A DNA stretch of 64,000 nucleotides, from contig NZ_VTAW01000019.1 in NCBI RefSeq assembly GCF_008245225.1, positions 1-64,000 on the forward strand, given 5' to 3'. This document shows, in pieces, positions 1 to 64,000 of the stretch. This stretch comes from Natrialba swarupiae. GTDB taxonomy: Archaea > Halobacteriota > Halobacteria > Halobacteriales > Natrialbaceae. The notes below the pieces were generated by a model. That model did not search any database and was not told the DNA's origin. It saw nothing but the letters and a program-made list of their open reading frames with translations. How positions within the stretch are numbered: position 1 is the stretch's first letter; each line of letters opens with the position of its first letter. The position numbers and the translations under genes are program-made.

Positions 1-818
1 TGGGGAGAGTCTTCCGGACGCAGCAGTTCAGTTTCCTCGGAAACGAAAGAAAACGATGACGGAGAGACGTCCATGATGTACGGCTCGTCAAGTCCTCGGA
101 GTTTCTGTCGGAAACTCCGAGACTTGCCGTAGTTCTGATCAGCAACGACACAACCGTGCTCGATATCGGCCGAGACGACGTGTTCAACGAGCCCAGCTGC
201 AATCTCGAGTTTTGTCCGATGTTCGATATCGTCGGGAATGTTCGCGTCTTCTCGGCGCTGAGCGAAGAGTTCTCGGTGCTGTTGATCGTCGTATTCTGCG
301 TCATCTGCTCCAGCCCACTTTTTCGGGAGGTACAGACGCATTCCCAGTGGCCACGTGAGTTGATCAGCGTTCTGCCGCTCGCCAGGTCTGGCGAGCGTGC
401 AGTTAACAGTAACTTGGCAGTTGTCGACTTTTCCAGTCGCCCCACACCACTGTCGAGCAACACCAACGCTGTCTTCACCGGATTTCGGAATACCCATACC
501 GTCAATGACCACTGCGGCTTGGCGGCCCTGGGTCGCTTCGGGAACGCGTTCCCGAAGCTTCTTTTCGACGTTCTCGTGCTCCCAAGGGCTTTCACGGACA
601 AATCGTTCGAGACGTTCTTGATCTACCTGCATTTTGTCAGCGATATCGGTGGCTATCGGACTTCCGGGGCCTGTTGCGCCCCGGAAGTACCGAGCTGCGT
701 TCTGCCACGTTCGGTCGTATTTTGGCCATGATGATCCGTCTAACCGAGTCGTGAATGCTGAACAGTAATTGCTGAGAAACTGTAGCCCTTCCGCCTGAGC
801 ACGTTTCGTCTCTTTCAT
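1..818 (-). CDS. IS701-family DDE transposase, cut by the window edge
   Basis: Reading the minus strand from an ATG at 818 gives an open frame of about 272 codons that runs off the left edge without a stop, so the C-terminal part is missing. It catalyses cut-and-paste insertion of its element. The IS701-like core is visible: VVIDGMGIPKSGEDSVGVAR holds the first catalytic aspartate (about D106), and VVADQNYGKS holds the second (about D227). The third acidic residue would lie beyond the edge. The frame is uninterrupted, so nothing shows it is dead. Codon use is less GC-rich at third positions than in neighbouring genes, which fits a mobile element. I could not identify the terminal inverted repeat or target duplication to the right of the start. 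Confidence 0.88.
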   Translation of the reverse strand, partial: MKETKRAQAEGLQFLSNYCSAFTTRLDGSSWPKYDRTWQNAARYFRGATGPGSPIATDIADKMQVDQERLERFVRESPWEHENVEKKLRERVPEATQGRQAAVVIDGMGIPKSGEDSVGVARQWCGATGKVDNCQVTVNCTLARPGERQNADQLTWPLGMRLYLPKKWAGADDAEYDDQQHRELFAQRREDANIPDDIEHRTKLEIAAGLVEHVVSADIEHGCVVADQNYGKSRSFRQKLRGLDEPYIMDVSPSSFSFVSEETELLRPEDSP

Positions 819-830
819 TCTGTCAATAGA
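1..830 (-). mobile_element. Insertion sequence, IS701 type (right part only)
   Basis: This is the part of the element seen in the window, inferred from the transposase gene. The outer boundary on the right is not defined. The string CCCCGGAAGTAC occurs inside the gene (about 679-690) and again at about 868-879, but it is not an obvious terminal repeat. The left end lies outside the window. Confidence 0.6.
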
Positions 831-1003
831 CGTGTTCTACGCCGAAAAACAGCTGCTGGAACTAAACCCCGGAAGTACTGCTAGGGGTTCAACAGGGCGG
901 TCACCGGTGGGCCGGCACTGACGTACCCCAGTCCCGGCGAACTGGCGCAGGCGACGCGGGTGTGAACTATTTGGACGCGGTCCGTGTGGATACTGTCGGA
1001 ACG

Positions 1004-1423
1004 ATGTACGAGACGATACTTGTCCCGACCGACGGAAGCGATTCGGCGAACAGGGCTGTCGAACACGCGTTCGAACTCGCAAACCGATACGACGCGTCCG
1101 TCCACGCGATGTACTGCGTCGAAACCCACCGCTACGGGGAACCCGCCCTGAGCAGCACTGAACTCGTTTTGGATCGACTCGAGGATTCGGGCGCCGAAAT
1201 GCTTCAGGAGATACACGAGCGCGCCGACGAGCGCGGGATCCAGTGTACGTGGGACGTGTGTCACGGCCGTCCCTGGGAGCAAGCTCGTGAGAAGGCGGCC
1301 GAGTACAACGCCGACCTGATCGTGATCGGCTTCCAAGGTCAAAGTCACTCCCGCCCGGGCAAAATCGGAAGTGTGGCCGAGCGGATCCTTCGAACGGCGG
1401 CCCAACCGGTTCTGACCGTCTGA
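1004..1423 (+). CDS. Universal stress protein (UspA family), ATP-binding type
   Basis: A 139-residue cytoplasmic protein of the UspA fold. The N-terminal beta strand YETILVPTDGS is typical. The ATP-binding signature G-x2-G-x9-G-S is complete at residues 109, 112, 122 and 123 (GFQGQSHSRPGKIGS). The start is taken as the ATG at 1004 because the conserved N-terminus begins there; an in-frame upstream GTG adds only non-conserved residues. It opens a group of four Usp genes within 3 kb. Its TGA stop is the first three bases of a TGATACGG repeat arm. The function is inferred from the family: small ATP-binding proteins made under stress, with no defined reaction. Confidence 0.9.
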   Translation: MYETILVPTDGSDSANRAVEHAFELANRYDASVHAMYCVETHRYGEPALSSTELVLDRLEDSGAEMLQEIHERADERGIQCTWDVCHGRPWEQAREKAAEYNADLIVIGFQGQSHSRPGKIGSVAERILRTAAQPVLTV

Positions 1424-1527
1424 TACGGATCGTTGTCTCGGTTTTCGGTGTGACTGCGTTCTCCCCGCAGTACGGTCACGCCGGACTGACGGCCGGCCAC
1501 GCCGGTGGTGACGGACAGCGACTTCAA
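1421..1527 (+). repeat. Stop-codon inverted-repeat element, degenerate copy
   Basis: The left arm TGATACGGATCGTTGTC begins at the stop codon of the Usp gene. The expected right arm is only partly recognisable near 1511-1525 (GACGGACAG followed by divergent bases), so this looks like a decayed or lengthened member of the family described at 3809-3893. Confidence 0.45.
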
Positions 1528-1622
1528 CGACGTGAACTTTCGAATGTTCTCCAGAAGGACGCGACGATAGTCCCTAGAGTCGATCTACGGTGACCTGTCC
1601 GAAGATCACCGCCCATGACGAG

Positions 1623-2114
1623 CTACGGGGCCTCGCCCGAGTAGAAGTCGGCGTGTGGTTCGATTGCGTCGATCGCGACCGGATGAGGCTGGCGAACGAC
1701 GTAGACGTCGTACGATCTATCGCCTGCGACGTGGACGCCGACGCTGGTCAGCGGCGTTACGACACGACCCACGTTTTCGCTCCCGAGAAAGACGACGCTC
1801 GGATCGTGGTCTCGCACCAGCCGCTCGATTCGTTCGGCGATCTGGGCTTCCGGGGGAAATTCGCGGATTCGCTCGCAATCGAACGTGGCCGTCGGGGCGA
1901 GGCTGTTTACCCGGGTCCGAAGCGTCTCGATAACCTCCTCGACGTCGTACGGTTCTCCCTCCTCGATCCACCCCTTCTCACGCGCGTAGCGCTTTCGCTC
2001 CGGGACGACCGTGACGGCCGTCACGTCTTCCTCGAGCGCAGTAGCGAACTCAACAGCTCTCACGAGGGATGTGTCGGCGAGTTTCGACCCGTCGAACGGA
2101 ACGACGAACGTCAT
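1623..2114 (-). CDS. Universal stress protein (UspA family), probable non-ATP-binding type
   Basis: A Usp-fold protein of about 163 residues. It starts with the usual first strand TFVVPFDGSKLAD and ends with a hydrophobic strand (YDVYVVRQ) before an extra tail. The G-x2-G-x9-G(S/T) ATP signature is absent: the corresponding stretch reads GSENVGRVVTPLTSVGV. It therefore resembles the Usp subgroup that does not bind ATP. The start at 2114 (MTFVV) is preferred; an ATG five codons upstream is possible. It is transcribed opposite to its Usp neighbours. Confidence 0.82.
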   Translation of the reverse strand: MTFVVPFDGSKLADTSLVRAVEFATALEEDVTAVTVVPERKRYAREKGWIEEGEPYDVEEVIETLRTRVNSLAPTATFDCERIREFPPEAQIAERIERLVRDHDPSVVFLGSENVGRVVTPLTSVGVHVAGDRSYDVYVVRQPHPVAIDAIEPHADFYSGEAP

Positions 2115-2259
2115 GCGTATTCGTTCCATCCGCCGGTCAATAACGTCGAGGGGTGAACTGCCGATAGGGAGTATCGTCGCCAGCCGAGGGATCGGCTCCG
2201 GCTATCGTGGCCGTCTCTCGTTCGGCGCAGGGACGCGATGACCGCCGCCGGCACACCTC

Positions 2260-2344
2260 TGGTTCGGTTTCCTGCCCATCAGTGCTGGTGTACCCGCGAT
2301 CCGTCTGCGGTTTCAACGGTACAACGGTACGGCAATCCGTCTCA
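2260..2344 (-). repeat. Stop-associated inverted-repeat element (85 bp)
   Basis: Read on the minus strand it begins TGAGACGGATTGCCGTAC and ends GGGCAGGAAACCGAA, matching the terminal arms of the other copies. It lies about 46 bases after the stop of the small membrane protein gene at 2391-2642. Its middle (CGCGATCCGTCTGCGG and flanks) is closely similar to the middle of the copy at 3809-3893, so these two are the closest relatives in the window. Confidence 0.6.
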
Positions 2345-2390
2345 CTCCTCGTCGCGAACGGGGGTATCGCCCGTTGGCTCTCGGTCCGGA

Positions 2391-2642
2391 CTACTCGAGG
2401 AACACGGACAGCGCGATGACGAACACCACGGCGTGCCAGACGATCACCGTCGCCGCGACCCTCGGGTCCGATGTCGGAAGCGGCGGGTTTTCGAACATCG
2501 CGTGATAGACGAACCCGCTCGCGGCGAGCGCTCCGAGCAAGATTCCCGTGTTGAGCGTCACCGCGGTGAACGTACCGAGGAGTATCCCGCCGACGAGGCT
2601 CACCGCGATTCCGGCGAGGATCTTGTCGTAGTAGCTGACCAT
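2391..2642 (-). CDS. Small membrane protein, unknown function
   Basis: An 83-residue protein starting MVSYYDKILAGIAVSLVGG. Hydrophobic segments at roughly 8-30, 32-50 and 62-82 suggest three membrane helices. I do not recognise a named family beyond similar small haloarchaeal membrane proteins. The ATG at 2642 is preferred over upstream in-frame starts because the upstream extension is Arg/Ser-rich and falls across a strong palindrome in the control region. It is divergent from the Usp gene at 2805 and may share stress control with it; that is inference. Confidence 0.7.
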   Translation of the reverse strand: MVSYYDKILAGIAVSLVGGILLGTFTAVTLNTGILLGALAASGFVYHAMFENPPLPTSDPRVAATVIVWHAVVFVIALSVFLE

Positions 2643-2668
2643 ACCACTCACCTCTAGAGGAGGGTTTC

Positions 2669-2703
2669 GATCACCGGAACTCTTTCGACAGTTCCTGGTG
2701 ATC
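2669..2703. promoter_or_regulatory. Long palindrome between divergent genes
   Basis: The arms GATCACCGGAACT (2669-2681) and AGTTCCTGGTGATC (2690-2703) are complementary over 13 pairs with one bulged base, around an 8-base loop. It sits 27-61 bases before the small membrane protein start and about 100 bases before the Usp start at 2805. It could be an operator for a dimeric regulator or an RNA hairpin. Confidence 0.5.
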
Positions 2704-2804
2704 AGGAACGTCGAGGCGGGATGACGGCGACCTCGTCCAGAGCCACCCGTCTCGCTCGTCACACCGCTGATACCCTTATGTCGTTCGTCGACGTACGCCC
2801 GGTC

Positions 2805-3230
2805 ATGAGCGATCGACTCCTCGTTCCCTACGACGGATCGGAGCCATCGAAACAGGCCCTCGAGTACGCACTCGAGACGTTTCCGGATTCCGACGTGACC
2901 GCACAGTACGTCATCCCGGCACCCGAAGGCTACTGGGCGGTGTTCGAGGCGTCGGAGGATCGGGTCCCCGGAGGGGACGAAGCGAAAGAGCGGGGACGAT
3001 CACTGCTCGACGACGCGGCGGTGCTGGCGGCCGACCACGGCCACGAGATCCGGACCGAACTCACGTCCGGGACCGCGGATCGCGAAATCGTCCGAGTCGC
3101 CGAGACCGAGGATTTCGACGCGATCGTCATCGGCAGCCACGGACGGGACGGGGTCTCGCGTGCCCTCCTCGGAAGCGTCGCGGAGAAGGTCGTCCGCCGA
3201 TCCGGAGTTCCTGTCCTCGTCGTTCGGTGA
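2805..3230 (+). CDS. Universal stress protein (UspA family), ATP-binding type
   Basis: A 141-residue Usp protein (RLLVPYDGSEPSKQ at the N-terminus) with an intact ATP signature: G110, G113, G123 and S124 within GSHGRDGVSRALLGS. The start at 2805 follows a TATA-like CCTTATG about 30 bases upstream, as expected for a leaderless haloarchaeal gene; the in-frame ATG upstream overlaps that box. It is followed about 120 bases later by another Usp gene on the same strand, so the two may be co-expressed. Confidence 0.92.
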   Translation: MSDRLLVPYDGSEPSKQALEYALETFPDSDVTAQYVIPAPEGYWAVFEASEDRVPGGDEAKERGRSLLDDAAVLAADHGHEIRTELTSGTADREIVRVAETEDFDAIVIGSHGRDGVSRALLGSVAEKVVRRSGVPVLVVR

Positions 3231-3349
3231 GATTCGCCGCCGGACTCGAGGATGTCGATTCGAGGGTGTTCTCGAGGGGAGCGACCATCTCCTCGAGAGG
3301 TCCGAACTGTTAACCGCCATCCATTCGTACGGTGACGTACGAGTATCAG

Positions 3350-3811
3350 ATGGTTCCGACCGAGCATGCAGGCGAACCCGTGCGTTCGATCCTCGTCGCG
3401 ACGGACGGAAGCGACGCCGCCGACGCCGCCCTCGAGCGAGCGCTCGGCCTCGGGGCCGACATCGATGCGACCGTTTACGTCCTCGCAGTCGTCGACACGA
3501 CGGACGATCCCCTGCGATTCGACTCCGGCCTCGTCGCCGACCTGGAAGATGCGAAGAACGAACTCGTCGAAGACGTCCTCGAGGCGGTCGACCGAAGGCA
3601 GGCGGACGTCGTCGGTGCCGTTCGCCGCGGGCGCCCCGCGTCGACGATCGTCGACTACGCGTCTGAGATCGGCGCCGATCTGATCGTCGTCGGGCGAACC
3701 GGGCAGTCGAGGACCGCGACGGCGTTGCTCGGGAGCACGGCGGACCGCGTCGTCCGAACTGCGTCGATACCTGTCATCGTCGTCCCCGACCCGTCGACAG
3801 ACACAAACTGA
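3350..3811 (+). CDS. Universal stress protein (UspA family), ATP-binding type
   Basis: A 153-residue Usp protein. After a short N-terminal extension the first strand reads RSILVATDGSDAADAA. The ATP signature is complete (G115, G118, G128, S129 within GRTGQSRTATALLGS). The ATG at 3350 is chosen; a GTG at 3332 would add six residues. The TGA stop at 3809-3811 is also the first three bases of a complete 85-bp inverted-repeat element. It closes the left-hand Usp group; a fifth Usp gene lies at 43945-44367. Confidence 0.9.
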   Translation: MVPTEHAGEPVRSILVATDGSDAADAALERALGLGADIDATVYVLAVVDTTDDPLRFDSGLVADLEDAKNELVEDVLEAVDRRQADVVGAVRRGRPASTIVDYASEIGADLIVVGRTGQSRTATALLGSTADRVVRTASIPVIVVPDPSTDTN

Positions 3812-3893
3812 TACGGATCGTTGTCGGTCGGTACCGCCGAACTCGCGATCCGTCTGCGGGTTCGCCGGTATATCGGTACAGCAGACCGTATGA
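3809..3893 (+). repeat. Stop-codon inverted-repeat element (85 bp, complete)
   Basis: Left arm TGATACGGATCGTTGTCGG starts on the stop codon of the Usp gene. The right end GGTACAGCAGACCGTATGA reads TCATACGGTCTGCTGTACC as its complement, so the ends form an imperfect 19-base terminal inverted repeat. The internal part shares a long similar block with the copy at 2260-2344. This is the clearest example for defining the family. Confidence 0.75.
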
Positions 3894-3933
3894 GTGACTG
3901 ACTTTCAAATGCACTGTGCGTTCTGTGCAACGT

Positions 3934-3954
3934 ATATGTGGTAACTCCGCATAT
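3934..3954. promoter_or_regulatory. Palindrome upstream of the RNase H-like gene
   Basis: ATATGTGG (3934-3941) and CCGCATAT (3947-3954) form 8-base arms with one mismatch around a 5-base centre. It lies in the 313-base gap between the Usp gene and the RNase H-like gene, about 170 bases before the latter. A role as operator is only a suggestion. Confidence 0.35.
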
Positions 3955-4124
3955 CACTCATTCATACGACTGTCGTCGACGTGGCCCTCGCCCGCCGGTG
4001 GACTCGAGACGGCGTTCGGTTGGCTCGCTCTCGAGACTCCCTCCAAATTCGGAGGAGGGTACCGTGTGTGATGAATGTTAACGCAGACAGAATAGTTAAG
4101 TGGTGCAACGTCTTATTCGGGAAC

Positions 4125-4763
4125 ATGGCCGCTCACGGCCGGTCCGCACTGCGGGACCTGTTCGACGAGTCGCCCACACCCCACATCGCCCATCCGCCGC
4201 GGACCCATCATCGAGACTTCTACGTCGCGACCGACGGGTCGTTCCGGAAATCCGGTGGTGGACTGGGTGCCGTAATCGAGACTCGGGACGGAACCCGCGT
4301 CGCACGGATCGCAACGGCGGATACTCCCCCCGACAACAACGTCGCCGAGTACCGGGCGTTACACCTTGGTCTCGACGTTCTCGCCGCACGAGCGCCTCGA
4401 GACGCGACCGTCGGTGTCCTCGTCGACCACGACACCCTCGCCAGCAACGTCAACAGCACCATGTTGGCGGCGAACCATCCAGACGGGAAGCCACCGCGCC
4501 CGCTCTCGGTCCCGTCCGCGACCGGCTATCACTGGCGGGGCATTCAGGCACGACTCAACGGGTTCGGCGCAGTTCGTGCTGCACAAATCGACAGCGATCA
4601 AAACCCCGCTCACCCGCTCGCGAACGCTCCACACCAGTACGAACACGTCAACAACGAACCCGATCGCTGCATCCTCCCGGAACCGCCGAAATCCACCGTA
4701 CACGAGTTTCCGCCGCCGTCCCGTGCCGACCGAAACGGCACCGGCGGACGCGCGTCGGATTGA
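4125..4763 (+). CDS. RNase H-like domain protein
   Basis: A 212-residue protein with a type 1 RNase H-like fold, the group that cleaves the RNA strand of RNA-DNA hybrids. Candidate catalytic acids are all present: D in YVATDGSFRKSGGG, E in NNVAEYRAL, D in VLVDHDTL, and a C-terminal D near DSDQNPAHPLANAP. The start at 4125 is chosen because an AT-rich TATA-like stretch (AATAGTTAAG, about 4090-4099) lies about 30 bases upstream; an ATG at 4071 is also in frame. The N-terminal 30 residues and Pro-rich C-terminal tail are not part of the fold. It stands alone, and its natural substrate is unknown. Confidence 0.75.
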   Translation: MAAHGRSALRDLFDESPTPHIAHPPRTHHRDFYVATDGSFRKSGGGLGAVIETRDGTRVARIATADTPPDNNVAEYRALHLGLDVLAARAPRDATVGVLVDHDTLASNVNSTMLAANHPDGKPPRPLSVPSATGYHWRGIQARLNGFGAVRAAQIDSDQNPAHPLANAPHQYEHVNNEPDRCILPEPPKSTVHEFPPPSRADRNGTGGRASD

Positions 4764-4809
4764 CGCGGAACCGTCACCGTTTTCTCGCCCGTAGAGAGAG
4801 TCGTCTTCG

Positions 4810-5268
4810 ATGAGCCTTCGCGTCGCGGTCGCTACACCGTTTCGCCAGAACGGCACGTCACGCCTCAAGGAGAGTGAGTTCGTCGTCTCGCTCTCGCTCG
4901 ATCGGGGCTGGTTCTCGCCCGATCAGGCCAAGCGACTGATCGACGTCGCGACCCGTGAGGGGCTACTCGAGCACGCGGACGACGAACTCGTCGCCACGTT
5001 CGATCCGTCCGAGGTCACCGTCCCGGAGGAGTTCGTCCCCGACGAGGATCTGCTCCGCGAGCGCTCGGCGTTCGAACGCGTCCTCGACGCGCTGGTCGCG
5101 GAAGGGATGGAAAAACACGAGGCCGTCGGTGCGATCAACTCCTTACAGGGCGAACTGGGCGTGACGATCGAAGCGGCGGCCGTGATCTACGCGCGTCGAG
5201 AGGGGATCGACGTCGCCGAACTAGTCCCGATCGCGAAGTCCGCGCTGACGGCAGACGAAGCTGGTTAG
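4810..5268 (+). CDS. DUF2240 family protein
   Basis: A 152-residue archaeal protein matching the DUF2240 pattern: an N-terminal winged-helix-like part (SEFVVSLSLDRGWFSPDQAKRL), a linker with ATFDPSEVTVPEEFVPD, and a helical C-terminal half (SAFERVLDALVAEGMEKHEAVGAIN, then EAAAVIYARREGIDVAEL). No catalytic motif is evident. The architecture suggests nucleic-acid or protein binding, but the function is unknown. A gene for another unknown protein begins 25 bases after its stop and is probably co-transcribed. Confidence 0.82.
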   Translation: MSLRVAVATPFRQNGTSRLKESEFVVSLSLDRGWFSPDQAKRLIDVATREGLLEHADDELVATFDPSEVTVPEEFVPDEDLLRERSAFERVLDALVAEGMEKHEAVGAINSLQGELGVTIEAAAVIYARREGIDVAELVPIAKSALTADEAG

Positions 5269-5293
5269 TCCCTGGCCGACCGAGACGACCGAC

Positions 5294-5770
5294 ATGGTCG
5301 AGGAACGGATCACCGACGGCAAACGAATCGCCCAGCTCCTCGCGTCGGAACTCGAGGGCCGCGAGGACGGCGGACTCGAGCGCATCGCCGTCACTGACGC
5401 CGACAGAGACGTCGAGCCGACGGCCGACGGGGCACGCGCCTACGACGTCTCGGTGCTGTCCCGCGACGAGGCAACGACGCCCGAGGATGACGTCGACGTG
5501 GGTGACGACGCCAGTGGTGACGATGGCGACGGCGAAAGCGACGAAACCGTGCGGATCGCACGCGTCTTCGTTCACGAAAACCGGGCGCGCCTCGAGTTCG
5601 CGGTCGGCCAGGACATCGCCGCGCAGACGGCCGAAGAAGGCGACCTACGAGTGCGGCCGAAGGCGACCGAGCCGCCGCGGACGCTCGTCTTCGTCGAAAG
5701 CGGTGCCGCGGTCAAACGCGCGACGAACGTGGTACAGTCGGTCGTCGCGCGGGTCCAGTCGACTGAGTAG
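5294..5770 (+). CDS. Conserved haloarchaeal protein, unknown function
   Basis: A 158-residue, strongly acidic soluble protein. The N-terminal third (KRIAQLLASELEGRE) looks helical. A low-complexity Asp/Gly stretch (about residues 64-85) separates it from a C-terminal half with regular hydrophobic spacing and a final helix (AVKRATNVVQSVVARV). No signal peptide, membrane segment or known catalytic motif is seen. It follows the DUF2240 gene closely on the same strand and converges with the HAD phosphatase gene 31 bases away. I do not recognise the family. Confidence 0.75.
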   Translation: MVEERITDGKRIAQLLASELEGREDGGLERIAVTDADRDVEPTADGARAYDVSVLSRDEATTPEDDVDVGDDASGDDGDGESDETVRIARVFVHENRARLEFAVGQDIAAQTAEEGDLRVRPKATEPPRTLVFVESGAAVKRATNVVQSVVARVQSTE

Positions 5771-5801
5771 CGGGCCGCGGTACGACGACCGAATCGGTGT
5801 G

Positions 5802-6467
5802 TTAGGTCCACTCGAGGTCCTCGAGTACGTTCGGGAGGGAGTTGGCGATGACGGACTGCTCGACGTGGGCGACAGCCCGCGGATCGGGATCGGGACCGTC
5901 CGCGAGGAGGACCTGAATCGCCCGCATTCCGGCACCCGTCGCACCGGCGACGTCGGCGTCGACCTCGTCGCCGACGTACACCGCCTCGGCCGGCTCGACG
6001 CCGAGTTCGTCGGTGATCGCCTCGAACGCACGCCGGTCGGGTTTGCCGGCCTCGAGTTCCCCCGTGACGAGTGCGGCGTCGAACACCCGCTCCCAGCCGA
6101 GCGTCGCGAGTTTGTCCCGCTGGGCCCGGACGGGGCCGTTGGTGAGCAGCCCGACCCGGTAGTTCGTGCGCAACTCCTCGAGCATCCGTTCGACGCCCGG
6201 AAGCGGTTCGATCGCTTCCGCGATCGTCTGTCGGTAGGCGGCGGCGAGTTCGGCCGGATCTGCCTCACTCTCGTGGCGCTCGAGCAGGTCCGCGAAGATC
6301 GGCTCGCGACTCTCCTGGGTGAGGTTGTTCCGGTGTGCGTCGAGATACTCGCTTCTGGTCAACGCCGGCGCGTTCGCCGCCTCGACGGCCTCCTCGAGAA
6401 TCGTCTCTCTGTCCCGACGGGGCACCGCGAGCGTGTAGTCGAGGTCGAAGACGACCGCCCGTGTCAT
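5802..6467 (-). CDS. HAD-superfamily hydrolase (phosphatase)
   Basis: A 221-residue HAD subfamily I phosphatase. Motif I is FDLDYTLA (nucleophile D8, acid/base D10), motif II is LLTNG, the motif III lysine lies in GELEAGKPD, and motif IV is YVGDEVDADVAGA. A helical cap lies between motifs I and II. The ATG at 6467 places motif I directly at the N-terminus as in relatives; upstream codons in the same frame are non-conserved. Likely substrates are small phosphorylated metabolites such as phosphoglycolate or flavin and sugar phosphates, but the sequence does not decide which. Confidence 0.88.
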   Translation of the reverse strand: MTRAVVFDLDYTLAVPRRDRETILEEAVEAANAPALTRSEYLDAHRNNLTQESREPIFADLLERHESEADPAELAAAYRQTIAEAIEPLPGVERMLEELRTNYRVGLLTNGPVRAQRDKLATLGWERVFDAALVTGELEAGKPDRRAFEAITDELGVEPAEAVYVGDEVDADVAGATGAGMRAIQVLLADGPDPDPRAVAHVEQSVIANSLPNVLEDLEWT

Positions 6468-6685
6468 GAGAGAGGAAGAGGACTCGAGGGGGTTGAAGCT
6501 ATCCCTTTTTCGCAGCGCTCGCGGCCGTCCGTTGTCCCCAGCGTCGCAGAATGCACTCGAGCGTTCCGCAGCGTTCGGCCGAAACGACCGTTCGAACCCG
6601 GCCGTCTTTCGGTAGGACACTCGAGACGACGACTCGCTCGAGAAGGCCGATTCCGCTGGGAGCGTGCGCAGAGGGCATCGTGAAT

Positions 6686-6702
6686 TGTCAGTTAATCTGA
6701 CA
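6686..6702. promoter_or_regulatory. Palindrome TGTCAG-TTAAT-CTGACA upstream of antiporter operon A
   Basis: Perfect 6-base arms (6686-6691 and 6697-6702) lie about 60 bases before the first antiporter start and upstream of an AT-rich GTTAATT at about 6729-6735 that could be its TATA box. Position and symmetry suggest a regulator-binding site. The rest of the 294-base gap before the operon holds no gene I can support. Confidence 0.4.
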
Positions 6703-6761
6703 TGAGAGCGACGTGGGGTTTCGACACCGTTAATTCGCGGCGCTCGTTTCGTTCGAACGGA

Positions 6762-8516
6762 ATGGTCACCGAGGTAGCACTCACTGCCGATTTCGCTATT
6801 ATTATTCTGAGTGCGACGCTCGCCGGATTCGTCGCCAAACGGACGGGTCAGCCGACGATCATCGCGTATATCCTCGCCGGTGTCGTGATCGGTCCGGCGG
6901 TCCTCGGTATCGTCGAAGTCAGCGAACTGACCGAACTGCTCTCGGAACTCGGGCTCGCGCTCTTGTTGTTCCTGCTCGGTATCAAGATGCGACTCGACGA
7001 GATCAAACACATCCTCTCGCCGATCGTCAAGATCTCGATCCCACAGATGGCGGCGGTCTTCGCTGCCGGGATGGGAGTTGCGTTGGCGTTACCGCCGTTT
7101 GGCCTCCTCGAGTCGTTTATCATCGGTCTGGCGGTGATGTACAGTTCTACGGCCGTCGTCATCAAGATGTTAAACGACAAGGACGAAGCCACGTCCTTGC
7201 ACGGCAAGATCGACGTTGGCGTCCTGCTCGTCCAGGACGTCGTCGTCGTCATCATCCTGGCCGTGCTCGCGGCCGGTCGACCGGACGATCTCGCTGAAGT
7301 CGCGACGACGCTCGGAGTCGTCCTCGTCCTCGTCGCGCTCATCACCGTCGCGGCCGTCGCCGCGTCCCAGTCGGTGCTGCCGGTCGTCTTCCGACGCATC
7401 GCGGACAACAAGGAGGTGTTCTTCCTCGTCGCCCTCTCGTGGGCGTTCCTCTTCGTCTTCGTCTCGGACAATATCAACCTCTTTCTCGCACCGCTCGGCA
7501 TCGAGGCCTACCTCTCGATCGAGATGGGCGCGTTCATGGCCGGCCTGGCGATCGCACAACTTCCCTACAGCAAGGAGTTACAGGATCGGGTCAACCCGCT
7601 GACCGACCTGTTCGTGATGGTCTTTTTCGTCTCGGTCGCGCTCGACCTCCAGGCCGCGCAGTTGCTCGCCCACTGGCAGGAGGCGATCGTCGCCGCGCTC
7701 GTGTTGATGCCGGTGAAGTTCCTCGTATTCTTCTACCTGCTCGACTGGCAGGGGTTCGACCACGAGACGACGTTCCTCGGCTCGATCAACATGATTCAGG
7801 TCAGCGAGTTCGGGATCATCGTCGCCGCAGTCGCCTTCGAGGGCGGGTTCATCCCGGCCGAGGTGCTCGGCTTCATGACCCTCCTTGCGATCTTCACGAT
7901 GGCCGTCTCGGTCTACTTCGTCGAGTTCAATCACGCGCTGTTCGAACGGTTCGAGCCGACGATCAACCGGTGGACCGGCGCCGGCGCGTTCGAGGGCGGC
8001 AAACGGGAGTACCGGGACCACGTCGTCGTCGTCGGCTACGACGAGGTGACGAAAAACGCGCTCCCGCTGCTCGCCGACCGATACGAGGACGTCGTCGTCA
8101 TCGACCGGACGGTCAGTCACGTCGACACGCTCGAGGAAGGGGGGTACGACGTGATCTTCGGCGACGCCAGAAACGCCACGATCCGGAAGGATGCAGCCGT
8201 CAAAAGGGCCGATTTCGTCCTCTCGTCGTCGGTCGATCCGGCGGTGAACGAGGCGTTGCTCAGGGACGTCGACGACGCGACGGTCTTCGTCGAGGCGAAG
8301 CGGATCGAACACGCGCGCACGCTCTACGACAGCGGTGCACACTGCGTCATCATGACCCCGTATCTCGCAGCCGACAGACTCGCGGAGTATCTCCGGGCGT
8401 ACCTCGAGGACGAGGACGCTCTGGTGGAAGCGATCGACACCGACGTGGAACTGCTGGAGACGTCGAATCCGTCCCCGGTACCCCGCGATCGGCTCGGAGG
8501 TGGTCTCGATGAGTGA
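6762..8516 (+). CDS. CPA2 cation/proton antiporter, type I partner with degenerate TrkA-N-like domain
   Basis: A 584-residue monovalent cation:H+ antiporter of the KefB/KefC (CPA2) family. Residues 1-390 carry about 12 membrane segments, including LLLFLLGIKM (about 67-76) and the ion-site region LLVQDVVVVI (Q158, D159). A cytoplasmic Rossmann-like domain starts near residue 419, but its glycine loop reads GYDEVT (425-430) instead of GxGxxG, so canonical NAD(H) binding is doubtful. The ATG at 6762 is used because the conserved membrane part begins there. Its 3' end overlaps the next antiporter gene by 8 bases, so the two are translationally coupled. Its closest relative in the window is the gene at 12270-14069. 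Confidence 0.9.
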   Translation: MVTEVALTADFAIIILSATLAGFVAKRTGQPTIIAYILAGVVIGPAVLGIVEVSELTELLSELGLALLLFLLGIKMRLDEIKHILSPIVKISIPQMAAVFAAGMGVALALPPFGLLESFIIGLAVMYSSTAVVIKMLNDKDEATSLHGKIDVGVLLVQDVVVVIILAVLAAGRPDDLAEVATTLGVVLVLVALITVAAVAASQSVLPVVFRRIADNKEVFFLVALSWAFLFVFVSDNINLFLAPLGIEAYLSIEMGAFMAGLAIAQLPYSKELQDRVNPLTDLFVMVFFVSVALDLQAAQLLAHWQEAIVAALVLMPVKFLVFFYLLDWQGFDHETTFLGSINMIQVSEFGIIVAAVAFEGGFIPAEVLGFMTLLAIFTMAVSVYFVEFNHALFERFEPTINRWTGAGAFEGGKREYRDHVVVVGYDEVTKNALPLLADRYEDVVVIDRTVSHVDTLEEGGYDVIFGDARNATIRKDAAVKRADFVLSSSVDPAVNEALLRDVDDATVFVEAKRIEHARTLYDSGAHCVIMTPYLAADRLAEYLRAYLEDEDALVEAIDTDVELLETSNPSPVPRDRLGGGLDE

Positions 8517-10200
8517 ACTGCTCACGGCGGTTTCGGTACTGTTCATCGTGACCGGCCCCTTCCTGCTCGTCGCCAACCGACTCGATCTCCCGACGGTACC
8601 GGCGCTAGTCCTCGCGGGGCTCGTCGCCGGATGGGTTCTCGAACCTGATCCGCTGCTCGAGCTCGCGTACTACGGAATCGCCTTGCTCGTGTTCACGTTC
8701 GGAGCACGGATCGACTTCGCGGCGATCCGGTCCGTGATCGTCGACGGCGAACTGGCGGCGCTCGGCCAGATTATCGTCGTCGGCTCGCTCGGCGTCGGGT
8801 TCGGCCTCGCTCTCGGCGTATCGCTAACCGATGCGGTCTACCTCGGTATCGCGGTTGCGTTCTCGTCGACGATCGTCGGCACAGCGCTGTTACACCGGGA
8901 GATTATGCTGGATCTCGTCCGCGGTCGACTATCCCAGTCGCTGCACTTCGTCCAAGACCTGATCGCCATCGTCGTCATACTCCTCTTGGGTGCCGGCACG
9001 CTCGAGGCGGGGTACGTCGGCCCGGCGCTGGCTGGCGGGGCGGCGTTGTTTCTTGGGGCCCTCCTCGTCAACAGGTACCTGTTCGACGTCATCGGCCGAT
9101 TCGCCGGGGATTCGGACGAACTCATGATTCTGGGCGTCGTCGCGTTGCTCGCGCTGTTCGTCGGCGCGGCCGAGTTCGCCGGTATCTCGATCGTCGTCGG
9201 GGCGTTCGCGGCCGGACTCGCCGTTCGTCACGATCCAGTCGAGTACCTCGGGTTGTTCAACGGTATCCAGTCGATCAGGGACTTCTTCGTCGCCATCTTC
9301 TTCGTCACGATCGGTGCGCTCGTCGTCGTCCCGTTCGTCGAACTTGGGTGGACCGAGTCCGTCGAGACGCTAGCGCTCGTCGCCGGACTGGTCGTCCTGA
9401 CCGCGGTCGTAAAGCCAGCCGTCACGACGGCGATCCTGATCGCTCGCGGCTACGAGGCCCGGTCGGCGACGCTCGCCAGCCTCAACACCGATCAGGTCAG
9501 CGAGTTCGCACTGATCATCGTGATCCAGGCGCTCACACTCGAGGCGTTGAGTCCGGCGATTTTCGATGCGATCATCCTCGCCGCCGCGGTGACCATGGTC
9601 ACCTCGAGCCTGACTCACCGGTACAACGAGGAGATCTATCGCACGCTCTCCGACAGTGGTGTGATCGATGGGAAACACGATCGGATCGACGAGTGGAGCG
9701 ACGTCCCCGAGGAGATCGCCGACCACGTCGTTATCGTCGGCTACGGGAGACAGGGAACGAAACTCGTCGAAACCTGCGAAGAACTCGATCAGCCGTACGT
9801 CGTCATCGAGAACGATCCCGCCCGCAGGGACGCCGTCACGAGCGAGTGCGAGGCCGCCGTCGTCGGTGACGCGATGGAGACCTACACCTGGGAGAAGGCG
9901 AACGTCGCGGACGCGACACTCGTCCTCTCGACGGTCGACTCCCGGGCTGTCTCGCGTCGTATTCTCTCGCTCGATTTCTCGGCCGACGTGACGCTGCGAG
10001 CGGGGGATCAGGAAACCGCCCTCGAACTGCTCGACGAGGGCGCGCTGTACGTCAGTCATCCCGACCTGCTCGCGGGACAGCAACTGGTTCAGCAGATCGA
10101 AGAGCTGCTCGACGGTGATCTGAGCCGCGACGAGCTGCGGGAGCTTCAGCAGGCCGAGATCGAGCGACGGGCCGATTACGCACCGCTTCACTTCGGCTGA
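8509..10200 (+). CDS. CPA2 cation/proton antiporter, type II partner with intact TrkA-N domain
   Basis: A 563-residue CPA2 antiporter, second gene of the coupled pair. The membrane part covers residues 1-390, with LLVFTFGARIDF (about 59-70) and HFVQDLIAIVVILL (Q149, D150) as candidate ion-pathway positions. The C-terminal RCK/TrkA-N domain has an intact nucleotide loop GYGRQG (411-416), followed by the acidic residue in VVIEND expected to hold the ribose of NAD. The ATG at 8509 lies inside the end of the upstream gene. Coupling to a partner with a broken loop suggests a heteromeric transporter with one nucleotide-sensing subunit; that is inference. Confidence 0.9.
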   Translation: MSELLTAVSVLFIVTGPFLLVANRLDLPTVPALVLAGLVAGWVLEPDPLLELAYYGIALLVFTFGARIDFAAIRSVIVDGELAALGQIIVVGSLGVGFGLALGVSLTDAVYLGIAVAFSSTIVGTALLHREIMLDLVRGRLSQSLHFVQDLIAIVVILLLGAGTLEAGYVGPALAGGAALFLGALLVNRYLFDVIGRFAGDSDELMILGVVALLALFVGAAEFAGISIVVGAFAAGLAVRHDPVEYLGLFNGIQSIRDFFVAIFFVTIGALVVVPFVELGWTESVETLALVAGLVVLTAVVKPAVTTAILIARGYEARSATLASLNTDQVSEFALIIVIQALTLEALSPAIFDAIILAAAVTMVTSSLTHRYNEEIYRTLSDSGVIDGKHDRIDEWSDVPEEIADHVVIVGYGRQGTKLVETCEELDQPYVVIENDPARRDAVTSECEAAVVGDAMETYTWEKANVADATLVLSTVDSRAVSRRILSLDFSADVTLRAGDQETALELLDEGALYVSHPDLLAGQQLVQQIEELLDGDLSRDELRELQQAEIERRADYAPLHFG

Positions 10201-10291
10201 GACGAGCCGGTGTACCAATTTGCCAGTGCAATCGACCGCCTCCTCGAGCCGGACCGGCACCTCTTTGCCGTCGCCGCGGGTATCGGTCGAC

Positions 10292-10486
10292 GTGTTCGAA
10301 GCCAGGCGGGTGCTTCAGGTCGGGCGGAATCTGCTTATTTACGCTGTCGGAGTCGGGCTGCTCGTGATCGGTGCACTGGGACTGGCCGACGCGATCGCGG
10401 TCTCGACAGCGGTCAGTATTCCGCTTTTCGTCGTCGGGTTGGTGCTCGTGTTGATCGTCCACGAGTACTTCGGCGGTCCAGTGTAG
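10292..10486 (+). CDS. Small membrane protein at the end of antiporter operon A
   Basis: A 64-residue protein starting at a GTG (VFEARRVLQVGRNLLIYAVG). Two hydrophobic segments (about 14-33 and 38-58) predict a helical hairpin. An ATG at 10220 would give 88 residues, but the extra N-terminus is Ser/Pro-rich and not membrane-like. It follows the second antiporter gene by about 90 bases on the same strand and may be an accessory or unrelated small protein. I do not recognise a named family. Confidence 0.6.
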   Translation: MFEARRVLQVGRNLLIYAVGVGLLVIGALGLADAIAVSTAVSIPLFVVGLVLVLIVHEYFGGPV

Positions 10487-10491
10487 CTGTT

Positions 10492-10511
10492 CGACTCGAC
10501 GAGAAGAGTCG
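10492..10511. terminator. Weak hairpin between converging genes
   Basis: CGACTC (10492-10497) and GAGTCG (10506-10511) can pair around an 8-base loop just after the small membrane protein stop, in the 90-base gap where two operons converge. The stem is short, so this is a tentative bidirectional terminator. Confidence 0.3.
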
Positions 10512-10576
10512 TCGACAGGGTGGCTATACCGCGGTAGACGTCGACGGCCCAACGGCTGTCGGCGTCGGTGCGTAGC

Positions 10577-12277
10577 TCAGATCCGCTCGTCGCGGCTCGC
10601 GAACCCGTAGCGCTCGAGCGCGTCGAAGTAGTCGAACTGTTCTCGTTCGAGCGTCTTCGCGTCCGTCTCGCCAGCGGCGAGTTCTTCGACGGTCGAGACG
10701 AGCTGTTCACCCGCGAGAACGTTCGGGACGGCGACGTGGGTCGCACCTGCCTCGAGCAACTCGCCGGCTTCGTCGGCCGATTCGGCCCGGAGCAAGACGT
10801 CGGCGTCGGTCTCGAGGTCGAGAACCGTCTCGGAGAGCGGACGGTGGTCGACGGTCGAGCAGACGAGCGTCGCGTCCGCGAGCTGGGCTTTCTCCCACGG
10901 GTAGACGGCAAGCGCGTCGCCGAGGACGTAGTTTCGACACTCGGCGTTGAGCTCGTCCCACAGCACGGGATCGTTCTCGATGACGACATAGGGCTGGCCG
11001 AGTTCCTCGAGCGTCTCGACGATTCGGCGACCGATCCGGCCGTAACCGACGACCACGACGTGGTCGGCGAGATCGGAGACGTTACTCCGGTCGTCGACCT
11101 TTCGCGTTCGCCGCCGACGGAATATCCTGGCGACGACGTATTCGTACACCGTATCCTCGACCCGGCGGCCGAGAAAGGTCAACACCATCGTCGCGGCCGC
11201 CGCGAGGATAATCGCATCGAACACCGCGTCGGCGATCGTTCCCATCAGCAACGCCTGGATGGCGATGATGAGCGCGAACTCGCTGACCTGATTCAAACTC
11301 GAGCCGGCGAGAAACGCCGTCCGAGCGTCGTACCCTTCGTAGACGAACGAGAGGACGTGAACGATCGGATTCATCACGAGGACGAGGACCGCGAGCGTAC
11401 TCGCCATCACGAGAACCTCGATCGAGGGGATCGCGACTAGCGCCCCGACGGTCACGAAGAAGATAGCGACGAAGAAGTCCGTGATCGCGTCGATACCGTT
11501 TCGAACCTCGAGCGACTGTGTGCCGTCGCTTCGGATGGCGACGCCGGCCGCGAACGCCCCCACGACGATCGAGAGGCCGACGAACTCCGCGCCAGCGATG
11601 AACGCGATGAGAATCGAGATGCTTCCGACCAGCACGAGTTCACCGTCGCCCTCCGAGAGTCGGACGAGTATCGGGAACCCGTGGCGGTAGATCAGCAGGC
11701 CCGCGACCACGAACAGGACACCGTAGCCGATCTGTGCAGCGATTGCGTCGGCCGTGACGACTTCGGTGCTGAGGATCAACAGGAGGCCGATCGCAACCAG
11801 GTCGTCGAAGAAATGAATCGACGAGGCCAGTCGCCCGTGAACGAGGTTGTCCCGAATTTCCGAGCCGAGGACGACGCCGCCGACCAGCGACGAACTCAAG
11901 ACGACGGCCGTGGTGAAGTAGACCGCATTTCGGAGGGGATCGGACACGCCGAGGGAGACGGCAAACAGATAGCCGATCCCGAGCGCGATCGGAGCGACGA
12001 CGATCAGCTGTGTCACCGCCGCGATCTCTGCGTCGCGCAACACCGACTCGAGGTCCCCGAAGTCGATCCGGATCGCGAAGACGAAGACGAGAAACGCGAT
12101 CCCCCACTGGGCGAGGACGATGATCTCCGCCTGGGTCACCGATTCGAACGTGCCGGCGATCAACCCGGCGATGATGTAAAACGGAATCGGAGAGAGTCCG
12201 AAGTGATTCGCAACCAGCGACAGGAGTCCGGCGGTGACGAAGACGACCGCGAGCGTGATTACGAGCTGTTCAGTCAT
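10577..12277 (-). CDS. CPA2 cation/proton antiporter, type II partner with intact TrkA-N domain
   Basis: A 566-residue CPA2 antiporter paralogous to the gene at 8509-10200: the same layout, the same LVFVFAIRIDF segment and the same end of the membrane part (LNQVSEFALIIAIQALL). The nucleotide loop is intact (GYGRIG, 411-416, then VVIEND). At the position of the usual Q-D pair it reads HFFDDLVAIGLL, so the glutamine is replaced. It is the second gene of operon B: its ATG at 12277 overlaps the upstream gene by 8 bases, exactly as in operon A. Confidence 0.9.
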   Translation of the reverse strand: MTEQLVITLAVVFVTAGLLSLVANHFGLSPIPFYIIAGLIAGTFESVTQAEIIVLAQWGIAFLVFVFAIRIDFGDLESVLRDAEIAAVTQLIVVAPIALGIGYLFAVSLGVSDPLRNAVYFTTAVVLSSSLVGGVVLGSEIRDNLVHGRLASSIHFFDDLVAIGLLLILSTEVVTADAIAAQIGYGVLFVVAGLLIYRHGFPILVRLSEGDGELVLVGSISILIAFIAGAEFVGLSIVVGAFAAGVAIRSDGTQSLEVRNGIDAITDFFVAIFFVTVGALVAIPSIEVLVMASTLAVLVLVMNPIVHVLSFVYEGYDARTAFLAGSSLNQVSEFALIIAIQALLMGTIADAVFDAIILAAAATMVLTFLGRRVEDTVYEYVVARIFRRRRTRKVDDRSNVSDLADHVVVVGYGRIGRRIVETLEELGQPYVVIENDPVLWDELNAECRNYVLGDALAVYPWEKAQLADATLVCSTVDHRPLSETVLDLETDADVLLRAESADEAGELLEAGATHVAVPNVLAGEQLVSTVEELAAGETDAKTLEREQFDYFDALERYGFASRDERI

Positions 12278-14069
12278 GAGTCTCCCCTCCAGGTGTCTCG
12301 TCGCTACCGACGTCGGTGGCGACGTCCGATCCGTCCCCCGCCTCCGCGTCGTCGGCTCCGCCGTGGTCATCGGACCCGAGCGTCGCACGACGTCGACGTG
12401 CTTCGATCCCGTTTGCGTCGCGATCGACCGCCTCGTCGAACGCCTCCCGATCGGTGACGTACAGTTCGACGTACTCGCTTATCTTCTCGGCTGCGAGATG
12501 GGTGCTCATGATGACGTACGTCGCACCGCGGTCGTAGAGGGCACGCGCGTCGGTTATCCGCTCCGCCTCGACGAACACCGTCGCGTCCTCGGCGACCTCC
12601 TCGAGCAACGCCTCGTTGACCTCCCGCTCGACGCTCGAGCTCAACACGAACGCGGCCCCTTTCAGGTTCGCTTCCTTGCGGACTTCTGTGTGGCGGAAGT
12701 CGCCGAAGACGTACTCGTATCGCCCCTCTCGCTCGAGTTTCTCGACGTGATCGGTCTGTCGATCGATGACGACCACCTCGCCGTACTTTCGCTCGAGCAT
12801 CGGGAGCGCCGACTCGGTGATCTCGTCGTAGCCGATGGCGATCGCGTGGTCCTCGTACGTGCCGATCTCGGCGTCCGTCGTGTCGTCGGACTCGAACCGA
12901 CGGAACCACGGCTCGAGGCGTTCGTAGATCGCGTGGTTGTAGGCGATGATATAGGTCGAGACGCCCATCGTCAACAGCGCCATCAGGCTCAGGTAGCCGA
13001 GCACGTCGGGCCCGATCAGCTCCTGGTCGATCGCGAGCGCGCCGACGATCAGCGAGAACTCGCTGACCTGGACCATGTTGATCGAGCCGAGAAACGAGGT
13101 TTCGACGTCGAACCCTTCCCGGTCGATGAGATAGAACATGATCCAGAAGTTGCCGACCATCAGGACGATCGAGGCGACGATCGCCTGCCACCAGTAGGCC
13201 AGCAGGCTCGAGAGGCCGTCGATCTGGAGGCCGATGGTGGCGAAGAAGACGAGGATGAAGAAGTCGGTGATCGGCGTGATCCGGTCCTCGAGTTCCTTGC
13301 TGTAGGGGAGCTGGGCGAGGCTGATGCCGGCGAGGAACGCGCCGACTTTCGGATCGAGGTTTGCGCCTTCCGCGACCGCGACGAACAGGAACGCCCAGGC
13401 GATGGCGACGATGAGGAACACGTCCTTGTTGTCCGCGATGCGCCGGAACAGTCCGGGCAAGATGTATCGCGAGGAGAACAGCGAGAAGATGCCGATAAAG
13501 GACATCATGACGAGGATGACGCCGAGCGTCGACGCGATGTCGGCTGCGCCGCCGAGTTCGTCGGCGGTAAACAGCGCGAGGACGATCACGAGGTAGATGT
13601 CCTGGACGATGAGGACGCCGACGTCGATCTTGCCAGGGAGGCTGGTGATCTCGTCTTTGTCGGTGAGGATCTTGACGATGATCGGCGTCGCGCCGAAGAC
13701 GGTCGCGAGTGCGATGACGAGGATCTCCTGGGTTTCGAATCCGAGCGCTACCGCAACCAGAAACGCGAGCGCCGTCTGCAGGACCGTCTGGCCGAACGCG
13801 ACGTTCGTGACGGATGGGAGGATCTCGCGGATGTCCTCGAAACGCATCTTCAGGCCGAGCAGGAACAACAGGAACGCGAAGCCGAGATCGGCCATCAGCT
13901 CGACTAACCCCTCGTCGGTGACGACGTCGAAGGCGACCGGGCCGAGGATGATTCCCGTCAGAATGTACGCGATGATCGTCGGCTGGCCCGTCTGACGGGC
14001 GATCAGCCCGATGATCGTCGCGACGACGACGATAATCGCGAAATCGGCGGCGAGAGCGATCTCACTCAT
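12270..14069 (-). CDS. CPA2 cation/proton antiporter, type I partner with degenerate TrkA-N-like domain
   Basis: A 599-residue paralogue of the gene at 6762-8516; the N-termini align closely (DFAII..A...G..A..TGQPTIIAYIL.G...GP). It has about 12 membrane segments, then a Rossmann-like domain whose glycine loop is again degenerate (GYDEIT, 413-418). Compared with its paralogue it has an extra acidic, Gly/Asp-rich tail of about 45 residues. It is the first gene of operon B, converging on operon A. A TATA-like GCATAAAGG (minus strand) lies about 40 bases upstream of the ATG. Confidence 0.9.
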   Translation of the reverse strand: MSEIALAADFAIIVVVATIIGLIARQTGQPTIIAYILTGIILGPVAFDVVTDEGLVELMADLGFAFLLFLLGLKMRFEDIREILPSVTNVAFGQTVLQTALAFLVAVALGFETQEILVIALATVFGATPIIVKILTDKDEITSLPGKIDVGVLIVQDIYLVIVLALFTADELGGAADIASTLGVILVMMSFIGIFSLFSSRYILPGLFRRIADNKDVFLIVAIAWAFLFVAVAEGANLDPKVGAFLAGISLAQLPYSKELEDRITPITDFFILVFFATIGLQIDGLSSLLAYWWQAIVASIVLMVGNFWIMFYLIDREGFDVETSFLGSINMVQVSEFSLIVGALAIDQELIGPDVLGYLSLMALLTMGVSTYIIAYNHAIYERLEPWFRRFESDDTTDAEIGTYEDHAIAIGYDEITESALPMLERKYGEVVVIDRQTDHVEKLEREGRYEYVFGDFRHTEVRKEANLKGAAFVLSSSVEREVNEALLEEVAEDATVFVEAERITDARALYDRGATYVIMSTHLAAEKISEYVELYVTDREAFDEAVDRDANGIEARRRRATLGSDDHGGADDAEAGDGSDVATDVGSDETPGGETHD

Positions 14070-14248
14070 CGAGAATCGAGGTACGCCGTTCTTTGGATAT
14101 CTCGCCTTTATGCATTGTCTTCTCCTCCCACGGCTCCGAGTCCTGGCCCGAGCGTTGTACCCGCTTGTACGAACTGCTGTAAGTCAGTTCCGCGACGACC
14201 AGTGACGTCCTCGTAATCGACCCCGAAAATCGGTTACGGTAATCCGGC

Positions 14249-14334
14249 TCGTACGGATTGCTGTCCCTGTGTCCCGCCGCTCCCGGAGAACGGGTCCCGC
14301 ACGCGGCGGTACTGACGGACAGTAAACCGTATCA
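14249..14334 (-). repeat. Stop-codon inverted-repeat element (86 bp, complete)
   Basis: Read on the minus strand it begins TGATACGGTTTACTGTCC, whose TGA is the stop codon of methylglyoxal synthase, and ends GGGACAGCAATCCGTACGA. The two ends are complementary over about 18 bases. The middle is GC-rich and can form a further hairpin (CCCGTTCTCCGGG). Confidence 0.75.
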
Positions 14335-14700
14335 GTCGGCGAGCCCCTCGATGAGAAACTCCGCAGACGCCAGGTTCGTCGCCAGCGCGGTGTCGTGGAC
14401 GTCACAGATGCGCAACAGCGCCGAAATATCGGGCTCGTGTGGCTGGGCGCGAAGCGGATCGCGGAGGAAGACGATCCCGTCCAGCCGATTCTCGGCGACT
14501 TCCGCACCGATCATCAGGTCGCCCCCGAGCGGCCCCGACTCCTTGCGCTCGACCTCGAGGTCGGTCTCTTCCATCAGTCGCTTCCCGGTCGTCCCTGTCG
14601 CGATCAGTTCGTACTCGAGGAGTTGGTCCTCGTTCTCTCGGGCGAACTCGATGAGATCCGGCTTCTTCTCGTCGTGGGCGATGAGCGCGACGCGGGTCAT
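14332..14700 (-). CDS. mgsA: Methylglyoxal synthase
   Basis: A 122-residue enzyme (EC 4.2.3.3) that turns dihydroxyacetone phosphate into methylglyoxal and phosphate, a bypass of lower glycolysis. The residues matching the E. coli active site are all present with identical spacing: H9, the phosphate loop TGTTGKR (35-41), D61 in [11 protein letters not shown]81, H88 and D91. The ATG at 14700 begins the conserved core. It is divergent from a glyoxalase-family gene 124 bases away, so producer and potential detoxifier of methylglyoxal share a control region. Its stop codon is the tip of an inverted-repeat element. Confidence 0.95.
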
Positions 14701-14824
14701 ACCGTCGGGTTGGCACGCTGGTGAAATAATGGTGGCCATCGTGGCACGAATCGCTCCGATCGCAGATCCCCGCGACGTCGACGGATCCTCGCCTTTTACC
14801 TGTCCGCTCTCCCGAGTCGGGAGT

Positions 14825-15250
14825 ATGTCCGATCCGAACTGCAGCACACACCACGTCGGCATCACCGTCAACGACCTCGAGGAGACGCTCTCGTTCTACC
14901 GGGACGTCCTCGGCCTCTCGGTCGCCGACAGGTTCGCCGTCTCTGGCGAGGCGTTCTCGAGTGCGGTCGGCGTCGAGGACGCAAGCGCCGAGTTCGTCCA
15001 CCTCGATGGTGAGGGCGTTCGGATCGAACTCGTCGAGTACGACCCACAGGCGCGAGCGTCGGCGTCCGCGGGGCTCAACCAGCCCGGTGCGAGCCACGTT
15101 GGACTCGAAGTCGACGACGTCGACGCGTTCTACGAGGGGCTTCCGGATGACGTGGCGACGATCAGCGAACCACAGACCACCGAGACCGGGAGCACCATCT
15201 TGTTCGTCCGCGATCCGGAGGGAAACCTCGTCGAGTTCCTCGAGTTCTGA
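14825..15250 (+). CDS. VOC/glyoxalase-family protein, probable methylglyoxal detoxification
   Basis: A 141-residue vicinal-oxygen-chelate protein with two beta-alpha-beta-beta-beta modules. Candidate metal ligands are H10 (THHVGITV), a glutamate in GVRIELVEY, the second-module histidine in ASHVGLEV, and the glutamate in [11 protein letters not shown]. This matches glyoxalase I and methylmalonyl-CoA epimerase-like members. Because it is divergent from mgsA, a lactoylglutathione-lyase-like activity using a haloarchaeal thiol is the most attractive guess, but a ring-cleaving or epimerase function cannot be excluded. The ATG at 14825 begins the conserved part. Confidence 0.85.
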
Positions 15251-15327
15251 TAGGGATTCGGGTTCAGACAGTCGGATTTTCACCCGGACCGGACACAGTC
15301 GCTCGGGAAGCGGACGCTCGCATCGAC

Positions 15328-15410
15328 TCATACGGTCTGCGATGACTGATTTCCGGTCGATCGCACGCCGGTCTGCGATCACCGGTAAACCGCGACACCA
15401 ATCCGTATCA
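15328..15410. repeat. Inverted-repeat element (83 bp, complete)
   Basis: Ends TCATACGGTCTGCG and CACCAATCCGTATCA match the family arms. Unlike most copies it does not touch a stop codon: it lies 78 bases after the glyoxalase-family gene. The remaining sequence up to the NosL-like gene (15411-15609) holds promoter-like AT-rich bases but no gene I can support. Confidence 0.65.
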
Positions 15411-15609
15411 AGGACGCCCGGCAGCATATCGTCTGGATCGGAGGAAGTGTTCTGGACCCAGTGTGATTGTTGGTGGACATATCACTCAGATTTAAGAACG
15501 TCTCGTATCGGCAAGCTTCGGTAACGAAAGTCGATCTTTGGTTCGTCTATCGAACGCATTCGACGGAAGTACCAAATAGCGTTTACAACCCTGGCTCGTT
15601 CGTAGCGAT

Positions 15610-16287
15610 ATGGAAGACGACTCAACTTCCAGGTATGGCCGGCGTCGCGTACTCGGTGTAATCGGCACGGGAACGGTAGTCGGCGTTGCGGGCTGTCTGG
15701 GCGACCAGACGGGTGAAGACGACGCACCTGGTGACGGAGGCGAGTCGGACGACGGACCCGCGTCGGAATCCGACGGAGGCGAGACGGAAGGTACTGACGA
15801 GGACGCTGGAGACGAGAAAGACATCGAAGTGGCAGCCGCGTTCCCCGACGACAGGGAGTGCGCTGTCTGCAGCATGGTCGCTCGAGAACATCCGGACTGG
15901 AACGCCCAGCTAGTTCACGAGGACGGCCATCGAGAATTCTTCTGTTCTGCGGGGTGTATGGCCGCGTACTACGCCGCTCCGGAGGAGTTCGGCGGGCCGA
16001 ACGAGGACGTGGCGAACGTCTGGGTTACCGGATATGAGACGGGGGAACTCCTCGACGCCTCCGAAGCGGTTTTCGTCCGTGTGACCGATCCGGACCACGT
16101 CGACGACATCATGATGCGGAACCCGACGCCGTTCGCCGACCGCAGCGACGCCGAGTCGTTCGTCGACGAGTACGACGAGTACGACGAGGACGACATCCTC
16201 GAGTTCGAGTCGTTCGACAGAGAACTCGCCGAGTACTACCGCGGGCGATTCTTCGAGGAATCGGACGACGAGGGTCACGATCACTGA
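15610..16287 (+). CDS. NosL-family copper-binding lipoprotein
   Basis: A 225-residue exported lipoprotein. The N-terminus has twin arginines (YGRRRVLG) and a lipobox with C29 (VGVAGC), so it is probably exported by Tat and anchored to lipid. After an acidic linker (30-75) comes the NosL-type core: C84 and C87 (ECAVCSM), then AQLVHEDGHREFF with C112 and C116-M117. NosL proteins hand copper to nitrous oxide reductase. No nosZ or nos maturation gene is present here, so this copy may serve another copper enzyme. The C-terminus ends HDH, another possible metal site. Confidence 0.82.
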   Translation: MEDDSTSRYGRRRVLGVIGTGTVVGVAGCLGDQTGEDDAPGDGGESDDGPASESDGGETEGTDEDAGDEKDIEVAAAFPDDRECAVCSMVAREHPDWNAQLVHEDGHREFFCSAGCMAAYYAAPEEFGGPNEDVANVWVTGYETGELLDASEAVFVRVTDPDHVDDIMMRNPTPFADRSDAESFVDEYDEYDEDDILEFESFDRELAEYYRGRFFEESDDEGHDH

Positions 16288-16368
16288 GACGGGTCGGTCG
16301 AATATCTCCCATCTTTTCCCCTCGGTCGGATAGTAACTTTTTCGACCTCTGGGGCGACAGTCGCGAGT

Positions 16369-17169
16369 ATGAACTTCTTCGACCGGCTTCACGACCGGAT
16401 TCGGACGGTCGACAGCGTCGTCAGCGTCGGCCTCGATCCCGATCAGTCGCGGATTCCCGACCACCTGGCGGAGCACGATCTCCCGCGGTGGGCCTTCAAC
16501 CGCCGGATCATCGACGCGACTCACGAACACGCCGCCGTCTTCAAACCCAACGCGGCCTTCTACGAGGACCCCGACGGCTGGCGAGCCTTAGAGGAGACGG
16601 TCGCCTACGCCCACGGCAAGGGCGTCCCCGTCTTGCTCGACGCCAAGCGGGCGGACATCGGCAACACGACCAGACAGTACGCGAAGATCCTCGAGACCGT
16701 CGACGCGATCACGGTCAATCCCTACATGGGCCGGGACTCCCTCCAGCCGTTCCTGTCGAACGAGGAGGCCGGTATCTTCGTCCTCTGTCGAACCTCCAAC
16801 CCCGGCGGCGAGGACCTCCAGGACCTCGAACTCGAGAGCGGCGAACCCGTCTACGAACGTATTGCCGCGCTCGCGGACCTGTGGAACGAGAACGACAACG
16901 TCGGTCTCGTCGTCGGCGCGACCACGCCCGACGAACTCGAGGAGGTCCGCGAGATCGTTCCCGACATTCCCTTCCTCGTTCCCGGTATCGGGGCCCAGGG
17001 CGGCGACGCCGAGGCCGCCATCGAGTACGGGCTGGCCGACGGCGTCGGGCTGGTCAACTCCTCGCGGGGGATCATCTTCGCCGGCGAGAATCAGGGTGAA
17101 CAGTTCGCCCAGGCCAGCGGTCAGGCGGCACGACGGCTCAAAGAGCGGTTGAACCAGTACCGCGAGTAG
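16369..17169 (+). CDS. pyrF: Orotidine 5'-phosphate decarboxylase
   Basis: A 266-residue enzyme (EC 4.1.1.23) catalysing the last step of UMP synthesis, the decarboxylation of OMP. The catalytic D-K-D array is in LLDAKRADIGNT (D91, K93, D96), SVGLDPD marks the first strand, and the phosphate-binding end is VPGIGAQGGD then SSRGIIFAG. The length fits the longer type 2 PyrF group. The ATG is unambiguous. It stands alone downstream of the NosL-like gene. Confidence 0.96.
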   Translation: MNFFDRLHDRIRTVDSVVSVGLDPDQSRIPDHLAEHDLPRWAFNRRIIDATHEHAAVFKPNAAFYEDPDGWRALEETVAYAHGKGVPVLLDAKRADIGNTTRQYAKILETVDAITVNPYMGRDSLQPFLSNEEAGIFVLCRTSNPGGEDLQDLELESGEPVYERIAALADLWNENDNVGLVVGATTPDELEEVREIVPDIPFLVPGIGAQGGDAEAAIEYGLADGVGLVNSSRGIIFAGENQGEQFAQASGQAARRLKERLNQYRE

Positions 17170-17267
17170 AGCGACCGCCGTCCGCTGGTTCCGGTGTACG
17201 ACTCGTCGCCCCCGGCGTACTCACGGCTTGCCCCTGTTCGCACCGGTACCAACGATAGCAGTCTGCC

Positions 17268-17444
17268 TCAAAACCGGTGGATGTCCACGTCTTCCTGCCG
17301 ACCGGGATCGGCCTGGGCGGCACAGTCGGCGCACAACCCCAGCCCTCGCTCGTAGTGTTGTTCACACGCCAACGTCCCGCAGTTGTCACACCGCTCCTGG
17401 GCCGGGCGAGACTCACAGATCTGACAGAGACCGCTGACGCTCAT
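17268..17444 (-). CDS. Small zinc-finger protein (58 residues)
   Basis: A 58-residue protein starting MSVSGLCQICESRPAQERC. It has three C-x2-C pairs (CQIC, CDNC, CADC) plus C-EQH between them, so it can bind two zinc ions in a cross-brace or B-box-like way. Residues after about 45 form an acidic tail. The ATG at 17444 begins the cysteine-rich part; an upstream start would add an Arg-rich, non-conserved stretch. The function is unknown; such proteins often mediate protein or nucleic-acid contacts. Confidence 0.8.
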   Translation of the reverse strand: MSVSGLCQICESRPAQERCDNCGTLACEQHYERGLGLCADCAAQADPGRQEDVDIHRF

Positions 17445-17623
17445 ACGCCCGGTAGGCGCTCGAGCGCCTTGAAACCGGGCCCGGAACTCGTCTCGACCCG
17501 GCCAGCGGGCCCGAGCCCCCAGGTCGGAAGACGACACTGTTGGAGGGGTTCGAGGCTGTTAACCGTGACGTTTGTCAGCACGTGACGAGAAGGCTTTTGC
17601 CGTGTGGCTCTCTACCGGTGGGT

Positions 17624-19237
17624 ATGAGCCGTGACCGGGCTCTCCTCGAGCGAGCCCTGGACCGTGGCGAACAGGACGGTGGCAGCGTCGAATTCAAAGA
17701 ACGGTTGTCACGAGACGTCCACCTCGAGGGTGGGCGTCGGGAGAGTCTGGCCGCCCAGCTCAGACACCGCATTCTCTCGGGAGACGGCGAGGCCACCTAC
17801 GTCGTGGGCGTCACCGACGACGGCGGGCTCGCCGGCGTCGATCCCGACACCTTCTCCGAGACGATGGACGTCCTCTCGTTGCTCGCCGAGGAGGCCGACG
17901 CACACATCGAGAACGTCCAGACGTGGGGCGTTGGCGACGGCCGAAACGAGGGGCTCGTCGGCGTCGCCACGATCCGCGAAGGCGGCGTTCTCGAGACGGA
18001 CGACGAGCACGTCGTCGTCGGGACGGCTGGTCACGTCGACCACGGCAAGAGCACGCTCGTCGGCTCGCTCGTGACCGGCACGCCCGACGACGGCGACGGT
18101 GCGACCCGTTCGTACCTCGACGTCCAGCCCCACGAGGTCGAACGGGGGCTGTCGGCGGACCTCTCCTACGCCGTCTACGGATTCGACGAGGACGGCCCCG
18201 TCCGCGTTCGAAATCCGAACCGCAAAGCCGACCGCGCGGAGGTCGTCGAGAACGCCGATCGGCTGGTCTCGTTCGTCGACACGGTCGGTCACGAGCCGTG
18301 GCTTCGGACCACGATCCGCGGACTGGTCGGGCAGAAACTCGACTACGGGCTCCTCGTGGTCGCCGCCGACGACGGCCCGACCCGGACGACCCGGGAACAC
18401 CTCGGCGTGTTGCTCGCGACCGATCTCCCGACGATCGTCGCGATCACGAAAACCGACGCGGTTAGCGAGGAACGCGTCGAGGAGGTCGAACGCGAGGTCG
18501 AGCGGCTCCTTCGCGAGGTCGAGAAGTCGCCGCTGCGGGTCGCCCGCCACGGCGTCGACGCCGCGATCGAGGAGGTCGGCGAGCGCGTCGTCCCGATCGT
18601 CGAGACGAGTGCGATCACGATGGACGGCCTCGAGACGCTGGACGAACTGTTCGATCGGCTCCCGAAGACGGGCCAGGACGCCGGCGAGTTCCGGATGTAC
18701 GTCGACCGAAGCTACTCGGTGACCGGCGTCGGGGCGGTCGCCTCGGGGACGGTGATGTCCGGCGAGGTCGAGGCCGGCGACGAACTCCTGATCGGGCCGA
18801 TGCCCGACGGGCGGTTCCAGGAAGTCGAGGTCCGCTCGATCGAGATGCACTACCACCGGGTCGACGAGGCCCAGGCGGGACGGATCGTCGGTATCGCGCT
18901 CAAGGGGATCAAAGAGAGCGCGATCGAACGCGGGATGGCGTTGCTCCCCCGCGATGCGGATCCCAAGCCAGTACGGGAGTTCGAGGCCGAGGTGATGGTG
19001 CTCAACCATCCCACCCGGATCGGCGACGGCTACGAACCCGTCGTCCACCTCGAGACGATCGGCGAGGCCGCCGCCTTCTATCCGGAGGACGGCCGTCTGC
19101 TGCCCGGTGACTCGGGCGAGGCCACCGTCCGCTTCAAGTTCCGACCGTATCTCGTCGAGGAGGGCCAGAAGTTCGTCTTCCGCGAGGGTCGAAGCAAGGG
19201 CGTCGGGACGGTCACGGACATCCACCCGATGGAGTGA
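17624..19237 (+). CDS. GTPBP1-like translational GTPase
   Basis: A 537-residue GTPase related to EF-1 alpha/EF-Tu and closest in layout to the archaeal and eukaryotic GTPBP1/2 group. An N-terminal domain of about 130 residues precedes the G domain: G1 GHVDHGKST (136-144), G3 DTVGHE, G4 TKTD and G5 ETSAIT. Beta-barrel domains 2 and 3 follow (RSYSVTGVGAVASGTV, then RFKFRPYLVEEGQKFVFREGR). Members act on ribosomes or mRNA surveillance. The ATG at 17624 matches a short leader after an AT-rich AGGCTTTTGC box. Confidence 0.93.
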   Translation: MSRDRALLERALDRGEQDGGSVEFKERLSRDVHLEGGRRESLAAQLRHRILSGDGEATYVVGVTDDGGLAGVDPDTFSETMDVLSLLAEEADAHIENVQTWGVGDGRNEGLVGVATIREGGVLETDDEHVVVGTAGHVDHGKSTLVGSLVTGTPDDGDGATRSYLDVQPHEVERGLSADLSYAVYGFDEDGPVRVRNPNRKADRAEVVENADRLVSFVDTVGHEPWLRTTIRGLVGQKLDYGLLVVAADDGPTRTTREHLGVLLATDLPTIVAITKTDAVSEERVEEVEREVERLLREVEKSPLRVARHGVDAAIEEVGERVVPIVETSAITMDGLETLDELFDRLPKTGQDAGEFRMYVDRSYSVTGVGAVASGTVMSGEVEAGDELLIGPMPDGRFQEVEVRSIEMHYHRVDEAQAGRIVGIALKGIKESAIERGMALLPRDADPKPVREFEAEVMVLNHPTRIGDGYEPVVHLETIGEAAAFYPEDGRLLPGDSGEATVRFKFRPYLVEEGQKFVFREGRSKGVGTVTDIHPME

Positions 19238-19311
19238 CGACGACTCGTCGACGTCGCCGAGAGTTCGTCTCCTCTACCCGTGGTCCGACTGCTGCCGTAC
19301 GTTCACTTTCG

Positions 19312-19532
19312 ATGATTGTGGCTGAGTCGACATCCCTTGGGACTGTGCTCCCCGACAGCTTCTACGGCCGACTCGAGTGGGCGGTCACGGAATCGCTGAT
19401 CGTCTCCGGAATTCTCCCCTTCTGGGTGTCGTCGCCGCCGGCGTCTCGCTCAGCGTCGGTCTCCTCCTGTTCCCGCTGGATCTGCTGGGGATCTACACCC
19501 CCGGTTCGTCCCACCAGCAGATGGTCACGTGA
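19312..19532 (+). pseudogene. Small membrane protein with a frame break
   Basis: From ATG 19312 one frame reads MIVAESTSLGTVLPDSFYGR and on to SLIVSGILP. Another frame then continues LGVVAAGVSLSVGLLLFPLDLL and ends at the TGA at 19530-19532. Joined, they would make a protein of about 73 residues with one or two membrane helices. The span of 221 bases is 2 more than a multiple of three, so a small insertion or deletion near 19420 (around a CCCC run) is needed. It could be a recent mutation or an error in the sequence. I do not recognise the family. Confidence 0.35.
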
Positions 19533-19533
19533 G

Positions 19534-19855
19534 TCAGAACTGGGTGACGACGGGTATTCCGACGGTTCGATACTCGTCCATCGCTGACAGCGTCTCGGGA
19601 ACGTCCTCGAGCGAGAGGCGTTCCCCGACGATCTCCTGTGCGACGTCGTGGACCGCCGTTGCGTCGATCGTCTCGGCTGCCTCGAGTTCCCGCGCCCGCT
19701 CGAGTGGCTCCGGGCGGACGTCGACGGCGATCGGTCGGGCACCGAGTGCCGCCGCGACGTGGACCGCCGACAGACCGACGCCGGCCTGGCTCCGGAGTCG
19801 CTACGTCTTCGGTCACGAGCGGTTCGCCGTGTTCCTCGATGACGGCAGCGCGCGT
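19534..19855 (-). pseudogene. Zinc-type alcohol dehydrogenase remnant
   Basis: Three conceptual pieces of a medium-chain alcohol dehydrogenase can be read on the minus strand. First, an N-terminus RAAVIEEHGEPLVTEDVATP, with ACG at 19853-19855 where the ATG should be. Then, in another frame, part of the Rossmann fold (GVGLSAVHVAAALGARPIAV). Then the C-terminus (QEIVGERLSLEDVPETLSAM and on to TVGIPVVTQF). The catalytic zinc domain and most of the cofactor domain are missing. It is clearly non-functional. Confidence 0.75.
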
Positions 19856-19999
19856 CGCTCGAGTTTTCCGGCGACGAGAACAAAAAGATACCCGGCCGAA
19901 CGAAGAATCGTGTGTCGATCCGCCGAGACAGCCCGTCGAATCGGTGTCGGGCCGCTCGAGCGACGGGGCGAGGAGTCACCGCCACTGTCGCGGCTGTGC

Positions 20000-20773
20000 C
20001 TACCCCGAAAAGAGGTCTTTGATCCGGCCGATCACGCCGCCGGTGGAGTCGCTGGCCCCTTCGTCGTCTGCGGACCCCGCCGAAGTGTCGGCTCCGGCCT
20101 CACTGTCCTCGAGTTGGGCCGTATCTCCCTCGATCCGTGCCGCGTCGCCGTCGGTTGGGGCGGTATCGCCGGTCGACCGGGCGTACGATTTCGTCGATGG
20201 ACTCGCCGTCTCGAGGTCGTCCAGCGAGAGGTCGACCTCGTCGATTTCGGGCGAGGGGTCGCGGCCTTCGCCGGCTTCCGCGGCCCGGACGTCCGCACCC
20301 GTGACGTCCCCGCGTGCGATCCGGGCCTCGAGTGCGTTGTGGTCCACGGTCCGATCCTCGCCGGCAGTTTCGCCGTCGCGGTCGGTACCGGATTCACCGC
20401 CAGCGTCGTTCGCGGGAACTGTTTCACCACGGCCGTCGCTCGAGGCGCGACGCTCGGGTTCGTCGATCGTCTCTGGAACGCGTTCCTCGTCGAACGCCAC
20501 CACACCGGACCCTTCCGGCCCGGTACTCTCGTCGTCGTCCGTCTCGCTCGTCGTTTCGACCCGCGGGGAGTCGTCTTCGGGCTCGTTCGAACGCGAACCG
20601 TCCTCCGACTCGTTGTCCGGAGCGGACTCGTCCAGCGAGTCCAGGATGTCGTCGACGCTTCGCTCCGAGACGACTCGCTGTGGCCCGCCACCGGGCTCGA
20701 GCCCGCCACTCGAGGTTCCGGCTGACCCTTCGACGTCGTCCTCGTCGGAACGGTGCGATCTGTCGTCGGTCAT
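20000..20773 (-). CDS. Acidic, probably disordered protein with conserved C-terminal segment
   Basis: A 257-residue, very acidic Asp/Ser/Glu/Gly-rich protein without signal peptide or membrane helix. Islands that look constrained are VVSERSVDDILDSLDE, DHNALEARIARGDVTGADVR and a C-terminal amphipathic GGVIGRIKDLFSG. The rest is low complexity. The ATG at 20773 is preferred; upstream codons include a Cys-rich stretch without homologous character. The C-terminal helix could attach to membrane or a partner. The function is unknown. An untranslated decayed patch lies directly downstream. Confidence 0.75.
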   Translation of the reverse strand: MTDDRSHRSDEDDVEGSAGTSSGGLEPGGGPQRVVSERSVDDILDSLDESAPDNESEDGSRSNEPEDDSPRVETTSETDDDESTGPEGSGVVAFDEERVPETIDEPERRASSDGRGETVPANDAGGESGTDRDGETAGEDRTVDHNALEARIARGDVTGADVRAAEAGEGRDPSPEIDEVDLSLDDLETASPSTKSYARSTGDTAPTDGDAARIEGDTAQLEDSEAGADTSAGSADDEGASDSTGGVIGRIKDLFSG

Positions 20774-20863
20774 GGTGGATGTCTGCCCACCGGGCCAGCA
20801 TAATTGTTTCGACGAACACAACCTGTAAGAAATGGAACTAGTCCGGGACTGGTCGGCGACTCT

Positions 20864-20949
20864 TCGTACGGTCTACTGTCCGTCAGGTCCGGCCCAACCG
20901 CGATCTGTGGGGCGGACGTGACCGGACAGTGGGACAGCAACCCGTCTCA
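20864..20949 (-). repeat. Stop-codon inverted-repeat element (86 bp, complete)
   Basis: Read on the minus strand it begins TGAGACGGGTTGCTGTCC, whose TGA is the stop codon of the YihY-family gene, and ends GACGGACAGTAGACCGTACGA. The ends are complementary over about 18 bases. It occupies almost the whole gap between the two minus-strand genes. Confidence 0.72.
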
Positions 20950-21729
20950 CTCGACGAGTGCCGGCCGTGACAGGACGACGTTGAGTACGGCCCCGAACAG
21001 GATGACGATGCCGGCGAAGTAGAGCCAGGTGACGAACAACAACACTCCACCGACAGCGCCGTACGCCTGATACCGGCCAGCGTTCGCGGCGTAGAGCTGG
21101 AATCCTGCCTGCAGGATCGCCCAGCCGACGGCGGCGAACAGTGCGCCGGGAACTGCTTCCGCGAGGTCGATCGAAATCGGCGGCAGGACGTAGTAGATCG
21201 GAAGGAACACGAGAACGAGTCCGACTAGCAAGACGACCCAGCTCAGCACTCCCGCGTACGGAACGGCTCCGGAGACGATACCGAGCACCGTCCCCACGAC
21301 GATCATCAGCGCCAGGGCACCTGTGCCGGCGACGATGACGACCAGCCCCTCTCGGATCTCGGTGAGAAGCGAGTCCTCGGCGACCTCGTCGTAGATTCTG
21401 TCGAAAGCCAGGCTGAGCCCGCGAAACACCTTGAGCGCACCCCAGATGGCGACGCCGAGCGCCACAACCGTCGCCTCTGTGCGTCCAGCTTCGGTCGTCA
21501 GCGCGTCGGTAACGAGGTCCTCGCCGGCTTCGGGGAGAAAGTCGCCGGCGACGAGGATCAACTGCTGTGCGATCCGCTCCCCGCCGAGAAGCGAGCCGAC
21601 GACGAGCGCGAGCAACACGAGCGGGATCACGGAGACGAACGCGTAGTAGGCGAAGCCGGCCGCGAGGTAGGTAACGTCGCGGTCGCTCGCGGTTCGATAG
21701 AGCGCGAGGGTCGTCGCTTTCGGATCCAT
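20947..21729 (-). CDS. YihY/BrkB-family inner membrane protein
   Basis: A 260-residue integral membrane protein of the YihY/virulence factor BrkB family. About six hydrophobic segments are visible: FAYYAFVSVIPLVLLALVVG, ATVVALGVAIWGALKVFRGL, the long EGLVVIVAGTGALALMIVVG region, VLLVGLVLVFLPIYYVL, GALFAAVGWAILQAGF and GGVLLFVTWLYFAGIVILFG. The characteristic central VFRGLSLAFDRIY segment is present. The family has no proven transport substrate despite the old RNase BN label. The stop codon coincides with the tip of an inverted-repeat element. Confidence 0.9.
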   Translation of the reverse strand: MDPKATTLALYRTASDRDVTYLAAGFAYYAFVSVIPLVLLALVVGSLLGGERIAQQLILVAGDFLPEAGEDLVTDALTTEAGRTEATVVALGVAIWGALKVFRGLSLAFDRIYDEVAEDSLLTEIREGLVVIVAGTGALALMIVVGTVLGIVSGAVPYAGVLSWVVLLVGLVLVFLPIYYVLPPISIDLAEAVPGALFAAVGWAILQAGFQLYAANAGRYQAYGAVGGVLLFVTWLYFAGIVILFGAVLNVVLSRPALVE

Positions 21730-21889
21730 ACTGGATCTACGACCGCCGACCTATTGACGTTGTGATCGGTTTGCACCAGCTGTGCCGGCTCCGTCGCGAC
21801 TCTCGAGTTCGTCATTTCTGGTTTGTGGCAGTGTCACAGTCCGTCCGAGAGTCTCACGGAGTTCCTACACACCACCTCCAGCGGTCGTC

Positions 21890-21973
21890 TCATACCGTCT
21901 ACCGTGCGTTATTTCTGGCACATCTGGATCCGGACAGCAGTTGCGTCGGGATATCGGGACAGCAAGCCTATCA
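21890..21973 (-). repeat. Stop-codon inverted-repeat element (84 bp, complete)
   Basis: Read on the minus strand it begins TGATAGGCTTGCTGTCC, whose TGA is the stop codon of the CAP-domain gene, and ends GGTAGACGGTATGA. Arms are more diverged than in other copies. A second internal CTGCTGTCCGGATCC block may form its own hairpin. Confidence 0.65.
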
Positions 21974-22732
21974 GTACTCGTGACAGAAGTTGTGCGACGC
22001 GTAGACTTCGCCGTCGTCGGTGATGTAGACGCCGACACCGCCGCGGTCCCAGCCCGGCCCGCCGTGGTCTTCGAGGATCGCCTCGCGATGGGACGTGGAG
22101 TTCATCCACTGGTCGACTAGCCCCTCCGCGACCCCTTCGGCGGTGTGGTACTCGACGATATCGCCGTTTCCGGGCCGCTCGACCGGTCTGTCGACCCACG
22201 TGAGCGCGATGTTTTCACCGTAGCCTCGACAGTAGCCGTCGACCGCGCTGAACCGATCGAACGGACCTTCGTCGTCGGGGTTGACGTGTGCGAAGTACTC
22301 GCGCTCGGCCATGTCCTGGCTGTGTGCACGCGAGACCGAGGCTACGGTGCCGTCCCACTCGAGGGGCTCGAGGCCGTGGTCGGCCCGTCGGTCGTTCACT
22401 TCGGCGTGGACGAATCGCTCGACGTCGGCCGACGAGATGGGCTCGACATCGGTTTCGTACGTCGACGCTCCGGGGTCGTCGGGGTCGGTAACGTCGGGAT
22501 AGTGCTCGTCGACCGGCGGCGGGTCGGCGCTCGGATTCGGCAGATCTCGAACGTCGACGAACTCGACGTCGTTGACCGTCTCGAGCGTCGACGGCGCGAA
22601 CGTGACGATCCCAAAGACGAGCGCCGAGAGGACGGCGACGGCGAGAACCAGTCGAACGATCGCACGGAGGATGACACGATCGCTCGAGTCGTCGGCGTCC
22701 CCCACCCGTTCGCTCGCAGGTCGGCGGTCCAT
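21971..22732 (-). CDS. CAP/SCP-domain protein, membrane-anchored
   Basis: A 253-residue protein with one N-terminal membrane helix (about residues 23-47, AIVRLVLAVAVLSALVFGIV) and an extracellular CAP domain (about 100-250). CAP hallmarks are present: HAEVNDRRADHGLEPLEWD, ARAHSQDMAEREYFAH-type signature (SRAHSQDMAEREYFAHVNP), GENIALTW and HREAILEDHGGPGWDRGGVG. The histidines and glutamate of the CAP cavity are retained. Bacterial and archaeal CAP proteins have uncertain roles in envelope, lipid or peptide binding. The ATG at 22732 is used rather than a start 18 bases upstream. Confidence 0.87.
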   Translation of the reverse strand: MDRRPASERVGDADDSSDRVILRAIVRLVLAVAVLSALVFGIVTFAPSTLETVNDVEFVDVRDLPNPSADPPPVDEHYPDVTDPDDPGASTYETDVEPISSADVERFVHAEVNDRRADHGLEPLEWDGTVASVSRAHSQDMAEREYFAHVNPDDEGPFDRFSAVDGYCRGYGENIALTWVDRPVERPGNGDIVEYHTAEGVAEGLVDQWMNSTSHREAILEDHGGPGWDRGGVGVYITDDGEVYASHNFCHEY

Positions 22733-22818
22733 CGTTCGCCGGGACACCACCAGTACCCAAGATGATCCGGGTGCGTTGCAGTCGCTGAAACTCGGGTAGG
22801 TCGGAGCCGGTCCGGGCT

Positions 22819-23142
22819 CTATCCGCCCGCGGCGTCAGCGGCGTCATTACCGAATATCGTCTCGTGGATGCCGATGACTAGCCCCGGGACGACAGCCATA
22901 AACAGGTGTTCCTCGAGTGGAATGCCGGCGACGTCGATGCCGGTTCGGAGCGTGATGTCGAAGACGCCGACGGCGAGGGTGTACCGATCCCAGACGTACG
23001 CGATCGGATAGAGGACGAGGATCGTGACGGCGGCTTTCCGCAGCGCGCCCGCTCGCCTGAGCAGGACGAACGCGACGGTTCCCCAGAACAGTTCGGTGGC
23101 GAGATAGGTGTACCGACCGAGAACGCTGATGTCGGGTCTCAT
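22819..23142 (-). CDS. Half-size lycopene cyclase domain protein
   Basis: A 107-residue membrane protein with three helices. It carries the lycopene cyclase (CrtYc/CrtYd, CarR-type) signature: PIAYVWDRYTLAVGVFD and the P-x-E-E motif in IPLEEHLFM. Full haloarchaeal CrtY proteins contain two such domains; this gene has only one and no carotenoid gene is nearby, so it may work as a homodimer, pair with another half, or have a different role. The start MRPDISVLGRYTYL at 23142 is chosen over an ATG nine codons upstream. Confidence 0.78.
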   Translation of the reverse strand: MRPDISVLGRYTYLATELFWGTVAFVLLRRAGALRKAAVTILVLYPIAYVWDRYTLAVGVFDITLRTGIDVAGIPLEEHLFMAVVPGLVIGIHETIFGNDAADAAGG

Positions 23143-23240
23143 ACGTCGTACGTTTCGGTTCGAAGACAAGAAACTTCCTCCGGGCGACGGGAACAGGCAG
23201 TATCTTCAAAAGCCCTGCAGCAGTATATCCTCTCGTAACG

Positions 23241-24398
23241 ATGAATATCGCTGATATCGCCACGCAGGAGTACATCGAAGTCGACGTTGGAACGCGCATG
23301 GGGAAGGTCCGTTCGACCTTCGAGAACGGCAACCCGAAGGGAATTATCGTCGCTGACGACGGGGAGTACGAGGGCGTCATCAGCGAGCGGGAGGTGCTGC
23401 AGTCTCACGTCGAAGACGACGCGAAGGTGGCTGCCCTGATCAAGCCGAGTCGAAGCGCACCGGCCCCGCGTGTCAGCCGCGACGAAGATGTCCGAGAAAC
23501 CGCTCGAGTGTTGATCGAGAGCAACGCGAAGATGGCACCCGTCTTCGAGGACGGCGAACTCTGGGGCGTGATCAGCAGCGATGCCGTCCTCGAGGCGGTT
23601 CTCGAGAACCTCAACGCACTCACGGTCGAAGACGTCTACTCGGCGGAGCCGGTCACGATCGCAGAGGACGACGGAATCGGGAAGGCGATCAACAGGCTTC
23701 GTGAACACGGCATCTCTCGCATCCCGGTCCAGAACGAGAACGGATATCTCACCGGCGTCGTGACGACCCACGACATCGCCGATTTCGTCATCCGCGAGAA
23801 CGACCGGATGACCACCGGGGACCGAGTTGGCGACAACGAACGGATGCTCGACGTCCCGGTCTACGACATCATGAACAGCCCCGTCGAGACGACGTCGCTC
23901 GACGCCACCGCAGAGGAAGCCGTCGAAACGATGCTCGAACTCGATTACGGCGGGTTGATGGTCACTCCCGACGACGACGACCGGATCGTCACTGGCGTCG
24001 TCACCAAGACCGACGTCCTGCGCGCGCTGACGTTTACGGAAGAAGAACACATGGACGTTCAGATTACGAACATCTCCCTTCTCGATACGATATCCCGAGA
24101 GTCGATCGTCGAGAGCATCACGGAGGTCGCCGACAAGTACGCCGAGATGCAGGTGATGCACGCACACGTCCGCTTCAAAGAGCACAAAGAGAAACTGCGC
24201 GGGACGCCGTTGATCCACTGCCAGATCCGCCTCCGCACGAACAAGGGCCAGGTCGCCGGCACCGGCGAAGGCTACGGCGCGGAGAACGCCTTTCGTGTCG
24301 CCCTCGACAAACTCGAGCGAAACGTCTTGGAGGTCAAGGGCGTGACGAGCGACCAGGAGTACCGCGGCCAGTTACTCCGAAAACTGAACGAACTGTAG
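23241..24398 (+). CDS. Four-CBS protein with C-terminal ribosome-hibernation-like domain
   Basis: A 385-residue protein. Residues 1-265 hold four CBS repeats (for example GVISEREVL, WGVISSDAVL, GVVTTHDIAD, TGVVTKTDVLRAL), which usually sense adenine nucleotides. The last about 115 residues, from MDVQITNISLLDTISRESIV to ALDKLERNVLEVKG, look like an S30AE/HPF (RaiA) fold: a strand-helix-strands-helix pattern with the VALDKLERN ending typical of hibernation factors. A plausible role is ribosome or RNA binding controlled by nucleotide charge. The CBS part is certain; the C-terminal assignment is pattern-based inference. Confidence 0.8.
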   Translation: MNIADIATQEYIEVDVGTRMGKVRSTFENGNPKGIIVADDGEYEGVISEREVLQSHVEDDAKVAALIKPSRSAPAPRVSRDEDVRETARVLIESNAKMAPVFEDGELWGVISSDAVLEAVLENLNALTVEDVYSAEPVTIAEDDGIGKAINRLREHGISRIPVQNENGYLTGVVTTHDIADFVIRENDRMTTGDRVGDNERMLDVPVYDIMNSPVETTSLDATAEEAVETMLELDYGGLMVTPDDDDRIVTGVVTKTDVLRALTFTEEEHMDVQITNISLLDTISRESIVESITEVADKYAEMQVMHAHVRFKEHKEKLRGTPLIHCQIRLRTNKGQVAGTGEGYGAENAFRVALDKLERNVLEVKGVTSDQEYRGQLLRKLNEL

Positions 24399-24788
24399 CG
24401 CCCTCGCCCCCGTCGTTTGTTCGGAATATCGGTCTGCTAACGAGCGGGAACGATTGCTCGGTCGTTCTCATCCGTATCCAACCCAGGTGGCTGCCGACGC
24501 CGCTGGCGGTTCATTTCGTGACGGGAGCCGATGTCAGAAGTGACTCATCTGGCACACACGAATTCAGGTGGCGAACGCCACCGGAGGGTGTGATCGAAGA
24601 GTCGATGAACTGCGACGTGGACGGTTTCGCTCCGGCCATTCGAGGAGAATGAAACGATCGTCCAATTGATCTCGGATTCTGGAGGTCATATTATTTGTTT
24701 GGAAATACTGAACTGCTGATCGAATATCCATTCAGTTTTCCAGATGAAAAGAAGTACACAGTAACCGATCCTGACATCAGCAACATTT
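24399..24788. other. 390-base gap before the dipeptide transporter operon
   Basis: No coding frame with haloarchaeal codon bias is visible. The right third (about 24660-24790) is unusually AT-rich and ends with ATTTATGAA (24784-24792), a good TATA box 30 bases before the ATG at 24819. Possible degenerate repeat arms (CATCCGTATCCA near 24469) are too weak to call. Confidence 0.5.
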
Positions 24789-24818
24789 ATGAAAAACCTG
24801 CTTGTTTCTCCATCTGGT

Positions 24819-26468
24819 ATGAAGGGTGCTAATAGACGAAGTATCGACCGACGAACGCTGCTGAAACTTACCGGTGCCGCAGGGGCGGCGACCGGGATCG
24901 GAACGCTCGCCGGTTGTTTGGACGACGGAAACGGTACCGGTAACGGTGACGACGATGGAAACGGTGACGTAAACGGAGACGTCGACGAACTCACGATCAC
25001 GCTGTCGCAGTTTCCGGACACGATCGATCCGCTCGATCACATCACCGGAGACTACTTCGACGTGTACGACCACATCTACGAACCGCTTTTCGACTTCGAA
25101 CCCGGTGAGGGAATCTTCGGGCGCGTCGTCGAGGACTGGGAGATCCAGGAAGGCGAAGGGACGACTGAGCTTTCCCTCCGGGACGGCGTCGTCTTCCACA
25201 ACGGCGACGACCTGACCGCGGAGGACGTCGCCTGGACAATCAATCGGACGGTTGATCCGGAGATGGGCGTCCCAAGCCCGATCGGGACCTTCGGTCTCGG
25301 TTCGATCGAGGGCGCGGAGGCGGTCGACGACACGACTCTCGAGGTCCACTACGGAGCCGCGCCTGGTCTGGCCGAGTTCGAGTTCGGTAACTACGCTCGC
25401 GCGCTGAACATGGAGTGGGCAATCGACAACCACGACGCCGAAAACGAGGCGATCTCCGGGGCCGACCCGGAGGATTTCAACGGGACCGGCCCGTACGAGG
25501 TCGTCGACTTCACCTCGGGCGAAGAGATCGTCCTCGAGCGGTTCGACGATTACTGGGGCGACGAGCCACCGTTCGAGACGGTCAGGTTCAACGCCGATGG
25601 CGAATCCAGTGGTCGGGTGGCCTCACTCGAGACGGAAGAGACGGATCTCACGATCAACATCCTGCCGGAGGACGTGACGACCGTCCAGAACGCCGACGGA
25701 GTCGAGGTACGGCAGGTGACGAGCTTCCGGAATATCTTCTGCCCGATGAAAAACACGGTCGAACCGTTCGACAGCCAGGAGTTCCGGCAGGCGATGAACT
25801 ACGCCGTCGACAACGAGGAGATCGTCAATACGATCCTCAGCGGGTTCGGCGAGCCCCGAGGGCAGCCAGTTGCACCCGGAATCAACGGTTTCAACGACAG
25901 TATCGAACCCTACGAACAGGACATCGGGACGGCCGAGAGCCTCGTCGAGGAGAGCGGCTACGGTGGTGTGGAGATCGAACTCGTCGCACCGTCCGGTCGA
26001 TATCTCAACGACGCCGACGTCGGTGAGACGGTCGCAGACCAGATCAACCAACTCGACAACGTCGACTGCGAGGCAAACATCGTCGACTTCGGCGTCGTCT
26101 CGGACGCGAACCAGGCTGGCGTCGAGCCCGACGAGTATGGCGATACCTGGGAGATACCGTTCTACCTGATCGGTTGGGGGACTATCACCGGCGACACTGA
26201 CTACGGTGTCCAGGGCTTCTTTACGATCCCTGACAACCCGAACCGGACGTTCCACGACGAAGAACTCAGCGACGCAATTCTCGAGAGCCAGCAGATCGAG
26301 GATCCCGACGAGCGACGAGTGCAACTCGAGGAGGTCAACCAGCTCGCCCACGAGAAGGCCCCGTTCGTCTTCCTCCACACCCAGGAGAGCATCTACGGTG
26401 TCAGAGATGACATCCAGTGGGACCCACGCGAAGACGAGACCGTCTACATCTGGGAAATGGAGCGGTAA
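24819..26468 (+). CDS. Dipeptide/oligopeptide ABC transporter substrate-binding lipoprotein
   Basis: A family 5 extracellular solute-binding protein of 549 residues. Twin arginines (SIDRRTLLKLTG) and a lipobox with C33 (GTLAGCLDD) indicate Tat export and lipid anchoring. A Gly/Asn/Asp linker follows. SBP_bac_5 features include DPLDHITGDYF, LRDGVVFHNGDDLTAEDVAW and FNGTGPYEVVDF. The ATG at 24819 is chosen because a TATA-like ATTTATG lies 30 bases upstream and overlaps the alternative ATG at 24789. It is the first gene of a five-gene uptake operon; the peptide versus other ligand cannot be told from sequence. Confidence 0.92.
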   Translation: MKGANRRSIDRRTLLKLTGAAGAATGIGTLAGCLDDGNGTGNGDDDGNGDVNGDVDELTITLSQFPDTIDPLDHITGDYFDVYDHIYEPLFDFEPGEGIFGRVVEDWEIQEGEGTTELSLRDGVVFHNGDDLTAEDVAWTINRTVDPEMGVPSPIGTFGLGSIEGAEAVDDTTLEVHYGAAPGLAEFEFGNYARALNMEWAIDNHDAENEAISGADPEDFNGTGPYEVVDFTSGEEIVLERFDDYWGDEPPFETVRFNADGESSGRVASLETEETDLTINILPEDVTTVQNADGVEVRQVTSFRNIFCPMKNTVEPFDSQEFRQAMNYAVDNEEIVNTILSGFGEPRGQPVAPGINGFNDSIEPYEQDIGTAESLVEESGYGGVEIELVAPSGRYLNDADVGETVADQINQLDNVDCEANIVDFGVVSDANQAGVEPDEYGDTWEIPFYLIGWGTITGDTDYGVQGFFTIPDNPNRTFHDEELSDAILESQQIEDPDERRVQLEEVNQLAHEKAPFVFLHTQESIYGVRDDIQWDPREDETVYIWEMER

Positions 26469-26560
26469 CGACAGGTCTCGCGGCCTGTCTTCCGGTGAAA
26501 CGAAAGCGTGATTATCAGGCCCTCGATTCACTCGATACGGTCTATGGGTACTACATTCAA

Positions 26561-27550
26561 ATGACGCTGGGGAAGTTCCTCGTACGGCGGATACTTCAGG
26601 GTGTGTTCGTCATCTGGGGTGTCATCACGATCATGTTCGGGCTCAGGGCGGTGTCGCCCGGCGACCCGGCGAACCTGATGCTTGCCGAGGGAGCGACGCA
26701 GGCACTCGTCGAGCAAGTCAGAGAAGAGGAGGGATTGAACGAACCGATCTACGTACAGTACTTCGATTACCTTCAGGGGATGGTCGTCGGTGATTTCGGC
26801 TACTCCTGGCAATCGAACAGGGAGGTCGAGGCGATGGTCATCGAACGCATTCCGGCGACGATCGAACTCGCGGTGGCCGCAACGATTGTCGCGATCGTCA
26901 TCGCGATCCCGCTCGGCGTTATTTCGGCGACGCGACGGAACCAGCCCTCCGACTACGGAGCGACGCTGTTTTCGTTGCTGGGGATCTCCACGCCGAACTT
27001 CTGGCTCGGACTGATGTTGATTCTCATTCTGGGCGTGTGGGCCGGTCTCTTTCCAACGGGTCGACGACCGGTCGGGTTCGGTCCGGCAGTCCTTACACTC
27101 GCCCAGACCGGCTCCCCGAGCGATATCTTCACGTGGCTGAAATACATCGCGCTTCCCGCCATCACGCTCGGAACGTACTTTACGGCGCTGATCACCCGCC
27201 TCACCCGGAGTGGAATGGTCGACGAGCTCGGAAAACCCTACGTAACGGCGAGTCAGGCGAAGGGACTGCCCGCGGTCCTCGTCCGGTACAAACACGTGCT
27301 TCGAAATACGATGATTCCGATCCTCACTGTCCTCGGTCTCCAGATCGGGACGCTGATGGGTGGTGCGGTCATCACCGAAACGGTGTTCAACTGGCCCGGT
27401 CTCGGACTCCGACTCATCGACGCACTGGATGCGCGAGACTGGCCGCTCATGCAGGGGATCGTCGTCTTCATCGCCATCGCGTTCGTCTCGATCAACATCG
27501 TCGTCGACGCACTGTACGCCTATCTCAACCCACAGGTGAGCGACGAATGA
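26561..27550 (+). CDS. dppB: ABC transporter permease, DppB type
   Basis: A 329-residue membrane permease with six helices. It has the DppB/OppB N-terminal region (FLVRRILQGVFVIWGVITIM then DPANLML) and the EAA-loop TASQAKGLPAVLVRYKHVLRN that docks on the ATPases. The end GIVVFIAIAFVSINIVVDALYAYLNPQV is typical. The ATG at 26561 begins the conserved N-terminus. The gene overlaps the next by ATGA, so translation is coupled. Confidence 0.92.
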   Translation: MTLGKFLVRRILQGVFVIWGVITIMFGLRAVSPGDPANLMLAEGATQALVEQVREEEGLNEPIYVQYFDYLQGMVVGDFGYSWQSNREVEAMVIERIPATIELAVAATIVAIVIAIPLGVISATRRNQPSDYGATLFSLLGISTPNFWLGLMLILILGVWAGLFPTGRRPVGFGPAVLTLAQTGSPSDIFTWLKYIALPAITLGTYFTALITRLTRSGMVDELGKPYVTASQAKGLPAVLVRYKHVLRNTMIPILTVLGLQIGTLMGGAVITETVFNWPGLGLRLIDALDARDWPLMQGIVVFIAIAFVSINIVVDALYAYLNPQVSDE

Positions 27551-28542
27551 TTTCCAAGAGAGTCAAATCGAACCTGAAACAGACGTTCTCCGAGAGTTTA
27601 CTCCCGAAAATCGGACTCGTGTTGTTGCTTTCGATTCTCTTTATGGCGATGTTTGCCCCGGTTCTGGCTACTCACGATCCAACTCGGACGGGCCACTACA
27701 CGGAGGAGGGTGCGGAGTATCCTCCGCTTGGTCACGAATATACGACGCAGGTCGCGGCGGACGGTGAAATCGGTGAAGTAACGGTACAGGGCTCGAGCGA
27801 ACACGTCCTCGGAACGAACAACGTCGGACAAGACGTCTACTCGCGGTTCCTCTACGGGGCGCGAGTCTCGTTGCTCGTTGGACTCCTCGGAACGAGTATG
27901 GCAGTCGCGATCGGGGTTCCGGTCGGGCTCGTTGCGGGATACTACGGCGGCCGGATCGACGACGGTCTGATGCGTATCGCAGACGTCATGCTGGCGTTCC
28001 CGGCGCTCGTACTCGCACTTGCGCTTATCGGCGTGTTCGGGGAGTCGCCATTTTACGTCCCCGATCCGATCGTCCGGGCCGGACTGGCAGAGGGGATGCC
28101 CGAATCGATACCGATCCCCGGAACTGTGACGATCGTCGTCGGCCTCGTCACCTGGGTATGGTTCGCGCGGGTCGCCCGAGGCGAGGCACTGTCGATCCGG
28201 AACGAAGAGTACGTCAAGGCGGCACGCAGCTTCGGGGCGAGCAACCGGACGATCCTGTTGAAACACGTCCTCCCGAACAGCCTGACGCCGATCATCGTGC
28301 TCGCAACGATTCAGGTCGCGGTGATCATCCTCCTGGAGGCATCGCTTGCGTATCTTGGCTTTTCCGGAACGACGCTCTCCTGGGGGTACGAGATCGAACG
28401 AGGCCAGGACGTCCTCAGAACCAGACCTTGGGTCTCGATGCTTCCGGGGATCGGGATCGTCCTGGCAGTGATCAGCGTCAACTTGCTGGGCGACTGGCTC
28501 CGGGACGCACTCGACCCAAACATCGAGGGAGAAGGACGATGA
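27547..28542 (+). CDS. dppC: ABC transporter permease, DppC type
   Basis: A 331-residue permease, partner of DppB. The first helix (IGLVLLLSILFMAMFAPVLA) is followed by an extracellular stretch with HVLGTNNVGQDVYSR, the signature of DppC/OppC, and five more helices. The EAA loop is EEYVKAARSFGASNRTILLK. The ATG at 27547 overlaps the TGA of dppB, and the gene's own TGA overlaps the ATG of the next gene. Confidence 0.92.
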   Translation: MISKRVKSNLKQTFSESLLPKIGLVLLLSILFMAMFAPVLATHDPTRTGHYTEEGAEYPPLGHEYTTQVAADGEIGEVTVQGSSEHVLGTNNVGQDVYSRFLYGARVSLLVGLLGTSMAVAIGVPVGLVAGYYGGRIDDGLMRIADVMLAFPALVLALALIGVFGESPFYVPDPIVRAGLAEGMPESIPIPGTVTIVVGLVTWVWFARVARGEALSIRNEEYVKAARSFGASNRTILLKHVLPNSLTPIIVLATIQVAVIILLEASLAYLGFSGTTLSWGYEIERGQDVLRTRPWVSMLPGIGIVLAVISVNLLGDWLRDALDPNIEGEGR

Positions 28543-29822
28543 CAGAAGATGTACTTCGAGTAAACGATCTTTCGACCCGGTTTTTCACGACGGAGGGACA
28601 GGTAAACGCGGTCTCGAACCTCGATCTTCGGATCGAACGCGGCGAGATATTCGGGATCGTCGGCGAGAGCGGCAGCGGTAAAAGCGTCACCGCTCGTTCG
28701 GTCATGAATCTGATCGAATCGCCGGGAGAGATCACGAGCGGCGAGATCTGGTATCGAAACCGAGACCTCGTCGAGGACGTCGAAGGGGACTATCCGGACG
28801 CGGTCGACGGCGAGTTCGTCGACTTGCTCGCGCTTTCCGACGACGTCAGGCGATCGCTTCGCGGGACATCGTTCAGCATGATCTTTCAGGACCCGGAAAG
28901 TAGCTTCAACCCGACGCTGACCGTCGGCGAGCAACTCGCGGAAGCCGTCGAAGTCCAGCGCCGGGCCAGCGCGAACCCGCGATCGACGCGGGCGCGAACG
29001 CGGGAGTATTCGCTCGGAAACTACCTCCTATCGACGGTTCTTCCGTCCCAGCGGTACGTCTCCGAGGCGAGTCACGAGCGGGCGATCGAACTGCTCGAGC
29101 TGGTCGGCATTCCCGACCCGGTCGAACGAGCCGACGAGTACCCACACGAGTACTCCGGCGGGATGCTCCAGCGGGCGATGATCGCGCAGGCGCTGGCCGG
29201 CGAGCCGGATCTGCTGATCGCCGACGAGCCGACGACCGCACTGGACGTCACCATCCAGGCCCAGATCCTGGACCTCCTCGACGAGCTCCAGGCGGAGACG
29301 GGCATGACGATCCTGTTGATCACACACAACCTCGGCGTTATCGCACGCATGTGCGACCAGGTTGGCGTCATGTACGCCGGCGAGATCGTCGAGCGCGGGA
29401 CGCTCGAGGACGTCTTCGACGGCCACGTCCACCCCTACACCGAAGGGCTGCTCGGTTCGGTTCCCGACCTCGAGCGCGCGGGTGGGCGTCTCCAGCCGAT
29501 CCCTGGGAACGTCCCAAGTCTGCTCGACCACGAGATGGACGACCGGTGTCAGTTCGCCGATCGCTGTCCGAAGGCCATGGAGGACTGTCTCGAGCATCCG
29601 CCGGAGTTCGACGCGCCGGGAAGCGATCATCACGAGGTTCGCTGCGTCCTCACGGAGACTGAGTACGACGAGTCCCGCGCGCTGCCGGCGGACTACTTCG
29701 GAGGGAAAGAGCGTCCGACCGCGGACGCATACGCCGACCCTGGAACGGATATCGACGAGTCCACCGGCCCCGGCAACCCACCGCGGCAACCGGTCGACGA
29801 GCCTGGAGGTGACCGCCCGTGA
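28539..29822 (+). CDS. dppD: ABC transporter ATPase, DppD type
   Basis: A 427-residue ATPase. Walker A is GESGSGKS, the signature is [11 protein letters not shown], Walker B is [12 protein letters not shown], and the switch histidine is in ITHNLG. An insert of about 60 residues between Q-loop ([12 protein letters not shown]) and signature makes it longer than usual. The C-terminal oligopeptide motif has four cysteines ([14 protein letters not shown] and, later, C in VRCVL). It drives uptake with DppF. Start and stop overlap its neighbours by ATGA and GTGA. Confidence 0.92.
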
Positions 29823-31192
29823 GTACGGACGACGCGAGTACGGCAGACGGAACGGGTGCGAACGGGGGGAAGACGACCGACGAGAGGAGTGTCGACGAGC
29901 CGCTCGTGCGGGTCGACGACCTCCACAAGTACTTCTGGGAGAACGACTCCGTCTTCGACCGTCTGCTGGGGGGCGAGCCGGTCGCCGTCCGCGCCGTCGA
30001 CGGCGTCAGCTTCGATGTCCACCGCGGCGAAACGCTCGGCCTGGTCGGTGAGTCCGGCTGCGGAAAGTCCACGACGGGCGAGACGCTCCTCCGACTCCAG
30101 GAGGCGACCGATGGTCGCGTCGAGTTCGAGGGACGTGACGTCTACGACCTCGGCGGGGACGAACTGAACGAGTTCCGTCGGGAGGCACAGGTCGTCTTCC
30201 AGGACCCGTTCTCGAGTCTCGATCCTCGGATGACGGTCGGTGAGATCGTCCGACAGCCCCTCGACGTTCACGACGTCGACACTGACGCCGAACGGCGCAA
30301 ACGCGTCCGCGACCTGCTCGAACGCGTCGGTCTCTCGGCCGACCAGCTCGACCGGTACCCCCACGAGTTCTCCGGCGGTCAACGCCAGCGGATCGGCATC
30401 GCTCGCGCGCTCGCGCTCGAGCCGGAGTTCCTCGTTCTCGACGAGCCGACGTCGGCACTCGACGTCTCCGTGCAGGCCCAGGTGCTGAACCTGCTCGAAG
30501 ACCTCCAGACGGAGTTCGACCTGACCTACCTGCTGATCAGCCACGATCTCTCGGTCATCCGTCACATCTGCGACCGGGTCGCCGTCATGTACCTCGGCGA
30601 GATCGTCGAGATCGGCCCCGTCGAAACCATCTTCGAGGAACCGAAACACCCCTACACGGAGGCGTTGCTCGAGAGCGTACCGCGGGCGACGACGGCAGAG
30701 CGAGACCGGGATCGCGAGACGATCTCGGGCGACGTGCCCTCTCCCCGCGATCCACCGAGCGGCTGCCGGTTTCGAACCCGGTGTCCGATGGTGATCCCGC
30801 CCGACGACCTCGCTATCGATCAGGACGAGTACCGTGCGATCGTGAACCTCCGCGAGCGAATCGAACGTCGGGACGTCTCCCTCGAGTCGCTCGGTGAGGA
30901 CGACTTCGACGCCGGCGAGACGCGAGCGTTCGTCACCGAGTTGAAGGGGCGATTGCTCGAGTCCGACCTATCCGGTCGACACGAGGCAGTCGTCGACGAG
31001 GCGCTCGCACACCTGGCGTCAGCCGACTGGGATGCAGCCGCCGAGCGGCTGGCTTCGACGTACGAGAGCGTCTGCGAACGACGAAATCCGGAACTCGGCG
31101 ACGGACATCACCCGGTCGCGTGTCACCTGTACGACGACCCCGAGTCGACGTCCGGGACAGACGAGCGGGGCGACCAGGCGGGACCGAACTGA
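29819..31192 (+). CDS. dppF: ABC transporter ATPase, DppF type, with C-terminal insertion
   Basis: A 457-residue ATPase starting at GTG 29819, which overlaps the dppD stop. Walker A is GESGCGKS, the Q-loop is [14 protein letters not shown], the signature [14 protein letters not shown], Walker [13 protein letters not shown], and the H-loop is ISHDLS. The C-terminal cysteine motif is split: CRFRTRC is separated from the last pair ([10 protein letters not shown]... VACHLY) by about 110 acidic, helical residues, making it longer than the usual 320-350. Its TGA stop forms the tip of a short repeat arm (TGATACGGAT). Confidence 0.92.
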
Positions 31193-31233
31193 TACGGATA
31201 TACCCTTAGGCCAGACGACAGCCGTCGGATCAG
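31190..31233 (+). repeat. Stop-codon repeat element, short form
   Basis: TGATACGGATATACC begins at the stop codon of dppF. A possible shortened right arm GACGACAGCCGTCGGATCA ends near 31232. It may be an internally deleted member of the 85-bp family. Confidence 0.4.
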
Positions 31234-31417
31234 ATCGAAACTTGTCGCGGTCGTTCCGGGTGTCTCTCCACCCGCCCACTGAACGGGAAGTTGCCGCGGA
31301 GACTCGTCCGTGAGCCGGTACGTCCCGGAGACACCGATCAGCGTCGACGAAAATCTCCGAATTCCGACCTATCCATGTTGGCAGCAGGTGTAATACCCCG
31401 ACGCGTCTCGTGTCTGT

Positions 31418-31783
31418 ATGGACCGGACGAGTGCAAGCCGAATGGAGGCTGCCTGTTCCCTGTTAGCCGAGTCCGAGCGCCGGTATCTGCTGTATCTCCT
31501 CGCCGAGGACCGCGGGGCGAACATCGAGGAGTTCATCTCACAGGTGGCCGCCTGGGAGCTGGACGAACCGGCGGGGACCATCGAGAAAGAGACCAGACAG
31601 CGAATCTACGTATCCTTGGTCCACAATCACCTCCCGCGTCTCGCGGACTACGACATCATCGAGTACGACCTTCGCAGCGGTGACATCGTACTCGACGACG
31701 GGTTCGATGACATCAAACCGCTGCTCGAGCAGTTCCGTCAGACGGAGGAGGTTCCCGAGATCCGTCAGCGACCGGCACTCTGA
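31418..31783 (+). CDS. DUF7344 family protein (HTH-like)
   Basis: A 121-residue haloarchaeal protein with the DUF7344 pattern: LLAESERRYLLYLLAEDRG, then ETRQRIYVSLVHNHLPRLADYDIIEYD. This looks like a winged helix: helices followed by a wing at the IEYDLRSGDIVLDD hairpin. Relatives are considered possible transcription regulators, often found near signalling genes; no target is known. Its TGA stop is the tip of a complete inverted-repeat element. Confidence 0.8.
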   Translation: MDRTSASRMEAACSLLAESERRYLLYLLAEDRGANIEEFISQVAAWELDEPAGTIEKETRQRIYVSLVHNHLPRLADYDIIEYDLRSGDIVLDDGFDDIKPLLEQFRQTEEVPEIRQRPAL

Positions 31784-31853
31784 TACGGACCGCTGTCCGT
31801 CTGTCCCGACCGGTCACACGACGACCAGCAGTCAGTCGGAGCAGACCGTATGA
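31781..31853 (+). repeat. Stop-codon inverted-repeat element (73 bp)
   Basis: Left arm TGATACGGACCGCTGTCC starts at the stop codon of the DUF7344 gene, and the right end GGAGCAGACCGTATGA is its imperfect complement. The centre is about 12 bases shorter than in the other full copies. Confidence 0.72.
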
Positions 31854-31933
31854 CTGCCGCGTGCCCGTTCTCGAGCGATGTCCTTCGGTCGTGAACACGT
31901 CTCGTCACCGGGAAACGTTGCACGTTTCGAATC

Positions 31934-31943
31934 GAAATATATA
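31934..31943 (+). promoter_or_regulatory. TATA box of the EamA transporter gene
   Basis: GAAATATATAGG lies about 25-35 bases before two possible GTG starts (31957 and 31969) and is the only AT-rich stretch here, so it is the likely promoter of the exporter gene. Confidence 0.55.
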
Positions 31944-31956
31944 GGATTAGTCCGGA

Positions 31957-32889
31957 GTGAGCATCGGTGTGAACCGGTTTCGCAACGTCGGGTTGTTCGT
32001 GATACTCGCGGCTCTCTGGGGGTCCGCATTCGTCGCGATCAGTGCGGGACTCCGACACTTTCCCCCGGTTCTTTTCGCCGCATTTCGATACGACGTTGCC
32101 GGGCTACTCATGTTCGCGTACGCCGTTTACGCGGCTGATCGATGGCGACCACGCCGACGAGACGAGTGGGGTGTCGTGGCTGTCGGTGCAATCTTGCTGA
32201 TCGCCGCCTACCACGTGTTCTTGTTCGTCGGACAACAGAACACGACTGCGGCTGCCGCGGCGATCATCATCAGTCTGTCGCCAGTCCTCACGACCGGGTT
32301 CGCCCGGGCGTTGATGCCCACTGACGCGCTGTCGGCGGTCGGGGTCGTCGGAGTCCTCTTGGGACTCGTCGGCGTCGCCGTCATCACTCAGCCCGATCCG
32401 TCGAATCTGTTTTCGACCGACGTGGTCGCCAAACTACTGATCTTCGGTGCCGCCGCGTCGTTCGCTCTCGGTGGCGTCCTGACCAGGCGCTTCGACTCGG
32501 ATCTCCCTATCGAGACGATGGAGGCCTGGTCGATGATCGGCGGCGCACTCCTCTTGCACGCCGTCAGCATCGCGATGGGAGAGCCGATCGATCCCTCGTC
32601 CTGGACACATCCGGAAGCGATCGGCGCGCTCGCGTATCTGGCGGTCGTCGCGAGCGCGATCGGCTTCCTGATTTACTTCGACCTGCTCGAGCGTCTCGGC
32701 GCGGTCGAGATCAACATGGTTTCCTACGTCGCCCCAGTGTTCACGGCAGTCGTCGGCTGGCTCTACCTCGGTGAAGTCGTCGATACGACGACGCTCGTCG
32801 GATTCGGGTTCATCGTACTCGGGTTCGTCATCGTCAAGCGACGCGCGCTCCGGGCGGAACTCGTACACGCCGGGCAGTGGAGACGGTAG
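31957..32889 (+). CDS. EamA/DMT-superfamily transporter
   Basis: A 310-residue membrane protein with ten helices in two EamA repeats: the first starts LFVILAALWGSAFVAISAGL and the second begins near KLLIFGAAASFALGGVLTRR. The pattern matches drug/metabolite exporters; the substrate is unknown. It starts with GTG. A second in-frame GTG at 31969 fits the TATA spacing better, so the true start may be four codons later. Its stop lies within the first copy of a 54-base tandem repeat. Confidence 0.88.
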   Translation: MSIGVNRFRNVGLFVILAALWGSAFVAISAGLRHFPPVLFAAFRYDVAGLLMFAYAVYAADRWRPRRRDEWGVVAVGAILLIAAYHVFLFVGQQNTTAAAAAIIISLSPVLTTGFARALMPTDALSAVGVVGVLLGLVGVAVITQPDPSNLFSTDVVAKLLIFGAAASFALGGVLTRRFDSDLPIETMEAWSMIGGALLLHAVSIAMGEPIDPSSWTHPEAIGALAYLAVVASAIGFLIYFDLLERLGAVEINMVSYVAPVFTAVVGWLYLGEVVDTTTLVGFGFIVLGFVIVKRRALRAELVHAGQWRR

Positions 32890-33016
32890 GGGAGACACTC
32901 CAGAGCCGGCGGCTACGCCAACGCCGGTCAGTGGAGACGGTAGGGGAGACACTCCAGAGCCGGCGGCTACGCCAACGCCGGTCAGTGACAGCAGTCGGCC
33001 ACGCCAACGCCGATTA
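32875..33016. repeat. 54-base tandem repeat (2.6 copies) over the transporter 3' end
   Basis: The unit beginning CAGTGGAGACGGTAGGGGAG is repeated almost perfectly at 32875 and 32929, and a shortened, diverged third copy starts at 32983 (CAGTGACAGCAG then CCACGCCAACGCCG). The first copy contains the last codons and stop of the EamA gene. The 54-base period is a multiple of three, but the stop codon in copy one means copies two and three are untranslated. Confidence 0.85.
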
Positions 33017-33295
33017 GCGACGGTAGGTGTGGCCGACGTACAGTGCCAGGACGTTCACCGAGAGCAAACCGAGAAAGAAGAGCAACTCGAGCCACGTCCC
33101 TAACCCGTTGAACAACACGGGAAAGTACAGAAACGGAGCTACGATTGCGGTCCAGAACCCCGCTCGACGGATCGGTTCGGCGAGAGTCGGAACGACCCGC
33201 TCGAGCATCTTTCGTCGATCGTCGTTCTCACTCTCGACCGGTGGACCGCTCACCGAAGACGACCCTCGATCGCCTGGCGCCGGGGAATCCGACAT
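33014..33295 (-). CDS. Small membrane protein, unknown function
   Basis: A 93-residue protein with a polar N-terminus (1-40) and two hydrophobic segments (about 46-66 and 68-88, LELLFFLGLLSVNVLALYVG). The ATG at 33295 is preceded by a TATA-like CGTATATACCG (minus strand) about 35 bases upstream. Not recognised; similar two-helix proteins occur widely in haloarchaea. Its end touches the tandem repeats. Confidence 0.72.
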   Translation of the reverse strand: MSDSPAPGDRGSSSVSGPPVESENDDRRKMLERVVPTLAEPIRRAGFWTAIVAPFLYFPVLFNGLGTWLELLFFLGLLSVNVLALYVGHTYRR

Positions 33296-33477
33296 CGATA
33301 CACGCGTTCTCGCCCACACGTCGGTATATACGGATACGACCGTTTATGATCGCTTGACTACAATTTACTCGAATACGGTCGTTCTCCCGTCGTGTGGGCT
33401 CGCCGGTTCGTCTGTCGTTGGAAACCGTCCGGAACTGGAACGCAGGTACGAAGAGCGTACGGGAGAGAAACGAGTCG

Positions 33478-35706
33478 TTACTGGAAACCGATGCGACTGT
33501 CCCGACGGCCCGTCGGGTCCGGTCCCCTCGAGCCGCCTTTGAACTCCTCTTCGATCCGTTCGTAGTAATCCAAGATGTCGTCGGTGATCGTCGGTCGGAC
33601 GTTCTCCATCGCCTGACGGAAGTGACGCATCTCGACGATGTCGGCTTCGTGGTCCTCGCGAAGTGCTTCGATCGCGGCCTCGCGGGCGATCGATTCGAGA
33701 TCGGAGCCGACGTAGCCGTCGGTGATCTCCGCGACTTCACGGAGGGTGACGTCCGCCGCGAGCGGCGTGTTCTCCGTGTGGATATCGAGGATCCGTTCGC
33801 GGCCGTCGACGTCGGGTTCGCCGATCATGACGAGACGGTCGAACCGGCCCGAACGAAGGAGTGCCGGGTCGATCATGTCGGGACGGTTGGTTGCGCCGAT
33901 GACCATCACGTTCCCCATCTCCTCTAATCCGTCGAGTTCGGTCAGGAGCTGGTTGACGACGCGCTCGGAGACGTTCGAGCCGACCTCGCCGCCCCGCCCG
34001 GGTGCGAGGGCGTCGAGTTCGTCGAAGAAGATCACCGTCGGCGAGACCTGTCGGGCTTTACGGAACGTCTGACGGATCGCCTTCTCGGACTCGCCGACCC
34101 ACTTGCTGAGTAGTTGCGGGCCGCGCACGGAGATGAAGTTCGCGTTCGTCTCGTTGGCGACGGCTTTCGCCATGAGCGTCTTCCCGGTGCCAGGCGGGCC
34201 GTACAGCAAGACGCCGGCCGGCGGGTCGATACCCAACCGGTCGAACCGTTCGGGGTTGTTCAGCGGCCACTCGACGGACTCTTTGACCTGATCTTTGGCG
34301 TCGTGGAGGCCGCCGACGTCGTCCCAGGAGATCTTCGGCAGTTCGACGAGTACCTCCCGCATCGCCGAGGGTTCGACTTCGTTCAAGGCACCGCGGAAGT
34401 CCTCTCGCTTGACGATCATCCGGTCGATCAGACTCGGCGGGATGTCCTCCTCGTCGAGATCGATCTCCGGGAGGTATCGTCGGAGCGCCTTCATCGCCGC
34501 CTCCTTGGTGAGACTCTCGATGTCGGCACCGACGAAACCGTGGGTCTCGTCGGCGAGGTGGGGGAGATTGACGTCGTCCGAAAGCGGCATCCCGCGGGTG
34601 TGAATCTGGAGGATCTCCTCGCGGCCAGTCTCGTCGGGAACGCCGATCTCGATCTCGCGGTCGAACCGACCCGGCCGGCGAAGCGCAGGGTCGACGCTGT
34701 CGACGCGGTTGGTCGCCGCGATGACGATGACCTGTCCCCGCGCCTCTAAGCCGTCCATCATCGTCAGCAACTGGGCGACGACGCGGCGTTCGACCTCGCC
34801 GGTGACGTCCTCACGTTTGGGCGCGATGGAGTCGAGTTCGTCGATGAAGATGATCGCGGGCGACTCCTCGCTTGCGTCCTCGAAGATCTCTCTGAGCTGT
34901 TGTTCGGACTCCCCGTAGTACTTCGAGATGATCTCGGGGCCGGCGATCGAGAAGAACGAAGCGGAGGTCTCGTTGGCGACGGCCTTCGCGAGCAGGGTCT
35001 TCCCGGTCCCCGGCGGGCCGTGGAGCAAGACGCCCTGTGGCGGTTCGATACCCAGCTTCTTGAAGATCTGGGGGTGTTTCATCGGGAGTTCGACCATCTC
35101 CCGAACCCGCTGGATCTCGCTTTGCAGGCCGCCGATGTCTTCGTAGGTAATTCCGCCACCGGTCTTCTCGAAACCGCTGATCGGTTCCTCTCGGAGTTCG
35201 ACGTCTGTATCTTCCGTGATGAGTACCACTCCCTCGGGGTCGGTTTCGACCGCGATAAGCGGGATCGCCTGGCCGGGCGATCGCATGAACGGGTGGTTCG
35301 TCGAGGACATCACCGGGACGATGTCGCGGCCGACGACCGGCCGTTTGAGGATCTGGCGTTTCACCATGCCGGCGGCGTCGGAACCGAACTGGACCGACGC
35401 CTCCTCGGGGGGTGCGAGGGTGAGTGAATCCGCCTTCGTCGCTTCGGCCTTCCGGATCGTTACGCGCTCCCCGATGCCGACGTCCGCGTTCTGGCGCGTG
35501 AAGCCGTCGATTCGAACGGTGTCCGTGTTCCAGTCCTGCCGGTCGGCCCGCCACACTTTCGCCGCGGTCGTATCCGCACCTTCGATCTCGATGATGTCGC
35601 CCGGACTCAGCTTTAGATGCAACAGCGTGTCCGGGTCGAGTCGGGCGATACCACGACCCGAGTCGTTCGGGTACGCCTTCGCAACCTCCAGTTGAACTTC
35701 GTTCAT
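33478..35706 (-). CDS. Cdc48/VAT AAA ATPase
   Basis: A 742-residue hexameric unfoldase, the archaeal homologue of Cdc48/p97, which pulls proteins apart using ATP, partly to feed the proteasome. An N-terminal double-psi barrel and four-stranded domain (1-185) precede two AAA modules. Each has Walker A GPPGTGKT (230-237 in D1) and Walker [13 protein letters not shown] or [12 protein letters not shown], with second-region-of-homology arginines ([17 protein letters not shown]). The C-terminal tail is short and acidic then basic. The ATG is clear. Haloarchaea carry several paralogues, so this copy's specific role is open. Confidence 0.95.
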
Positions 35707-36135
35707 GATTCGGATTAAACGGGGATGTCAGTGACTCCGATACGTGATCGGATAGGTTTTTTGCTCGCTCAACCTGTGATAGATGCTACCATATCAGAGT
35801 TCGACTGGACGATACATAGGAGTGTCGGCTTCGGTGGGTTTCGCAGCCTTTTCACGTCTCGGAGGAACTGAACAGAGCGATCCGCTACGATCGTATTCTC
35901 TGGACACAGTTGCGGTGTCGACCGTGGTAGTCTCCGATTATCCAGCGGAGGCCGACACCGATTCGGCCGAACGCCCGAGGACGATCCACCCGGCAGACGG
36001 TACGTACCGAGTGTCGTCGGGGTCGAAACAGACGGTCTCGACCGCTTCGGTCGCGTGCTCTTTCCCGCTGGTCGTGTCCTATCGGTACACCTCGCCATAG
36101 GTTGGGAGATGCGGGACACAGCAAACGGAGATCGG
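35707..36135. other. 429-base gap upstream of the Cdc48 gene
   Basis: No convincing gene. Open frames exist on both strands but have either random Arg-rich translation or low third-position GC. The left part (35740-35820) is AT-rich and should contain the Cdc48 promoter. Near 36115, GGGACACAGCAAACGG resembles one arm of the inverted-repeat family, just after the end of the next minus-strand gene. Confidence 0.5.
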
Positions 36136-36669
36136 CTACCGGTCGGCCCTCTCGCGTCGATACCGGACCGTCGAACCGTTCCCGTCGCCCGTCCGCTCGA
36201 CCAGCCCGAACAGGGTCGCCCACTCGAGCAGGCGTTCGACGCGTACGGCCCACTCCGCGCAGTCGTCGGGTTCGCGGTGCGAGCGCCCCACCGTTCGCTC
36301 GGTCGAGCGGTCGCGAACCCGCCTGGTCACTGTCGCCACCTCCAGCCCAGTCGTACTGTCCTCGAGTACCTCGAGGACGGTCGGAACGTCGCGAACGCGG
36401 CTCCGGAACGCGGTCCGGAGCGATTCCGGATCGACGTCGTTGGCCGTCCGCCGATACGTGTCGCGTTCCGTCTCGACCAACTCGAGCGCTCGGAGGAACG
36501 TCAGCCAGGTTGCGGCCGCCTCGCGGCCCTCGACGTCGGTTCGTTCGACGAGCCGGGAACAGCAGTCGGCGTCGCTCGCCGTAGCGTTCGATTCGGCCGG
36601 AACCGCGGCCGCGACGCCAGCGACGGCCTCGAGACCGTCGGGCGGCTCCGGAACGGGTTTGAATCGCAC
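36136..36669 (-). CDS. Conserved haloarchaeal protein, unknown function
   Basis: A 177-residue protein read from a GTG start at 36669 (VRFKPVPEPPDGLEAVAG). It is mostly helical, with conserved-looking DCCSRLVERTDVEGREAAAT and TWLTFLRALELVE segments and a C-terminal region ending in ERLLEWATLFGLVERTGDG, which resembles a winged-helix end. It starts 2 bases after the mch stop, so the two are probably one transcription unit. No catalytic motif is seen. Confidence 0.7.
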   Translation of the reverse strand: MRFKPVPEPPDGLEAVAGVAAAVPAESNATASDADCCSRLVERTDVEGREAAATWLTFLRALELVETERDTYRRTANDVDPESLRTAFRSRVRDVPTVLEVLEDSTTGLEVATVTRRVRDRSTERTVGRSHREPDDCAEWAVRVERLLEWATLFGLVERTGDGNGSTVRYRRERADR

Positions 36670-36671
36670 GC

Positions 36672-37604
36672 TCAGAGATCGAACGAGTCGGCGAGCAGGC
36701 TCTCGTCCGTCTCGCCGTGGACGTACGTCGGGCCGCCGACGACGTCGATGGTCACCTTCGCCGGGGCGAACAGATCGGAGGGAACCTCCTCGAACTGCCA
36801 CTCGAGGTCGTCGAAGATCTCGCCGAACGGTCGTCCGTGTGCGTCGGCTGCCGTCGAGGACACCGACTCGAACTGGTCGGCGTCCTCCCGAACGGTGAGG
36901 TGGGCCGTTCCGCCGTAGGCGATCGCGTCGTTCGTCCGGGCGATCGCCGTCCGTTCGTCGCCCGCGACCGGTGGGACGGGCGCACGTCCCGTCACCGAGA
37001 CGATATCGAGGGGATCGTACCCGAGTTCCGTCAATCTGAACGTCGCAAGTTCGGCCGCTCGAGCCGCGTTGGTGATACTCCCGGCGATACTCGCGGTGGA
37101 GTAGGGGAGTAAGAAGACGCTGCTCGTCTCGACCTCCGCGAGGTCGGCGACCTGTTCGGCGGCGGCCTCGGTCGGTACGTCCTCTGTCTCGACGGCCAGT
37201 GCCGTCAGGTCGAACGCGTCCGTGTATCCGATGCGTCTGAACTCCGTCTCCTCGGCGACGAGCGCCCGGGCCGGCCCGCTTCCGAGCCCCTCGAAGTCCT
37301 CGGTCGTCAGCTCCCAGCCGGCCTTTTGCGAGCACAAAAGCGAGAGCGCCGGCTGATCGGTCGAGAGCGAGACGTAGGGGATCGGCGCGTCGCTGATCTC
37401 GCCGAGGTCGTAACTCGGCGTCGCCATCCCGGCGGTCTGGATCTCGGTCAGAAGCATTCCGGCTTCGATACCGCCGTCGAACTCGAGGCCGAAATCGAGC
37501 ACCGTCGCGTCGTTTTCGAGGTCGTATCCGCCGACGTTTAGCTCCTCGGCATACTCGAGGGCCTCGTCGACCAGTTCGATCGCCATTCGGTTGAGACTCT
37601 CCAT
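36672..37604 (-). CDS. mch: Methenyltetrahydromethanopterin cyclohydrolase
   Basis: A 310-residue enzyme (EC 3.5.4.27 family). In non-methanogenic haloarchaea the same family is thought to work on folate- or methanopterin-type C1 carriers, converting the methenyl to the formyl form. Family features include an N-terminal SLNRMAIELVDEALEYAEEL, the GGIEAGMLLTEIQTAG segment, VLLPYSTASIAGS-type core (SSVFLLPYSTASIAGSITNA) and GYDPLDIVSVTGRAPVPP. The length fits the family. A small protein gene follows almost without gap. Confidence 0.93.
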   Translation of the reverse strand: MESLNRMAIELVDEALEYAEELNVGGYDLENDATVLDFGLEFDGGIEAGMLLTEIQTAGMATPSYDLGEISDAPIPYVSLSTDQPALSLLCSQKAGWELTTEDFEGLGSGPARALVAEETEFRRIGYTDAFDLTALAVETEDVPTEAAAEQVADLAEVETSSVFLLPYSTASIAGSITNAARAAELATFRLTELGYDPLDIVSVTGRAPVPPVAGDERTAIARTNDAIAYGGTAHLTVREDADQFESVSSTAADAHGRPFGEIFDDLEWQFEEVPSDLFAPAKVTIDVVGGPTYVHGETDESLLADSFDL

Positions 37605-37698
37605 GGTGTCGCTTCAGCCTCCGACCTAAAACCGTTTGTCAGTCTCTGTCTGACCACCGTCCGACTATGGTCCTACGCCCCGATAGTATGGGCAGTGT

Positions 37699-37902
37699 TC
37701 ACACGGAGTATCCGACGTTCTCGATCGCATCGGCGATCGACGACTCGTCGACGAGCGTCTCCTCGTGTACGACGCGAACCTCGCTCGCCTCGTGGTTCGC
37801 CGTCACCGAGGAGACGCCTTCGAGGGACTCGAGGGCGTCGGTGACGGTGTTCTCACAGCCCTCACACGCCATTCCGTCTACTTCGATGGTCGTCTCCGTC
37901 AT
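37699..37902 (-). CDS. Heavy-metal-associated (CopZ-like) protein
   Basis: A 67-residue HMA-domain protein. It has the metal motif GMACEGCENTV (M-x-C-x2-C), then the ferredoxin-like beta-alpha-beta pattern ending ESSIADAIENVGYSV. Such proteins bind Cu(I) in the cytoplasm and pass it to P-type ATPases or regulators. No ATPase gene is nearby. The ATG at 37902 starts the conserved domain; an upstream extension is not conserved. Confidence 0.92.
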   Translation of the reverse strand: MTETTIEVDGMACEGCENTVTDALESLEGVSSVTANHEASEVRVVHEETLVDESSIADAIENVGYSV

Positions 37903-37927
37903 GACGTCCCTACTTGGCCCCGACGAG

Positions 37928-38013
37928 TGATACGGATTATGATCGATCACGTATCCGCGCGCGTCTGCGGGTCGGATCTGACTGACAGGTGTCCGGTCGA
38001 CCGTTCGGATCGG
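37928..38013. repeat. Possible degenerate copy of the inverted-repeat element
   Basis: TGATACGGATTATGATCG at 37928 matches the left arm, and an internal CGCGCGTCTGCGGG resembles the middle of the copies at 2260 and 3809. No clear right arm is found. It lies in the 239-base gap between the CopZ-like and thiamine-binding genes. Confidence 0.35.
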
Positions 38014-38141
38014 GACCCATCATACAGTGTCGTGTCAGTCACTTCGGGCGCAGCCGCGACCCCTGGGGCGGGTGCACCGTTCCATCGGGGCAGGAATCCG
38101 TGTCAGTCCTCGTTTCGGCGGAGTTCGACGATTCGGTCGGA

Positions 38142-38456
38142 TTACGCGGAATCGCTCGTCGCCGCTCGGCCGAGGTGTTCTTCGACCGCCTCGACCTTCT
38201 CCGCAGCGGACGTTTGCTTCGTCCGCTTGTCGTCGATCTTCAACACCGTACTCACGCGGTCGCCGTCGACCGCCTCGTGGGCCGCCTGTGCGGCGGCGAA
38301 CAGCTCACTGATCTCGTCGGTCTCGATCACCGTCCCCATCGGGTTCGTCTCGTACTCGACGTCGTAGGCCTCGAGGGCGTCGACGGCCTTCGCGACCTCG
38401 TCCGACATACTGTCTTCGATCACCGGTGCGACGCTCAGTAGTGCGACTACCGTCAT
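38142..38456 (-). CDS. MTH1187-family thiamine-binding protein
   Basis: A 104-residue protein of the MTH1187/YkoF-related family (COG0011). It has a ferredoxin-like fold starting MTVVALLSVAPVIEDSM, the central YETNPMGTVIETDEISELF, and VSTVLKIDDKR. Members bind thiamine or similar ligands as tetramers. The ATG at 38456 is chosen; an ATG three codons earlier is possible. Confidence 0.9.
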   Translation of the reverse strand: MTVVALLSVAPVIEDSMSDEVAKAVDALEAYDVEYETNPMGTVIETDEISELFAAAQAAHEAVDGDRVSTVLKIDDKRTKQTSAAEKVEAVEEHLGRAATSDSA

Positions 38457-38522
38457 GGTTGCCACTGAGAACGCGCGGGAGCCTAAAATGTACCATGATC
38501 GGGGACTGTGTGTCGGTCCCGA

Positions 38523-38876
38523 CTAGTCGCGAGTCGGCCGGTCCACCGACGCCGAGGGCGGGTAGATGATCACGTCCCCGTTCGCGTAGACGTACACCTC
38601 GTGTTCCAAGGCGGTGAACGCGACGTGCCCGCCGGTTCGTTCGGTGCCGTCGGCCTTTTTGCCGAAGAGCCGATCGAGCGCGTCGGGGTCGACGCTGTCG
38701 TAGAGCGAAAACTCGCCCTGGGAGACGTCGATGTCCGCGATCGACGCGATGGCGTGGACGATCGTCGTCGTGATCGTCGCGGTACCGTCGCCATCGTGGT
38801 GGAAGACGTACCGATCGTTAGGCTGGTCGTACTGTAGATCGCTGATGTCGTGGGTGGGAGAACGTTCTGTTTGCAT
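38523..38876 (-). CDS. HalOD1 output-domain protein
   Basis: A 117-residue protein made almost entirely of a haloarchaeal HalOD1 domain: TTTIVHAIASIADIDVSQGE, then SLYDSVDPDALDRLFGKK and HVAFTALEHEVYVYANGDV. This domain is usually fused to or beside Bat-type sensors and is thought to be an output module. A TATA-like TTTTTATAC (minus strand, about 38922-38930) enclosed by inverted repeats lies upstream. Confidence 0.85.
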   Translation of the reverse strand: MQTERSPTHDISDLQYDQPNDRYVFHHDGDGTATITTTIVHAIASIADIDVSQGEFSLYDSVDPDALDRLFGKKADGTERTGGHVAFTALEHEVYVYANGDVIIYPPSASVDRPTRD

Positions 38877-38899
38877 TTCGATCCTCTGTCGTCGATCGT

Positions 38900-38953
38900 C
38901 TACCGTTGGTACTGTATCGGAGTATAAAAACGAACCGCAACGTCAAACGGTAG
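38900..38953. promoter_or_regulatory. Inverted repeat flanking the HalOD1 promoter
   Basis: CTACCGTT (38900-38907) and AACGGTAG (38946-38953) are perfect 8-base complements that bracket the AT-rich TATA-like box of the HalOD1 gene. The spacing suits a regulator binding both sides of the promoter or DNA looping. The rest of the gap to the next gene is AT-rich without a gene. Confidence 0.4.
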
Positions 38954-39061
38954 ACAAACGTGAACTAAAATTCGGACTAGTAGTTGTATTTTAACACTAC
39001 CGGAGGCTCGGATGAGTCCTTTCACGTTAGCGTCGGAACCGGCCCCTCGGGAGTCGACTCG

Positions 39062-39244
39062 TCATGGTTCGTCCCGTCGTTCGTGGCGTTCTTCGAGGTC
39101 TCGAGACTCGCGGAGTACGCGCTGGGCCTCCGGCGATCGGCGATTTTTCGGCGACATGATCGGCTCACCCGATCCCTCGATGCGATCCTCGGGATCGTCG
39201 ACTGCGATCCACTCGCGGGCGCGGGAGACCAGTGCTCGAAGCAT
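39062..39244 (-). CDS. Small charged protein, unknown function
   Basis: A 60-residue protein starting MLRALVSRAREWIAVDDPED. An N-terminal amphipathic helix is followed by a polar, Arg/Glu-rich segment (MSPKNRRSPEAQRVLRESRD). No metal or catalytic motif. The coherent composition and position make it a likely real gene, but the evidence is modest. Confidence 0.55.
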   Translation of the reverse strand: MLRALVSRAREWIAVDDPEDRIEGSGEPIMSPKNRRSPEAQRVLRESRDLEERHERRDEP

Positions 39245-39334
39245 ATTCGAACGGTGTGCGTGAGGCTCAAAAAGGTTGGTGGGGAGATACGAACACACTC
39301 AGGTGCGGATGTCGATGCTGCCCCACGGTGGCGG

Positions 39335-40033
39335 TCAGGCGAGTGACGCGGCACAGAGTTCGGCGATTGCCCGACGGAGTCGCTGGGAGATGGCGGACTT
39401 CGAGACGCCGAGACGGTCGGCGAGCTCGTCCTGTGAGATCCCACGCGGCACGTCGAAATAGCCCTCCTCGTAGGCGACCGCGAGCAGTTCCTGTTGTTTC
39501 TCGGTCAGCGCTACGACGCCGTCGTCGCCGTCGTCGGAGACTCGCAGGTGTTCGACCGACACCGACACGCCGTCGTCCCGACAGGCGTCGTTGAACGCCA
39601 CGAGTGCGTCCCGGCTCGGAAACCGAAGCTGGACGAGCCAGCCGTCTCGAGAACTCGAGACCTCGAGCAGCCGGCCGCCGACTTCGGCCGTACTCGCGGT
39701 GAACGTCAGCGCCCGTTCGGTCAGCGTGACCCGGTACACCCGCCGGTCGGGATACCGGTCGACGAGTATCGGCTCTCGGATCGTCGGATCGGTCTCGAGG
39801 GCGGCCTCGAACCCGCCGAACTCCGCCCCCCGTGCGGTGACGAACAGGAGGGTGTGGCCCGTCTCGTCGGTCGTCCAGTACTCGGGCTCGAGGGTGACGT
39901 CAGGAGCCCGCTCGAGGGACGATCGCAAGACGAGGTCGGGGTGATCGAGTCGAACCTGCGCGACGATTCCGCCGTCGGACCGATCCAGAACCGTCGATCG
40001 TTCGCGTTCGGTCTCGGCGAGTTCGATGCTCAC
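39335..40033 (-). CDS. Bat-type HTH transcription regulator without sensor domains
   Basis: A 232-residue regulator. The C-terminal HTH_10 domain reads LTEKQQELLAVAYEEGYFDVPRGIS, then QDELADRLGVSKSAISQRLR, which is the bacterio-opsin activator type. The N-terminal 160 residues form the BAT-associated domain (VRLDHPDLVLRSSLERAPDV, then TVSLSGRD-like strands). It lacks PAS or GAF parts, so its signal may come through protein partners. An inverted repeat lies about 90 bases upstream. Confidence 0.88.
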   Translation of the reverse strand: MSIELAETERERSTVLDRSDGGIVAQVRLDHPDLVLRSSLERAPDVTLEPEYWTTDETGHTLLFVTARGAEFGGFEAALETDPTIREPILVDRYPDRRVYRVTLTERALTFTASTAEVGGRLLEVSSSRDGWLVQLRFPSRDALVAFNDACRDDGVSVSVEHLRVSDDGDDGVVALTEKQQELLAVAYEEGYFDVPRGISQDELADRLGVSKSAISQRLRRAIAELCAASLA

Positions 40034-40116
40034 AGATCCACCTCGCTCCGTCCGGTCGCCTCTCCGTAAGCGTCCGTTACCGGTGACACGCTCATCGATC
40101 GAGTGATTAGGCCGTG

Positions 40117-40143
40117 GCTATCTGGACGTGGGCGCTAGATAGC
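40117..40143. promoter_or_regulatory. Inverted repeat GCTATCT / AGATAGC
   Basis: Perfect 7-base arms (40117-40123 and 40137-40143) around a 13-base centre, located 84-110 bases before the start of the Bat-type regulator at 40033. It could be an autoregulatory site or a hairpin after the large sensor gene. The remaining sequence of this 250-base gap shows no gene. Confidence 0.35.
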
Positions 40144-40283
40144 AAAATCACAGCCACGATGGCTCAATACGTATTCATCCGTCCGATATTCTGAACGTCG
40201 GCTGGCGAACGAAACAAGCAATTACCCCACGAGTTGGCCCCGAACGAGACCTGGTAATGGACGGTAAACTCCGAAACAGTCGC

Positions 40284-43200
40284 TTATTCCCCGTCGCCTC
40301 GCTCGTCGAACAGGAGTTCGAACAGTTTTCGCTGGGCTATCCGTGAGTGCCGGCTGAACGTCGGCTGAGAGACACCGAGCACCCCCGCAACCTCTTCGCC
40401 GGTACTCTCCCGGGGCCACTCGAAGAAGCCGCTGTAGTACGCCGTCTCGAGCGTGCGAAGCTGTCGATCCGAGAGTCGGTCCCGCAACTCGGCGTCGAAC
40501 GACCGACGCCGAGCGTCGGACCCAGTGCGTTCGCGTCTGGCGACCAGTTTCACCCCCCGATAGCTGCGTTCGAGCATTCGGACGAATCCACGCACTGCGA
40601 TCGTGTTCGGCAGTTCGACGACGAGACGCGTCCGATCGCCGGCCGGTTCGATCGAACGCAACGCGCCGCCGTGCTCGGCGATTCGGTCCGCGATCGTTTC
40701 CTCGCGGACGACGAGTTCGACGCCGGAATCCGTCCCGATCCGGCAGATCGAGTCGACGCCCGCGAGTGAGTCGGCACCGTCGTCTCCGTCGGCGTCGTCC
40801 AGCGCCGTCGTGCAGTAGACGGTCGACCCGCCGGACGATCCGGGAACGACCGTCCCGACGGTGATCTCCGTCTCCAGATGGTGGGCGGTCGCGAGAAGCG
40901 GGTCGTCCTCGTCGCGGACCACGAGTTCGAGTTCGACACCCGACTCCGAGAGCAGCGCTCGCTTCCGCTCGAGCGCCACCGTCGCGTGGCCGGCGACCGT
41001 CGCGAGGTGGCGACAACGACTCCGAACTCGATCGTCGAACAGCCCCGACCGATCACCGTACGCGGTGAGCGTTCCGTACCGGAACTCACCGTACTCGATC
41101 GGCGTGAGCAGAGCGCTCCGATAGCCGTACTCGAGCGGTTCCTCCCGCCAGGGCTCCCCGTCGCCGGTCCGGCGATTCGATTCCCTCTCGAGGTCGATCG
41201 CCACCGTCGCGTCCGACGGTTCTGCCGCCGTCGTGTCAGGCGACTTCTCCCCTGTCACGCCCGACGGTTTCTTCCCCGTTACGTCCGACCGACCCCCTCG
41301 GCCGACGAACCCCAGGTCGGGATCGACCGGCACCGACAGCGAGTCGAGGAACTCGCCGCCGTCGCCGACCCAGGTCGACGGCGTCACCGTCTCTGCGCCG
41401 ACGTCGTGGCGGCCGATCCAGACGAGGCCGATCGATCCGCTCGTCCCCACGGGAGTGACTTCGCGTACCGCCTCGCAGACGCGCTGCTCGAGGTCGTCTC
41501 TGGTTTCGGCCGCGAGTATCGCGCGCACCTCGGCACGGAGCCGTTCCGAGTCCCCCTCGAGTGCCTCGTACACGTCGCGTTCACGACCGATCGTCCGGAG
41601 CCGACGGCGACGCTCGAGCGCCTCGAGTGCGACCGACGCCGCGTCGGCGAGCGGTTCCACCGCGTCGACCTCGAGCGACGCGAAGCCGAGCGGTCTCGCG
41701 GTCGTGGCGAGAAGGAGGTTCTCGTTGTCGACCGGCAGGACGAAGACGCGTTCGGCCCGGACGCCGGAGCGCTCGAGAAGCGGTTCCAGCGTGGAGCCGT
41801 CGGAGACGATTGCCTCGCCCGCGTCGAGAAGGGGTTCGATCTCGGTTCGGTCGACGGCGACCGCCGGGAGGTCGAGTCGGTCGTCTGAGCCGGTCGTCGC
41901 GACGGCTGCCGGCTCGAGGACGCCGTCGTCGACCCGGTACCAGGCTGCGAACTCGGCGTCGGCACCACCGAGAACTGCATCCGCGACAGCCCGTCGAATC
42001 TCGACGGCAGTGTCGGCCCGACGGAGGTCGCAAACGGCGTCGAGGACGCTCGAGCGAAGCGTCGCCCCCGATCGCCGCCGGTCACGGACGGTGCAGACTG
42101 CCCGAGCGTCGTCGTCCAGCGGCGTGATGAAGACGTCGACCGCGCGCCCGTCACCGACCGCGAGGTCGCCGGAGACCGGCTCCATCCACCTGAACAGGGG
42201 CGACTCCAGTCGCTTCCGGATCCGGGCCGCGAGGTCGGCGTCGAACAGGTCGTCGACGCTCCGACCGATCAGCACGTCGTCGTCGGCCAGTTCCCGAAAG
42301 GAAGCGTTGGCGAGTTCGACGGTCGTTCCGTCGAGTACGGCCACGCCGTCGACGACTCCGTCGATCGCGTCCTCGAGGAGTGCGAGTCGGTTCGCTTCCG
42401 TCCGGAGGGACGTCTCGGCGTCGGCCCGCGAGCGGTCCCCGCCCGAGCTCTCGCGTGCGACCACCGACATCCCCCCGTCGTCCGGGTAGGCCGTCACCTC
42501 GAGCGGCGCGTCGAACACCGGGTGGCTCGTCTCGAACGCGACCGGGTCGCCGGTCGCGGCCGACTCCCTGAGTCGATCGGCGAACAGCTCACGAACGTCG
42601 TCCGGGAGAACCGACCAGAGGACGGTTCCGGGCTCCGGCTCTCCCTCGAGCAATCGGCCCGCGGCGTCGGTCCAGTGGACGAGTTCCCACCGCTCGCCCA
42701 GAACCAACAACGGGTCGCCGACGTGTTCGAGGGCCGTCTCGACTGTCTCGTCTCCGACCTCCGGCGCCACCGTGATCGTCGTGATCACTCCCTCGACGTC
42801 CGGGTCCTCGAGGCGATCGACCGCCGTCAACTCGACGACCGTCCACGCTCCGTCGTCCGTGTGCAGCCGACAGGTGACCGTCTCGGTCGAGCCGACGGGC
42901 CGGTCGCGGACGCCCGAAACCACCTCGCGTACCCGGTCGCGATCGTCGGGATGGACGAGACCCGGGAGAGCCGATCGAACGAGATCGTCGGGCGTCCAGC
43001 CGAGGCGGTCGACGGCCGGGGTTGCGTACGTGATCGTGCCGTCGGTCGTCACGACCACGAGCGGAACGTCCGCGTACTCGAGGAGTCGTCGGTAGTTGCG
43101 ATCCGGTTCGCGCTCGTCGAGTCGAGCCCCCCTCACCGCGTTCCCGACGCGAGTGACGGCGACTGGCGACGGCGTCGCCGGATCGACGACGTCGGTCGCA

Positions 43201-43505
43201 CCCGCCTCGATCGCCGCCGTCTGAGCGTCCGTATCCGCGACGGCGACGATCGGGACCGCTTTCGCGCCGTCGCGGATCTCGTCGAAGACCGATCCGTCGG
43301 CAGACGAGTCGAACTCGCAGACGACACACCGCACGTCGTCCGACTCGAGTCGGTCCCGTGCGCCGTCGGTCGACGGCTCGAGCCACACCGAATCGGCCCC
43401 CAGCGCCGATTCGAGGGCCGCGGCGGCGGCGGCGACCGCCGGCGAGTCGCCGACGACGAGAACCCCCGGGGTGCCGGCGGCGACGGCGGTGGCGTCGTCG
43501 CTCAC
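40284..43505 (-). CDS. Large Bat-family sensor-regulator (receiver-like, PAS, GAF, HTH_10)
   Basis: A 1073-residue cytoplasmic one-component regulator starting at GTG 43505. Order of domains: a receiver-like module (about 10-115, with degenerate phosphorylation site), a PAS domain (about 130-250, LLEYADVPLVVVTTDGTITYA), further PAS-like segments to about 480, a GAF-like region with two parts (about 480-830), the BAT domain (about 850-990), and a C-terminal HTH_10 (LSDRQLRTLETAYYSGFFEW then STGEEVAGVLGVSQPTFSRH). Such proteins sense oxygen, light or redox state in haloarchaea. The short repetitive KKPSGVTGEKSPD stretch near 755 is unusual. Confidence 0.88.
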   Translation of the reverse strand: MSDDATAVAAGTPGVLVVGDSPAVAAAAAALESALGADSVWLEPSTDGARDRLESDDVRCVVCEFDSSADGSVFDEIRDGAKAVPIVAVADTDAQTAAIEAGATDVVDPATPSPVAVTRVGNAVRGARLDEREPDRNYRRLLEYADVPLVVVTTDGTITYATPAVDRLGWTPDDLVRSALPGLVHPDDRDRVREVVSGVRDRPVGSTETVTCRLHTDDGAWTVVELTAVDRLEDPDVEGVITTITVAPEVGDETVETALEHVGDPLLVLGERWELVHWTDAAGRLLEGEPEPGTVLWSVLPDDVRELFADRLRESAATGDPVAFETSHPVFDAPLEVTAYPDDGGMSVVARESSGGDRSRADAETSLRTEANRLALLEDAIDGVVDGVAVLDGTTVELANASFRELADDDVLIGRSVDDLFDADLAARIRKRLESPLFRWMEPVSGDLAVGDGRAVDVFITPLDDDARAVCTVRDRRRSGATLRSSVLDAVCDLRRADTAVEIRRAVADAVLGGADAEFAAWYRVDDGVLEPAAVATTGSDDRLDLPAVAVDRTEIEPLLDAGEAIVSDGSTLEPLLERSGVRAERVFVLPVDNENLLLATTARPLGFASLEVDAVEPLADAASVALEALERRRRLRTIGRERDVYEALEGDSERLRAEVRAILAAETRDDLEQRVCEAVREVTPVGTSGSIGLVWIGRHDVGAETVTPSTWVGDGGEFLDSLSVPVDPDLGFVGRGGRSDVTGKKPSGVTGEKSPDTTAAEPSDATVAIDLERESNRRTGDGEPWREEPLEYGYRSALLTPIEYGEFRYGTLTAYGDRSGLFDDRVRSRCRHLATVAGHATVALERKRALLSESGVELELVVRDEDDPLLATAHHLETEITVGTVVPGSSGGSTVYCTTALDDADGDDGADSLAGVDSICRIGTDSGVELVVREETIADRIAEHGGALRSIEPAGDRTRLVVELPNTIAVRGFVRMLERSYRGVKLVARRERTGSDARRRSFDAELRDRLSDRQLRTLETAYYSGFFEWPRESTGEEVAGVLGVSQPTFSRHSRIAQRKLFELLFDERGDGE

Positions 43506-43944
43506 GGTCCGAACACCTCCTGAGAGAGCGACCACCCGCGCCTCGAGTCGAACCGGGTGTCCACGGTGGGGTTCGATTTCCTGCCCGCAGAGAAAATTAT
43601 CGTCACGGTACGATTCAGTAATCCTGGATTACGATCGGGGCCGAGATCGTTTCTCCGCCAATTAGCCCGCCTCTCCGCTCATCTGCTGTCAGTGGGAGGT
43701 TCGCCTCTTCGCTCATCGGCTGTCAGTGGGGTGTTCGCCTCTCCGCTCATCAGCTGTCAGTGGGAGGTTCGCCTCTCCCCCACCGACTCTCAGTCGGTGA
43801 TCGTCTCCACCGGCAGACCGTCAGTTCGGGGCCGTCTTCGGTCGGTCGGCCATCAGCCTGGGCTCCTCCCCCGCCGGTCCGCACGCTATTCGGTCAGCGG
43901 GCAAACGGTCGTCTGCAGCCGGTGGACGCACCTCGGGTGGCGGT
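43506..43944. other. 439-base gap with tandem repeats
   Basis: No gene is supported. It contains three 34-base repeats at 43672-43773 and lies upstream of the large Bat sensor and downstream of a Usp gene. The 5' part should hold the sensor's promoter (AT-rich GAAAATTATCG near 43592). Confidence 0.5.
43672..43773. repeat. 34-base tandem repeat, three copies
   Basis: Units at 43672, 43706 and 43740 begin TCTCCGCTCATCTGCTGTCA, differ at only a few positions, and end GTTCGCC. A fourth start (TCTCCCCCACCGAC) then diverges. There are no unique spacers, so this is not a CRISPR array. Each unit contains the self-complementary-like CTGTCAGTGG also seen in the 54-base repeats at 32875. Confidence 0.85.
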
Positions 43945-44367
43945 CTACGTCCCCTCCCTGACGGTTACCACGGGAACCGGCGCGTTTCGGACGACCTCCT
44001 CGGCGACGCTGCCGACGATCAGTTGGTCGAGCCCGCTCCGTCCGACCGTCCCGACGACGATCAGATCGGCACCGGAGGCCGTCGCGGCCTCGAGAATCTG
44101 CTCCTGTGGCACGCCGTGGCGAACCGTCGTCCGCACGTCGACCCCCTCGGCCGTCGCCGTCCGTTCGACCGTCTCGACGACGTCGATTGCTTCGCCTTCC
44201 GGGTCGGACCGCATCTTGTCCCGTTTTTCCGAACTGTGTGGTCCCTCCTCGGCGACCGAGAGCACGTGGAGCGTCGCATCGAGGCGATCCGCGAGCGCAA
44301 GCGCGTGGTCGGTCGCGCGTCGAGCACCGTCGCTCCCATCGGTGGCGAGCAGGAGATCTTGGTACAT
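43945..44367 (-). CDS. Universal stress protein (UspA family), ATP-binding type
   Basis: A 140-residue Usp protein (YQDLLLATDGSDGARRATDH) with a complete ATP signature, G-x2-G-x9-GS in GTVGRSGLDQLIVGSVAEE. The ATG at 44367 begins the conserved first strand; upstream in-frame codons overlap a broken zinc-ribbon gene. It is separate from the Usp group at the left end of the window. Confidence 0.92.
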   Translation of the reverse strand: MYQDLLLATDGSDGARRATDHALALADRLDATLHVLSVAEEGPHSSEKRDKMRSDPEGEAIDVVETVERTATAEGVDVRTTVRHGVPQEQILEAATASGADLIVVGTVGRSGLDQLIVGSVAEEVVRNAPVPVVTVREGT

Positions 44368-44447
44368 CACTGTTCGGACGTTCGGTCGACGGCCGAATAC
44401 GTCCCCGACTTGCCGGTGCTGGGGATACACGACACCCCCTCGACGAA

Positions 44448-44578
44448 TCAGAAGAAAACGGACCACCGGTGGCCGCAGTCGTCACGCTCGAACGTCCGCT
44501 CGAGCCCCGAATCAGTGACGTTTCGATCGACTTCCTCATCCGTCAACTCGAGACAGCTCGGACAGCGCGTTTGCTCAC
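44448..44578 (-). pseudogene. Zinc-ribbon microprotein broken by a 2-base insertion
   Basis: A GTG at 44578 reads VSKR; skipping two bases (one CG of a CGCGC run near 44568) opens a frame reading CPSCLELTDEEVDRNVTDSG, then LERTFERDDCGHRWSVFF and a TGA at 44448-44450. The conceptual 42-residue product is a small zinc ribbon of the CPxC...CGHxW type, though the first cysteine of the second pair appears to be replaced (DDCGH). A TATA-like TTCTTTATG lies 29 bases upstream of the GTG, as for a leaderless gene. The frame difference could be mutation or sequence error. Confidence 0.5.
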
Positions 44579-44736
44579 GTAAGACGGGATACGAGCTCTC
44601 GCGGCATAAAGAATTGTCAACGAACGTTGGATTAAGTGATGGTGTAATAGAATACTCGACGGACCGCCGTCTCGGACGGTCACCTGTCCGTCGATCCCTG
44701 TGGCAAGTCCCGTGGTCGCACTGGATAGCGTTCCGG
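44579..44736. other. Gap between the redox operon and the broken zinc-ribbon gene
   Basis: AT-rich bases (44600-44660) form the likely promoter of the minus-strand zinc-ribbon/Usp genes. No other gene is seen. Confidence 0.4.
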
Positions 44737-45417
44737 TCAGATCACGTCGAGGACGACGACCGCGAGGTAAAGCTGTCCGATGCCGGCGAGGATCATGACG
44801 ACACCGGCGAGGCGTTCCAAGTGATCGCTGTAGGCCATGATCTTGCCCGTGCTCGCGACCAGACCCATCCCGGTCGCGACGGTCAGCGAGACCATCAAAA
44901 GCGTGACGCTCCCGACGTAGGTTCCGACGACGAGCGCGGCCGTCGCCGGCGGATACGTGAGCGCGCTGGCGACGACCGCGCCGAACAGCGGGGCGACACA
45001 GCCCGCCGCGGCCAGCGCGTACCCCACGCCGAAGATCCCGAATCCGAAGACGCTCGAGCGCCGTTTCGGAAGCGCGACCGACAGCGACGGTGCTCGACCG
45101 AGTACGACCAGTACGCCGAAGATCAACAGGAGCGCACCGGCGATCGGTTCGAAGAGGACGACGTTCGAGATGGTCGAGTGGCCGACCCAGAACGCTAACC
45201 CGAATAGGGCGGCGAGGGTTACCAGGACGCCGCCGCCGGCGATCAGCCCGCGGGTGAGCGAGCCGCCGAGTGAGGCGTCCTCTCCTTCGGTTTGACTGAC
45301 GTAGAAGCCGACGTAGCCGGGCAACAGCGGGTACGCACACGGGGAGAAGAACGTCAGAAAACCGGCCTGGAGGGCGAACGCGAGCGTCAGAAGGAACGTC
45401 GTGTCCGCCCCGATCAT
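44737..45417 (-). CDS. ccdA: CcdA-type thiol-reducing membrane protein
   Basis: A 226-residue, six-helix membrane protein that carries electrons across the membrane to periplasmic-side thioredoxins. The two redox cysteines lie in TFFSPCAYPLLPGYVG (C27) and AAAGCVAPLFGAV, the arrangement of CcdA/DsbD-beta proteins. The ATG at 45417 overlaps the TGA of the upstream tlpA-like gene, so translation is coupled. With the TlpA-like and Sco proteins before it, it forms a three-gene unit for cytochrome c or copper-site assembly. Confidence 0.93.
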   Translation of the reverse strand: MIGADTTFLLTLAFALQAGFLTFFSPCAYPLLPGYVGFYVSQTEGEDASLGGSLTRGLIAGGGVLVTLAALFGLAFWVGHSTISNVVLFEPIAGALLLIFGVLVVLGRAPSLSVALPKRRSSVFGFGIFGVGYALAAAGCVAPLFGAVVASALTYPPATAALVVGTYVGSVTLLMVSLTVATGMGLVASTGKIMAYSDHLERLAGVVMILAGIGQLYLAVVVLDVI

Positions 45418-45974
45418 GGGTCCCGAGCCGCGAGTGCGTCCTCTATTCGGTCGACGAGTTCGTCGGCGGTCTTGACGCCGTCGTCGGACCAGCGGACCCG
45501 ACCGGAGGGATCGATCACGGCAGCGGTCGGATAGCCGCCGGCGAGGTAGCGCTCGGTCAGCTCCGCCGTCGGGTCGAGTCCGACCGTCCAGCTCCCGCCG
45601 TTGTCGTCCCACCACTCGACAAGTTCGTCCTCGGTGATCGAACCGGTCTCGCCCACCGTCTCGTTGGTGACCGACATGAAGAGGACGTCGTCACCGACTC
45701 GCTCGTACGCCTCGGCGAGAGCGGGCATCTGCTCGATACAGGGCGGACACCAGGTGCCGAAGATGTCGACGAACGTCGGGCGATCGGCGGCGGGGACGAG
45801 CACGTGACCGGCCTCGCTCCCCGGCGCGTCGACCGTCTCGATCTCGAGCGGGTCGCGTTCGACGTCCTCGCCGGTGAGTTCGTCGACCGACGGGACGCCG
45901 AACACCGCGAGGGCACCGGCACCGGCGACTACGCCTGCGCTCGCAACTCCGGCGATAGCTTCCCGTCGACGCAT
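45414..45974 (-). CDS. TlpA-family thioredoxin-like protein
   Basis: A 186-residue exported thiol-disulfide protein. The N-terminus (MRRREAIAGVASAGVVAGAG) has arginines and a hydrophobic stretch consistent with Tat export or a membrane anchor. The thioredoxin fold has the active site FGTWCPPC (C76, C79), and the cis-proline region GYPTAAVIDPSGRV. It would receive electrons from CcdA and reduce copper or heme-binding cysteines. It begins 2 bases after the sco stop. Confidence 0.93.
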   Translation of the reverse strand: MRRREAIAGVASAGVVAGAGALAVFGVPSVDELTGEDVERDPLEIETVDAPGSEAGHVLVPAADRPTFVDIFGTWCPPCIEQMPALAEAYERVGDDVLFMSVTNETVGETGSITEDELVEWWDDNGGSWTVGLDPTAELTERYLAGGYPTAAVIDPSGRVRWSDDGVKTADELVDRIEDALAARDP

Positions 45975-45976
45975 GG

Positions 45977-46723
45977 TTATCGTTGTGCGACCGTTCTGGC
46001 GTCCTCGACGATCGCCTCGACGCTCACTTCCTCGCGTTGCTGGACGGCGTTTGGATACGATCGCTCGACGATTCCGTCGTCGTTGACCAGCATGATCAGG
46101 TTGTAGTGGATAAACGTGTACTCGCCGTGGTCGTGGTCCTCGTGATCGGTACCGTGGTCCTCCTGACCGTGGTCGTCGAGCTCGTCGTCGTCTTCGACCC
46201 GTTCGATGTGCATGCCGAACGTGTCGTCGAGTAGCTGCTCGCCGTCCTCGTAGCTTTCGGGTCGCAGGAAGTGCCAGTTGTCGGCCTCGTGGTCGATCCC
46301 GCGCTCGCCGGCGTACTCCGCTAAGACTTCCGGCGTGTCCCGCTCGGGATCGAACGTCATCGCGAGCAGCGCGATGTCGTCCTCGTAATCGCGTTCGATC
46401 GCGTCCTCCTGGGTCCGGCGGAGACGCAAGAGCAACGCGGGACAGGCGCCGTCGGGACACGCCGTAAAGAAGTACGTCATCAGAAAGGCTCGCTCGCCCA
46501 CCATGTCCTCGAGCGATACGGTCTCTCCCGAGAGCGGATCCGGCAGGGAAAACGAGGGGAACTCGTCGCCGTGGGTTGGGTGGGAGGGGTCCCCGCGTGG
46601 TTCCTCGGGGGAGCCGAGTGCGGTTCGGCCGTCGCCGCCGACGAACCCGACGTTGTCGAGACAGCCGGCGATCCCCGCGACTCCTGTGGCCCCCGCCGCT
46701 CGGAGGTACGTTCGGCGTTCCAT
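45977..46723 (-). CDS. Sco1/SenC-family copper chaperone with His-rich insert
   Basis: A 248-residue lipoprotein (RRTYLRAAGATGVAGIAGC, lipobox C21) with a thioredoxin-like SCO fold. The copper motif reads TACPDGACP (C89, C94), that is C-x4-C, one residue longer than the classical C-x3-C. The conserved histidine is likely H206 in FIHYN, just after a histidine-rich loop (about 185-200: DHGQEDHGTDHEDHDHG). It would insert copper into the CuA site of a terminal oxidase, with redox help from TlpA and CcdA encoded next. Confidence 0.9.
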   Translation of the reverse strand: MERRTYLRAAGATGVAGIAGCLDNVGFVGGDGRTALGSPEEPRGDPSHPTHGDEFPSFSLPDPLSGETVSLEDMVGERAFLMTYFFTACPDGACPALLLRLRRTQEDAIERDYEDDIALLAMTFDPERDTPEVLAEYAGERGIDHEADNWHFLRPESYEDGEQLLDDTFGMHIERVEDDDELDDHGQEDHGTDHEDHDHGEYTFIHYNLIMLVNDDGIVERSYPNAVQQREEVSVEAIVEDARTVAQR

Positions 46724-46917
46724 ATCGGACGGTAGGGTGGAGCGATCAAAGGCTCGTTGGTTCGTGTTTCGAACTGAACGCGACCCTGAACGGCTCGGAC
46801 GTCCGGAATACTGACCGTGTGACGACCGGTCGGCCGCGAAACGGTGTCCGTTCGATCGTAAACCACGCCGTACGCTCGGCGAACGATTCGAAACGGATCC
46901 CCCACTCCCAGTACGGC

Positions 46918-46928
46918 TGGTATAACTA
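46918..46928 (+). promoter_or_regulatory. TATA box of the zinc-ribbon microprotein gene
   Basis: GGTATAACTAT is centred about 33 bases before the ATG at 46956, the spacing seen for leaderless haloarchaeal genes. Confidence 0.5.
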
Positions 46929-46955
46929 TCGGCCAACCTCGAGTAGCACGAGGAC

Positions 46956-47132
46956 ATGTCGAAGTCGAACCGTGGCGCGATGGACATCGGCTGTCCCGCG
47001 TGTGACGCGACCGTCAACACGTCCGTGCCGCCCGGCCCCGGTATCGTCGAGGAAAGCGACTCGAACCGACTGCGGGGAAGCGAAACCGTCTGTCGAAGCT
47101 GTGGCCACGAACTCGAGTTGTACTACTATTAA
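46956..47132 (+). CDS. Zinc-ribbon microprotein (58 residues)
   Basis: A 58-residue protein starting MSKSNRGAMDIGCPACDATV. Two cysteine pairs (CPAC and CRSC, the latter in CRSCGHELELYYY) form a typical zinc ribbon. A TATA-like GGTATAACTAT lies about 33 bases upstream of the ATG, supporting a leaderless gene. Haloarchaea encode many such tiny zinc-finger proteins with mostly unknown roles. The broken gene at 44448-44578 is a similar but distinct member. Confidence 0.8.
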   Translation: MSKSNRGAMDIGCPACDATVNTSVPPGPGIVEESDSNRLRGSETVCRSCGHELELYYY

Positions 47133-47317
47133 TCGGGCTGGGATCGACCCCTGCTCCGGCCGACACCCGGCGGTCGACCCCGCCCGAAACGAGAGCCGAT
47201 CGACCTATCGTCTCGTCGAACCCTCCACTGGTCCAGAACAGTACGGGGTACCTATTAGACCTCCATGCGGTTGCAGGCCACGAATCAACCCGTAGCGGCG
47301 CTGTGTTCTACCAGCGA

Positions 47318-48931
47318 ATGCGAGTTACCGACGAGCGATTGTCGTCGACGAACACGGATAACAGATCGATACGAACCGACGGAGGCGACCGGAGCCTGCG
47401 AACCGACCGCTCTCGGGAACCGAACTGTCCTGGGTCGTTGATCGTCGTCTCGAACCGCCAGCCCTACCGCCACGAGTACGACGAATCGGACGACGAGCGA
47501 TCGGTATCCGTCGACGAACCGACCGGCGGGCTGACCGCTGGTCTCGACCCCGTCTGCCAGCGAACGAACGGCACCTGGATCGCGTGGGGCGACGGCGACG
47601 CGGATTTCGACGTCGCCGACGACCGACACTGCGTCAGCGTTCCACCATCGTCCGGGGCGTACACGCTGCGCCGACTCGACCTCTCGGAAGACGCAGTCGA
47701 TTCGTACTACCGCGGGTTCAGCAACCGCGTCCTCTGGCCGCTCTGTCACGGGTTTACGGATCTCCTCGAGGAGCGGCCGAACGACTTCGAGTGGTATCGG
47801 TCGGTCAACGATCAGTTCGCGACCGCAGTCGCCGACCACGCCGACGACGACTCTGTCGTCTGGATTCAGGACTACCACTTTGCGCTCGCTCCGCGAACGA
47901 TCCGCGACTCGATCCCCAGTTCGGCGGCGGTCGCGCAGTTCTGGCACATTCCGTGGCCGACGCCGGAGACGTTCCGCGACTGCCCGGCGGCCGTCGGCAT
48001 CCTCGAGGGGCTTCTCGGGAACGACCTGCTCGGATTTCACGTCGATCGATACGCGAAAAACTTCCTCGAGTGTGTCGAGCGAGCGCTGCCGTCGGCGACG
48101 GTCGACCGGGACCGCCACACCGTTCGGTACGACGGCGAGGCCACGACGGTCGTCGCGACGCCGATGGGTGTCGACGCCAAGCGGTACGACCGGAACGCCC
48201 GGTCGGCCGATCCGTCACGACTGTCGTCGGTTTTCTCGACGAACGGCGTCTCGAGCGAGACCGTCCTCGGACTGGGCGTCGACCGGCTCGATTACACGAA
48301 GGGGATCCCCGAGCGACTCGCTGCACTCGAGCGGTTCTTCGAGCGGAATCCGCGCTGGCGCGGGTCGTTTACCTTCGTCCAGAAGGCGACCCCCTCACGA
48401 ACCGAGATACCGGCCTACCAGCGGTACGGCGAGTTCGTCCGAGACGAGGTCGAGCGGATCAACCGCCGGTTCGCCACCGAGGACTGGCGACCGATCGTCT
48501 ACACCGACTCGTACCTCGAGACGGAGACGCTCGCCGCGTTGTACCGGCGAGCGGAGGTGATGATCGTCAGCCCGCTCGTCGACGGCATGAACCTGGTCGC
48601 ACAGGAGTACGTTGCCTCGAGCAGCGACGCCGACGGAACGTTGCTGTTGAGCGATCGAACCGGGGCACACGAACGTCTCGGCTCCCACGCGTTTACGATC
48701 GATCCGACCGACGTCGACGGGTTCGCACGTCGGATCGACGACGCGCTCTCGACGCCCCGTCACGAGCGTCGTCGCCGGATGTCCGCCCTTCGTAACCGCG
48801 TTTTCGACCGGGACATCGGGTGGTGGATGGCCACCCAGTTCGACTGGATACGGCGCGTCCACGACGACCGACAGCACGAGGGCCACTCCGATCTCGATCC
48901 GGATTCTCCGGAGTACACGTCACCGATATAA
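47318..48931 (+). CDS. otsA: Trehalose-6-phosphate synthase
   Basis: A 537-residue glycosyltransferase family 20 enzyme that joins UDP- or GDP-glucose to glucose-6-phosphate. After a variable N-terminus (1-40), features include LIVVSNRQPY, GGLTAGLDPV, VVWIQDYHFALAPR, the GFHVDRYAKNFL region, and the donor-site LGVDRLDYTKGIPERLAA then SPLVDGMNLVAQEYVA. The ATG at 47318 is preferred to a GTG five codons earlier. Its stop lies 3 bases before otsB, so both form one operon making trehalose as osmolyte or stress protectant. Confidence 0.94.
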   Translation: MRVTDERLSSTNTDNRSIRTDGGDRSLRTDRSREPNCPGSLIVVSNRQPYRHEYDESDDERSVSVDEPTGGLTAGLDPVCQRTNGTWIAWGDGDADFDVADDRHCVSVPPSSGAYTLRRLDLSEDAVDSYYRGFSNRVLWPLCHGFTDLLEERPNDFEWYRSVNDQFATAVADHADDDSVVWIQDYHFALAPRTIRDSIPSSAAVAQFWHIPWPTPETFRDCPAAVGILEGLLGNDLLGFHVDRYAKNFLECVERALPSATVDRDRHTVRYDGEATTVVATPMGVDAKRYDRNARSADPSRLSSVFSTNGVSSETVLGLGVDRLDYTKGIPERLAALERFFERNPRWRGSFTFVQKATPSRTEIPAYQRYGEFVRDEVERINRRFATEDWRPIVYTDSYLETETLAALYRRAEVMIVSPLVDGMNLVAQEYVASSSDADGTLLLSDRTGAHERLGSHAFTIDPTDVDGFARRIDDALSTPRHERRRRMSALRNRVFDRDIGWWMATQFDWIRRVHDDRQHEGHSDLDPDSPEYTSPI

Positions 48932-48934
48932 TCC

Positions 48935-49828
48935 ATGACCGCCGAAACCCCGCCACGACGACTCGAGGTGGGACTGGTACAGATCCGGTCGGCACTGTCT
49001 GCAGCCTCGCGACTGCTAGTCTGTCTGGATTTCGACGGAACGCTCGCACCGATCGTCGACGACCCGGCGGATGCGACCCCGCTCGACCGAAACGAGGAGG
49101 CACTCGAGACGCTCGTCGCCGAACGGGCGGTCTCGACGGCTATCGTCAGCGGGCGTGCACTCGCCGACGTTCGAGGCCGCGTCGGCGAGTCGGACGCCTA
49201 CGCCGGCAATCACGGGCTCGAACTCCTTCGTAACGGCTCGCTCGCGGTCCACCCCGTCGCCAGCAAACGGGCCACGCTGGTCGGGGAGTCCTGCTCGGCG
49301 CTCGAGGCCGCCCTCGATTCGGTTCCCGGCGTCCGAATCGAGAACAAGCGACTGACCGCGACGGTTCACACGCGGGCCGTCCCCGATCCGCTCCGTCCGC
49401 TCGTTCGCCGACGGACGGCCGCAGTCGTCGACCGGCTCGGCGGCACTGACCTCGAGGTGTCACGGGGAAAACGGGTCCTCGAGATCGGTCCCGCGATCCC
49501 GTGGGGAAAAGGTAACGCCGTCGAGTTGACCGCGGCGGATCTCCCGCCCGAGACGGTCGTCGTCTACGTCGGTGACGACACAACCGACGAATCGGCGTTC
49601 CGGGCCGTCGGTCCCGACGGTATCGGGATCCGGGTCGGCGGTGAGGAGCCGTCGGCGGCCGACTGGCGGGTCCGCTCGCCGACGGAGGTCGCTTCGTTTC
49701 TGACGTGGCTGGGTTCGGCCGGCATCGGGTTGCTCAACGGGTCACTCGAGGACGAAGAAACCGGAACCATCCGTCCGCCGTCCGTGCAGACGGAACTGCC
49801 GAAATCGTCCGGAACGGCCGACGATTGA
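48935..49828 (+). CDS. otsB: Trehalose-6-phosphate phosphatase
   Basis: A 297-residue HAD-superfamily phosphatase that completes trehalose synthesis. Motif I is CLDFDGTLAPIVDDP, motif II includes TAIVSGRAL, and motif IV is VVYVGDDTTDESAF. GNHGLEL and the PWGKGNAVEL segment are typical of OtsB. An acidic tail of about 30 residues follows the domain. It directly follows otsA and is surely co-expressed with it. Confidence 0.94.
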   Translation: MTAETPPRRLEVGLVQIRSALSAASRLLVCLDFDGTLAPIVDDPADATPLDRNEEALETLVAERAVSTAIVSGRALADVRGRVGESDAYAGNHGLELLRNGSLAVHPVASKRATLVGESCSALEAALDSVPGVRIENKRLTATVHTRAVPDPLRPLVRRRTAAVVDRLGGTDLEVSRGKRVLEIGPAIPWGKGNAVELTAADLPPETVVVYVGDDTTDESAFRAVGPDGIGIRVGGEEPSAADWRVRSPTEVASFLTWLGSAGIGLLNGSLEDEETGTIRPPSVQTELPKSSGTADD

Positions 49829-49938
49829 GCGGCCTAGGGGGAGAATGCCGACGGAAACATCCGGTAGTAATTTTCCGCAAAGAGCCGAAAGTATTAGTTA
49901 CCACTGGAAATATAGAGTGCGTATGAGAGTGAACGAGT

Positions 49939-50295
49939 GTGAAATTACGACAGCCAACTGACTTCCTGATCCTCGACGCCCTGGAAGACAAGGGACGAAA
50001 CGTCGCAACGAACCTCTCCGCCCACACGGGCAAGAGCCGAAAGAATATCAACACCCGACTACCGGTCCTCGAGGACTACGGACTCGTCGAGAAGATCGGA
50101 CCCGCCGAACGGTCCGGCCTCTACGAGATCACGTCGCTCGGGAAGGCCGCACTCGTCTACCGGGACCAGTACGACGAGGTCGACGACTTCGAGTCGCTCA
50201 TCGAAGGGCCGAACGCGGCCGACGCGGAGGAAGCCGGTGGCGAGCAGGCGAGTTTCGCCCGCGGCGACGAAGACGAGGCGGAAGAAGACGACTAA
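49939..50295 (+). CDS. PhiH1-repressor-like winged-helix protein
   Basis: A 118-residue DNA-binding protein starting at GTG 49939 (VKLRQPTDFLILDALEDKGR). The winged helix covers residues 5-75: NVATNLSAHTGKSRKNINTR is the recognition region and YGLVEKIGPAERSGLYEITS the wing, as in haloarchaeal proteins related to the phage PhiH repressor. The C-terminal 35 residues are acidic and disordered. A TATA-like AAATATAG (49908-49915) is 27 bases upstream, supporting the GTG. No phage genes are nearby. Confidence 0.82.
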   Translation: MKLRQPTDFLILDALEDKGRNVATNLSAHTGKSRKNINTRLPVLEDYGLVEKIGPAERSGLYEITSLGKAALVYRDQYDEVDDFESLIEGPNAADAEEAGGEQASFARGDEDEAEEDD

Positions 50296-50359
50296 CTAAC
50301 CTCGACTGACCGACGTTCGGATTCGGCGTTGGTCCTATGGATGGAGACGGTAGCGTCCA

Positions 50360-51145
50360 CTACCGCCCACTCGAGTTCCGAAGTCGGACGCCGCCGCTGT
50401 AACTCGTCAGTTCGCGCCGTGCACACGTCGAAAACGCCAGACTGAGCTGTCGGCTCAGATCGCCCGGGTCGGGATAGCTCGTGCCACATCGCGAGCGGTC
50501 GTACGGGCTGTTCGAACTGAACGCGTACGTACTGAGCATCGGCGTCGACACGATCGCATCGCCGTACCGAAACGCGACGCCGTGGTCGTGGTGTAACCCC
50601 AGCGCGTGGCCGACCTCGTGGAGCAGAATCTGAATCGTCCGAGTGCGCGTCTGGAGCGGAACGATCCGGCGTTGGACGTCCCCCTCGGGTCCCGACCCGA
50701 CCAGTTTGTCGAACGGCTCGAGATCGGCGATGTGTCGCGCGCCGCCGACGGAGGCGACGTGTGGCAGGCCGTAGCCGGTCGGGGCTCGCTTCATCTGGCC
50801 GTCGGTCACGATCAGATTGACGTCGCCCGCGGGTTCGACGTCGCTCGAGCCAACGGTTCCCGATGCGAGCGCCAGCGGCCACTCTCCGCCGGTCGTGACG
50901 CGCGCACCGTCCTCGGTCGAGACCGACAGGACGCCGCCGAAGGAGGCTTCGAGCGACCAGAACTCGAACGTCATGAGTTCCTCGACGTACTCGAGGACGC
51001 GCTCGGCGACCCCGTCGTACGCGGCGGCCTCCTCCGAGAGCCAGAGTCGAAACTCGAGGGTCCGAACCGGATCACGCGTCGCGTACGCGAGCGTCCCGAG
51101 CGACCCGACCGACCCGATCGCTCCCAGGACGTGTCGGCGGTTCAC
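50360..51145 (-). CDS. Exported metzincin-type zinc metalloprotease
   Basis: A 261-residue secreted protease. The N-terminus (MNRRHVLGAIGSVGSLGTLA) looks like a short Tat signal without a lipobox. The zinc site is HEVGHALGLHHD (176-187), the extended HExxHxxGxxH motif of metzincins; a downstream methionine in VSTPMLSTYAF may be the Met-turn. Upstream it has the VNLIVTDGQMKRAPTGYGLP strand region. Likely an extracellular endopeptidase resembling archaemetzincin or M10-type enzymes; the substrate is unknown. Confidence 0.85.
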   Translation of the reverse strand: MNRRHVLGAIGSVGSLGTLAYATRDPVRTLEFRLWLSEEAAAYDGVAERVLEYVEELMTFEFWSLEASFGGVLSVSTEDGARVTTGGEWPLALASGTVGSSDVEPAGDVNLIVTDGQMKRAPTGYGLPHVASVGGARHIADLEPFDKLVGSGPEGDVQRRIVPLQTRTRTIQILLHEVGHALGLHHDHGVAFRYGDAIVSTPMLSTYAFSSNSPYDRSRCGTSYPDPGDLSRQLSLAFSTCARRELTSYSGGVRLRNSSGR

Positions 51146-51215
51146 GACTGACCGTTCGGTGTGACTCGTTCTCTAGCTCGCGGTTAGTATATTCACGAGT
51201 TATATACGCGGCCGT

Positions 51216-51512
51216 TCAGGAACGCCGTCCCACCGGTTGCGATAGCGACGATCGCGTATCGACGACGTGTGTGGCAGTCCGTTCGATGCGGAGTTCCGTC
51301 CAGTCGGGAAGCGCTCGCGGGTCGGTCGCCACGAGAAACAGCAGTTGGGCGCATTCCGTCTCCACCAGCCGTCGATCCGGATCCCGCTGGCGGAGACAGC
51401 AACGCCACCTCCCACTCTCGAGTCGACGACGGACCTGCCAGGCCGTGTAGTACTGACCGTCCGATGCCTCGAATACAGTCTCGACTGGATCGATCGATGC
51501 CACTGTGTGCAC
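51216..51512 (-). CDS. Small conserved-looking protein, unknown function
   Basis: A 98-residue protein starting MHTVASIDPVETVFEASDGQ. It reads as a compact alpha/beta protein (QYYTAWQVRRRLESGRWRCC, then ECAQLLFLVATDPRALPDWTEL). A TATA-like GTTTATACC (minus strand, 51544-51551) sits 35 bases before the ATG, supporting a leaderless start. No known family is recognised. Alternative frames overlap, so this is a moderate call. Confidence 0.55.
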   Translation of the reverse strand: MHTVASIDPVETVFEASDGQYYTAWQVRRRLESGRWRCCLRQRDPDRRLVETECAQLLFLVATDPRALPDWTELRIERTATHVVDTRSSLSQPVGRRS

Positions 51513-51770
51513 CTATACACCCGACCCCACGGTTGTCGTTCGGTATAAACCGGTTCGGTTGGGGCGGTGCACCCACGGGATCTCTGCCATCTGGAGTCGA
51601 ATTGCCCGGCTCCGGTCGCTCATCACTCGAGTGAAATCTGCACTGGTCTATCGGCCACCGGGTTCATATGCGTGACTTTTATAGTATCCTGACGGTCTGG
51701 TGTCGGTGAACGTCACGTTCATCGGAAGAGTCGCCGAACGACCATCCATCGACGCACCGCTTGCGAGGAC

Positions 51771-53741
51771 CTACTCGCTCGTACCGCCGCCTTCGAAGAA
51801 CTCGCCGAGGACGGTCTTCAGGCCTTTCCGAAGGTGCTGGTGCATCGTCGGCGCCGAGACATCCATCGCCTCCGCGATCTCCTCACCGGTGCTCTCACGG
51901 GGCCAATCGAAGAAGCCACCGTAGTAGGCAAGCCGGAGGGTGGTGAGCTGTCGGTCGGTGAGTTGGTCGAGGATTAGATTGCGACGTTCGGCGGCGGTTC
52001 GGACTTGCCGGTCGACCTCCCGTCTGGCGACGAGTTCGGTGTTCTCGTAAATCGAAGAGAGTGCGTCCGCGATCTCCCTGACGTTTGCCTCCTGTGACAC
52101 CTCGACCAGACAGCTTCCGACGGCGTCCTCGACCGTTACGTCACGAATCGTGGTGCCGTGGTTCGTCAGCGTTCGAACGCCGGAGTCGCTCAGCCGCATC
52201 TCGATCGTACAGCCGCTGACTCCGTCGTGGACGAGCCGACACTCCTCGATCGAGCCGTGGTCGTTTGCCTCCTCGAGTACCGTCTCCCCGTCGACACCGT
52301 CGATCGTGACGAACTGGAACGTCCGCCCGTCCGCAGTCGTCCCCGCCCACTCGAGCGAACAGGTGCAGTCGTACTCCCGTGAGAGGTCGAACGAAAACGT
52401 CTCGCCGCCATCGATGCGAAACTCGAGTTCGACGACGGTATCGGCAAACAGCAGCTGGCGGTTTTTGACGGCCATGATCGTAAAGCCGATCGTCTCGCCG
52501 AGTAACTCGAATCCCGCCCGCTCGCTCTCGCTAAACGCGTCGTCGCGACTCGCCAGAACGGTTAACGCTCCGTAGGTCGCGTCCTCGTGGGTGATCGGGA
52601 CGGCGACGACGGCCTCGACGTCGTCGTCGGCAGCGGCCGTCTGCAGCGGGTCGGGCAACGGCTCGCGCTCGAGGACGTGATCTTCCGTCTGAATCTCCGC
52701 CGACCGGACGGCGCGTCGGAACGGGCGATCAGGACCGCTCGTCCCCTCCTGTACGCACTCGAGATAGGTCGTCGCGTCACCCGCGCCGGTTCGGTACGCG
52801 AGGGAGCCGTCACCGGTCCACTCGGCGATCCAGGAGCCACAGTACAGCTCCGAATCGACGAGCTGTCGACAGACCTCCCGTTCGATCGCGTTTCGGCTCG
52901 GTGCCTCGACCAGCGTCTCGATCACCCGCCGGACGACTGCGTTGATCCGGTTCAGCGTCTCGAGTTCCGCCTGGCGTGCCCGGAGTTCCCGTTCGCGTTT
53001 CGCCCGTTCGGTGATATCGCGTGCGAGCCACACGGCAACTCGCCGTCCGTCGATTCTGCGATCTGTCGGGACGACCCGGGCTTCGTACCGGAGATGTTCG
53101 TCAGCCGTCTCGACGTCGTACTCGATCGACTGTATCTCGTCGGACCGGATCGCTCGCTCGACACAGTCCAGAAGCCGTTCCGCGGTCGGTTCCGGGAACG
53201 CCTCGCCGATCGTCGTTCCGACGAGTTCCGCCGCGGTCGTCTCGTACAGCTCCGCCGATTCGGGACGGACCTTCGCCTCGAGGTACGTTCCGTCTTCGCC
53301 GATCACGAACGCCTCATCAGGCAGTTCCTCCGCGAGGATTCGACGGAACTCGACGTTTCGGTCCCGTTCCCCGGTCGTCTGCACCGAATCCACGATCCGG
53401 TCGATCAGACGGGGGCCGTCTTCCGGAACGTAATCGGTCGCACCTGCCCTGATCGCTACCGTCGCTAGCTTCTCGCTTCCGTCGCGGGGAGCGACGACGA
53501 CGGGCGCGTCGGGGACGTCCTCCTGAATTCGCGTGACGGTCGTCCGGACGATCTCAGGGTCGTCCGCAGACAGCACGATCGCGTCCGGAACGGCGTCCTC
53601 GAGTCGATCGTCGAGGTCAGCGACCGAAACAGACCGCACGCTCATCCCCGTCCGGTTCCGTATCTCGTCCGTGACGTCACTGCTGGCGCTTCGAGCGTCC
53701 GTCACGAGGACGATCAGTTCTCCACTGGTGTTCGATTCCAT
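51771..53741 (-). CDS. Bat-family sensor-regulator (receiver-like, PAS, GAF, HTH_10)
   Basis: A 656-residue one-component regulator. Order: receiver-like module (about 8-120, with ELIVLVTDARSASSDVTDE and a degenerate phosphate site), PAS domain (about 130-260), a short coil, GAF domain (about 270-430, with SGSDRPF-type pocket residues), BAT domain (about 440-580), and C-terminal HTH_10 (LTDRQLTTLRLAYYGGFFDW, then SPTMHQHLRKGLK-like end APTMHQHLRKGLKTVLGEFF). The ATG at 53741 starts the receiver-like part; one at 53759 is possible. Confidence 0.88.
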   Translation of the reverse strand: MESNTSGELIVLVTDARSASSDVTDEIRNRTGMSVRSVSVADLDDRLEDAVPDAIVLSADDPEIVRTTVTRIQEDVPDAPVVVAPRDGSEKLATVAIRAGATDYVPEDGPRLIDRIVDSVQTTGERDRNVEFRRILAEELPDEAFVIGEDGTYLEAKVRPESAELYETTAAELVGTTIGEAFPEPTAERLLDCVERAIRSDEIQSIEYDVETADEHLRYEARVVPTDRRIDGRRVAVWLARDITERAKRERELRARQAELETLNRINAVVRRVIETLVEAPSRNAIEREVCRQLVDSELYCGSWIAEWTGDGSLAYRTGAGDATTYLECVQEGTSGPDRPFRRAVRSAEIQTEDHVLEREPLPDPLQTAAADDDVEAVVAVPITHEDATYGALTVLASRDDAFSESERAGFELLGETIGFTIMAVKNRQLLFADTVVELEFRIDGGETFSFDLSREYDCTCSLEWAGTTADGRTFQFVTIDGVDGETVLEEANDHGSIEECRLVHDGVSGCTIEMRLSDSGVRTLTNHGTTIRDVTVEDAVGSCLVEVSQEANVREIADALSSIYENTELVARREVDRQVRTAAERRNLILDQLTDRQLTTLRLAYYGGFFDWPRESTGEEIAEAMDVSAPTMHQHLRKGLKTVLGEFFEGGGTSE

Positions 53742-53892
53742 ACCATCAACAGGTCCCATACATCTCGGGAGGCCGCGGACGCGATCGACCGACGAGCGCT
53801 CCGTCCTTTCTGTCCACAATCATGTTATGGAATAAAAAACCCAGTGGTCGGCGATGAAACCGGTAGAATCTCCGCCACAGTTGTAAGACGTA

Positions 53893-54726
53893 TCAGCGTC
53901 GGTTTCCGGTGTGTCTCAGCACGAGCGCCACAGCGATACCGAGGACAGCGGTTGTGCCGACGAATCCGGGGATCGAGTCCTCAGTCGCCGCGTCGTCCGC
54001 GGATTCGTCGCTCGAGCCCTCACCGGGGTCGGCGACCGTTCCGGAGCCGGCGTCGTCGGCAGACGAATCGCTCGCCGCGTCCGATGTCTCCTCGTCCGCA
54101 AACGTGACGCCGTCCGGGTCGTCGGTCCCGGCGCTCTCGTCGTCGGCTGGTCCGGCCCCGCCGTCGACGGAGACCGTAGCGTCCCGCTCGATCACAGCCT
54201 GTGGATAGTCTGTTACGAGCGTTGCGAATGCGTCGGAGATCTCGATCGTCTCCGTCGTCGGCTCCGCGTCCTCGGCGACCTCGAGGGTGATCGTCACCGC
54301 CGTCTCGGTTGCTCTCGCGCCGTCGCCGGAGGGATCGCGCTCCTGTTCGACGATGATCGTCCCCGTGTCGTCGTCGATCTCGCTCGTTCCGACGACCTCG
54401 ACGTCCGAATCGCCTCCGGTGAGCATCGAGCCGTGTTCGAGGTCGGTCACGGTGAACACGTCGGGGTCGTAAGAGAGTTCGAACCCGAGTTCGTCGATGC
54501 CGTTGGCGTTGTAGTCGCCGTGGTCGCTCACGACGAGTTCGAGTTCGATCGTCTCACCGGGATCGGCGTCGATCTCGGTCTCCTCGAAGAAGAACAACGT
54601 CGTGTTGTCGCCCGCGAACACCGGTGCGGGGACGAGCAACCCAATCCCGAGAAGACAGACGACTCCGATCGTGACGCCGGCTCGAGCCCGAGACGATCGC
54701 CCCTCGAGGACACCGGCCCGACCCAT
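53893..54726 (-). CDS. Cohesin-like secreted protein with PGF-CTERM anchor
   Basis: A 277-residue secreted protein. A signal peptide (about 16-39, VTIGVVCLLGIGLLVPAPVFAG) precedes a cohesin-type beta domain (about 42-185: DADPGETIELELVVSDHGDY, then GIDELGFELSYDPDVFTV). An acidic Ser/Asp-rich linker leads to SIPGFVGTTAVLGIAVALVL and RHTGNRR, a PGF-CTERM tripartite signal processed by archaeosortase A to anchor proteins to the S-layer. It is the last gene of a three-gene unit; the ATG overlaps the stop of the previous gene. Confidence 0.85.
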   Translation of the reverse strand: MGRAGVLEGRSSRARAGVTIGVVCLLGIGLLVPAPVFAGDNTTLFFFEETEIDADPGETIELELVVSDHGDYNANGIDELGFELSYDPDVFTVTDLEHGSMLTGGDSDVEVVGTSEIDDDTGTIIVEQERDPSGDGARATETAVTITLEVAEDAEPTTETIEISDAFATLVTDYPQAVIERDATVSVDGGAGPADDESAGTDDPDGVTFADEETSDAASDSSADDAGSGTVADPGEGSSDESADDAATEDSIPGFVGTTAVLGIAVALVLRHTGNRR

Positions 54727-56093
54727 CACGATTCCTCCGGGATGGTCAGTTCGACCGGCGGCATCTCGAGGAACGCCGTCTCGTACCCACGGTGGCGGGC
54801 GACCTGCGGGGGCGATTCGACCGTGATCGTCACCGAATCGCCCGGCTGGACGTCCGCCACGGACGTTCCGTAGTGGAGATCGAGCTCGCTATCGAGCGTC
54901 TGCTCGAGCGACGGTTCGGCGACGGTCTCGCCGTCGCGCTCGACCGTCACGGACAGGGACATATCCGCGAGCGGAACGCGGTTGTACGGCGTTCGCGGCG
55001 AGACGAGCAGGTAGCGCTCGTCCCCGTCGGCCAGTCGGAATCCCGGTTCCGTGAGGGTCGCGAGAAATGCCCCATCACCGCTCCGGGGGAGGTCCATCGT
55101 CTCCGCTGGCCGTTCGTCGGCGTCCGGATCCACGAGCACCGTCCCAGGATACTCGTCTACGTCCGGCAGTTCGGAGTACGGAACGTGGTGGTGGTCGTGG
55201 TCGTCGTGGCCGCCGTCATCGCGATGCTCGTCACCGTGCTGATGGCCGTCGTCGTGGTGGCCGTCACCGTCACCGTGCTGATGGCCGTCGTCGTGGTGGC
55301 CGTCACCGTGTTCTTCGCCGTGAGCGTGTCCACCCTCTCCGTGGCCGTGATCCATGGGCCCGAGCGCGCCGCGTCGTCCCCAGTCGTCTTCGTCCAGGTA
55401 CTCGACGCCGCCGACGACCTCGTGACGGAACTCGTCGTCGTAGACGAACTCGAACGTGGCCGTCTGTCTCTCCTCGAGTCGGCCCTCGAGGTCGCCGGTT
55501 TTCGTCGTCGAGACCGGAGTGATGGTGACCTCGACGGTGTACGTTCCGTCTTCCGGGAGCGAAACGTTGTCGCCGAAGTGAAAGCCCATCTCCTGAGAGA
55601 TCATCGCCCACGGGGATCGGGGGGAGCCGACCTGTTCGTCGTCCCGATAGATCGTGATCTGTGTCCCCTCGTCGACCGGGAGCACGATACCCGTCTCGGC
55701 GTCCCAGAGGGTAAACATCATGTGGACGCCGCGGCCGTCGTCGGGGTCGATTCGTTCGACCTCCTCTTCGGCGCTCCCGCCGCCCGCGATCACCCAGAAC
55801 GGGTGGGGGTACGAGAGCATCGGGGCGAGCCGGAACTCGCCGGCGTCGATCGGCTCGAGCATCCGCATCGCCTCCCGGTGGGTCGGGACGTAGACTGCGT
55901 CCGGCGGGTCCTCGATCTCGGGCAGTTCCGGAACGGCGGCGACGTCGTCGTCCCCGTTCCCGTCTCCGTCGCCGGTCTCGTCGCCGTCACCGGGTTCTTC
56001 TCCACCGACGCAGCCGGCGAGCGCGATCGCTCCCGTTACGGCGGCTGTTCGTCGTGTGAACGTTCGTCGGTCGATGGTGTCGCGGTCCTGCAT
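54726..56093 (-). CDS. His-rich P19-like (DUF7350) Tat lipoprotein, probable metal binding
   Basis: A 455-residue exported lipoprotein: DRRTFTRRTAAVTG and lipobox C28 (ALAGC). Residues 60-240 resemble the P19/Tp34 iron-transport fold (FRLAPMLSYPHPFWVIAGGG, then GVHMMFTLWDAETGIVLPV and MGFHFGDNVSLPEDGTYTVE), with histidines and methionines that could bind copper or iron. Residues 249-303 are extremely His/Asp-rich (GHHDDGHQHGDGD repeated). A second domain of the same type may lie at 305-455. It sits between a DyP-like protein and a cohesin-like surface protein. The role in iron or copper uptake is inferred. Confidence 0.8.
   Translation of the reverse strand: MQDRDTIDRRTFTRRTAAVTGAIALAGCVGGEEPGDGDETGDGDGNGDDDVAAVPELPEIEDPPDAVYVPTHREAMRMLEPIDAGEFRLAPMLSYPHPFWVIAGGGSAEEEVERIDPDDGRGVHMMFTLWDAETGIVLPVDEGTQITIYRDDEQVGSPRSPWAMISQEMGFHFGDNVSLPEDGTYTVEVTITPVSTTKTGDLEGRLEERQTATFEFVYDDEFRHEVVGGVEYLDEDDWGRRGALGPMDHGHGEGGHAHGEEHGDGHHDDGHQHGDGDGHHDDGHQHGDEHRDDGGHDDHDHHHVPYSELPDVDEYPGTVLVDPDADERPAETMDLPRSGDGAFLATLTEPGFRLADGDERYLLVSPRTPYNRVPLADMSLSVTVERDGETVAEPSLEQTLDSELDLHYGTSVADVQPGDSVTITVESPPQVARHRGYETAFLEMPPVELTIPEES
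55231..55308 (-). repeat. 39-base in-frame repeat coding the His-rich segment
   Basis: The 39-base unit starting TCACCGTGCTGATGGCCGTC (plus strand) occurs at 55231 and 55270, encoding two copies of GHHDDGHQHGDGD. Partial copies flank it. The period of 13 codons indicates expansion by replication slippage. Confidence 0.85.
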
Positions 56094-56125
56094 GTGTCGT
56101 GTTCGTATCGTCGTTGTCGGTCGGT

Positions 56126-57403
56126 TCACGCCCCCGAACCCGGATCTGCGGGCGGTAACGCACGGTGCTCCCGGGGCGGGAGGAGGTAGTTCCCGCGGCG
56201 GTTCACGAAGATGTAGTGGAGGAGACCGTTGTTCGCCGACGGGACGTCGAGATCCGCGCCGGTCATCGCCTCGCGTACGCGAACGAATTCGTCTATCCCC
56301 CGCTGGAGCGAGAGGAAGTGCAATCCCGGCCGGTCGCCGTCGACGGTGTTGAAATCCCGGCGCAGGAGAAGCGGGTCGCCGTTCTCCCTGGCTCGAGCGG
56401 CCTTCTGGGCGTGGCCGACGACGCCGCGTTCGCGGGCGTCGGCCGCGGTCGCTTCGATGCGGTCGTCGGTCAGCCCGCTCGCCGTCTCGAGGCGTTCGCC
56501 GAACGCTCCGACCAACTCCTCCTCGGCGTGTTCTGGGCTGAACAGCTTCGAGACTCGCTGGTAGTGATTGTCCTGTTCGAACCAGACCTCGAGCTGGAGG
56601 TCCATCGAGGAGAGCTGCTGGGTCGTTCCGCCGGAGAAGGGACCCTCGGAGATCGTCACGCGGTCTTCAGTTGCCTGACTCTCCCGGAACCCGGATCGAA
56701 AGCCCATGAAAAACGGCGCTTCCTCGTGGATCGATTCGGGGACGTCGGGGAGGTCCGTGTGTCTCGCGGGCAGGCCATCGCCGACGAATCCCGTGCGTCG
56801 GTGATCCTCGCGTCGGTCGAAGACGCCGGAGAGATCCGCCTCGAGGTCGACGCCGTTTACCGTCTCTCGGTCGCCGAACAGCGCCTCCTCGGCCTCGAGG
56901 ACCACCTCCGGACGGTCGCTCGCGAGGTGGAGCAGGGCGTCGTACTCGTCGAACGCGGGGTCTTCCCGATCGGTCAGCGCGACCGGTTCCGGCAGGTCGA
57001 CCGAGTCGGGCAGAGAGCCGTCGTAGCGCGCGAAGTACGCCGGGGTGTAACCGACGGTAAAGACCAGGCCCTCGTTGCTCCACTCGTAGGCTCGCTCTAT
57101 GGTACGGAACGCGGCCTCGACCGTGTCCCGGTCTTCCTCGTTGGGTTCGGCGCGAAGCGAGAGCGCGACGAGCGCGTGGTGTTCCGGAAGGAGCACGTTC
57201 CCGTCGTCGTCGCTCGAGAGTGTGTCGTTCCAGGCGTGCTGTCGGTCGGGCAGCGAGTCCGGATCGTCCGTACCTGACGGGGCCGCTGTGGCCTCGCCGT
57301 CGTCGACCGCGTCCAGACAGGCCGAGAGGGCGCCCGCGCCACCCGTAGCTACCAGCGCTCGGACGTACTCTCGGCGCGACAGCGAGGACCGATCGGGAAC
57401 CAT
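56126..57403 (-). CDS. DUF7405 Tat lipoprotein, DyP-peroxidase-like
   Basis: A 425-residue exported protein: SRREYVRALVATGGAGALSAC carries twin arginines and a lipobox cysteine (C29). The body shows DyP-type features: FFMGFRSGFRESQATEDRVT corresponds to the GXXDG-like region, followed by paired beta strands (SMDLQLEVWFEQDNHYQRVS) and a C-terminal LHYIFVNRRGNYLLPP. EfeB-type DyP peroxidases take iron from heme or oxidise Fe(II) outside the cell. The usual DyP aspartate is not obvious, so peroxidase activity is uncertain. The neighbouring P19-like gene follows by overlap. Confidence 0.75.
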   Translation of the reverse strand: MVPDRSSLSRREYVRALVATGGAGALSACLDAVDDGEATAAPSGTDDPDSLPDRQHAWNDTLSSDDDGNVLLPEHHALVALSLRAEPNEEDRDTVEAAFRTIERAYEWSNEGLVFTVGYTPAYFARYDGSLPDSVDLPEPVALTDREDPAFDEYDALLHLASDRPEVVLEAEEALFGDRETVNGVDLEADLSGVFDRREDHRRTGFVGDGLPARHTDLPDVPESIHEEAPFFMGFRSGFRESQATEDRVTISEGPFSGGTTQQLSSMDLQLEVWFEQDNHYQRVSKLFSPEHAEEELVGAFGERLETASGLTDDRIEATAADARERGVVGHAQKAARARENGDPLLLRRDFNTVDGDRPGLHFLSLQRGIDEFVRVREAMTGADLDVPSANNGLLHYIFVNRRGNYLLPPREHRALPPADPGSGA

Positions 57404-57575
57404 CGTCACCTACCGGTAGTCGGGGCCCGAACGTTCAAAACGTTGCGCTTCGGCCCGAACGTACCGTCGTCTTCGACGTCACTCACGTCACGAACGCTGC
57501 CCGTCGAACGGAGTGTTAGCGGGCTCTCGCGGCGAACCTGGCGCTCACAGCCCAACGAAGGTAGTGAGAGGTAAC

Positions 57576-57611
57576 GGCCGATGTTGCTGGTTCCGGCGAA
57601 CACCATCGGCC
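57576..57611 (-). terminator. Hairpin after menB
   Basis: GGCCGATG (57576-57583) and CATCGGCC (57604-57611) are perfect complements around a 20-base loop, 15 bases after the menB stop. It is a candidate terminator or RNA-stabilising hairpin. Confidence 0.45.
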
Positions 57612-57625
57612 CCGCCGCCCCCTGG

Positions 57626-58516
57626 TCAGTAGTGCCAGGCGAACTCGTCGAAGTCGGGATCGCGCCCCTCGACGAACGCGTCGCGTCCCTCCGCGGCCTC
57701 GTCGGTCATATAGCCGAGACGCGTCGCCTCGCCGGCGAACACCTGCTGGCCGACCATCCCGTCGTCGGTCATGTTGAACGCGTACTTGAGCATCCGCATC
57801 GCCGTCGGACTCTTCGCGTTGATCCGTTCGCCCCACTCGAGTGCCGTCTCCTCTACTTCTTCGTGGGGGACGACCTCGTTGACCATGCCCATCTCGGCGG
57901 CCTCCTCGGCGGAGTAGGTCTTCCCCAGGAAGAAGACTTCCCGTGCTTTCTTCTGTCCGATCTGTTTCGCCAGATAGGCCGACCCGAAGCCGGCGTCGTA
58001 ACTCGCCACGTCGGGGTCGGTCTGGAGGAACTTCGCGTGGTCTTCGCTCGCGAGCGTGAGGTCACAGACCACGTGCAGCGAGTGGCCGCCGCCGACCGCC
58101 CAGCCGGGAACGACGCAGACGACGATCTTCGGGACGTGTCGGATGAGTCGCTGGACCTCGAGGATGTGTAATCGTCCCTGCTCCGATGCCCGTTCCTCGT
58201 CGCCGTCGTACTGATAGCCGTCTTCGCCACGGCTCGTCTGGTCACCACCGGAACAGAACGCCCAGCCGCCGTCTTTGGGCGACGGACCGTTACCGGTCAG
58301 CAGAATGCAGCCGACGTCCGTCTGCCGTTTCGCGTGATCGAGAGCGTCGTACAGTTCGTCGATCGTTCTCGGTCGAAACGCGTTCCGAACGTCAGGTCTG
58401 TCGAACGCGATCCGCACCGTTCCGGAGTCCGCCGCGCGGTGGTAGGTGATATCGCGGAACTCGTCGTTCAGGGCCGTCGGCTCCCAGCACTCGGGATCGA
58501 ACAGTTCCGAAACCAT
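57626..58516 (-). CDS. menB: 1,4-Dihydroxy-2-naphthoyl-CoA synthase
   Basis: A 296-residue crotonase-fold enzyme (EC 4.1.3.36) that closes the naphthoquinone ring in menaquinone synthesis. FDRPDVRNAFRPRTIDEL, the oxyanion segment AFCSGGDQTSRGEDGYQ and PGWAVGGGHSLHVVCDLTLA match MenB, with the conserved aspartate/serine region DVASYDAGFGSAYLAKQIGQ. The C-terminal EGRDAFVEGRDPDFDEFAWHY is typical. The ATG at 58516 has a TATA-like CCTATATTTGG (minus strand) 35 bases upstream. Other men genes are not in the window. Confidence 0.94.
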   Translation of the reverse strand: MVSELFDPECWEPTALNDEFRDITYHRAADSGTVRIAFDRPDVRNAFRPRTIDELYDALDHAKRQTDVGCILLTGNGPSPKDGGWAFCSGGDQTSRGEDGYQYDGDEERASEQGRLHILEVQRLIRHVPKIVVCVVPGWAVGGGHSLHVVCDLTLASEDHAKFLQTDPDVASYDAGFGSAYLAKQIGQKKAREVFFLGKTYSAEEAAEMGMVNEVVPHEEVEETALEWGERINAKSPTAMRMLKYAFNMTDDGMVGQQVFAGEATRLGYMTDEAAEGRDAFVEGRDPDFDEFAWHY

Positions 58517-58546
58517 TGCTCGTGGTCGTCTCGAGTGCGACGCCAA

Positions 58547-58555
58547 ATATAGGTT
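58547..58555 (-). promoter_or_regulatory. TATA box of menB
   Basis: CCTATATTTGG read on the minus strand, centred about 35 bases before the menB ATG; the next 30 bases are GC-rich, so this is the only good promoter element. Confidence 0.5.
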
Positions 58556-58590
58556 CTCGTCGCAGGGCCACCCACGTCACGGCGGCGAAC

Positions 58591-58608
58591 TGATACGGAC
58601 TGCCGGTT
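58591..58608 (+). repeat. Single arm of the inverted-repeat element
   Basis: TGATACGGACTGCCGG matches the left arm of the family, between menB and dnaK, without a recognisable partner arm. Confidence 0.35.
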
Positions 58609-58666
58609 CGGTCGCACGAATCTCGGCCACAGGAGTTTTATTCGACCCACCACCTCGGCTAGTAAC

Positions 58667-58675
58667 GTTTAAACC
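58667..58675 (+). promoter_or_regulatory. TATA box of dnaK
   Basis: GTTTAAACC is centred 28 bases before the dnaK ATG, and the transcript would be almost leaderless. Confidence 0.55.
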
Positions 58676-58698
58676 AAAGTGCGCACAAAGCCACCCTA

Positions 58699-60636
58699 AT
58701 GGCGAGCAACAAGATTCTCGGTATCGACCTTGGGACGACGAACAGCGCGTTCGCGGTGATGGAAGGTGGCGATCCGGAGATCATCGTCAACGCCGAAGGC
58801 GACCGGACGACGCCGTCGGTCGTCGCGTTCACCGACGACGACGAACGGCTCGTCGGCAAACCGGCGAAGAACCAGGCGATCCAGAACCCGGAGAAGACGA
58901 TCGCCTCGATCAAACGTCACATCGGTGAGGAAGAGTACACCGTCGACGTAGAGGGCGAAGAGTACACGCCACAGGAGATCTCGGCGATGATCCTCCAGAA
59001 GATCAAACGCGACGCCGAGGAGTACCTCGGTGACGACGTCGAGCGGGCCGTCATCACGGTCCCGGCGTACTTCTCGGACAAACAGCGTCAGGCGACGAAA
59101 GACGCCGGCGAGATCGCCGGCTTCGAGGTCGAACGGATCATCAACGAGCCGACGGCGGCGTCGATGGCCTACGGCCTCGACGACGACTCCGACCAGACCG
59201 TGCTCGTGTACGACCTCGGCGGCGGCACGTTCGACGTCTCTATCCTCGATCTCGGGGGTGGCGTCTACGAGGTCGTCGCGACCAACGGCGACAACGACCT
59301 CGGCGGCGACGACTGGGACCACGCGATCATCGACTATCTCGCCGACGAGTTCGAGGACGACCACGGCATCGATCTCCGCGACGACCGTCAGGCCCTCCAG
59401 CGGCTCAAAGACGCCGCCGAGGAGGCCAAGATCGAACTCTCGAGTCGCAAGGAAACCGAGATCAACCTGCCCTTTATTACGGCGACCGACGACGGCCCGA
59501 TCCACTTAGAGGAGAGTCTCACTCGCGCGAAGTTCGAATCGCTCACCCAGGATCTCATCGATCGCACCGTCGAGCCGACCGAGCAGGCCCTCGAGGACGC
59601 CGGCTACTCCAGAGACGACATCGACGAGGTGTTGCTCGTCGGTGGGTCGACTCGGATGCCCCAGGTCGCACAGAAAGTCCAGGAACTGACCGGGAAAGAA
59701 CCCCAGAAGAACGTCAACCCCGACGAGGCCGTCGCACTCGGCGCGGCGATCCAGGGTGGCGTTCTCGGCGGCGAAGTCGACGACATCGTCCTGCTCGACG
59801 TCACGCCGCTCTCGCTCGGTATCGAGGTCAAAGGCGGCCTCTTCGAGCGCCTCATCGAGAAGAACACGACGATTCCAACGGAAGAAAGCAAGATCTTCAC
59901 CACCGCGGCGGACAACCAGACCTCCGTCCAGGTGCGGGTCTTCCAGGGCGAGCGCGAACTCGCCGAGAAGAACGAACAGCTCGGTGAGTTCCACCTGACT
60001 GGCATCCCGCCAGCGCCTGCGGGAACGCCCCAGATCGAAGTCACCTTCTCGATCGACGAGAACGGCATCGTCAACGTCTCCGCGGAGGACAAGGGGACCG
60101 GCGAGAGCGAGGAGATCACCATCGAGGGCGGCGCAGGTCTCTCCGACGAGGAGATCGAGCGCATGCAGGAAGAAGCCGAGGAACACGCCGAGGAAGACGA
60201 ACAGAAACGCGCGCGTATCGAGGCACGTAACACCGCCGAAGCGACGATCCAGCGCGCCGAGACCCTCCTCGAGGAGAACGAAGAGCAGGTCGACGACGAC
60301 CTCCGCGAGTCGATCGAGGCGGGTATCGAGGACCTCGAGGCGACGATCGACGACGACGAGGCCGAGGCCGAGGACATCGAGGAAGCGGTCGAAGAACTGA
60401 GCAACGAACTCCAGGAGATCGGCAAGCAGGTCTACCAGCAACAGGCCGGTGCCGCAGGCGGGGCCGGCGGTGCGGGTGCAGCTGGTGCCGGCGCAGGACC
60501 CGGCGGCATGGGCGGCATGGGCGATATGGGCGGACCGAACCCCGGGGCCGACGACGCAGGCGACGGCGAGGAGTTCGTCGACGCCGACTTCGAGGACGTG
60601 AGTTTCGACGAGGACGACGAGGACGACGAGTCGTAG
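58699..60636 (+). CDS. dnaK: Hsp70 chaperone DnaK
   Basis: A 645-residue Hsp70. The nucleotide-binding domain starts [20 protein letters not shown] and has [20 protein letters not shown] and [20 protein letters not shown]. The substrate domain begins near [14 protein letters not shown], the lid is helical and acidic, and the tail is Gly/Ala/Met-rich, ending in an acidic run. It folds and protects proteins with DnaJ and GrpE, whose genes are not here (grpE or dnaJ often flank it in haloarchaea). The TATA box GTTTAAACC lies 28 bases before the ATG. Confidence 0.98.
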
Positions 60637-60996
60637 CGATCGTCTGCGACGAACTACCGTCTCGAGTACCGGCGGGCCACGAGAACGCACCGCGACCCCA
60701 CCGGAACTGACGGACACCGGACCGCCCGGACAGGTGTACCCACAACTCGACTTCGGGTGTGGCGATACTGATTTTCGACTGTTCACAACAGGGTCGTATT
60801 CGATACCACGCCTCGAGCGGCGGTCGCTTTCTCCCGCAGTGCGTTCGGACACTCCTCGAGGGTTCACATGCCGACGTCGTCGGTCCCGACGACCGACGAA
60901 CCCCTCGAGCCGACGGTGTGGGAAACCGAACGCGAAACGGCTCGAGAACCTGGAGATGAGAAGTTATATGCTAGAGGAGTCTCGATTGGAATTACA
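60637..60996. other. 360-base gap after dnaK
   Basis: No gene is supported. A frame open from about 60868 joins the next gene but its extra N-terminus is Pro/Thr/Glu-rich and unlike a membrane protein. The TATA-like AAGTTATATGC at 60961-60971 fits a start at 60997. Confidence 0.5.
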
Positions 60997-61821
60997 ATGG
61001 GGTATGCGATATCATCGCTTGGAGAGTCAATCGGGACCGTTCTCGACGAGCCGATACTGATCGCCGGAATCGGGATCACGTGGCTCATCAGCACGATCGC
61101 TTACATGGCGCTCACGTCGATCCCGTTCGTCGGAATGTTTCTCGCGTTAGTCGTCTGGATCGTCCCTGCCTTTGCGCTCGCTGGGACGCTGGCGATGGCC
61201 GCCGAAGGCATTCGAGGCTCACCCTCGTTCGATCACCTGATCGAGGGATTAGAGGAGTACTGGCAGCGGATGGTCGGCGCGTTTGCCGTCCTCTTCGTGG
61301 GCTACATGGTTCTCATGTTTGCGATCACAATCGCGATCGTTCTCCTGGTTCTGTTCGGTATCGTCGGTGCGGATCTGTCTGCGGGTGCCGATCCGGCGGT
61401 CGGCAGCGCGCTCGGGATCGGGTTCGTCCTCGTTATGGCGGCCATCGTGCTGGTCGTCGCCGCGATCGGCATTGCCATCCAGTTTTTCGACGCCGCGATC
61501 GTCGTCGGAGACGTCGGCGTGATCGACTCCTTTAAGACGTCGCTGTCGGTCGCTCGTTCGAACCCGATCAGTGTCGTCGGCTACACGATCCTGCGAGGGA
61601 TCCTCGCGTACGTTCCGGTCGTCCTCGCTGTACTCGCTGCGGTCGCTGGTGGCGTAGTGGGCGGGATGATGATGTCAGAAGATATCGCGTTCCTGGCTGC
61701 ATTCGCGTTCGCGTTTCTCGTCTTCGTCGTCGCCGCACCGGTCGTCTGGACCGTGCTGTCGGTCTACCACGTCTCGTATTTCACTCGTGCGAGTGGCCTT
61801 CGCGAGCACAGTCGGCTGTGA
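60997..61821 (+). CDS. DUF7847 multi-pass membrane protein
   Basis: A 274-residue membrane protein of the haloarchaeal DUF7847 type: MGYAISSLGESIGTVLDEPI, then long hydrophobic segments (about 20-70, 95-130, 140-175, 205-265). The soluble loop ends with IDSFKTSLSVARSNPISVVG, a hallmark of the family, and VYHVSYFTRASG near the end. About six helices are predicted. The function is unknown. The ATG at 60997 lies about 30 bases after a TATATG box, so the longer frame is unlikely. Confidence 0.78.
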   Translation: MGYAISSLGESIGTVLDEPILIAGIGITWLISTIAYMALTSIPFVGMFLALVVWIVPAFALAGTLAMAAEGIRGSPSFDHLIEGLEEYWQRMVGAFAVLFVGYMVLMFAITIAIVLLVLFGIVGADLSAGADPAVGSALGIGFVLVMAAIVLVVAAIGIAIQFFDAAIVVGDVGVIDSFKTSLSVARSNPISVVGYTILRGILAYVPVVLAVLAAVAGGVVGGMMMSEDIAFLAAFAFAFLVFVVAAPVVWTVLSVYHVSYFTRASGLREHSRL

Positions 61822-61848
61822 CGGGACTCGAACGCTCGCTCGGGGAAC

Positions 61849-63018
61849 CTACAGGGACGACCAGGACTGTCGGGCTTCGTTCCAGGAGGTGATGTCGGCA
61901 ATCCAGCGGGCCGCGATCATCTTCTTCAGGTTCTTCGCCGGGAAGCCGCCGAACGTATCGACGGGGAGAGAGACGCCGAACGCCGGTTTGACTTCGTGTG
62001 CAACGGCCTTCTCGCCGACCGAGACGACGGTACCCTTGTCGTCGTACTCCCAGGTCTTCAGCGGGCGGTTCTCGATCGCTCGAGCGATGTTCTCTCCGGC
62101 CACGTCGGCGGCCTGCCAAGCGGCCTGGGCCGTCGGCGGTGCGGGCTGGTCGCCCTGATCGATGATCGCCGAGTCGCCGGTAGCGAAGACGCGCTCGTCG
62201 GAGGTCTGGAAGTTCGCCTCCGTCGTGAGGCGGTTGTGTTCGTTCTCGAGGTCGACGTCGTCTATCGCGTCGCGGCCGGTGATCCCGCCGGTCCAGATCA
62301 ACACGTCGTGCTCGAGGGGGTCGCCCTCGTCGAAGTGGATGACCTCGTCCGTCGCCTCGGTGATCGGATCGTCCGTGTGGATCCGAACCGCGGCTTCCTC
62401 GAGGAGGTCGCGAAGCGCCTGCTGAATCTCGGGGTCGTTTCCGGGGAAGATCTCGTCGAGCGCCTCGACGAGGTGGATCTCGATCGGTGCACGGTGTGCA
62501 TCGCGGAACTCGGCGATCTCGCCGGCGGTCTGGATACCGGAGAGACCTGCACCACCAACGACGACCTGTGCAGGCTCGCCACGGGTGGCGTTCGTGCTCG
62601 CTTCCTTGACGGCCTCGTGGATCTCGAGGGCGTCGTCGAGGCTCTTGAGGGTCAGCGAGTGTTCGTCGAGACCGGGGATGCCGTAGTAGGCGGTCTGGCT
62701 GCCGAGTCCGACGAGGACGTAGTCGTAGTCGACGTCGTCGTTTTCGGCGAGTTCGACGACCTGTTCCTCGGGGTCCAACCCGACGACTTCGTCCTGGATG
62801 AATCTGGTCGATGGGTCGGCGATTTCGTCGACGGAGAAGGTGATGTCCGATCTGACGTCCGGATCTCGTATCACGCGATGGGATTCGTGTAGGACCAGGT
62901 GATAGTCGACATCGGCGATCCAGGTAAGCCGTACAGTGCCCCCGAGTTCCGATTGGAGCGTCTTGATCGCACCGGCACCGGCGTACCCGGCACCGAGAAC
63001 GACGACGTTTTCAGTCAT
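61849..63018 (-). CDS. Type II NADH dehydrogenase (NDH-2)
   Basis: A 389-residue flavoprotein that oxidises NADH and reduces quinone without pumping protons. The FAD site is VVVLGAGYAGAGAIKTL, the NADH site VVVGGAGLSGIQTAGEIAEF, and the second FAD motif is RVFATGDSAI. The C-terminal amphipathic helix ARWIADITSWNEARQSW would attach it to the membrane. It fits the menaquinone pathway represented here by menB. It converges with the DUF7847 gene, 27 bases apart. Confidence 0.93.
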   Translation of the reverse strand: MTENVVVLGAGYAGAGAIKTLQSELGGTVRLTWIADVDYHLVLHESHRVIRDPDVRSDITFSVDEIADPSTRFIQDEVVGLDPEEQVVELAENDDVDYDYVLVGLGSQTAYYGIPGLDEHSLTLKSLDDALEIHEAVKEASTNATRGEPAQVVVGGAGLSGIQTAGEIAEFRDAHRAPIEIHLVEALDEIFPGNDPEIQQALRDLLEEAAVRIHTDDPITEATDEVIHFDEGDPLEHDVLIWTGGITGRDAIDDVDLENEHNRLTTEANFQTSDERVFATGDSAIIDQGDQPAPPTAQAAWQAADVAGENIARAIENRPLKTWEYDDKGTVVSVGEKAVAHEVKPAFGVSLPVDTFGGFPAKNLKKMIAARWIADITSWNEARQSWSSL

Positions 63019-63256
63019 ACGTCACACTCTGAAACCCTCCGATACAAAGGTGTTGGAACGCACATGGCCGTGTCCCCTGTTCTCACGGACCAGGCGCTCC
63101 GATCGTTCCCCAGAACTCGAGACAGACGTCGACGGCGTGCCAGTCGAACAGCGTCCTCGGCTTCGGGCGTCCGTGTGGGTGTCACGTGTGTCCACCGAAA
63201 ACGCCGACTCGGCGTGCAATCTGTGTGTTCGAGCGAACCAGCGCCGTCGTTTTCCC

Positions 63257-63301
63257 GACCCGGGTCGTCTCGCTCGGGCCTGACCCGGGTCGTCTCACTC
63301 G
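63257..63301. repeat. 25-base direct repeat over a carboxylase stop codon
   Basis: GACCCGGGTCGTCTCGCTCG (63257-63276) and GACCCGGGTCGTCTCACTCG (63282-63301) are near-identical. The second copy contains the stop codon of the carboxylase gene, and each copy holds the perfect palindrome GACCCGGGTC. Confidence 0.75.
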
Positions 63302-64000
63302 AGGACGACGAGCGTCTCTCCCATGTCGACGCTATCCCCTTCCGCGACGGCGATCTGGCTGACGGTGCCGCCCGTGGAGGCGACGATATCGTTTTCCATC
63401 TTCATCGCCTCAAGCACGACGAGGACGTCGCCGGCGGCGACCTCGTTGCCCTCCTCGACCTCGATATCGAGGATCGTTCCCTGCATCTCGGCGTCGACCG
63501 TCTCCCCGCTGCCGGCGACGTCCGTCGTCGACTCATCCTGACTCCCGCCGGCGGGCTGGGGTGGACCGGCCGCGTTTCCGGTGTCGACGTCGCCGGTCGG
63601 GATCGCGGGTGCGCCGCGTTCCTCGAGTTCGACCTCGAACCGTTTGCCGTTGACCTCGACGGTGAACTCCCGTTCGACCGTCTCCTCGTCGTCACCGTCG
63701 GCGGATTCGGCGTCGGTGCCCCACTGCTCCTGGGCGTCGGCGATCCGACTCTCGTCGAGTTCCTCGTCCAGGTACTTCGTGGTGTGCGTGCTCTCGACGA
63801 ACCGTTCGTCCGAAAGCATCAGGCGGTGGAACGGGATGATCGTCGGAATCCCTTCGATCTCGTACTCCCGGAGCGCACGAAGCGATCGCTCGAGACACTC
63901 CTCGCGGTCCTCGCCCCAGACGATCAGTTTGGCGATCATCGAATCGTAGTCGGTGACGAGGTCGTCTCCCTGACGAAGCGCATCGTCGAGACGAACGCCG
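63295..64000 (-). CDS. Biotin-dependent acyl-CoA carboxylase alpha subunit, 3' part
   Basis: The last 234 codons of a large biotin carboxylase/biotin carrier protein; the frame continues through the right edge ([20 protein letters not shown] precedes [10 protein letters not shown]). The end of the biotin carboxylase domain ([20 protein letters not shown]) is followed by a linker of about 100 acidic residues and a biotinyl domain with EAMKMEND as the biotinylation site. The protein would work in acetyl-CoA or propionyl-CoA carboxylation with a carboxyltransferase subunit not in the window. A 25-base direct repeat covers its stop. Confidence 0.92.

Follow-up and report, generated by a model that had tools for sequence, protein, structure and literature searches.

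The window, a 64,000-nucleotide stretch of contig NZ_VTAW01000019.1 from Natrialba swarupiae, carries on its minus strand a block of three genes, P1, P2 and P3, with a menB-like gene directly upstream of P1. The open reading frames found here bear out the initial annotation in its description of three tightly packed or overlapping genes: P3 overlaps the stop codon of P2 by 4 bases, and P2, if read from an alternative longer GTG start at 56129, would overlap P1 by 4 bases as well. The features of the locus are as follows.

57626..58546, minus strand: menB-like gene (enoyl-CoA hydratase family), directly upstream of P1; from identity to relatives and gene maps
56126..57403, minus strand: P1, Tat-exported lipoprotein, DUF7405, with a predicted DyP (dye-decolorizing peroxidase) fold; from Pfam, AlphaFold2 (AF2) and structure comparison
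56690..56704, minus strand: P1 residues 234-238 (GFRSG), at the place of the DyP GXXDG motif, catalytic Asp replaced by Ser
56357..56413, minus strand: P1 His331 (in GHAQK) to Leu347-Arg348-Arg349, candidate proximal heme ligand and candidate distal Arg
54726..56093 (from the ATG), minus strand: P2, lipoprotein whose two P19-like domains are joined by a His-rich linker; from Pfam, AF2 and the match to FetP
55398..55934, minus strand: P2 domain 1, predicted P19 fold, with ligand-like His124, Met126, Met164, Met169 and His172
55182..55352, minus strand: His-rich linker between the P2 domains, restricted in the alignment to locus L038 and the majority of the Natrialbaceae group
54738..55142, minus strand: P2 domain 2 (DUF7350), putative diverged P19-like copy, with conserved His407 and Arg433-His434
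53893..54729, minus strand: P3, secreted cohesin-like protein with a PGF-type C-terminal membrane segment; from Pfam Cohesin and relatives

The closest relative of P1 (81% identity) is that of Natrarchaeobius chitinivorans, and the window fits Natrialbaceae. Its menB-like gene is 83-87% identical to the menB-like neighbours of two related loci (L031 and L032), and the gene maps of relatives place the P1-P2-P3 block between menB-like and menA-like genes (the latter UbiA, by Pfam match), unlike the window locus in which the menA side is replaced. Copper genes are not among the nearest neighbours of P1-P3 in the window, which are the menB-like gene and dnaK. The sole copper-type gene seen in the window codes for an HMA protein (37699-37950), about 16 kb away. 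A search of P1, P2 and P3 against NCBIfam returned no match.

P1 is assigned to DUF7405 by Pfam (E 2.9e-153), with no match to the canonical Dyp_perox_C. Its N-terminus carries a twin-arginine (RR) signal and a lipobox with Cys29, the same plan being present in P2, and these signals agree with the surface lipoprotein location proposed previously. A single-sequence search of the PDB gave no DyP match to P1, and in a profile search DyPs ranked first, weakly (best E 0.016, match around LRR), so that the assignment as a DyP rests on structure. In the AlphaFold2 model (25 sequences; pLDDT 71.6, pTM 0.75; one good model among five), the top structure matches are all DyPs (Foldseek E 1.8e-13 to the DyP of V. 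cholerae), with Z 22.7 over 284 residues to VIA and Z 22.3-22.4 to EfeB. P1 is thus predicted to adopt the double ferredoxin-like fold of DyPs, as had been supposed from the sequence. The active site it would contain is an unusual one. At position 237, the site of the GXXDG Asp, 70 distinct homologues have Ser (44), Ala (25) or Asn (1), and none has Asp; in the model, the GFRSG/distal-loop stretch has a pLDDT below 50. The Asp is needed by most DyPs (PMC8197335); for a B-type DyP, Arg is described as essential and Asp as not (Singh 2012, as cited in PMC7611857). His331, Arg348 and Arg349 are invariant in 70/70 homologues, and their roles as candidate proximal His and distal Arg were assigned by sequence spacing and profile alignment, not from a heme-bound structure. 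A relative of P1 on a Streptomyces plasmid exhibits the same pattern, the His and Arg residues being kept and the GXXDG Asp absent. In the literature searched, we found no paper that mentions DUF7405 and nothing relevant on a haloarchaeal DyP or P19.

For P2, Pfam gives both Iron_transport/P19 (PF10634; E 2.9e-6, 28 bits against a cut-off of 21) and DUF7350 (E 5.5e-54). The P19 fold already suggested for it is supported by the AlphaFold2 model (pLDDT 78.3), of which residues 73-229 match FetP (Z 11.9), FtrA and P19, with a lower score for CrdA (Z 8.4). Comparison by hhalign returned ~96.5% for domain 1 with seven bacterial P19s and ~97% for domain 1 with domain 2 (E 2e-11 to 4e-10), as opposed to less than 1% for seven unrelated controls from neighbouring families. 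Scores of DUF7350 directly with bacterial P19 were inconsistent (0.1% at one hhalign setting, 46% at another), and the evidence for a duplication is therefore taken from the comparison of the two domains with each other, which favours DUF7350 being a second, diverged version of domain 1.

The alignment of P2 domain 1 with P19 relates the two metal sites residue by residue. His124, Met126, Met164, Met169 and His172 are invariant in all 57 homologues and correspond to His42, Glu44, Met88, Asp92 and His95 of P19, while the position of P19 Asp46 (128 in P2) is Thr or Ser in 44 of the 57. The copper ligands of P19 we take to be His42, Met88, His95 and His132; the first three are kept in domain 1 of 57/57 homologues and the fourth is not kept there. 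Domain 2 has an RH motif (His434) that resembles the surroundings of P19 His132. The proteins of the P19/FtrA type serve copper as well as iron. The putative iron site of P19, at which Mn or Fe is held, is composed of Glu3, Glu44, Asp46 and Asp92 (PMC9174327), and in P2 domain 1 the three of them that were mapped (Glu44, Asp46 and Asp92) have all been replaced. Given the loss of most of the acidic iron-site residues together with a site that is rich in Met and contains His, copper is the metal that P2 probably binds, perhaps in the form of Cu(I).

P3 matches Pfam Cohesin (E 1.9e-7) and ends in a hydrophobic segment. Its description as a cohesin-like PGF-CTERM protein holds for the Cohesin domain and for a PGF recognized by eye in 6/8 P3 sequences, and it finds no echo in the family models, as neither Pfam nor NCBIfam reported a PGF-type C-terminus. 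The family comprises seven other loci, all from close relatives in the Natrialbaceae group and all at the same position in the block. The dockerin partner (PF00404) expected for a cellulosomal cohesin is absent from the window genome, with controls positive.

Unlike P3, P1 and P2 form a partnership that spans the haloarchaeal class. Among 242 Halobacteria genomes, DUF7405 was found in 213 and DUF7350 in 207; 206 genomes have both, 28 have neither and 8 are discordant (Fisher p 5e-29, a value too small because the genomes are related, although the match remains close). P2 lies within 1.5 kb of P1 at 45 of 69 P1 loci, on the same strand downstream of P1 at 30, on the same strand upstream at 8 and on the opposite strand at 7. 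Haloferax volcanii carries both families. The order of the two genes differs among genera, which argues for selection and not for one inherited arrangement. The trio whose conservation across haloarchaea the initial annotation proposed to check is therefore to be reduced to the P1-P2 pair, with P3 an addition confined to close Natrialbaceae relatives.

The missing permease noted for the locus is missing well beyond it. FTR1/EfeU was found in 0/242 Halobacteria genomes, the window genome included, and the M75 domain of EfeO gave no match in the window genome, the controls being positive in both searches. What many of these genomes have beside P1 or P2 is an orphan membrane family, M3, with 9-11 predicted transmembrane helices and with neither a Pfam or NCBIfam match nor a convincing match in the PDB. 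M3 is present in 170/242 Halobacteria genomes and absent from the window genome. At least 37 of the 150 P2 matches listed have M3 no further than 2.5 kb away, as do at least 17 of the 151 P1 matches listed (0.24 expected for each); the lists of P1, P2 and M3 used for linkage comprise the best ~150 matches and the counts are lower bounds. The proposal that a cohesin-like P3 takes the place of the permease is accordingly not supported: FTR1 is absent from all the Halobacteria genomes searched, P3 is limited to close Natrialbaceae relatives and no dockerin occurs in the genome.

Gene neighbours in other haloarchaea point to copper. SCO1/SenC genes occur no more than 8 kb away from P1, P2 or M3 at 14 places among 150 matches listed, compared to 1.1 expected, in 14 genomes from about nine genera, with 7/14 of these places at P1; the statistics derive from best-match lists and related genomes, so that the P values are too small. 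The FecCD iron permease, in comparison, was seen once near P1, P2 or M3 among the matches listed (1.6 expected). Single loci add further copper-type neighbours, including an HMA protein: a heavy-metal P-ATPase after P2-M3 (L110), SCO1 and NosL around P2-M3 (L114), NosL-NosD (L101) and plastocyanin (L085), each following P1, and, on plasmids, multicopper oxidase with P-ATPase (L062) and P-ATPase (L057). In a general Pfam tally of near versus far genes, copper families were not among the commonest neighbours, and the link to copper is hence specific to SCO1 and to a minority of loci.

Based on these findings, we consider it on balance probable that P1 and P2 constitute an extracytoplasmic copper-handling module which works like the DtpA-Sco-ECuC pathway of Streptomyces. 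In S. lividans, the Tat-exported DyP DtpA together with Sco and ECuC supplies GlxA with copper under copper limitation (PMC4736821), and DtpA has been reviewed as an oxidiser of Cu+ (PMC8197335). By analogy, P1 and P2 would be the lipid-anchored extracytoplasmic core of a haloarchaeal copper pathway. Copper would be captured at the cell surface by P2 and then handed to P1. P1, which probably binds heme through His331, may oxidise Cu(I) with the distal Arg and peroxide, or may otherwise service copper or a copper client. The setting could be the maturation of copper enzymes or the detoxification of copper at the surface. The predicted folds, the domain duplication, the conserved residues, the co-occurrence and the linkage are what the data show; that heme is bound, that copper is the substrate, what redox part P1 plays and in which direction the metal flows are inferred. 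SCO1 chaperones and M3 would be the linked partners in other genomes; in the window genome M3 is absent and P3 is co-encoded. A broader generalization seems somewhat unlikely, namely that DUF7405 is a new Asp-less DyP class dedicated to copper, not to organic substrates or iron, whose partners are a copper protein of duplicated P19 type and, for the majority of haloarchaea, an M3 protein moving copper across the membrane or to respiratory copper enzymes.

Iron uptake of an EfeOB/P19-like kind, in which P2 would bind Fe(II), P1 would oxidise it and another membrane protein would stand in for FTR1, was the original reading of the locus and draws on the same predicted folds, these matching EfeB on the one hand and P19/FetP on the other. 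Copper-loaded FtrA is able to oxidise Fe2+ (PMC11966278), and M3, as a linked polytopic family, could be the permease. We nevertheless regard iron uptake as unlikely. The 242 genomes searched lack FTR1 and the window genome lacks M75/EfeO and M3 too, the acidic patch that would receive iron has given way to Met and Thr/Ser in P2, and it is SCO1 that is enriched in the neighbourhood and not the iron ABC permeases, FecCD being unlinked.

Less likely still is a defence against peroxide or heme, with P1 as a surface peroxidase or deferrochelatase-like protein and P2 as a buffer of released or Fenton-active metal. In its favour, P1 retains a putative proximal His and a putative distal Arg, Arg and not Asp is the essential residue in the B-type precedent cited above, and DsbA- and redoxin-type genes are neighbours in several genomes; yet P1 lacks the Asp on which most DyPs depend, even EfeB is contested as a deferrochelatase (PMC8197335) and the SCO1 link would be left unexplained. 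If the loss of the Asp in every homologue is taken at face value, along with the low confidence of the model in the distal-loop region, P1 might alternatively be heme-free, a scaffold or ligand-binding protein that has kept only the DyP fold. This we consider very unlikely, for His331, Arg348, Arg349 and other residues are invariant class-wide and in the Streptomyces relative, which suggests an active site that has been kept.

The proposed copper handling by P1 and P2 can be set beside several characterized systems. With DtpA-Sco-ECuC it has in common a Tat-exported DyP and copper chaperones outside the membrane, given the linkage of SCO1 to P1/P2 in other haloarchaea; different from it, P1 falls into a Pfam family of its own (DUF7405) and is devoid of the GXXDG Asp, the haloarchaeal chaperone would be a duplicated protein of P19 type and no counterpart of GlxA was identified. 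The EfeUOB system likewise combines a Tat-exported protein of DyP fold with an extracytoplasmic metal-binding partner, whereas the 242 haloarchaeal genomes searched are without EfeU, the window genome is without M75 and P1 is without the catalytic Asp. P19/FetMP/FtrABCD resemble P2 in the predicted fold and in the core His/Met/His copper ligands of domain 1; they differ in that P2 is a fused double-domain lipoprotein having three of the four acidic iron residues replaced and no FTR1 partner. CrdA, the copper resistance determinant of H. pylori, has a fold similar to P2 domain 1 and its structures include a silver complex, but the match is to a single shorter domain and at Z 8.4 is modest.

What is new is the class-wide pairing, in haloarchaea, of an Asp-less family of predicted DyP fold with a duplicated, Met-substituted P19. 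DUF7405 and DUF7350, which co-occur in roughly 85% of the Halobacteria genomes searched, are thereby given a predicted fold, a partner protein and a role that experiments can probe. If copper is the substrate, P1 would represent a second Tat-exported DyP tied to copper trafficking, far from Streptomyces, and would provide a test of whether a DyP works without the catalytic aspartate. The relatives of P2 are called 'iron transporter' by NCBI, a name that would then mislead across the class.

In Natrialbaceae, a menaquinone-biosynthesis-like cluster encloses the block formed by the DUF7405 protein with its predicted DyP fold (P1), the P19-like/DUF7350 protein (P2) and, in some cases, the cohesin-like surface protein (P3) (window, 53893-58546; loci L031-L037 and L051 in other genomes). 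Several of these loci have a menB-like gene preceding the block, and a UbiA/menA-like gene follows it, at some loci together with a MenC-like gene. The window carries another gene in place of the downstream men genes, and a metal-related gene lies ~16 kb from the trio:

51771-53819, bacterio-opsin-activator-like gene
37699-37950, gene for a small protein of the heavy-metal-associated (HMA) type that looks CopZ-like on inspection

The slot occupied in the window by P3, beside P2 or P1, is filled elsewhere by a DUF7282 surface-type protein (after P2 in L067, L070 and L083; before P1 in L078; also in L119). Some P1 paralogues lack a neighbouring P2 (L042, L055, L039, L043, L044); immediately upstream of them lies a gene of a lipoprotein family of 640-660 aa, for which no Pfam match was found. 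Two of its genes are:

L042:8023-9951, 640-660-aa lipoprotein
L055:6027-7949, 640-660-aa lipoprotein

A bacterial DUF7405 relative annotated as hypothetical, 39% identical, is encoded on a plasmid of Streptomyces sp. NBC_00503 (L060) and shares with P1 the GFxSG, GHAQ and RR motifs.

DUF7350 proteins are strongly linked, even without adjacent DUF7405, to the orphan membrane family M3 (alignment A5; L110-L123), which has 9-11 TM segments, invariant His359, His410 and Glu182 (L096 numbering), and occurs in 170/242 Halobacteria. The small membrane protein DUF7471 (cluster c2) recurs near P1/P2 at 14 loci (L040, L056, L057, L062, L065, L068, L070, L081, L083, L084, L087, L088, L089, L097), adjoined in some of them by a winged-helix regulator.
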